DNA from: a virus
IMG/VR virus record: IMGVR_UViG_3300025687_000257
Span: 1 to 27,224 of that record
DNA: 27,224 nt
Direction: 5' to 3' (one strand)
Part shown: positions 1 through 27,224 of the stretch, in pieces
How positions within the stretch are numbered: position 1 is the first letter of the stretch
Layout of the letters: each line of letters begins with the position of its first letter
Notes under the pieces: model-generated
What the model was told of the DNA's origin: nothing
Seen by the model: only the letters and a program-made list of their open reading frames with translations
Databases searched by the model: none
Translations under genes and position numbers: made by a program

Positions 1-48
1 AATATCCAACTGCTTTAAGACGGCATTCCAATCTATTTGTGCATTCAT
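1..48 (-). CDS. N-terminal fragment of an unidentified protein (cut by window edge)
   Basis: Sixteen codons are visible, starting at an ATG read from 48 and reading MNAQIDWNAVLKQLDI, with no stop before the window edge. An AAGG ribosome binding site lies about eight bases upstream. The gene follows the methyltransferase gene in the same direction after a 36-bp gap, so it is probably in the same leftward unit. The fragment is too short to assign a family. Confidence 0.55.
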   Translation of the reverse strand, partial: MNAQIDWNAVLKQLDI

Positions 49-84
49 TGTGATGACCTTTTGTGGAGTTATACACACACTATA

Positions 85-699
85 TCACCAAAGTTGTTGT
101 TGTTGTTGATGTGTTTCCAATCTTTTTTTTGCACTGGTGTAATAGTCCACATCTAGTTCCCATGCATCCAAAGAGAATCCCATATCATGGCATGCTATGG
201 CAATGGAACCACTGCCAAGATGTGTATCCAATATCTTGTCATCTTCTTTGGCAAAGTGTTCTAGTATCCATATATAGAGTGCAGTTGGCTTTTGTGTTGG
301 ATGTATTTTGTCACCTGTTCTGTTATCAAATTTGAATAGTTTTGCTGGATATGGAAATGATGTCCATGCCATTTCCCACTGCGAAAAGTTTGGCCATGGT
401 TGGCACTTATCCCAACATACTACGCATCTTGTGGATGGTAGTGTGAAATAGTTTGCACCCCATATCACTTGATTTTTTGAAACTCTGAAAAGGTGATCAA
501 AGTATTCTTGTGGTGGTGATATATCCCAATGTTCATACTTACCACGGCAGAACGCACGATCTTTGAGTTTACCTTTTCCACCTGTTTGTGCACCATGTTT
601 GTGGATGTCATAAGGAGGATCAACAATCGCTAAATCATAACATTTATCTGGCATCTGTCGCATTGCTTCTAGGCAATCACCCAAGTGTAGATTTATCAT
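85..699 (-). CDS. DNA methyltransferase, N6-adenine/N4-cytosine type (orphan)
   Basis: This 204-residue protein is a SAM-dependent amino-methyltransferase that would methylate adenine N6 or cytosine N4 in DNA. The catalytic motif DPPY is at residues 27-30, and VIWGANYF follows at 78-85. HPTQKP is at 133-138, and the SAM-binding motif is DTHLGSGS at 158-165. The catalytic motif precedes the SAM motif, the beta-class order. The usual Phe of motif I (FxGxG) is Leu here. The C-terminus ends in a run of five Gln encoded by a CAA repeat. The start at 699 follows a GAAGTGA ribosome binding site and lies three bases after the stop of the ribbon-helix-helix gene, so the two are probably co-transcribed. 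No restriction endonuclease is adjacent, so I infer an orphan enzyme for self-protection or regulation. The target site cannot be read from sequence. Confidence 0.9.
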   Translation of the reverse strand: MINLHLGDCLEAMRQMPDKCYDLAIVDPPYDIHKHGAQTGGKGKLKDRAFCRGKYEHWDISPPQEYFDHLFRVSKNQVIWGANYFTLPSTRCVVCWDKCQPWPNFSQWEMAWTSFPYPAKLFKFDNRTGDKIHPTQKPTALYIWILEHFAKEDDKILDTHLGSGSIAIACHDMGFSLDAWELDVDYYTSAKKRLETHQQQQQLW

Positions 700-702
700 A
701 TA

Positions 703-864
703 TCACTTCTTGTCTAGTACGATGGATGCACCAAGTTGTTCCAATCGTTGTGCAAGGAGCTCTGCCAAGATTTCATCTGTGCTTTTCCCTTCCAATGCTT
801 TCAATATGGCAAGTTGTTTTTTGGTGTTGTCTGATAGTCTTACTGTTGTTACTGTCTTTTCCAT
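703..864 (-). CDS. ribbon-helix-helix (CopG/Arc-like) transcriptional regulator
   Basis: This 53-residue protein has the ribbon-helix-helix pattern: a short beta strand (TVTTVRLS, residues 4-11) followed by two amphipathic helices (NTKKQLAILKALEG, then STDEILAELLAQRLEQ). Family members bind operators as dimers through the strand pair. I chose the ATG at 864 because AGGAGATC lies just upstream. An upstream in-frame extension to 945 would translate the promoter and operator and is unlikely. The gene has its own promoter (-35 at 923-928, -10 at 900-905), which is embedded in a perfect inverted repeat (883-892 and 907-916). Autoregulation is the simplest inference. The methyltransferase gene follows after three bases. 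No toxin partner is seen, so an antitoxin role is less likely. Confidence 0.8.
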   Translation of the reverse strand: MEKTVTTVRLSDNTKKQLAILKALEGKSTDEILAELLAQRLEQLGASIVLDKK

Positions 865-882
865 GTGATCTCCTATAGATAT

Positions 883-916
883 GTATACTATGTATATACA
901 GTATAACATAGTATAC
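883..916. promoter_or_regulatory. perfect inverted repeat, probable operator of the ribbon-helix-helix gene
   Basis: GTATACTATG at 883-892 is matched by its exact reverse complement CATAGTATAC at 907-916, with 14 bases between. The arms straddle the -10 element (900-905) of the leftward promoter, and the right arm lies in its spacer. This is a typical arrangement for repression by a small dimeric regulator. The left-arm word recurs in the two promoter regions that flank the origin-like region (2088-2097, and 2528-2537 with one mismatch). Confidence 0.7.
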
Positions 917-928
917 ACGATGCAACAA
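900..928 (-). promoter_or_regulatory. sigma-70 type promoter for the RHH-methyltransferase unit
   Basis: Read leftward, TTGTTG (928-923) is followed after exactly 17 bases by TATACT (905-900). The predicted start is near 893, giving a leader of about 28 bases with AGGAGA before the ATG at 864. The -35 box begins three bases beyond the stop codon of the preceding gene. Confidence 0.65.
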
Positions 929-931
929 GTA

Positions 932-1870
932 TTATTCATCATCACTGTCTATTTCTTGTGTGTAGTCCATCGATGGATATAGTGTGGCCAAATCTCTATG
1001 CTCAACATTTGGTGACAGAAAACCTGTCATAGCCTGTGCCATGCTTTGTGGTGTCGGTACATACGGACTATCTTTCAATGCTTTGGCCGTGCATCTTTTC
1101 ATTCTGTAGTATTTCACTGCATTGTTGTATGCTTGGTTTTCAGTGATAACATTCAATAGTTCTTCTGGCATCGTCCAACCTTCATCAGCACAAATTTGGA
1201 TTCCGATAAACGTCTTGTATATTGGGTGTTTGAAATTTGGAATGTATTCCCCTGTGCCTTCATTGTATATGCAACGGCCTGCCTTGATTCTATCGTGCCA
1301 TTTCTTTTCACTTTGTTCTTTTGCACTGACAAGATAGTGTCTGTGGTTTCTGTAACTGTAGTGTATTTCTGCATTCTTGAAACGAACTTGCAAGTTGGAT
1401 ATCACAGTAGTATACGGATAACCTTTCATACATTTCCCTGCATCACACGTGCATGGTGCCATGTATTCGGTTTCCTTATCTGTGGTTCGATCCCACATAT
1501 ATATCTGTCTGAATCCACCTTCCAATCCATCTGCATCTGTGCGACAATCATTGCAGAACTTCTTGCCATTGGTGAAATCGCGTCTTTCCCAACGGTCTTG
1601 ATAGCCTGGCTTTGCACGTAAATATTCTGTCACTTGTGGCAATGTTGGCAAGAATGTGTGCATATCGTTCATCAAGTAATAGTGCAAGGTTTCTTTGAGC
1701 CAAGTAGAATCAAACCGTTCATACTTTGTGCAATAAAGTGAATGTTGGGCCTTAAGCCAGAACATGCTTTTGCCAAAGTGATCAGAAAGGTTTGATAGGA
1801 ACTTGAACAGAATCTTTTCTTTTGGAGAGTTGACCCATTCTGGATATGTTGTTGTATTATTTGTGGACAT
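932..1870 (-). CDS. 312-residue protein with a Cys cluster, possible replication or helicase-loader protein
   Basis: I do not recognise this protein with certainty. It is soluble, rich in aromatic and basic residues, and has no membrane segment. A possible zinc site is visible: C106 and C109 (CNDC), then C140, C142 and C147 (CTCDAGKC), separated by about 30 residues. A similar arrangement (CxxC, a loop, then CxC) is seen in some phage helicase-loader and replication accessory proteins, which is the basis for the tentative call. No Walker A motif is seen. The C-terminus is acidic. The start at 1870 has an AAGGAGT site at good spacing. It follows the 66-residue gene after four bases, and both lie next to the iteron region, which fits a replication role. 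The function is inference from position. Confidence 0.85.
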   Translation of the reverse strand: MSTNNTTTYPEWVNSPKEKILFKFLSNLSDHFGKSMFWLKAQHSLYCTKYERFDSTWLKETLHYYLMNDMHTFLPTLPQVTEYLRAKPGYQDRWERRDFTNGKKFCNDCRTDADGLEGGFRQIYMWDRTTDKETEYMAPCTCDAGKCMKGYPYTTVISNLQVRFKNAEIHYSYRNHRHYLVSAKEQSEKKWHDRIKAGRCIYNEGTGEYIPNFKHPIYKTFIGIQICADEGWTMPEELLNVITENQAYNNAVKYYRMKRCTAKALKDSPYVPTPQSMAQAMTGFLSPNVEHRDLATLYPSMDYTQEIDSDDE

Positions 1871-1874
1871 GTTG

Positions 1875-2075
1875 TTACTCCTTGTTTATTATGGTTTTGA
1901 TTTCAGTTTGTAAGTTGCGCAACATCTTATATGATGCATTGTGTTTCTTGGATATGGCCAAGAGTGAATAAGTTTGTTTGGTGATCTCCAACAAGTAGAG
2001 CTCACACCACAGAAGAACCTTTTGGCCATCACCAGTATCTATGATGTGTTTTGGTACGATTGCATAATGTTTCAT
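1875..2075 (-). CDS. 66-residue protein, possible small HTH DNA-binding protein
   Basis: The start at 2075 is chosen because AGGAT precedes it; an upstream extension to 2114 would run through the promoter repeat. After a short beta-like N-terminus, residues about 19-62 form two or three amphipathic helices (KVLLWCELYLLEI, then SLLAISKKHNASYKMLRNLQ). The spacing resembles a winged-helix or HTH domain of the kind found at the N-terminus of phage replication initiators, but no diagnostic residue fixes this. It is the gene nearest the iteron clusters on the leftward side. It could be a split-off initiator domain acting with the 312-residue protein, or a regulator. Confidence 0.7.
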   Translation of the reverse strand: MKHYAIVPKHIIDTGDGQKVLLWCELYLLEITKQTYSLLAISKKHNASYKMLRNLQTEIKTIINKE

Positions 2076-2083
2076 GATATATC

Positions 2084-2112
2084 CTATGTATACTATGTAA
2101 TACAATATATAC
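2084..2112. repeat. 29-bp promoter-region repeat, copy 1 (near-identical to 2524-2552)
   Basis: This 29-bp stretch matches 2524-2552 with a single mismatch (C at 2093 versus T at 2533). It contains the operator-like word GTATACTATG (2088-2097). It lies directly before the leftward 66-residue gene, whereas copy 2 lies in the promoter of the rightward operon, so both have the same orientation on the plus strand although the genes diverge. Confidence 0.8.
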
Positions 2113-2121
2113 ACATAACAA
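2094..2121 (-). promoter_or_regulatory. candidate leftward promoter for the 66-residue/312-residue genes
   Basis: Read leftward, TTGTTA (2121-2116) is followed after 16 bases by TACATA (2099-2094). The match is fair rather than strong. The predicted leader before the AGGAT site and the ATG at 2075 is very short. The box overlaps the 29-bp repeat, so binding there would block it. Confidence 0.35.
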
Positions 2122-2280
2122 ATCAGAAAGCAAATTTATAATGAAAATATTTTGTGGAGAGATAGCAGCAGCCAAGTTTTCATTCTCCATGATATTGTGG
2201 CATCTTTTTTCTTGCTAGAAATGCTTTGCGTTTTAGTGCATGGATATTTCTTCATGCATCTGTCTACTGACTGTCTCCCT

Positions 2281-2312
2281 AAAATTTATTAATTATAATA
2301 ATATTTATAATA
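2281..2312. other. 32-bp pure A/T block, candidate DNA-unwinding element
   Basis: Every base from 2281 to 2312 is A or T. It lies 42 bp before the first iteron cluster, the usual position of the melting element beside initiator sites in theta origins. Confidence 0.5.
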
Positions 2313-2354
2313 GGCAGCTCACGTTCCCCACAGTTAGAATATTGTAGAGTGGTG

Positions 2355-2398
2355 TTTGCCCTTGATTTGCCCTTGATTTGCCCTTGATTTGCCCTTGC
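2355..2398. repeat. iteron cluster 1: four 11-bp direct repeats
   Basis: TTTGCCCTTGA is repeated head to tail at 2355-2365, 2366-2376 and 2377-2387, with a fourth copy at 2388-2398 whose last base is C. The 11-bp period places each copy on about the same face of the helix, as in initiator-binding iterons. Confidence 0.85.
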
Positions 2399-2441
2399 AA
2401 GAAAATGAAGCCCGTGTACATCGGAAATGTAATGCTGTTGA

Positions 2442-2482
2442 TTTGCCCTTGATTTGCCCTTGATTTGCCCTTGATTTGCCCC
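2442..2482. repeat. iteron cluster 2: three full and one partial 11-bp repeat
   Basis: The same unit TTTGCCCTTGA occurs at 2442-2452, 2453-2463 and 2464-2474, followed by a truncated copy TTTGCCCC at 2475-2482. The cluster starts 87 bp after the start of cluster 1, close to eight repeat lengths, so both clusters are nearly in helical phase. Forty-three bases of unique sequence separate them. Confidence 0.85.
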
Positions 2483-2517
2483 AAAATATTTTTTTTCAAA
2501 AATAGTATATTTATTTC

Positions 2518-2546
2518 TTGACACTATGTATATTATGTAATACAAT
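2518..2546 (+). promoter_or_regulatory. strong sigma-70 promoter for the plus-strand operon
   Basis: TTGACA (2518-2523), a 17-bp spacer and TACAAT (2541-2546) make a near-consensus promoter. Transcription should start near 2553, giving a leader of about 30 bases before the ATG at 2584. The spacer and -10 are the second copy of the 29-bp repeat (2524-2552), including the operator-like word, so the promoter is probably repressible. Confidence 0.8.
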
Positions 2547-2552
2547 ATATAC
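2524..2552. repeat. 29-bp promoter-region repeat, copy 2
   Basis: This copy differs from 2084-2112 at one base. It fills the spacer and -10 of the rightward promoter. Only this copy has a TTGACA box correctly placed upstream; at copy 1 the same position reads TATATC. Confidence 0.8.
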
Positions 2553-2583
2553 AGATAGTAACAAATCATTTATGGAGTTTCAC

Positions 2584-3069
2584 ATGACAGTAGAATACAC
2601 AGTAACATATTGGCAACAAGAACTTGCAGAAGCAATCAACACATACAAAGCATCCAAAGCAAATCCAGAGTCAACAACTGCATTTATTGAGTTCAACAAA
2701 TCTTGGATAGATTTCTGTGGTGAAATGGTAGAGTTTTCTAGAACACTAGAAACATTGCACAGTGATGTACAACCACAAGAAGCAGCTGCACAAACCATCC
2801 AAGCACATTGGAATGATTTGTTGGCCAATGATGATGAAAAGTTGACAAAGCATGTGCGTGTTGCACACGTGGCCAATACTGCCAATGTATCCATACAAAA
2901 ATCTATTGCCCACGTTGGATATAGTTATGTGCTACATACTGCAACAAGCACGGCCATAATCGAACCAAATGGTGATTGCTCTTGTACATGCAAAGACCAC
3001 CAATACCGTAAATCTTTATGCAAGCACCTATATGTGCTTTCCCTTTCAATAACTAACCCAACATTCTAG
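2584..3069 (+). CDS. SWIM zinc-finger protein
   Basis: This 161-residue protein ends in a clear SWIM zinc finger with the pattern CxCx(n)CxH: C134, C136, C146 and H148 (CTCKDHQYRKSLCKH). The segment before it (about 95-131, with GYSYVLHTATST) is the beta part usual for SWIM domains. SWIM fingers bind DNA or mediate protein contacts and occur in Rad51-paralogue partners, transposases and helicase-linked proteins. Residues 1-95 are helical and not recognised. The start at 2584 has GGAG (2574-2577) six bases upstream; the ATG at 2572 overlaps this site and is less likely. It is the first gene of the only rightward operon, directly behind a strong promoter. Confidence 0.88.
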   Translation: MTVEYTVTYWQQELAEAINTYKASKANPESTTAFIEFNKSWIDFCGEMVEFSRTLETLHSDVQPQEAAAQTIQAHWNDLLANDDEKLTKHVRVAHVANTANVSIQKSIAHVGYSYVLHTATSTAIIEPNGDCSCTCKDHQYRKSLCKHLYVLSLSITNPTF

Positions 3070-3078
3070 GAGTTCCCC

Positions 3079-3198
3079 ATGGAAACATCATTCAAATATA
3101 AAGCACTACAAATGCTAGTAATCGCAGAATACACCTTTGCTGCGTGGCTAGTACTGCGCATCATTGCAGGCATCACACACAACATTTATGGAGCATAA
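3079..3198 (+). CDS. 39-residue single-pass membrane peptide
   Basis: An ATG at 3079 preceded by AGGAG (3068-3072, overlapping the stop of the SWIM gene) opens a 39-residue frame. It reads METSFKYKAL, then a hydrophobic stretch (about residues 10-32, containing E17 and R27), and ends NIYGA. This fits one membrane helix with a short cytoplasmic basic N-terminus. The next gene's GGAG site lies inside its last codons, so translation is coupled. A role at the inner membrane (superinfection exclusion, lysis timing or anchoring of its neighbours) is possible, but nothing fixes it. Confidence 0.65.
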   Translation: METSFKYKALQMLVIAEYTFAAWLVLRIIAGITHNIYGA

Positions 3199-3202
3199 CA
3201 AC

Positions 3203-3781
3203 ATGAACAACAACTATTTTTTCATACAAAAAATGATTGGCACCACAGCTGAAATAGCCGTGCGTGAATGTATCAAGGCACAGTATCCCACAATAGGATT
3301 GAGACATGCAGTTCCAACACTGACACCACATGCAACACACGACATTGAAATAAACGATATTGATCGTTTTACTGTGGAAGTCAAGTCTGCTAGAAATGGT
3401 GGCAAGTTTCCAAACCTATTTGCAGAGATCATCCAATATCCAAGTTGTGGATATGCAGAATACTTGGTGCATACACCAGACTATATCGTGTATGTTGACA
3501 TCGATAGTGATATACACTATTGGTATGATGGCCCAATGTTTGCAAATGCAGTGAAACAACGTTTTCAACTACGGAAAGATATTGCACATGGTACTGCAAG
3601 TGGTATAACATTTGCCAAAGATTCCATAGATTTTGGATTTATCTGTGCATATCGTGCAACAGGCCCACACACAATGGACATGATCAAGAAAAGATATGGC
3701 CAAGAAATAAAAGATATACAACCACTCAAACAATCAGCACCAGTCTACAAATCTTGTACTGGTCTTCCAACCCTCAAATAA
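3203..3781 (+). CDS. PD-(D/E)XK-type nuclease (predicted)
   Basis: This 192-residue protein has the hallmarks of the PD-(D/E)XK nuclease fold. An early helix carries a conserved Glu (GTTAEIAVRE, E17), then HDIEI (D47) and VEVKSA (E59-x-K61) at the ends of adjacent strands. These residues would bind Mg2+ and cleave DNA. The fold covers restriction enzymes, recombination exonucleases and Holliday junction resolvases; which subgroup this is cannot be told here. GGAG at 3190-3193 is nine bases before the ATG at 3203; an ATG at 3188 is in frame but overlaps that site. It lies four bases after the membrane peptide gene. Plausible roles are host DNA breakdown, recombination or exclusion of rivals. 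Confidence 0.8.
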   Translation: MNNNYFFIQKMIGTTAEIAVRECIKAQYPTIGLRHAVPTLTPHATHDIEINDIDRFTVEVKSARNGGKFPNLFAEIIQYPSCGYAEYLVHTPDYIVYVDIDSDIHYWYDGPMFANAVKQRFQLRKDIAHGTASGITFAKDSIDFGFICAYRATGPHTMDMIKKRYGQEIKDIQPLKQSAPVYKSCTGLPTLK

Positions 3782-3796
3782 AAGGAGTACAATCAC

Positions 3797-3937
3797 ATGT
3801 ACACAACAGAACAGAAACTACTTGCAATATCAGTCCACAAACTGCTGCGTGCTATTCAAAAAAAATACGGCAGAAAATTTGTCCGTGAGCTGATCAAAGG
3901 TTACACTGATACTATCACACCACCCAAGTTGGATTAA
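3797..3937 (+). CDS. 46-residue basic peptide
   Basis: An ATG at 3797 with AGGAG (3783-3787) upstream opens a 46-residue frame: MYTTEQKLLAISVHKLLRAI, then QKKYGRKFVRELIKGYTDTI, then TPPKLD. It is strongly basic and probably helical. It starts 15 bases after the nuclease gene and is the last gene of the plus operon, about 70 bases before the terminator. A nucleic-acid-binding accessory or a host-directed peptide are both possible. I do not recognise a family. Confidence 0.6.
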   Translation: MYTTEQKLLAISVHKLLRAIQKKYGRKFVRELIKGYTDTITPPKLD

Positions 3938-4008
3938 TGGTGTATTGGTCTTATCTCATTCACTTTGGTGAAGGGATATTGTGGAAAATACAATGTGGGA
4001 ACATAAAG

Positions 4009-4038
4009 CCTAGTTTCATTTGGAACTAGGTTTTTTTT
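4009..4038 (+). terminator. intrinsic terminator of the plus-strand operon
   Basis: CCTAGTT (4009-4015), an eight-base loop and AACTAGG (4024-4030) form a perfect 7-bp stem followed directly by eight T (4031-4038). It lies between the converging rightward and leftward units. The leftward side of the stem is followed by CTTTATGTT, a poor T tract, so termination is probably better rightward. Confidence 0.85.
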
Positions 4039-4040
4039 AT

Positions 4041-4205
4041 TTACTTGTTATCCACTTTGTGTTCAAGTATCTTGAGTGCTAAAGCGAGCAAATCTTGAAT
4101 CAACTCTTGTTTTTCATCGGAGCTGAAACCACCATTGCTATACTTGATCAACTTGGCAATGAGTTTCACGGCTTCTGGTGTTAGGTTCAATATATCTTGA
4201 TTCAT
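4041..4205 (-). CDS. 54-residue helical protein, last gene of the late operon
   Basis: The chosen start at 4205 has GGGGAT at good spacing and gives MNQDILNLTPEAVKLIAKLI followed by an acidic-helical C-terminal half. Two amphipathic helices separated by a NGGFSSDEK turn are expected. An alternative start at 4253 would overlap the stop of the holin-like gene (ATGA) and give 70 residues, but it lacks a good ribosome binding site. No family is recognised. Its position after a holin-like gene suggests a lysis or regulatory accessory. Confidence 0.65.
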   Translation of the reverse strand: MNQDILNLTPEAVKLIAKLIKYSNGGFSSDEKQELIQDLLALALKILEHKVDNK

Positions 4206-4249
4206 AGTTATCCCCAGGTTTTGTAGTTGTAAGCGATTGATATTCATTT

Positions 4250-4471
4250 TCATTTGCAATCTGCTTTGATTTCCACGTGGATCGCATCCAGTTTTTCAGA
4301 AATCTTTTGCATCTGTGCATGGTATATCTCTCTATCTTCATCGCACCGTGCAATGATTCCATCTATCTGTGCAACGTATTGTTGACTTATGTAGTATAGT
4401 GCAACACATGCAAGCACCAATGCACCGAACTGTCCAATAATAAGATTTAATATTTTTTCTTTGTCAAACAT
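4250..4471 (-). CDS. holin-like small membrane protein
   Basis: This 73-residue protein has a hydrophobic N-terminal segment (about residues 8-28, LNLIIGQFGALVLACVALYY) followed by a charged, coiled-coil-like tail (residues 30-73). One membrane helix near the N-terminus plus a charged helical tail resembles BhlA/UviB-type holin-like proteins, and the small size fits. A holin would form inner-membrane lesions that release the endolysin. The stop of the preceding structural gene overlaps its ribosome binding region (GGGG before the ATG). The endolysin gene is about 18 kb upstream in the same unit, so holin function is inference. A spanin-like or tail-associated membrane protein is an alternative. 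Confidence 0.6.
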   Translation of the reverse strand: MFDKEKILNLIIGQFGALVLACVALYYISQQYVAQIDGIIARCDEDREIYHAQMQKISEKLDAIHVEIKADCK

Positions 4472-4472
4472 A

Positions 4473-5243
4473 TCAGAACCCCGCAGACGCTTTATCGATC
4501 TTCTGAAATTTGTAGTACAGTTTTACTACAGTTTGGTCACCTAGTGCAAATGTTCTTGTGGTGCCGTTCGGTCCACAAACAAATCGCAACTGCAAATGAT
4601 TCGATCCTACCATATTGGTGATGGAGTTTGTGGCCGCAGAACTTGTTACATATACATCAGTAGCACTTGTGGCGATCACTGACATGGTGTAGTTGTTTCC
4701 AGACAAAAATAAGTTACCAAGTATATGTGTATCAGTGGCAAATGCTCCTGTTGCTGGTGATGTTCCACCACTATACAACTTTCCAAACACGTCAGCGTCA
4801 AGATTGGCAAAGTTCCACCCTGCGCCAACCCCATTAAATTTAACAGTGGTTACACTGGTGCTTGTCGTGTTGATACAAGTACCAAGACCCCAGTTGAAAT
4901 AACGGAGTATACCAGCAGTACTACCAATCAAATCAGCAGATACCCACAGAATAAAGCAATCATCGGATAACACTGGTGTACCATCATCATAGTATGCTAA
5001 CTTTGCCCAATATGGTGCAGTAACTGTGCCAGCATTGCCAGTGATTTGATTATTGTTGTCTGCTACAGGAAAGTTGGCAAGTGTGATTTCATTGCCAGCA
5101 ACAGACCAAGAATATGAGTCAATGAGTCCTGTAGTATCGGTGAATGTCCAACTACCATCATCCAACTTTGCTTCGGTGAAACCTGTTACAATATCATTGG
5201 CACCACCTGTGGTGCCCTTTGGAAATACTGGTGCTACTGGCAT
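4473..5243 (-). CDS. beta-rich virion protein, candidate tail-fibre or receptor-binding protein
   Basis: This 256-residue protein is rich in Thr, Ser, Gly, Asn and Val with few charges, as is typical of phage beta-structured fibre or appendage proteins. No membrane segment or enzyme motif is visible. A collagen-like start (PVFPKGTTGGAND) leads into several predicted strands, and the C-terminus (TVVKLYYKFQKIDK) is more basic. Its start (5243) is one base after the stop of the 135-residue gene, whose end contains its GGAGCGAG site, so the two are translationally coupled. Lying at the distal end of the structural block, it could be a variable adsorption protein. No homolog is recognised. Confidence 0.8.
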   Translation of the reverse strand: MPVAPVFPKGTTGGANDIVTGFTEAKLDDGSWTFTDTTGLIDSYSWSVAGNEITLANFPVADNNNQITGNAGTVTAPYWAKLAYYDDGTPVLSDDCFILWVSADLIGSTAGILRYFNWGLGTCINTTSTSVTTVKFNGVGAGWNFANLDADVFGKLYSGGTSPATGAFATDTHILGNLFLSGNNYTMSVIATSATDVYVTSSAATNSITNMVGSNHLQLRFVCGPNGTTRTFALGDQTVVKLYYKFQKIDKASAGF

Positions 5244-5244
5244 G

Positions 5245-5652
5245 TTACTCGCTCCACGTAATACAACTTGCGTCCAAAGTACATGTGCCTTGATCGATCT
5301 TGATATGCAAGTACACAGTGCCAGTACCGAAGAACTGTTTCACAGGTAGATCAAACTGCCATGCACACACACCAACAGTAGAAGTGGTTAGACCAATAGC
5401 AACCGTTGCTTCGGTGTCAGGTAAAAAGGTGTAGTCACCACCACTATCACAAGATAGTCGCATAGTGATCTTGGGTGTAGCACTACCACCAGCAATGCTA
5501 GTAATACGCACATACACACCATTGATAATCGAAGTAAACTGTCCTGGTGTCAATACGTGTGTGTGGTATTTGTCCTTATCGTAACTTGTGCCGATAGCTG
5601 CCACATCTTCTGTAACAGTACTGCCATGATAATATCTTCCTGCTTTTCCCAT
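5245..5652 (-). CDS. small beta-rich virion protein
   Basis: This 135-residue protein begins MGKAGRYYHGSTVTEDVAAI and continues as alternating hydrophobic and polar stretches expected of a beta sandwich (ITSIAGGSATPKITMRLS, VYLHIKIDQGTC). The composition matches the neighbouring fibre-like proteins. A strong AAGGAGAAG site precedes the ATG at 5652. It is the first gene after a 54-bp gap that holds a copy of the TATTTTACAT element, so it may start a sub-transcript with the 256-residue gene. A small tail or head-surface protein is likely; the exact role is unknown. Confidence 0.78.
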   Translation of the reverse strand: MGKAGRYYHGSTVTEDVAAIGTSYDKDKYHTHVLTPGQFTSIINGVYVRITSIAGGSATPKITMRLSCDSGGDYTFLPDTEATVAIGLTTSTVGVCAWQFDLPVKQFFGTGTVYLHIKIDQGTCTLDASCITWSE

Positions 5653-5695
5653 ATTCTTCTCCTTCTTCTAATGGTATGTATTCACATATCATAAA

Positions 5696-5706
5696 ATGTA
5701 AAATAG
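5696..5706 (-). promoter_or_regulatory. shared late-gap element CTATTTTACAT, copy A
   Basis: Read leftward this is CTATTTTACAT, directly after the stop of the giant gene and upstream of the 135-residue gene. It matches copies at 15337-15347, 21155-21165 and 23010-23020. A and B match further: TATTTTACATT, one variable base, then TATG. A promoter or processing role is inferred. Confidence 0.4.
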
Positions 5707-8700
5707 TTATTCTTCTTCTTCTGCTCTTTTCTTTGCTTCTTCTGTCTTACCCAACTGTGATTCCAGTTCTTTTATCCTGGATTCCATTGCACGTTTTCTT
5801 GTCATCAACAATGAACGTTCAAGTTTGGTGCCTGTTTGTATTGATACTGGCCGTGTCAAACCTAGCACACGTTCTGGTGTAGTTTGATATGCTGTCTTTC
5901 CTTCTTCAGCTCCAAATGCTATCTTGCTCCATTCAATGATTGGTGCATCAATACCACTTACTGCCAATACTTTTCTTCCCCACACAATACGTTCCCGTTG
6001 TTTTTCCACTATTGGATATACATAACCATTCACGGCACCATCTTCTGGAGTTCCTTGCAACGGATATATTTCACCACCAAGAATATATTGGAGTACACCA
6101 GCAGTGGCAGTAGGATCACCACCAGTAAACATACCCACTGCATTCACATATTCCACAGGTACATTCTTACCAGAGTATTCAAACAAGTTTGGCATTTCAA
6201 GTATGTTCTTCAATCCTGGAGATACAAATCCTGTAAGTGTTCTTTTGTATCCTGTGGGTTCTTCTCCCCTTGCTACTGACACCAAATCTTCTGCCAAACC
6301 AAATACTTGCACCATTGCCCCAAGTGCTGGTATTGGTGGACTCATCATGTAGTAGTCTCTTGTTTCACCTTTGGTCAAGTTCACTGCAATCTTTTCTAGT
6401 GCCATCGGATGTGCGTATAACTTTTCATATATTGGCCTATTTCCACTTTCTTCATCCATTGCCATAAGAAATGTTTCTACACCCCTTTGAAATTTCAACT
6501 GCTCTACATATCGTTTGAAAATTTGTAGGTCTGTGAATGCACGTGAGAACATAGCCCAGTTAGCGCGTGAAAAGGAATAGAACATCAATAGATTTGTGGC
6601 AACTGTCTTTTCTGCTGAACTCATATCGGAGTAGTCGAACATTGAACGTTTGGCCAACTGCACTGCTTCTTCTGCACTGAAACCTTTGGCCAAAGAATCA
6701 TAGAACACATTTGTTCTGAAGATCAAATCTTCTTTCAAGGTCAAATCTTGTACAAAGAACTCACCAAGGAAACCCAATGTATTCTTGCTTTTGGCAGATA
6801 GTGTTGTGCCTGTTCTGCGTTTCAAGAAGTTGATCAATGAATCATTGGATATGGCACTAGTAACAAAGTTGATTTCACTTCTGATACCACTGCTTTGCAA
6901 TAGTTCGTATACTTCACCATACGTGTACGGTTTTCCACTTCTGTCCACAATGGCAATCATGTTGTAATATGGTGACGATGGACTATCACACAACATGGTT
7001 CTGAAACTGTTGCCAGTTGGTTGTACCATCTGTTGCAAGTTCTTACCATATAGGTTCTTCACATCTTGCCATTTTGGCACCTTGCCTGCTTTGATGGTGT
7101 CTATCATAGTCTTACCAAGCACAAGTGCTTGTTGGCCAACATATGCAACTGTGCTTGTTGCAACACCAGTGGAGAGATTTCCAACAGTAGCATAGGACAT
7201 GGATGATCCTGTCAATATGTTACCAGTGTGGAAATACACACGTGCACCAAGTAACATCGAATATCGATACGCACCAGTAACCATATTCAACAACATTGTT
7301 ACTGCTTTGCTTGTTGTTTTCCATCCAGGTTTTGTTGCTTCTTTTCGGAGATAACTATTTATACTTTGTGTCAATCCACTTACTCTAGCATCAGTGAGTG
7401 CTTTCTTCATTTCATCATAGGAGCTACCCATGATACCTTTCATGATACGTTCATTTGTAGCACCAAACACATCATCCAACATTCTGTTCACATCGTTTAT
7501 ATCTGCAATGCTACCAACATCCAAACCATTCTTGCGCATCAATACTTCACTGTATTCTTGTACTTTGGTCAAGTATTCTGCAATATCACTTTTGCCTTTT
7601 ATAGTGCTATCTTGTATCAGTTCTTCCAATGCTTGGCTTGTACTAACACGCCATGCATCCATATCCATAGAAGCACTGCCAAGTCTTGTACCAACATAAC
7701 TGCGCATGTGTTGGCCAATCACATCATTTGTAACTTCTGGTCTGAGTCTCATTTCCGGAAATACATCCAACTTCACCAAATCTTGTTCTACTGCACGGAT
7801 AGCATTCCTTGCCACAATCCTATCGCCTTCTGCCCAATAGTACATACCTGTCATGAAGTTCAAACGTATTTCTTCTGCTGCGGCCATATCCAACATGGTG
7901 ATACTCTTGGTGTTGCCACCAATCACGTTTTCTGGTCTTCGCACAATGGCACCCATCTCACCAACCAATGTGTTCAAGTGTTCCCAAAGTTGCTTTGGGT
8001 TTGCATACACTTTGATTGCAAATGCATCCAACTTGGCATTCAATAGTGCTTGTCCTTTGGGTGTGAGTATATCAGATTTGTATGTAAGGTTATCACCACC
8101 AGCACGCAACAGACTACTGTTCAAGTCTGCTTTCTCTCCAACACGCACAAACAATCTATCAATGGCCCATGCTCCAACACGTCTTACACGTGCCATGCTA
8201 TCACCACGGAAAGACGTGGTGCCTTGTATAACATCTTCAAACGATTGGCCCACAGTAGATACTGGACGTGGTGCCTTTGCTTGTGCTTCCAATGCTTGTA
8301 TCTGTTCTTTGGTGGTTTCTGTTAGTGCTTGTGATTCTTCTTTGAATGTTTGCTTGGCCAAATCCTTTTGTGATTTGGTTCTAGATGTCAGTGCATCGAT
8401 GGTATCTTTTGTTGCTTGCTTTTGTTGTTGTATCAATGCTTGCTTTTCTGCTTTGATACGTTGTTCTTCAATCGTGGCCAACTGTTTGGTGGCTTTCATA
8501 TCCTTTTCAAATTTATCTTTTACTGCTTGCAGCTTCTTCTTGTTGGTATCAATAGCAACTTTTTTGCGTTCTTCCAGGAACTTGGTTTTGTTATTCTTGA
8601 TATCCATACGGAGTTCATCGATGTGTGATTTGGTCTTTTTAGTATCCCAACCAAGATAACCAGGTCTTGAACGTGCTTGCAAATCTGCTAACTGATTTCT

Positions 8701-11700
8701 TGTGAAATAATCATCGGTACCCAACTTGATATCTTCAATAGAAGAATCCAATATATCCAGAACTGTTCTTGGTTCTGTTTTGGCCTCTAGTTGTATGGTG
8801 GCTTGTTCTGCCAATCCACCAAGTTTGGCTATAGTCTTATCCCAATCTGATTCTATTCCAGCCAACTCACTATCTAACTGCTCACGTATGGCCAACTGTT
8901 CTTCTTTGTATCGTGCTTCGTATGCTCTCAAATCGTCTGTGGCCTGTTGTTTGGTTTTCTCCACAAACTTGTTGGCATCTGCTTCTATCTGCTGAATCTG
9001 TTTCTTTGCTCTTTTCTCCAGAAGTGCAATACGTTCACCACTTGCTTTCTTATAGTCTATTATCTTCTGTGTGGTTTGTTTCTTTATTTCTTTTACTTCT
9101 TCTGCTGTCTTACCACGAACTTCTTTTTGGTAATCTTCACGAATCTTGCGCAGTGCTTTTTGGTCTGCATCCAGTGCATCATTCAAGTCTTTCACACTGT
9201 CAGTATATGTTTTGCGCAGTATTGCACGTCTTTCCACTGCACGTTCTCTGATTGCCTGTTTCAATCCTGGTAATGTATCTTGCATAGAACGCATGGTGTC
9301 ATCATATTCTTTGTCTAACTTGGCTTGGTCACTCAATCGTTCTTCCAATGCTTTCAACGTTCTGTCAACATCTGCAATGGTATCTGCTCTTTCGCCGACA
9401 ATAGATACTGCAAGTGCATCGATGGAGTTCATTGGTGTTTGTGGATCATCCACAAATCTTGCACGGTATTCTGCACTACCCATCAAACCACTGACTTCAC
9501 GGCGCAACTTGTTATCCATCGTGGATGCTTCTTGTGCAGTGTCCTTTATCAATCGTCTTTGTTGCAATGTTCCACCAGCAGTTTCAGGAACTACTTCTGT
9601 CCAAGCTCCAAGTGCTTTCTTTCCACGTGTTTGCACGAAGTCAATACCTGCTTTGATAGGGTCTTGGAATGAACGAAACCCACCCGCTTCCATCCACTTC
9701 TGTTGTTGCTTTGTGGAGAGGTGCGAAATATCTTTCGCACTTATGATATCACGTTGTAAGGTAGCAGCAGCAGAATCCAAATTTTGATCGATCAGATAGC
9801 GCAAATCATCAATGGCCAATCTTCCTGTGGTCACATCATTTTGTATCTTGGCCAAGTATTCTGTGTTGCTGGCAGTACGTGGAATGCTAGCAACATAACT
9901 TTGCAACTCTGTTGCTTCTGATGCATCTAACTTGTAGAACTCCATTTGTTCCAATGGTTGCACCAAAGTCTTTTCACCAAACTGCACAGTTCTTGGTGTA
10001 GAACTTATTGGTTCTACAACAAGTTCACCACGTTTTACGATGGAATGCAGTGTTGGTGCTACTCCACTTTCACTTGCACGTTTCAATATATCTGGTATCT
10101 TGGATTCATGTGCGAATGTATTCTTGGTGATGGCCCGAAAGTTTTCCATCGCTTTCAACTCTGGAACCACTTGGATAACCAATCCACGTGCAAATGCAGT
10201 ATTCACGGCATCTTTGATTTGGCCTATTTTTTCCAAATCAGTAAAACTATTTATTGGTGCATCAACTTTGATACCATAGTACTGTTCTAACTTTTCCACC
10301 AATCGAACATCTGTGCCAACAGTTTTGGTGCCTGTTTCCAAGAAGTCTTTGGTGGCCATCCAATCATCATACGTCTTTTCAAATTCTGCAACCTGGTCTG
10401 CTTTCAACAGTTTATTGTTTTGCAGCTGTTGCACCAACTGTTCTTTGGTTGGTATTCCACGGCCTTCACCTGTCATAGAGAAATGTTTGCTTGCTTCTGT
10501 ATTTTGCAAACCTTTCTTTTCAAGTTCAGTATAGGCATCTAACCCAAATTTGTTTGCATCTTGTATAGTCTGTTCTGCCACAAGTTCATCAGCAAATTTG
10601 TTTGTCACCAATGCACGCACATCCCCAGGATCAACCATCGTTCTCCACTTCTTTGCAGTTTGTGGTGATAGTCCAGTGATGATATTGGAATCTTTGTAGA
10701 ACCCATATGCAAATCCATCTTTGGCAGATTTCCAAAGTGATTCACTCTTGGCCAATGTTTGATTTGGTGCAAGCATTGCAGTGGATATGGCACGTGCTTG
10801 CTTCTGTGCTTTGATATTTTTGAATGCTCCATATGCACCACTACCAATACCGAAAGATGGTTCAATGAAATCACCCAACAATGAACCTGTCAAGTGTGTG
10901 GTTTTCTGCCATCCTTCCAAACCTATTTGGTCGGATATCTCTTTGGCTTCTCCTATCACACCTTTGTTCAATGCTATGTTTGCAAGTACTGGTGAATCAC
11001 CATATAGTGCTTGGTGTTCTTTTCTGTACTGCTCACGTTCTTTGGATATATCGTATACATCATCACTGAATGCAGAAGCAATGGTACCCATGATAGGGTC
11101 ATTCACGTAATGAACATAACCACCAGATATAACATTCGGAACTGTGAGCATAGAACGCATTGCCCAACCTGTAACGGTTTCAGCCTGTCCACCAAGTGGC
11201 CCTAACTCGGAGAGTATTCCACTTTCCACATACTGTTCTGGATTTGCAGTTATTTGTTGTGTTTTGGTAGGGTCATATATCCAACTATCTGGATTCCCAA
11301 TCACTTGTTTTGCACGTATCTTTGCAATGGTATCAGCATCTTGTGTAGATGGTTTGGCAGTGTCTGCACCCATAACCATCATTTTCAAGTTATCCACACT
11401 GATGAAATGTGAAGGGTCAGAACTCCAACGTTTCACGTTTTCATCGAACTGTTGTGATACGATTGGTGGATTCACTAGCAGATTGTTGTTCAAGATAGCA
11501 TTCCAAATTTCCATTGGTATTGCCATCTTTTCAGGGTCAGTCATTTGTTGTTTTGGAGTCCGTTCACCTTTGGCATAAAAGAATGCTGGTTCTACATACA
11601 TCACAGGAACTTGTTCTTTTGCTATGCTAGGTTTGTTTTCATCAACATAGTCATTGATAGCCTGTTGCATCTGTGCTTTTCTGTATTCTGCTTGTATCGG

Positions 11701-12615
11701 TGTAAGTTGTTTGAATGGTTTCCCCAAATCAACTTGACGTTGGAATGCTTGCACAGTTGGGTCTTGTGGCCCACCTTCTGGTGCCAAAGATTCCGGTTTC
11801 AATGTTGCAGGGTCAATGATTGGTTGTTGATCAATCACGGCCAAATCTTCCAATACAAGTTTGAGTGCATCCACTTCGGATAGATATGGTTTGCCTACAC
11901 GTGCAGATTGTACTGCCGTCATGATAGCAGTTAGTTCTTGTGTGGCCAACTTATCCAAATCACCTTCAACATTGTTATTTTGCAAATCTTGTTTGATAAC
12001 AGAGAGAAGTTGTGGTCTGTCTACTTCAATCTGTTCTTTGCTTTTTTGTGCAGTGATCTCTGGCACTACCTGTTGTTTTCCAAGTGCAGTGAAGATTGTT
12101 GGTGGTGCAACCTGTGATGTTTCAGCAGTGTATTGCACTGGTGGTGCAACACCAGTAATAGCAGCACCTTCTTTGGTTGGTTGGTATACACTACCAAAGC
12201 TTTCAAATGGAGCTTGCACACGAAGTGGAGTTACACCACCAGTGATATACTCTTTTGATACTTGGCCAAGTGCTTTCTTTTTGATTGACTCTGTATCAAT
12301 AGATTCTTCTGGTGTTCCACGGTCTTTCAAACTTTGTATTTCAACTTCTGCCGTCAAGTCTGCAAGCCTACCAACCAAAGATTGTTGGTATGATACATCA
12401 TCCACTTTCTCACCAGCCTGTTTCAACAGTTGGCCAAATGCATCAGTTCTGTAGAATGTCAATGGCACCATTGTTGCTTCTCCGTTTTGAGTTACAACAA
12501 TGTTTCCGAATGCATCACGTTTGATGGTTGGTGGTGTCATACCACCTTGAATTTGTGCCAACAGTTTGTTCAGTTCTTCTTCTGTGGTAATGGTTGGTGC
12601 ATCTGGCAAAGCCAT
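5707..12615 (-). CDS. giant (2302-residue) internal virion / DNA-ejection protein
   Basis: This is the largest gene, a quarter of the window. Residues 1-300 are Pro/Gln/Thr-rich and probably flexible. A long helical coiled coil rich in Lys, Glu and Gln spans about residues 1085-1445. The C-terminal third has a motif FDYSDMSSAEK (from residue 1993) followed by FYSFSRANWAMFSRAF. From memory this resembles a conserved stretch in large phage virion proteins carrying LPD38-type domains of the polyvalent-protein group. The C-terminus is a charged helix ending in EEEE. It lies after two Gln-rich genes, as the third of an ejection-protein trio comparable in place to T7 gp14-gp15-gp16. I see no lysozyme or transglycosylase motif. 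Its likely role is to leave the head with the DNA and help cross the envelope. The start at 12615 has AGGAGA upstream. Confidence 0.9.
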   Translation of the reverse strand: MALPDAPTITTEEELNKLLAQIQGGMTPPTIKRDAFGNIVVTQNGEATMVPLTFYRTDAFGQLLKQAGEKVDDVSYQQSLVGRLADLTAEVEIQSLKDRGTPEESIDTESIKKKALGQVSKEYITGGVTPLRVQAPFESFGSVYQPTKEGAAITGVAPPVQYTAETSQVAPPTIFTALGKQQVVPEITAQKSKEQIEVDRPQLLSVIKQDLQNNNVEGDLDKLATQELTAIMTAVQSARVGKPYLSEVDALKLVLEDLAVIDQQPIIDPATLKPESLAPEGGPQDPTVQAFQRQVDLGKPFKQLTPIQAEYRKAQMQQAINDYVDENKPSIAKEQVPVMYVEPAFFYAKGERTPKQQMTDPEKMAIPMEIWNAILNNNLLVNPPIVSQQFDENVKRWSSDPSHFISVDNLKMMVMGADTAKPSTQDADTIAKIRAKQVIGNPDSWIYDPTKTQQITANPEQYVESGILSELGPLGGQAETVTGWAMRSMLTVPNVISGGYVHYVNDPIMGTIASAFSDDVYDISKEREQYRKEHQALYGDSPVLANIALNKGVIGEAKEISDQIGLEGWQKTTHLTGSLLGDFIEPSFGIGSGAYGAFKNIKAQKQARAISTAMLAPNQTLAKSESLWKSAKDGFAYGFYKDSNIITGLSPQTAKKWRTMVDPGDVRALVTNKFADELVAEQTIQDANKFGLDAYTELEKKGLQNTEASKHFSMTGEGRGIPTKEQLVQQLQNNKLLKADQVAEFEKTYDDWMATKDFLETGTKTVGTDVRLVEKLEQYYGIKVDAPINSFTDLEKIGQIKDAVNTAFARGLVIQVVPELKAMENFRAITKNTFAHESKIPDILKRASESGVAPTLHSIVKRGELVVEPISSTPRTVQFGEKTLVQPLEQMEFYKLDASEATELQSYVASIPRTASNTEYLAKIQNDVTTGRLAIDDLRYLIDQNLDSAAATLQRDIISAKDISHLSTKQQQKWMEAGGFRSFQDPIKAGIDFVQTRGKKALGAWTEVVPETAGGTLQQRRLIKDTAQEASTMDNKLRREVSGLMGSAEYRARFVDDPQTPMNSIDALAVSIVGERADTIADVDRTLKALEERLSDQAKLDKEYDDTMRSMQDTLPGLKQAIRERAVERRAILRKTYTDSVKDLNDALDADQKALRKIREDYQKEVRGKTAEEVKEIKKQTTQKIIDYKKASGERIALLEKRAKKQIQQIEADANKFVEKTKQQATDDLRAYEARYKEEQLAIREQLDSELAGIESDWDKTIAKLGGLAEQATIQLEAKTEPRTVLDILDSSIEDIKLGTDDYFTRNQLADLQARSRPGYLGWDTKKTKSHIDELRMDIKNNKTKFLEERKKVAIDTNKKKLQAVKDKFEKDMKATKQLATIEEQRIKAEKQALIQQQKQATKDTIDALTSRTKSQKDLAKQTFKEESQALTETTKEQIQALEAQAKAPRPVSTVGQSFEDVIQGTTSFRGDSMARVRRVGAWAIDRLFVRVGEKADLNSSLLRAGGDNLTYKSDILTPKGQALLNAKLDAFAIKVYANPKQLWEHLNTLVGEMGAIVRRPENVIGGNTKSITMLDMAAAEEIRLNFMTGMYYWAEGDRIVARNAIRAVEQDLVKLDVFPEMRLRPEVTNDVIGQHMRSYVGTRLGSASMDMDAWRVSTSQALEELIQDSTIKGKSDIAEYLTKVQEYSEVLMRKNGLDVGSIADINDVNRMLDDVFGATNERIMKGIMGSSYDEMKKALTDARVSGLTQSINSYLRKEATKPGWKTTSKAVTMLLNMVTGAYRYSMLLGARVYFHTGNILTGSSMSYATVGNLSTGVATSTVAYVGQQALVLGKTMIDTIKAGKVPKWQDVKNLYGKNLQQMVQPTGNSFRTMLCDSPSSPYYNMIAIVDRSGKPYTYGEVYELLQSSGIRSEINFVTSAISNDSLINFLKRRTGTTLSAKSKNTLGFLGEFFVQDLTLKEDLIFRTNVFYDSLAKGFSAEEAVQLAKRSMFDYSDMSSAEKTVATNLLMFYSFSRANWAMFSRAFTDLQIFKRYVEQLKFQRGVETFLMAMDEESGNRPIYEKLYAHPMALEKIAVNLTKGETRDYYMMSPPIPALGAMVQVFGLAEDLVSVARGEEPTGYKRTLTGFVSPGLKNILEMPNLFEYSGKNVPVEYVNAVGMFTGGDPTATAGVLQYILGGEIYPLQGTPEDGAVNGYVYPIVEKQRERIVWGRKVLAVSGIDAPIIEWSKIAFGAEEGKTAYQTTPERVLGLTRPVSIQTGTKLERSLLMTRKRAMESRIKELESQLGKTEEAKKRAEEEE

Positions 12616-12616
12616 G

Positions 12617-14641
12617 TCATTCTCCTATGGTAGCATCGATGGTACTTGATTCAATCACAGTTTTTGTTGGTGTGGATTCAACTGTTTGTTCTTCTGAAAA
12701 CTTGAAATTTTCAGGTATTTCTATTGGTTGTTGATATGGTGCATCCAACATGTGTTTGGTTACCAAGTAATCAATGGCCTGTTGTCTTTGTTCATCAGTA
12801 AGTATTGGTGTTGTGGTGATTTGGTTCAGTGCAGATTGGTACAACTTATCTTTCTGTTCTTTGGTTGCACTCCTGGAAGGATTGTACAGACTATCAATCA
12901 CTTTGCGTGTTTGTTTACCAACTTCTTTGCCAACTTGTTTTCTTTGTTCTGGTGTTTTGTAAGTTAGTTCTGCTTCTGCTTTTTGTGCCATAGCCTCTGT
13001 ACGCATGTAACTTTGTGGAGTTGTGGCCAATATGGCATCTGCATTGCTAGATACTATATTGGATTTCACTGCTTGTTTGTATTGCTTCAATGATTCTTCT
13101 GGATAGTCAGACCGTTTCATAGTTTGTTCTATCTTGGCCAATGTTAGAATCTTGTCTTTTTTGCTTGGCAATGATTCAATCTGTTTCAATACATATGATG
13201 CAAGTTGCATGGGATTGTTTTCATATAGTGTGATTCCAGACAATGCAATATTGGATGCATTCACAGTTGGTTTTGGTGTTGGTGCCAATGTTTCTTGCAT
13301 CGATGGCATTTCTTGTATTGGTGGTGGTGCCAATCTTGGTTTCAATACTTCTTCTTCCATCGATGGCATTTCTTGTGTTGGTGGTGGTTTGATAGATTCT
13401 TGTGATAAACCAGGAATACTTTGTACATTTTCTTTGTATAGTGAATATTTTCCTGTTTCACCTTCTTCTGTTCTGATTGGTACACCAATACCATATTCCA
13501 ACGGTTCAAATGCTTGTGGTGGAAGTCCTTGCATTTCACGTGCAAGTGTATCACGTCTATATTGTTGTTCTATTTCTTTTGGAACTGCTTTTGGATAGTC
13601 AGATAGAAAGGAGTCAGCGATTTGTTTGGAACGTCCAAGCACTTCCATTTTGTCTTGTATTGGTTGTGGAATACCTGGTTGTGGTTCTGGTATTCTTGCT
13701 TGACGTGTTGGAGTTCCAGCAATCTCACGTGCAGTAGTTGCAGTGCGCTCCAACAAAGAACCTGTTGGTGCTGTTGGTGCTTGCAATCTTTGAAGTTCAG
13801 CAGTGATTGCATCTATTTCATCTTGGATTTTCTTTTGTCTTGCTGCAACATCTTCTGGTGTTTGTGTTGGTTTCAGTTTGGTTTGTCCACGTGTTGTGGT
13901 AGTTGGTACAAATGTTGGCACAAATGGAACTTCTTCTTGTCCAGCACCTAACACTGCTATCTCTCTATCTATCTCTGCTTTTCTTGCTTCCTTTTGTCTT
14001 TCTGTTCTGATAGCAGATTTGGCCAATGCTACCACAGGTTTGTTGCTAGCAGAGAGTGTTTCCTCACCTTGCATCTTTACTTGGTTTGGGTCTTCTCCCC
14101 TATCAATAGCACTTTGCACATCTTGTTTGTATCGTTCCAAGTTGCTTGTTATTGTTGGGTCTTTGATAGTACTTGTTTGGATGTCCAAAGATTTCTGTGC
14201 TTTCTGTCTATCTTCTTCTGCTACATCCTTTTCTTTCTGTAGTCTTTGTCTTTGTGCAGAAATATCATCAACACCACCAGTACCACCGGTTGCACGTGTG
14301 GTTGCACGTGTGGTTGTACTCCAAGTGGTTGCATTTCCCTTTTGTATGGCCAATGCTTCTTTGGATGCATCACTTGCAATCTTGTCTTGTGCTTTCACCA
14401 AATCGCCTTTGGTTTTCAACAACTGATTTCTGTAATCATTGAATGCTTTCATTTGTGCATCATACGTTGCACCTTCACGTTGCATTTGGGCCAATGTTTC
14501 TTTCATGGCCATGTCATAGATTCGGAATTTCTGTTGTGATACTGCATTTGCCCACGATTGCCCACTAGATTGTAGTCTTGGGTCTTGTTGGCTTCCAGTA
14601 ATCACATATACATTTTGCCCACCAATGTTTTGTATTGCCAT
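12617..14641 (-). CDS. internal virion protein-like, Gln/Thr-rich, 674 residues
   Basis: The protein opens MAIQNIGGQNVYVITGSQQD and continues with long helical, Gln- and Lys-rich coiled-coil stretches (about residues 35-100 and 130-280). A Pro-rich linker in the middle contains a tandem repeat of the form PP(I/T)QEMPSM. In DNA this is a 31-bp direct repeat with one mismatch, at 13298-13328 and 13358-13388. The C-terminal third is helical again and ends in acidic Thr/Glu-rich sequence. It has no enzyme motif or membrane helix. It lies two bases before the giant gene and nine after the 220-residue gene, and AGGAG precedes its ATG. By order and composition it is the middle member of the ejection-protein set, as T7 gp15 is. 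This is inference from position. Confidence 0.88.
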   Translation of the reverse strand: MAIQNIGGQNVYVITGSQQDPRLQSSGQSWANAVSQQKFRIYDMAMKETLAQMQREGATYDAQMKAFNDYRNQLLKTKGDLVKAQDKIASDASKEALAIQKGNATTWSTTTRATTRATGGTGGVDDISAQRQRLQKEKDVAEEDRQKAQKSLDIQTSTIKDPTITSNLERYKQDVQSAIDRGEDPNQVKMQGEETLSASNKPVVALAKSAIRTERQKEARKAEIDREIAVLGAGQEEVPFVPTFVPTTTTRGQTKLKPTQTPEDVAARQKKIQDEIDAITAELQRLQAPTAPTGSLLERTATTAREIAGTPTRQARIPEPQPGIPQPIQDKMEVLGRSKQIADSFLSDYPKAVPKEIEQQYRRDTLAREMQGLPPQAFEPLEYGIGVPIRTEEGETGKYSLYKENVQSIPGLSQESIKPPPTQEMPSMEEEVLKPRLAPPPIQEMPSMQETLAPTPKPTVNASNIALSGITLYENNPMQLASYVLKQIESLPSKKDKILTLAKIEQTMKRSDYPEESLKQYKQAVKSNIVSSNADAILATTPQSYMRTEAMAQKAEAELTYKTPEQRKQVGKEVGKQTRKVIDSLYNPSRSATKEQKDKLYQSALNQITTTPILTDEQRQQAIDYLVTKHMLDAPYQQPIEIPENFKFSEEQTVESTPTKTVIESSTIDATIGE
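13298..13388. repeat. 31-bp direct repeat pair inside the 674-residue gene
   Basis: Positions 13298-13328 and 13358-13388 are identical except for one base, with starts 60 bp apart. They encode two copies of a Pro-Gln-Glu-Met-Pro-Ser-Met segment. The 20-codon period suggests a recent in-frame duplication in a flexible linker. Confidence 0.75.
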
Positions 14642-14650
14642 GTCAATCTC

Positions 14651-15313
14651 CTAGAAGTTACCCAACATATCAAATGGAATGGTTGTATCAATACCAAGTA
14701 AATCCATCAACTCTTGGTCTGTGGTGCCAAAGTATGATGCATAATCTTGCACGGCTTGTTGTTGGGCTTTCTGTGCTTGTTGTTGTTGTTGTGCAAGTTG
14801 TAATCTGTAGTTCATCAACTTGTCTGTTGCCATTTGGCCTGTGTATGTTTCAGCTCCAGCAGTCACAGGTTTTGTAAGTGCTTCTGCTCTCTTTCTTGCA
14901 TACTCTGCTTGTTGTGCTTCCAATGCTCTCAACTCTTGTTCTTGTCTTTGCTTCTTGGCCAAGTCTTGTTCTTCGATTGCTTGTTGCACTTGCACTTGGG
15001 TTCTTGCACCTTGTTCTGCTCCAATCTGTTGGCCCAACAAAGCAAGTCCACTTTGCGCACTACCAAGTTGTTGTGCATATTGTCTTTGTGTCAAATCGGC
15101 TTGTTGCATTGCTTGGCGTGCGCTTGCTTGCATCTTGTTTTCAAGTGCAGCACGTTCTTGGTCTGTCAATCCCAATGCACCAAGTTCTTGTTGACGTTGC
15201 AAGTCTTGCAATCTTTTCTTCTGTTCTCTTTCAAATTTGCTAGGTACAATGTCAGGCAATGCACCAACTGCAGTTGCACCACTTGCCAATAATGCTAATG
15301 TTAATGGATCCAT
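14651..15313 (-). CDS. internal virion protein-like, Ala/Gln-rich, 220 residues
   Basis: The N-terminus (MDPLTLALLASGATAVGALP) is weakly hydrophobic, and the rest (about residues 25-195) is one Ala/Gln-rich coiled coil with many QQ pairs. The C-terminus (TTDQELMDLLGIDTTIPFD) is short and acidic. A hydrophobic start followed by an Ala/Gln-rich helix of about 200 residues is typical of the first ejection protein of podoviruses, such as T7 gp14, which enters the outer membrane. The GGGGG site before the ATG at 15313 is strong. A copy of the TATTTTACAT element lies 24 bases upstream, at the end of the preceding gene. Confidence 0.85.
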   Translation of the reverse strand: MDPLTLALLASGATAVGALPDIVPSKFEREQKKRLQDLQRQQELGALGLTDQERAALENKMQASARQAMQQADLTQRQYAQQLGSAQSGLALLGQQIGAEQGARTQVQVQQAIEEQDLAKKQRQEQELRALEAQQAEYARKRAEALTKPVTAGAETYTGQMATDKLMNYRLQLAQQQQQAQKAQQQAVQDYASYFGTTDQELMDLLGIDTTIPFDMLGNF

Positions 15314-15332
15314 AGATTCCCCCTATATATTC

Positions 15333-16040
15333 TTATATGTAAAATAGTTCAACGGTCATGTTCTTGACTTCTGCCCAACCTTCTTCGTTGTGTGGATCAA
15401 CTGACATGGTGAAACCATAGTAGCCGGCAGAAAGCAGAACTCTATATGTAAGCATTTGTGAACGTGTGTTGGCTTGATTCAAATCAGCACCAGGATTCAA
15501 AGTATCAGATGAAGTTCCAGTACCTTCAAACGTGTAGTTATCTGTTTGTGTATCCAATACAGTTCGTGCATCTGTAGCCAAGTTCCTATACACCAATACC
15601 AACTTGTTCCACCACATTCCATTTCCTTGTCCTGGTGGTGATGGTGCTTCGTTATTGTTCACGTGATAGTTCAAATGTACATTGATAATCGCACTACAAC
15701 TTTGTTTTGCGTGGACTCTAACACCACTGTTGGCGATATCTTGATATTGGATACCTGTGGTTTGGATGTTGTTTTTGGCAGTGCTTGTTTGGTATTCTCT
15801 GTTTGCAATGATTTGCAGTGTGGATATGTGAGATATATCGGACGTTTCGAATGTATAACTTTTATCAATGGCATAGTATATTCCCCTTGCAACATCAGAT
15901 GTGTGGAGTGTCAACAAACCCAAATCACCCACAACTATCTCTTGATTCACAAATAGTTTCAGTGCTTCTTCATTATTGGTAATGTTCACGGATGATACAG
16001 TATTTCCGTTCACATATGTGTATGGTTGTACAAATGGCAT
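15333..16040 (-). CDS. beta-rich virion structural protein
   Basis: The start at 16040 (MPFVQPYTYVNGNTVSSVNI) is preferred over one at 16055 because AAGGAGATAAC lies just before it and the upstream gene's stop is in that site. The 235-residue product has fibre-like composition (Asn, Thr, Ser, Val) and predicted strands. The second half contains a solvent-exposed Pro/Gly loop (NNEAPSPPGQGNGMWW). It is one of three similar-sized structural genes between the nozzle and the internal virion proteins, so it may be a tail fibre, tail-tip or head-fibre component. No homolog is recognised. Confidence 0.8.
   Translation of the reverse strand: MPFVQPYTYVNGNTVSSVNITNNEEALKLFVNQEIVVGDLGLLTLHTSDVARGIYYAIDKSYTFETSDISHISTLQIIANREYQTSTAKNNIQTTGIQYQDIANSGVRVHAKQSCSAIINVHLNYHVNNNEAPSPPGQGNGMWWNKLVLVYRNLATDARTVLDTQTDNYTFEGTGTSSDTLNPGADLNQANTRSQMLTYRVLLSAGYYGFTMSVDPHNEEGWAEVKNMTVELFYI
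15337..15347 (-). promoter_or_regulatory. shared late element CTATTTTACAT, copy D
   Basis: This copy overlaps the last codons of the preceding virion gene and is followed ten bases after ACA by TATAGG, exactly as in copy C (23010-23020). It may drive the three internal virion protein genes. Confidence 0.4.
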
Positions 16041-16041
16041 G

Positions 16042-16659
16042 TTATCTCCTTCCAATCACAACTGACATGTTTGCTCTATGCACATCGATGGTATTTGCAA
16101 CATCACACACCTTTACTTGCAGCTGTACACTTGTAACGTCTACACCCGGCAGAATACGTAAGATTTGTGAACCAGCGCAACTTCTCCATTGTATTGGTTG
16201 TTGGTTGATAGCAGGGGAAGCAGTAGGCACAGAACGTGCAACACAGGAATACACTCCTGGTGCAATGAACACATTTCCAACATTTGTTGCTACCAATACA
16301 CGAAATGCATAGTTGATACCAGCATTGGTAACACCACCACCATATGTGATTTGGCCAACAAGTGCATCCCAGTTCACACGTAATACTTCATCGTTCACTG
16401 CTGTATTGCTCATTACAATACTCATTCCACTAACTGTAGTGAATGTAGTACTGTTGTAACTTCCAGAAGTTTGTGATGAAATAAAATATGTAGAGTTTAT
16501 TTTGGAAGTGTTGGTGTCAAAGTGCGCACGCACTGCCCAATCATTTGCAGTGTTGTATTCTTGCACATTCAATGCAGCAGTATCCACGTATGGTTCATTT
16601 AGTTCTGTGGCCGTTGGTATATCGCCTTGTTCCACAATGGTTTGTTTTACTTTGCTCAT
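16042..16659 (-). CDS. beta-rich virion structural protein
   Basis: This 205-residue protein starts MSKVKQTIVEQGDIPTATEL. After about 35 residues of helix, where fibre proteins often attach, it becomes beta-rich. The C-terminal half (FRVLVATNVGNVFIAPGVYS, then ILRILPGVDVTSVQLQVKV) has the pattern of a jelly-roll or sandwich domain. AGGTGAT precedes the ATG at 16659. It ends one base before the start of the following gene, so expression of the two is coupled, perhaps giving subunits of one appendage. The function is inferred from composition and place. Confidence 0.8.
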   Translation of the reverse strand: MSKVKQTIVEQGDIPTATELNEPYVDTAALNVQEYNTANDWAVRAHFDTNTSKINSTYFISSQTSGSYNSTTFTTVSGMSIVMSNTAVNDEVLRVNWDALVGQITYGGGVTNAGINYAFRVLVATNVGNVFIAPGVYSCVARSVPTASPAINQQPIQWRSCAGSQILRILPGVDVTSVQLQVKVCDVANTIDVHRANMSVVIGRR

Positions 16660-16662
16660 AGA

Positions 16663-17388
16663 TCACCTATATGTGTTTCTTACCCAAATACCAATACCAA
16701 AGATTTCTAGTGGTGTTGTTGGGTCGTTGGTATATGATGGTATAGATAGTGCGTTGGATGTCCAGGTTTGCCAACGTATATCAATACGAATGTTTTGGCT
16801 TCCAATAGGAGTGGAGAAGGGTATCACAATGTTTTCTGCTTGTGGATAGCATTCCCCACTTTCAGCAACCAACACATCGTTCACGAATACACCCCAACGT
16901 GTCCACCAATCCAAACCCACTTCTGCATTCAATGGTGGTTCTGCTTGATATGTGACTACATTGCATCCGTGTCTGAAGTTGATTCTCACGCATCCATTCA
17001 ACATACCTTCTTGCATAGAATCTTCAATGTACATGTTTTGGAAGTTTGGAAGTTCTGTTACCAAGTTCCACCCTTTGTTCCAATCTTCTGTGATCAAATC
17101 ATACGATAGCAATGGAATGCAAATATCTGCACTATGTTCCATACTTGTTCTAGACTTTTCCCAATATGTTTGTGTGGATGCACTCCACTTGAAACCTGAC
17201 AAATTTGCATCACTCAAACTTGTGTACACTGGAAGTTGGAACTGTGAATTTGTAAGGCTTTGCACTGGTAAGTTCTGACTATCTAACCTACCATTGATTT
17301 GGCCAATAGCATTGGCAACATTCACATTGAATGTTTCTGGTATCACCAATGTGTTTTGTATCTGTAGTTGTGATGGATATAACTTCAT
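16663..17388 (-). CDS. beta-rich virion structural protein
   Basis: This 241-residue protein starts MKLYPSQLQIQNTLVIPETF. The N-terminal 30 residues include a helix typical of adaptor or fibre attachment segments (NVNVANAIGQINGRLDSQ). The rest is rich in Trp and beta structure (LDWWTRWGVFVNDVLVAESG, RIDIRWQTWTSNAL), as in carbohydrate-binding or fibre domains. Its ATG overlaps the stop of the nozzle-like gene by four bases (ATGA), so translation is coupled. It could attach to the tail nozzle. No homolog is recognised. Confidence 0.8.
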   Translation of the reverse strand: MKLYPSQLQIQNTLVIPETFNVNVANAIGQINGRLDSQNLPVQSLTNSQFQLPVYTSLSDANLSGFKWSASTQTYWEKSRTSMEHSADICIPLLSYDLITEDWNKGWNLVTELPNFQNMYIEDSMQEGMLNGCVRINFRHGCNVVTYQAEPPLNAEVGLDWWTRWGVFVNDVLVAESGECYPQAENIVIPFSTPIGSQNIRIDIRWQTWTSNALSIPSYTNDPTTPLEIFGIGIWVRNTYR

Positions 17389-19619
17389 CGTGCTTGTCCT
17401 TTCTGCATATTGATATTTTGATTCAATAGTGGTGTTGCTTCACTTGATACATTTAATCTATATCCAATCAGTTGGAATGGAACTGTATCTTGGCCAATGA
17501 TATAGAATCGGAACTGGTTACACAGTTCTGTGTTCACATCATAGCGCAAACGTATTTTCCTTGTGTCTTGCACTTGGCTAGTATTCACTGTGAATGGATT
17601 CTTGGTTATACCCGTGTATGTTGCACCAACAGTAACTGGTGGTTCAGCTGCAGTGTATAGCACTTTGGTTTCTGTCATTTTTTGGCCAGTTACTTGATTC
17701 TCTTTCAAGGAATAATCAATGGCATAATACAAGTCTAGTTTGGTATCACCATATGCAATCAAATCTAGTTCTACACTGAATATTCGCACGGTTCCCAAAT
17801 CAAACTGTATCCATGATGATTCCCAGTATGAACCTTCCAATGTATCTTTGATCGTGGTTATGGTGTAAGTATCTTCACTCACATTAGATACTGTGCCAAC
17901 TTGGGAATGGAATGTGGATGCACACCACACGTGCAATGGCCCCAACAAACTTGTGGATGCACCTTCTGTCAATGCACTCCACTGTGGAATGGAACCAAAC
18001 ACGAATCTACCTTGCAAATCATTCCCCATTGCACTGAATGTGAACTTGTGTTGAAATGATTTATCTGGTGCTTTTCTGAATGTCCAAGATGGTTTTGGTG
18101 TATCCGTATGCAACACCAAACCTTTGTTTGGATAGTCAGCAGAACCACCAGGATAGTGCAACCAGTATTCTCTTTCCGTTGGGGAATATGCTGCAATGCA
18201 TTTTCTTATTGCAGATACAGTGAGTGTTTTCCATTCTTTGTTCACCATATCGGAAATCTTCACAACAGTGATTTGTGAACCACCATCTAGACCACCATTC
18301 AAAGACCACACTGCATCTTCATTGGCAAACACCAAACCATAACTTGGCACCAATACAATACTGTTTGTGGCCGTGGTTCCAATGTTGGATGATAGTGTGG
18401 CCAAAGTATATACACCACTATTGCTTCTTATCACATTGATTGCATGTTCACGGAATACAATCAGATTGTTGTAGTATGCTTTGATCTCTGTTATATCACC
18501 ACCAACAGTATTGCCCAGATCAAAGTAAGATATGGCACCAAACTGTTCTGGTATTCCCTTTTCACTGTATATTATTTTCTGTCCTTTGCCCAACCATATT
18601 CTACCATCCCAACTATCACCATATTTGTATTCTGTGGATATGACACTGGATGCAGTGATACTTGGAGCTTCTGTCACTAGAAACGTATCGCTGTACACAT
18701 CTATGAAGAAATCACTGCAGTTCTCTCTAATCTCTTTCAAGAAATAGTATTGTTGGAACGCGCTCCCAGAATAGTTATCACTTTTCACATTCTTGGTTCT
18801 GTACAAGATTCTAGATGTGCAAGATGGTGGGCATATTGGTGTTTGAATCGTGATACCAAACTTTCTTAGTGGTGTTGCTGGTGCTTGTTCTACACTCCAC
18901 CCAACACGAACTTCGCTTGAATATGGAGATAACGCACCATCTTCTGTAACATAGGCCATCTTATAGAAATAGTTGTTTGGGTCACCTGTTGTGTCACCAA
19001 GTCCAATGATAGATTCTTTGGTGAATGTTGGCGCACCAGTACCAATGGCCAAGTCATCACCTTGGATGTAACTTGATTGTATTGGTATTGCATTCAATGA
19101 TGGTGTGGATATGGTAAAACTGAAATCTCTCCAATCGCCTGCACCACTGAACAGTATTGGTTTGTCAACACCATTGATAATCAACAGTTTGTTGTTGTAT
19201 GGAATGTACCGTGTACCAATCTCATTTATCTTTGGCACGTGTCTATTGCTTTGCACAAAGAATACATCGTTACCATAATATGCACCAACATATCCACTAC
19301 CTTGATTCTTATTGCCTAGAACATAGTACAAGATACCACTTTGTTCAATGAATACATATACTTCACCACTATTCTTTTTTTTCCAGAAGTAGAACGAATC
19401 CACTTTGCCTGTGAGCAGTTTGGTATAGTCTATAGGGAAATCGGATACAGTGAAACTGCTTGGAAACTGCCACCATGGTTGAAACGATCTATCACCAACC
19501 CAACAACCCAAGTCAGAGTTGTAGCGCAAATTTACTGCATTTTCCGCTAGGCTTGGTGGTGCATTTAGATTCTTGTCAACACCACCAGCAACAATGAAAT
19601 CTGTATTCTTTGTTTTCAT
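17385..19619 (-). CDS. tail nozzle-like protein (tail tubular protein B type)
   Basis: At 744 residues this is close to the length of T7 gp12 (about 790). The sequence is a series of beta repeats with propeller-like features. Examples are YNNKLLIINGVDKPILF near residue 140, WDGRIWLGKGQKIIYSEKG with IPEQFGAI near 340-365, YYNNLIVFREHAINVIRSN near 390, and YGLVFANEDAVWSLNG near 430. This pattern is characteristic of nozzle proteins that extend the short tail below the adaptor ring. The gene follows the adaptor gene and precedes the fibre-like genes, as expected. AAAGGATAACC precedes the ATG at 19619, two bases after the adaptor stop. Confidence 0.85.
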   Translation of the reverse strand: MKTKNTDFIVAGGVDKNLNAPPSLAENAVNLRYNSDLGCWVGDRSFQPWWQFPSSFTVSDFPIDYTKLLTGKVDSFYFWKKKNSGEVYVFIEQSGILYYVLGNKNQGSGYVGAYYGNDVFFVQSNRHVPKINEIGTRYIPYNNKLLIINGVDKPILFSGAGDWRDFSFTISTPSLNAIPIQSSYIQGDDLAIGTGAPTFTKESIIGLGDTTGDPNNYFYKMAYVTEDGALSPYSSEVRVGWSVEQAPATPLRKFGITIQTPICPPSCTSRILYRTKNVKSDNYSGSAFQQYYFLKEIRENCSDFFIDVYSDTFLVTEAPSITASSVISTEYKYGDSWDGRIWLGKGQKIIYSEKGIPEQFGAISYFDLGNTVGGDITEIKAYYNNLIVFREHAINVIRSNSGVYTLATLSSNIGTTATNSIVLVPSYGLVFANEDAVWSLNGGLDGGSQITVVKISDMVNKEWKTLTVSAIRKCIAAYSPTEREYWLHYPGGSADYPNKGLVLHTDTPKPSWTFRKAPDKSFQHKFTFSAMGNDLQGRFVFGSIPQWSALTEGASTSLLGPLHVWCASTFHSQVGTVSNVSEDTYTITTIKDTLEGSYWESSWIQFDLGTVRIFSVELDLIAYGDTKLDLYYAIDYSLKENQVTGQKMTETKVLYTAAEPPVTVGATYTGITKNPFTVNTSQVQDTRKIRLRYDVNTELCNQFRFYIIGQDTVPFQLIGYRLNVSSEATPLLNQNINMQKGQAR

Positions 19620-19621
19620 GG

Positions 19622-21127
19622 TTATCCTTTGTACTGTAGTTGGCTAGCATCATAACCGCGCCAAGTAGATTGGAATGAGAACTGCCCACGTTGCACTTGT
19701 TGATCAATCTTGTCAACATATCTTTTGGCCAAACCTTGCAGCTCTTTGGTATACTTCTTTTCATAAGTTGCTGCCATTGATGCTTGGCCCAACTTCAAGT
19801 ATATATCTTCCAATGCTTTGTATACGATGAGTTGGTGAAATTCATATGGCATTTCTGGTGAATCAGTACCAAGCAATATATCTTTTGGTTTTCTCAAATA
19901 ACGCAATACACCCAATCTAATAAAGTCATGTATTACTGTAATCTCTTGTCCAACAACAACTTGTTCTTGCACGAAATCCCAACCATCCACACGTGGATAG
20001 AAGCGAAGTTGTTGGTGGTTTCCATCTATCTCTATGTATCGTGTAGAACCATTGTCTAGTTGGTTTGTATTGTTTATATCATAGAAGTTCACAGTATCGT
20101 CTACCACAACTGGTTGCAAGTATGATGCAGTATTTCTAGTGGTTCCACCATTGGTGATCTGAATCCAACATGGTAATCCTTTTCTATCACCAGTATTCTT
20201 GTCAAAGTTCTTGTTGTAGAAAATAACTTTGCGATATCCTTCCCACTGTGTAGGTTCTTGATCATTGGCTTGGAAGGAATCAGCAAATATGTATTCGTTA
20301 TCCCAAGATATGAACCCAACACGAATGGCATTATGTTCTGCTTCTATCTGTACTATCTGTGGTTCAGAAAGTGCGGATACCTTTCCATCTTTCACAAAGG
20401 CCCAACAAATTTCATAATACTTGCCAGTGGTGAATGTACCACCAATAGCATTGATAGATTCTACTTTGGTTTGTTCTGCACTCACTATTGGTATTGTTGG
20501 TGTTGGTATGTATGCTTCTGCATATGGCATGGCATAGTCCACACGCAATGGAGCTTCTTCTTCTTTGCGTGGTAGAAGACCAGTGATCTTGCCATATGGT
20601 GGCAGTGTACCTGTAACCGTGTTGTATGGATAATCACGATGGCCAATATACAATAGTTCCAACAAGTCTTCTGGTAAATCATACCAACGTGCTTTGATCA
20701 ACCAGCTTGTATCATCAGTGTTTGTGGTGCCTTTGAATTCTTCTGTAAGCAGTATGGTATTTGCGTTCACTACTTTGGATATGGTATATTCAAACCCTTG
20801 TATCGATATTGGGTTACCTTCCCAAATATCACGGTATGCAACCAATCTATCCATGTTGAAACTGAATGTTACTTGTCTGCTACCTTCTGTCACATTTGCA
20901 TTTACACTGCTAGTTCCAACAGTTGCATTTTCGGTATCTCTAGTTGGTGCCATATCTGGATAGAACTTGAAATCAACTTCTTTTGTAGCGAAGTTCCAAC
21001 GTTTGTAAGTCCACAAGGAATAGTATGCATCATTCACAAGTTGGTCTAGTTGGTTGTTGAACTGTGCAAGTTCGGGTGAATAATCGGTTAGGTTCTTTAT
21101 CTTTTCTCTGATAGCAGTTAGGTTCAT
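19622..21127 (-). CDS. head-tail adaptor-like protein (tail tubular protein A type, enlarged)
   Basis: I chose the start at 21127 (MNLTAIREKIKNLTDYSPEL) because AGGAGGG lies eight bases upstream; the longer frame to 21190 would run through a terminator. The 501-residue product begins with a helix bundle containing LDQLVNDAYYSLWTYKRWNF, a pattern of adaptor proteins that dock on the portal. It ends with another helical part (HQLIVYKALEDIYLKLGQAS, then YEKKYTKELQGL). Between them is a large beta insert (about 60-400), which makes it far longer than T7 gp11 (about 196 residues). It would form the ring joining portal to nozzle, the next gene. Confidence 0.82.
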   Translation of the reverse strand: MNLTAIREKIKNLTDYSPELAQFNNQLDQLVNDAYYSLWTYKRWNFATKEVDFKFYPDMAPTRDTENATVGTSSVNANVTEGSRQVTFSFNMDRLVAYRDIWEGNPISIQGFEYTISKVVNANTILLTEEFKGTTNTDDTSWLIKARWYDLPEDLLELLYIGHRDYPYNTVTGTLPPYGKITGLLPRKEEEAPLRVDYAMPYAEAYIPTPTIPIVSAEQTKVESINAIGGTFTTGKYYEICWAFVKDGKVSALSEPQIVQIEAEHNAIRVGFISWDNEYIFADSFQANDQEPTQWEGYRKVIFYNKNFDKNTGDRKGLPCWIQITNGGTTRNTASYLQPVVVDDTVNFYDINNTNQLDNGSTRYIEIDGNHQQLRFYPRVDGWDFVQEQVVVGQEITVIHDFIRLGVLRYLRKPKDILLGTDSPEMPYEFHQLIVYKALEDIYLKLGQASMAATYEKKYTKELQGLAKRYVDKIDQQVQRGQFSFQSTWRGYDASQLQYKG

Positions 21128-21154
21128 ACTGTTTGCCCTCCTACTATACATACA

Positions 21155-21165
21155 ATGTAAAATAT
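21155..21165 (-). promoter_or_regulatory. shared late-gap element ATATTTTACAT, copy B
   Basis: This copy lies just after the terminator that follows the decoration gene and upstream of the adaptor gene, where a fresh transcript start would be useful. It continues TTGTATG and then TATAGT. The role is inferred. Confidence 0.4.
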
Positions 21166-21173
21166 AAACAAAG

Positions 21174-21197
21174 AAGGCCTGTGTTTCCACAAGCCTT
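21174..21197 (-). terminator. intrinsic terminator after the capsid/decoration genes
   Basis: Read leftward, a 10-bp stem (one T-G pair) closes a GAAA tetraloop: AAGGCTTGTG, GAAA, CACAGGCCTT. It is followed by CTTTGTTTATATTTT. It lies 27 bases after the stop of the decoration gene. Partial termination here would make capsid and decoration transcripts more abundant than tail transcripts. Confidence 0.7.
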
Positions 21198-21224
21198 CAA
21201 AGTCCATCTTGGAGTATGGTTTTG

Positions 21225-21791
21225 TTAGGTAGTGAAAGGATTCACGTATACCAACTTGGATGTAGTTCCAGCACCAGAACCAATGGTTTCAGCCAATATT
21301 CCACAGATAGGGAATACAGCACCAGCACCATAGATATCAGCAACTCCACCAGTGTTCGTTGCAACTAATGCTTGACCAATGTTGATACCAGCACCACCGT
21401 TGTCTGCAACTTTTGCTTTTGCAAATCCACGTGTCACAACAACAACACGAGAACCAGCAGTTAATGCACCATCACGTTCAGCAGATTCTAATACAACACC
21501 AATAACCATAGATGCTTTTGATGTTATACCAGCACCAGCACCAACGTTCAAGTCAGCAGGAGCGATAGAGATAGAAGCCAAAGATGCATCGTCCAAATCA
21601 TAAGGAGCAACAGCAGTAATCTTTGTCAAGTCAAGTGCAACCCAATCGCCAACTGCTACAGTAGAACCAGCAACAAAGATTTCTTTTTGTTGTTTGTTCA
21701 TTGTTGCAGTGCCAACTTGAGCAGTACCACCAGAAGGTAATGCACTGTAAGCAGATTGATCCAAATATTGAATAAGTGTTTGTGTAGACAT
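21225..21791 (-). CDS. head decoration / capsid cement-like protein
   Basis: This 188-residue protein lies directly downstream of the major capsid gene. The start at 21791 (MSTQTLIQYLDQSAYSALPS) has AGGAGAAAC upstream; the longer frame overlaps the capsid stop and is unlikely. It is rich in Ala, Gly, Val and Thr with repeated short strands (VAVGDWVALDLTKITAV, VIGVVLESAER, VVVVTRGFAKAKV, INIGQALVATNTGGVAD). This pattern is typical of DUF2190-type capsid cement proteins. It would bind the outside of the expanded shell. Its Ala codons are mostly GCT, unlike the GCA-rich internal virion genes, which fits high expression. Confidence 0.78.
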   Translation of the reverse strand: MSTQTLIQYLDQSAYSALPSGGTAQVGTATMNKQQKEIFVAGSTVAVGDWVALDLTKITAVAPYDLDDASLASISIAPADLNVGAGAGITSKASMVIGVVLESAERDGALTAGSRVVVVTRGFAKAKVADNGGAGINIGQALVATNTGGVADIYGAGAVFPICGILAETIGSGAGTTSKLVYVNPFTT

Positions 21792-21804
21792 GATGTTTCT
21801 CCTT

Positions 21805-22842
21805 TTAGTATGCAGTACCACGAATGAGTACAGAGTTAGAACCAAGGTGATCAGCAATCAACTGTCCTTTCACATAGAGTTGTGCAGCGCGTGCAGTAGT
21901 TCCACTGATGTGTTCAAATGGAGATACGGCAAAGTCAGCATCTTTGTGGAAGATCATTTTGATGGCATCGAAGTTCAACATATAACCGGCCAAGTCATAG
22001 TTGCCAGGAGCCAAACCGTCAAGACCAGCAGAAGCAACTTGAACGCCTGTGAACTCAAGATCAGATTCAACAACAGAACCACCAAATGCAAGTTGCATAC
22101 GGCCAGCATCCAAAGTGGTTTCATTAATGTATCTTTCTTGTTGGAACAATGAACGTCTGTAGTTTGCCATTACTTGTTCTGACAACAATACTAAATCGAT
22201 AGCACCCATAGGAGCAACGTTTGAACAACGAATAGATTCACGTTGCATTGCTACGATACCTGTGGTTCCAAAGTTAGCACCCAAGTCAGCAGCATTGTTT
22301 TGCCAACCTGTTGTTGCAGCATAAGTTGCTTTGCTCACACCACCGACAACATTTGCTTGTGTTCCAACATCGTCTGCTTCAAAGAAGCCTGTTGCAACGT
22401 TACCGTTCAATGTGTTCATGCTTGTTAAGATTGCAGAGTTACCAATCAAGATTTGCTTGTTCAACTCTTTACGCAACATTTGCATAACAGAACGCATACG
22501 TGCTTCAAGAATCTTTACGATTGCTTTTTCACCAGAGTTTTCAAGTTCTTCTTTTTGAGTGATAACGATAGGAGCTGTAAAGTCACACCACTCATAAACT
22601 GCAGGACGCAATACATCTTGCACTGCAAGAGATACTGGTTCATAACCTGTTGCAAGTTGTGTGATTGTTGAGTGTTCAGCCAAAGACAATGGACGTTGAA
22701 TTTTGATACCACCATCTTCGTATTCTACTCCACCTTTCTTTTTGCACATGTCAAGAAAGGCATTCTTTTTGAAAAGTTCGTCTACTTCACCATCACGGAT
22801 GGAATATAGTGTTGACGATAATAAATCATTTGAAATAGCCAT
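21805..22842 (-). CDS. major capsid protein, HK97-like fold
   Basis: This 345-residue protein is the expected length for a phage coat protein and lies after the scaffold-like gene and before the decoration gene. A helix at about 100-130 (ELENSGEKAIVKILEARMRS, then QMLRKELNKQILIG) fits the spine helix. A central segment (MGAIDLVLLSEQVMANYRRS) fits the A-domain, and a C-terminal strand pair (LNFDAIKMIFHKDADFAVSP) completes the pattern of HK97-fold coat proteins. No protease domain or long N-terminal delta domain is seen. AGAAGGTAATATC precedes the ATG at 22842, behind a 179-bp leader region. Codon use suggests very high expression. Confidence 0.9.
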   Translation of the reverse strand: MAISNDLLSSTLYSIRDGEVDELFKKNAFLDMCKKKGGVEYEDGGIKIQRPLSLAEHSTITQLATGYEPVSLAVQDVLRPAVYEWCDFTAPIVITQKEELENSGEKAIVKILEARMRSVMQMLRKELNKQILIGNSAILTSMNTLNGNVATGFFEADDVGTQANVVGGVSKATYAATTGWQNNAADLGANFGTTGIVAMQRESIRCSNVAPMGAIDLVLLSEQVMANYRRSLFQQERYINETTLDAGRMQLAFGGSVVESDLEFTGVQVASAGLDGLAPGNYDLAGYMLNFDAIKMIFHKDADFAVSPFEHISGTTARAAQLYVKGQLIADHLGSNSVLIRGTAY

Positions 22843-22877
22843 GATATTACCTTCTAAAGTTGTTGTGTTTTAATCCA

Positions 22878-22893
22878 CTCCACAAACGTGGAG
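22878..22893 (-). promoter_or_regulatory. perfect hairpin in the capsid mRNA leader
   Basis: CTCCAC and GTGGAG flank a four-base loop. The hairpin ends 36 bases before the capsid start codon and is followed by TGGATTAAAAC rather than a T run, so it looks like an mRNA-stabilising or regulatory hairpin rather than a terminator. Confidence 0.5.
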
Positions 22894-23009
22894 ACAAGAG
22901 AATATAGAATAAAGTTTTTACGAGTTCCGTTTGGAATGTGTGGAGTCTATTCTATACACAAGTATTCCATGTGGAGATTGTAATATAGTGTCATCCTATA
23001 AGTCCAAAT

Positions 23010-23020
23010 TTGTAAAATAG
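23010..23020 (-). promoter_or_regulatory. shared late-gap element CTATTTTACAA, copy C
   Basis: This copy begins one base after the endolysin stop codon (23022) and precedes the capsid leader. TATAGG follows ten bases after ACA, the same spacing as copy D before the first internal virion gene. Confidence 0.4.
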
Positions 23021-23021
23021 A

Positions 23022-23447
23022 CTAGCAGTATGATTGTTTGATTTGTTGCAATACTGCATACAAATTCTTTCCAGGACATGCAGTTGCACCACTATCTCTA
23101 TGGCCATATACATCTTGCCAAGTCAATGAATGTTTGGCCAACAAACCATTCACCAAATCTTTCAGTATTTCGATTTGCTTTGCAGTTGGAACTTCTGTTT
23201 CATAGTTTCCAAACACACAGATTCCAAGAGAATCAGAGTTATGGTCTTTCACGTGTGCGCCTGTTGTGTTCTCTGCTCTACCTATCTCTACCATATCTAG
23301 ATTGTTTATCATATAGTGGTAGCCTATATCTTTCCAACCATTCTGCACAACGTGCCATTTGAAGATATCTTCACGTGTGGTGGTTGCACGTGGTGATGCA
23401 GAATGATGGATATATATTTTATTTATCTTTCTCTTTCCCTTTGGCAT
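23022..23447 (-). CDS. endolysin, N-acetylmuramoyl-L-alanine amidase (Amidase_2, T7 lysozyme-like)
   Basis: This 141-residue zinc amidase would cut the bond between MurNAc and L-Ala in peptidoglycan to lyse the host. Visible motifs are IYIHHSA (zinc ligand H14 or H15), WKDIGYHYMI (Tyr 43 or 45 near the active site), GAHVKDHNSDSLGICVFGNY, and VYGHRDSGATACPG (zinc ligands H116 and C124). The Lys two residues before the Cys ligand in T7 lysozyme is Thr 122 here. The start at 23447 is preceded by AAGGAA and overlaps the HTH gene by 29 bases; the longer frame to 23531 lies within that gene. There is no signal peptide, so release needs a holin. Placement between scaffold and capsid genes is unusual. 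Confidence 0.92.
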   Translation of the reverse strand: MPKGKRKINKIYIHHSASPRATTTREDIFKWHVVQNGWKDIGYHYMINNLDMVEIGRAENTTGAHVKDHNSDSLGICVFGNYETEVPTAKQIEILKDLVNGLLAKHSLTWQDVYGHRDSGATACPGKNLYAVLQQIKQSYC

Positions 23448-23778
23448 TTCCAAATTCCTTATCAAGTTGTTGTTTGATTTCATCATTCTCTGGTCTATTG
23501 ACCATGAAAACTCTCTTTTCAAGTGGTGCATATATATTCACACCAAGTGCAGCACCACCACGTTCCACAATGTATTCCACAGGAACATGCATCTTTTCAG
23601 ATATGAATGTACACAGTTTCAGAAACTGCCTTGCATCTGGTAACTTGCGATTGTTGCAGAACATAATGATAAGTTCTTTGGATTCGTCAATACCTTTTGC
23701 AACATCTACCTGTGTCAGTTTGAGTTCTGCCATCACAGTAAATAACCATCTTGAAAATCCCAACTCTGGATTGGCCAT
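23419..23778 (-). CDS. XRE/Cro-like helix-turn-helix protein
   Basis: Residues about 8-70 follow the Cro/C1 HTH pattern. There is a first helix (SRWLFTVMAELK), then LTQVDVAKGIDESKELIIMF as the helix-turn-helix, NNRKLPDARQ at the turn and LKLCTFISEKMHVP as the last helix. The basic, Gly-containing turn is less canonical than in repressors. The C-terminal 45 residues are charged and end in a Lys/Glu tail, part of which is also read in another frame as the endolysin start. It follows the scaffold-like gene after three bases. Possible roles are late-gene control or DNA binding during assembly. Confidence 0.75.
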   Translation of the reverse strand: MANPELGFSRWLFTVMAELKLTQVDVAKGIDESKELIIMFCNNRKLPDARQFLKLCTFISEKMHVPVEYIVERGGAALGVNIYAPLEKRVFMVNRPENDEIKQQLDKEFGNAKGKEKDK

Positions 23779-23781
23779 AAA

Positions 23782-24573
23782 TCACTTCTTGATATTTTGT
23801 TGTTTGTGCCATTGGAATGCTTCCCATGCATCTTTGAACTTTGGTGCGCCTTGTGGAGCATTGGCAGTTCCAGTGCTTGTTTTGGCCAATGTGTCTTTGC
23901 GTTGTTGTTTTACTTTGGATGCTTCTTCCTGGAGCTGTTTGGCTTTGGTGGTTTCCACTTTGGCTTTCACAATGTAGTATGCATCTTCCAAAGATAGTTC
24001 GGGCCTATCTGTAAGAAGTTGTGCAACAGGAAGTCTAATATCATCACTCGTCAAGTCTGGATGTTCGGACTTGAATCGTTGCAACTCCATTTGTCTTTTC
24101 TCTGCATAAATTTGTTCTTGTGCTGGCTTCATCATTTCTTGCAACATCAAAGAAGCCTGTCGTTTGATCTCTGCTTTCATTCCATCTTCGGTGTATATAT
24201 CGTGTTCTTCTTCTGTTGCATACTGTTGAATTTGTTGCAACATTGGATTGTTCACAGTGCGTTCTTTGGTGGCAAACAGTTCTTGTTTCATTTGTTCAAG
24301 TTCTTTGCGTTGTTCTGCAAGTTCTTGTGTTTTGCGTGTATAGGATGAACGCATATTGGCCAAGTGTTTGCGTACATCACCAGGAACATTCTTTACCCAC
24401 TCGTGTAGTGGTTTCATTCCTTTGTGGTTTTCTTCTTTGAACTCTGGAAATAGTTCTTCATCGATTGCCAATAAATCATCGATAGTCAATGGTTCGGTGG
24501 ATTCTGCTGCTGCTTCTTCTACTACTTCTTCTACATTTTCAACAGTTCCATTTGGAGTATTGTTTTCATTCAT
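23782..24573 (-). CDS. scaffolding-like protein
   Basis: This 263-residue protein has an acidic, low-complexity N-terminus (about residues 8-50), a long Lys/Glu/Gln coiled coil (about 75-105 and 135-235) and a basic C-terminal end (FKDAWEAFQWHKQQNIKK). Acidic start, helical middle and basic C-terminal tail is the general design of phage scaffolds. In P22 and T7 the basic end contacts the coat protein. It lies between the portal and capsid genes, as expected. AAGGTGATAT precedes the ATG at 24573. No protease domain is visible. Confidence 0.82.
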   Translation of the reverse strand: MNENNTPNGTVENVEEVVEEAAAESTEPLTIDDLLAIDEELFPEFKEENHKGMKPLHEWVKNVPGDVRKHLANMRSSYTRKTQELAEQRKELEQMKQELFATKERTVNNPMLQQIQQYATEEEHDIYTEDGMKAEIKRQASLMLQEMMKPAQEQIYAEKRQMELQRFKSEHPDLTSDDIRLPVAQLLTDRPELSLEDAYYIVKAKVETTKAKQLQEEASKVKQQRKDTLAKTSTGTANAPQGAPKFKDAWEAFQWHKQQNIKK

Positions 24574-24586
24574 ATATCACCTTGTG

Positions 24587-24874
24587 TTATTTGCCAGTGT
24601 TCTTTGGAGCATCTGGATTTGTTGTTGCTTTGTTCTTGGGCCATAAATTTCTGCACGCCCAATATGATGCAGTTAGTTTGCTTTTCTTATCGTCACAATG
24701 GTGTCTTGCACGGAAAGAACGTTTGGCAGAATCAGAATAGTTGTGCTTGTAACCTTTGGCGCCAAAGTGAATAAGTTTCTCTTGGCCACCTTCACATGCT
24801 TTTACCATCTTCTTCTTTCCAGGTCTGTCACTTGGAACAGGTTTGTTGCATTGCATTCTATCCTTATCTGCCAT
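24587..24874 (-). CDS. small basic Cys-containing conserved phage protein
   Basis: This 95-residue, Lys-rich protein has Cys at residues 9, 27, 60 and 74. The stretches VKACEGGQEKLIHFGAKGY and SFRARHHCDDKKSKLTASYW resemble, from memory, a family of small proteins common in aquatic phages (…KACxGGxEKxIxFG…SFRARHxCD…YWxC…), whose function is unknown. The four Cys/His-rich positions suggest zinc binding. GGAG lies eight bases before the ATG at 24874. It is one of a run of small basic genes between the portal and scaffold genes. Confidence 0.78.
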   Translation of the reverse strand: MADKDRMQCNKPVPSDRPGKKKMVKACEGGQEKLIHFGAKGYKHNYSDSAKRSFRARHHCDDKKSKLTASYWACRNLWPKNKATTNPDAPKNTGK

Positions 24875-24919
24875 CTTTCTTTCTCCATTGTTGGATATAG
24901 TACCATTCGTTATAGTTGC

Positions 24920-25081
24920 TCATTTCTTTTTACACTGTGTGCAAGTATGCTTTTTTGGTTTGGCTTTACGTGCAACATTCAGTGCAATGGCAACAGCTTG
25001 CTTTTGTGGCTTGCCGTGTTTCATTTCAGTTTTGATATTCTTGGCAATAGTCTTTTTGCCGTATCCTTTCTGTAGTGGCAT
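24920..25081 (-). CDS. 53-residue basic protein with GKPQKQAVAIAL motif
   Basis: The product starts MPLQKGYGKKTIAKNIKTEM, then KHGKPQKQAVAIALNVARKA, and ends with a CTQCKKK tail. Short proteins with this SKNI(K/A)TE…GKPQKQAVAIA core are, from memory, widespread in phages and unassigned. The ATG at 25081 overlaps the stop of the DUF5872-like gene by one base (TAATG), with AAGGAA upstream. The product is strongly basic and ends in a CxxC pair. A DNA- or capsid-associated role is possible. The gene is short and easily missed by gene callers. Confidence 0.72.
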   Translation of the reverse strand: MPLQKGYGKKTIAKNIKTEMKHGKPQKQAVAIALNVARKAKPKKHTCTQCKKK

Positions 25082-25419
25082 TATGATTTCCTTGTAAGTG
25101 GAGTTGCACGCATACCTTGCGATTTGCGTGCAATGTTAGTTTGTCTTTGTGTTTTGGTAAGTGAACTTGCAGTGCGTGGTGTTTTGGATGATACACGTTT
25201 GGTTGGTCTACAGTATTCTGTCGCACCACCAGCACCACATGGTTTGCCTGTCTTGGTATCTTTCCACTTTTCCTTTTCCCATCGTTTGAGTGATGTGCCC
25301 GCTTCTGTCTTACGCACGTTTCCACTTTCCTTTCTACACTTTGCAATCGCTTGGCTTGCACGTGCAGAAGGGAACTTCTTGTATGTGGATTTCACTTTGT
25401 TGTAGCAGTTATCTTTCAT
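25081..25419 (-). CDS. basic protein with DUF5872-like segment
   Basis: This 112-residue, Lys/Arg-rich protein contains KVKSTYKKFPSARASQAIAK followed by RWEKEKWKDTKTGKPCG and EYCRPTKRVSSKTPRT. These match, as I remember them, the core of DUF5872 proteins (KWxDxxTGKPCG…YCRPxKRxxxKTP) found in phages and large algal viruses, function unknown. Cys residues at both halves may hold a metal. Both ends overlap neighbours by one base (TAATG at 25419 and 25081), so translation is tightly coupled across this block. Confidence 0.8.
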   Translation of the reverse strand: MKDNCYNKVKSTYKKFPSARASQAIAKCRKESGNVRKTEAGTSLKRWEKEKWKDTKTGKPCGAGGATEYCRPTKRVSSKTPRTASSLTKTQRQTNIARKSQGMRATPLTRKS

Positions 25420-25913
25420 TACATTCTGCCCATAAACAACTTGTCTGTTTCTTCCATCGATGGTGCAACGGGTTCTTCTTCTGTTGGTGCTTCTTCTTCC
25501 ATTGGTTCTTCCATTGGTGGATTCTTCAAGAACTGTTTGAAATCTTTGGATGTTGCCAACTTGGATAGTTTACCAGCCAACATTACCAATGCTCTATCGT
25601 CTGTCAAATCTTCCATCATAAAGTCAAGTTCTGCTGGTACATCCTCTGCATCCACTGCTTGATTGGTAGCACCTTGGAACATAGCCAATACACGCACGAA
25701 ATCATTTGGCAATACCTTTGCACCATCTTGGAACTGTGGATAGTCTGGAGATTGGCCAAACAATGGCAACAGTTTATTGGTAGCACCCACCAAGATGTTC
25801 AATGCTTTGCTACTGAAATTTCCTTTTGGTGCCATGTTCTGATACATGGATTCATCGTCTTGTTCTGCAGTTTTTATTTCTATTTCCATTTCTGGCATTT
25901 CTTGTTCGTTCAT
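25419..25913 (-). CDS. acidic protein next to the portal gene, unknown function
   Basis: This 164-residue protein is strongly acidic at both ends (MNEQEMPEMEIEIKTAEQDD, and a Glu/Pro/Met-rich tail with PMEEPMEEEAPTEEE). A helical middle (about residues 35-125) includes ALNILVGATNKLLPLFGQS and RALVMLAGKLSKL. GGGGG precedes the ATG at 25913. The acidic character contrasts with the basic proteins that follow. It might be a second assembly or scaffold-like factor, but no family is recognised. Confidence 0.78.
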   Translation of the reverse strand: MNEQEMPEMEIEIKTAEQDDESMYQNMAPKGNFSSKALNILVGATNKLLPLFGQSPDYPQFQDGAKVLPNDFVRVLAMFQGATNQAVDAEDVPAELDFMMEDLTDDRALVMLAGKLSKLATSKDFKQFLKNPPMEEPMEEEAPTEEEPVAPSMEETDKLFMGRM

Positions 25914-25925
25914 ATTTCCCCCTAG

Positions 25926-26375
25926 TTATTTGTAGATTGTATCTAGTTTTCCAGATAGCGCATCGGATGCAGTCCACGTTTGTGATACGGCATCTTCCTT
26001 GCTGACTCCCTGTGCTACCAAAGATTTGTATTTGTTTTCATATTGTGTTTGTTGTTGTAGTCTGTCTTGTGCTTGTTGCATCTTATCTTCCACGTGGTGT
26101 TTGGGTAGATCAGCTTCACACACAAACCCTTTGGATTCAAGTTCTTTCTGTGCTTGTGCTGGACTATCCACAAATCTGCCAAGTGCTTGTGACCAATAAC
26201 CATTGGCCCCATACTTGCCTGTGGAGTGCCAACTAGAATGTGTGTTGGGTACAGATAGTTTTCTGTTTTGGTGCAAATTTGTTTGGCACTTTGGGCATAT
26301 TGGCCTTGCATCAACATCACAAAAATATTCGTCTGTGGTAAAACACAAATCACATGTGTATGTGTATAGTGGCAT
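25926..26375 (-). CDS. FmdB-type zinc-ribbon protein
   Basis: The N-terminus (MPLYTYTCDLC at residues 1-11, CPKC at 27-30) is a four-Cys zinc ribbon of the FmdB regulatory-protein type. Such domains are often seen in phage genes near the portal. The middle (about 45-75) has GANGYWSQALGRFVDS, and the C-terminal half is a Gln-rich helix (KMQQAQDRLQQQTQYENKYK). A link between zinc ribbon and coiled coil suggests an assembly or DNA-contact role. Its ATG overlaps the portal stop by one base (TAATG), so it is translated after portal. The function is inferred. Confidence 0.82.
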   Translation of the reverse strand: MPLYTYTCDLCFTTDEYFCDVDARPICPKCQTNLHQNRKLSVPNTHSSWHSTGKYGANGYWSQALGRFVDSPAQAQKELESKGFVCEADLPKHHVEDKMQQAQDRLQQQTQYENKYKSLVAQGVSKEDAVSQTWTASDALSGKLDTIYK

Positions 26376-27224
26376 TATTTCCTTCCTTGCAATGCTTGTG
26401 CAAGCAGCTCAGCAGGTAGCTGGCCTTGTGGCCCAATATCACCTGTTTGTGTTTCCACACCTTGTGCTTGTTGTGGTGCTTGTTGCATTGGTTGTTGTGC
26501 TTGTTGTGCTTGTTCTTCTGGTAGAAAGTCTTTGGGGAAATCAAACAAACGTTGGATTTCTTTCAAGATTTTCTGTGGTGGAACTCCAAACTGAATCAAT
26601 GTTGGTGCCAATGATACCAGGTTATTCTTCTTGATACTTTCCGATAGTGGAGTGCTAGATTGATCAAGTGCAACTATCTTGAATTTTGCATCCAAGTCTT
26701 GTGTGGTTACCAGTGTTGGTAGTCCATTCACATCGATGGTGACAACTTCTTTTGCATCCACCAACAAAGATATGATTCTCAAATACACTGTTGCAATCAT
26801 TTCTATTGTTTGGTCTTTTTGCCTTGCAAGTTTACCAATCTCACTTGCAGAATATTGTGCGAGTGCAGTTACTTCTGTTGCAGTGGCCTTGCTTGCTTCC
26901 CCACGTGAGAACGGTGCCAAGATACTTGAACGGTTGATATCTGCTTCAATCTGTGCTTGGTATCTATCAAAGTTTGTTGATATAGGTTCTACCCCCACTG
27001 TGCGTATAACACCATCCAAAGATGGTTCATCCACTGCGATCATTGCACCATCAATACCAGCAGTAATCTTGGCCAATGCTTCTTCATCCATTGAACCTTC
27101 TTTGTAGATATACTGTCTTGAATCTCTTCTGACTGCATTTGCCCAATAGGTTCTCAATATGTTCTTCTCATAGAACTGGTCATATGCACGGCTAACTGCT
27201 GACAAACCACACATTGGTCTTTCT
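26375..27224 (-). CDS. portal protein, C-terminal part (cut by window edge)
   Basis: The frame is open to the right edge (codons for Glu-Arg-Pro precede the first visible Met), so the N-terminus lies outside. The visible 280 or so residues include SSILAPFSRGEASKATATEV followed by a long helix (LAQYSASEIGKLARQKDQTI, then EMIATVYLRIISLLV). This GxxxATATEV-plus-helix region is typical of the stem and wing of portal proteins. The C-terminal 60 residues are Gln/Ala/Pro-rich. The portal dodecamer forms the DNA channel and binds terminase and the tail adaptor. Its place before the scaffold and capsid genes agrees. Confidence 0.82.
   Translation of the reverse strand, partial: ERPMCGLSAVSRAYDQFYEKNILRTYWANAVRRDSRQYIYKEGSMDEEALAKITAGIDGAMIAVDEPSLDGVIRTVGVEPISTNFDRYQAQIEADINRSSILAPFSRGEASKATATEVTALAQYSASEIGKLARQKDQTIEMIATVYLRIISLLVDAKEVVTIDVNGLPTLVTTQDLDAKFKIVALDQSSTPLSESIKKNNLVSLAPTLIQFGVPPQKILKEIQRLFDFPKDFLPEEQAQQAQQPMQQAPQQAQGVETQTGDIGPQGQLPAELLAQALQGRK

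Follow-up and report, generated by a model that had tools for sequence, protein, structure and literature searches.

A likely iteron-type replication origin in a phage genome fragment, with GGGCAA boxes lying outside the initiator gene

The window studied here, a 27,224-base virus fragment, contains an intergenic array of GGGCAA boxes at 11-bp pitch that is likely to be an iteron replication origin. Our overall reading, which we consider fairly probable, is that this origin works by the logic of phage O proteins, with the array read by a 66-residue protein encoded beside it and the helicase brought in via a 312-residue protein. The reading builds on the array itself, its constancy in relatives, a correlation between box and recognition helix in homologous phage initiators, and the presence of the helix motif in the 66-residue protein. 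O-type origins with 11-bp iterons are known; what is likely to be new is the position of the array outside the initiator gene, with a small separate protein as its reader.

Six exact copies of TTTGCCCTTGA are present (starting at 2355, 2366, 2377, 2442, 2453 and 2464), together with one copy at 2388 whose last base is mismatched and one at 2475 that is cut short, all within 2355-2482. A first-pass annotation had counted seven full copies and one partial copy in two clusters; the clusters stand, but only six of the copies are exact, a seventh being near-exact and the eighth partial. All eight copies retain the full core TTGCCC, or GGGCAA when read on the minus strand (2356-2394 and 2443-2481), and the strand that carries GGGCAA runs in the direction of the genes downstream of the array. 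There are exactly eight GGGCAA boxes, four in each of two blocks, with an 11-bp pitch within each block, the bases ATCAA between boxes, and 87 bp from block to block. This compares with the three or more tandem phased binding repeats expected of an iteron origin. Four cores at 11-bp spacing were found in 0 of 100 dinucleotide-preserving shuffles with 3 mismatches permitted. The idea that the two blocks are almost in helical phase fails, since 87 bp makes ~8.3 helical turns of 10.5 bp each, which places them ~100 degrees out. The region is the long non-coding one described earlier: no other stretch between convincing genes in the window is as long.

The 312-residue product has two relatives in IMG/VR (L007 and L008; 71% identical, 67-68% over the best segment), which are nearly identical to each other, so that the pair counts for little more than one comparison. 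Their matches to window proteins are the 66-residue, 312-residue and (differently placed) SWIM-domain proteins and no others, and their structural genes resemble another phage type, unrelated to that of the window. Thus, the replication segment has been transferred between phages. Both relatives keep 4+4 GGGCAA boxes with the blocks 86 bp apart (distal block at L007:9003-9041 and L008:5518-5556, proximal block at L007:9089-9127), and in both the last box is followed after 43 bp by the A/T run and then by the 66- and 312-residue genes, as in the window. Conservation of the array in related phages, which the first-pass annotation had proposed looking for, is therefore seen in this pair. The bases between the boxes are mostly CGCAG or CAGAG in the relatives, compared to ATCAA in the window; conservation thus applies to the boxes and their pitch. 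Alignment of the window with the relatives contains 4-bp and 1-bp gaps that rule out a shared reading frame. The array is therefore not coding, as the earlier placing of the iterons between genes implied, and we rejected the possibility that it is part of a gene.

Both in the window and in L007, 43 bp separate the last GGGCAA box from the start of a pure A/T run, whose CCTATTATAAATAT..TATAATT pattern was found only in the window phage and its relatives. The run was indeed noticed before, as a block of 32 bp; its length is 33 bp (2280-2312). It thus provides the conserved A/T-rich tract beside the repeats that is expected of an iteron origin. The conserved non-coding block (Table 1) had no match in Rfam, and the strand past the array showed nothing unusual in its folding (z -1.3), so that the hairpins reported beside the array are not notable. 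With few supporting pairs in addition, a structured RNA in this block was rejected. The 17-mer GATGCCACAATATCATG was also rejected as a marker of the family; its other matches (L066-L069) resemble unrelated coding DNA. The GC skew had been predicted to turn near 2.3-2.5 kb and shows no extremum there; it lends the origin no support, although skew is uninformative in a fragment such as this record.

Table 1. Features of the proposed origin and its surroundings in the window
Feature	Position	Strand	Detail
Distal iteron block	2443..2481	-	GGGCAA at 2476-2481, 2465-2470, 2454-2459, 2443-2448
Proximal iteron block	2356..2394	-	GGGCAA at 2389-2394, 2378-2383, 2367-2372, 2356-2361
Inter-block spacer, 48 bp	2395..2442	.	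sequence poorly conserved, length nearly fixed (47 bp in relatives)
Pure A/T run, 33 bp, proposed unwinding element	2280..2312	-	CCTATTATAAATAT..TATAATT conserved
Conserved non-coding block	2188..2251	-	AGAAATATCCATGCACTAAAACGCAAAGC ... GATGCCACAATATCATG; alignment with relatives
66-residue helix-turn-helix protein, proposed iteron-binding initiator	1875..2075	-	recognition helix starting S48-Y49-K50-M51-L52-R53
312-residue protein, proposed helicase loader or second initiator subunit	932..1870	-	same operon as 66-residue gene, 4-bp gap
Sigma-70-type promoter of the rightward SWIM-domain gene	2518..2546	+	TTGACA-17-TACAAT, 11/12 positions
34-bp operator-like repeat, before 66-residue gene	2084..2117	.	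copy at 2524-2557 (94% identical); related sequence near 880-910

A search of 2.9 million viral contigs for the array pattern (GGGCAA N5)x4 returned 57 stretches, compared to 6 for a reversed-box control. Most of the 57 lie inside genes for O/DnaD-like initiators with GGGCAA on the coding strand. These in-gene arrays directly follow the winged-helix domain, are themselves followed by A-rich DNA, and are far from promoters. Two representatives of the genes match PHROGs named DnaD-like helicase loader, O-like replication initiation and replisome organizer, and their winged-helix domain is related to the O proteins of HK022, HK620, Sf6 and ST64T. The same in-gene place, with 11-bp repeats, is annotated as a putative origin in the Sf6 record, and the in-gene 11-bp repeats of phage L have been called a likely origin (PMC8022706). 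The O/DnaD-like initiator class commonly has GGGCAA at 11-bp pitch as its box, and this box goes with a specific recognition-helix motif that the 66-residue protein has, contrary to the suggestion that the binding rule may be new. Within a limited literature collection, we found no paper naming a GGGCAA iteron. The reading as an iteron origin appears well supported by the retention of the array across phages with unrelated structural genes and by the same boxes in O/DnaD-like genes elsewhere, and the first-pass proposal of an origin candidate at 2281-2482 is likely to be right.

In some contigs (L018 at 6875-6980, and also L025, L046, L050 and L054), a MuF-like head gene and a scaffold-like gene flank a 4+3 GGGCAA array whose blocks are 77 bp apart. 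Two of these contigs also have, at another place, an initiator of their own with TTKKVR and boxes inside its gene. It is possible that the intergenic 4+3 array is a second origin or a titration site.

Initiators were also gathered regardless of repeats, from 20 named phage loci and from phrog_2514 members in 597 genomes, and many of these have 11-bp in-gene repeats with differing boxes. Two or more GGGCA boxes accompanied a recognition helix that starts with [ST]xKxxR in 5/5 cases, and were found in 0/43 of the others (Fisher 5.8e-7). On a tree of the initiators, constructed with the helix columns left out and with the array-selected set added to the sample, there were 14 trait changes, and box and helix changed together in 7/7 well-supported independent pairs (p 0.016). 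The array-selected initiators have [ST]xKxxR throughout, with one exception (L059). Unseen data for a check came from two contigs in which a second GGGCAA array is intergenic, lying between structural genes; a search of each for an initiator revealed one of 251 residues with TTKKVR, encoded elsewhere in the contig. The statistical test covered the K rule only (K with GGGCA); by eye, R pairs with GAC.A, Q with AACCA and S with xGCAA. In L192 (2097-2135), an in-gene 11-bp array has the different box GGAACGGGGAT and the initiator helix is WSKQKVSR, which agrees with box and helix changing together.

The gene for the 66-residue protein adjoins the array on its downstream side and is encoded on the GGGCAA strand. 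The AF2 model of the protein is a confident helix-turn-helix (pLDDT 93.6). Its last helix begins SYKMLR, or SYKTCR in the relatives, where overall identity is 45% and S48, Y49, K50 and R53 are invariant. Profile comparison with the initiator helix-turn-helix gave E 0.0018 with a probability of 15% over 24 aligned residues, and the alignment spans exactly the stretch of the SYKMLR helix, which is suggestive of homology to O/DnaD-like initiators. Searches of PHROG, Pfam, PDB and viral folds named no family for this protein, and Foldseek returned only generic helix-turn-helix matches without a family. From the SxKxxR correlation and the confident fold, we infer that the 66-residue protein is the reader that binds the GGGCAA boxes.

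The 312-residue protein has invariant CxxC...CxC motifs. It had no relative in PHROG, Pfam, PDB, named phages, plasmids or genomes, its AF2 model was too poor for use, and no DNA-binding features were found in it by the searches. Its position points to a helicase loader, judging from gene order and the analogy with lambda O-P.

Divergent from the replication genes is a gene for a SWIM zinc-finger protein (Pfam PF04434; 2518-3069, plus strand), a weak relative of which (31% over 90 residues) occurs elsewhere in L007 and L008. The 34-bp repeat, TATGTATA[CT]TATGTAATACAATATATACA, is partly palindromic and stands in front of both the 66-residue gene and the SWIM gene, and a weaker version of it precedes a gene for a ribbon-helix-helix protein (703-867). 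The repeat resembles a repressor site common to these genes, and the ribbon-helix-helix protein may be the repressor. The leftward gene run ends with a short DNA N6/N4 methyltransferase of 204 residues (85-699, minus strand), which matches mainly the later part of larger families. A virion-type protein of 2302 residues is encoded at 5707-12615 on the minus strand. Gene order and sizes suggest that the window phage is short-tailed, in contrast to the two relatives with which it has the replication segment in common.

In the mechanism that we propose, the 66-residue protein would read the boxes via the helix beginning S-x-K-x-x-R and would fill the two four-box blocks, one box per 11 bp, bending the DNA. 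The strain would open the A/T run 43 bp away, and the 312-residue protein from the same operon would then recruit the replicative helicase. More broadly, the initiator may have been reduced to a free helix-turn-helix protein of 66 residues, with a separate helicase-loading partner and an origin that no longer lies within the initiator gene, and the iteron may be set by the third helix residue across O/DnaD-like initiators (K = GGGCA; R ~ GAC.A; Q ~ AACCA), in which case that residue would predict which phages share origin specificity. We judge this wider view to be as apt to fail as to hold.

Could the array be mainly an operator, through which the 66-residue protein controls its own operon and the divergent SWIM gene while replication starts elsewhere? 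It does lie between divergent genes with a strong promoter (2518-2546) alongside, and iteron binders often autoregulate. However, separate operator-like repeats are already present at both promoters, the relatives keep the A/T run at the same distance of 43 bp, and the same arrays occur elsewhere inside initiator genes, far from promoters, all of which make a mainly regulatory array unlikely. A genuine origin whose boxes are bound by the 312-residue protein, or by one from the host, is also quite improbable. Conservation is higher in the 312-residue protein than in the 66-residue protein (71% compared to 45%), but the SxKxxR correlation and the confident helix-turn-helix fold favour the 66-residue protein as the binder, and the searches gave no sign of DNA binding for the 312-residue protein.

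Plasmid R1 parC has 11-bp repeats in two blocks, a layout that the array resembles. As a partition site of this kind, it would need a ribbon-helix-helix protein as its binder, and the ribbon-helix-helix gene at 703-867, in the same leftward gene run, encodes a candidate. ParR/parC systems have a promoter between the repeat blocks and a partition ATPase in the operon, but no promoter-like site lies between the blocks here (2395-2442) and no actin-like or other partition ATPase was recognised among the flanking genes. In addition, the GGGCAA box goes with helix-turn-helix initiators and not with ribbon-helix-helix proteins, and we consider a partition site very improbable indeed.

Origin specificity has shifted repeatedly among phage initiators. 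How protein and repeats change in step has been difficult to test, since repeats located within the initiator gene, as they usually are, place constraints on it. In the window, array and initiator gene are unlinked, expression and crystallisation of the proposed 66-residue reader should be straightforward, and a single helix residue offers a testable switch of specificity.

Iteron plasmid origins, like the window, have intergenic direct repeats near the helical pitch beside an A/T-rich region. Plasmid iterons are replicon-specific, and the Rep proteins that read them are larger; no Rep family was recognised in the window. The lambda ori-O-P region shares with the window phased iterons by an A/T-rich tract, and an initiator and its partner in one operon. 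Lambda iterons are ~19-bp inverted repeats inside gene O (PMC5043065), whereas those of the window are 11-bp direct repeats. As the array is also intergenic, and not inside the initiator gene as in lambda O and phage L, we do not class it as a lambda-type origin proper. The O-like initiators gp18 of phage L/ST64T and gp43 of Sf6 likewise combine tandem 11-bp direct repeats, A-rich DNA after them and a wHTH initiator at a proposed origin. Their box is TGTCCAACGGA and their helix PDNKVK/R, compared to GGGCAA and SxKxxR in the window, and, unlike in the window, their repeats lie inside the gene of an initiator of ~300 residues that has its own C-terminal part. The O/DnaD-like initiators of PHROG 2514/186/7498 (for example in Cellulophaga phage phi18:3 and Vibrio phage 1.135.O) have the same GGGCAA box, 11-bp pitch, gene-relative strand and [ST]xKxxR helix start as the window; their array lies in the gene, usually as one block, whereas that of the window is a 4+4 intergenic array with a separate 66-residue protein.
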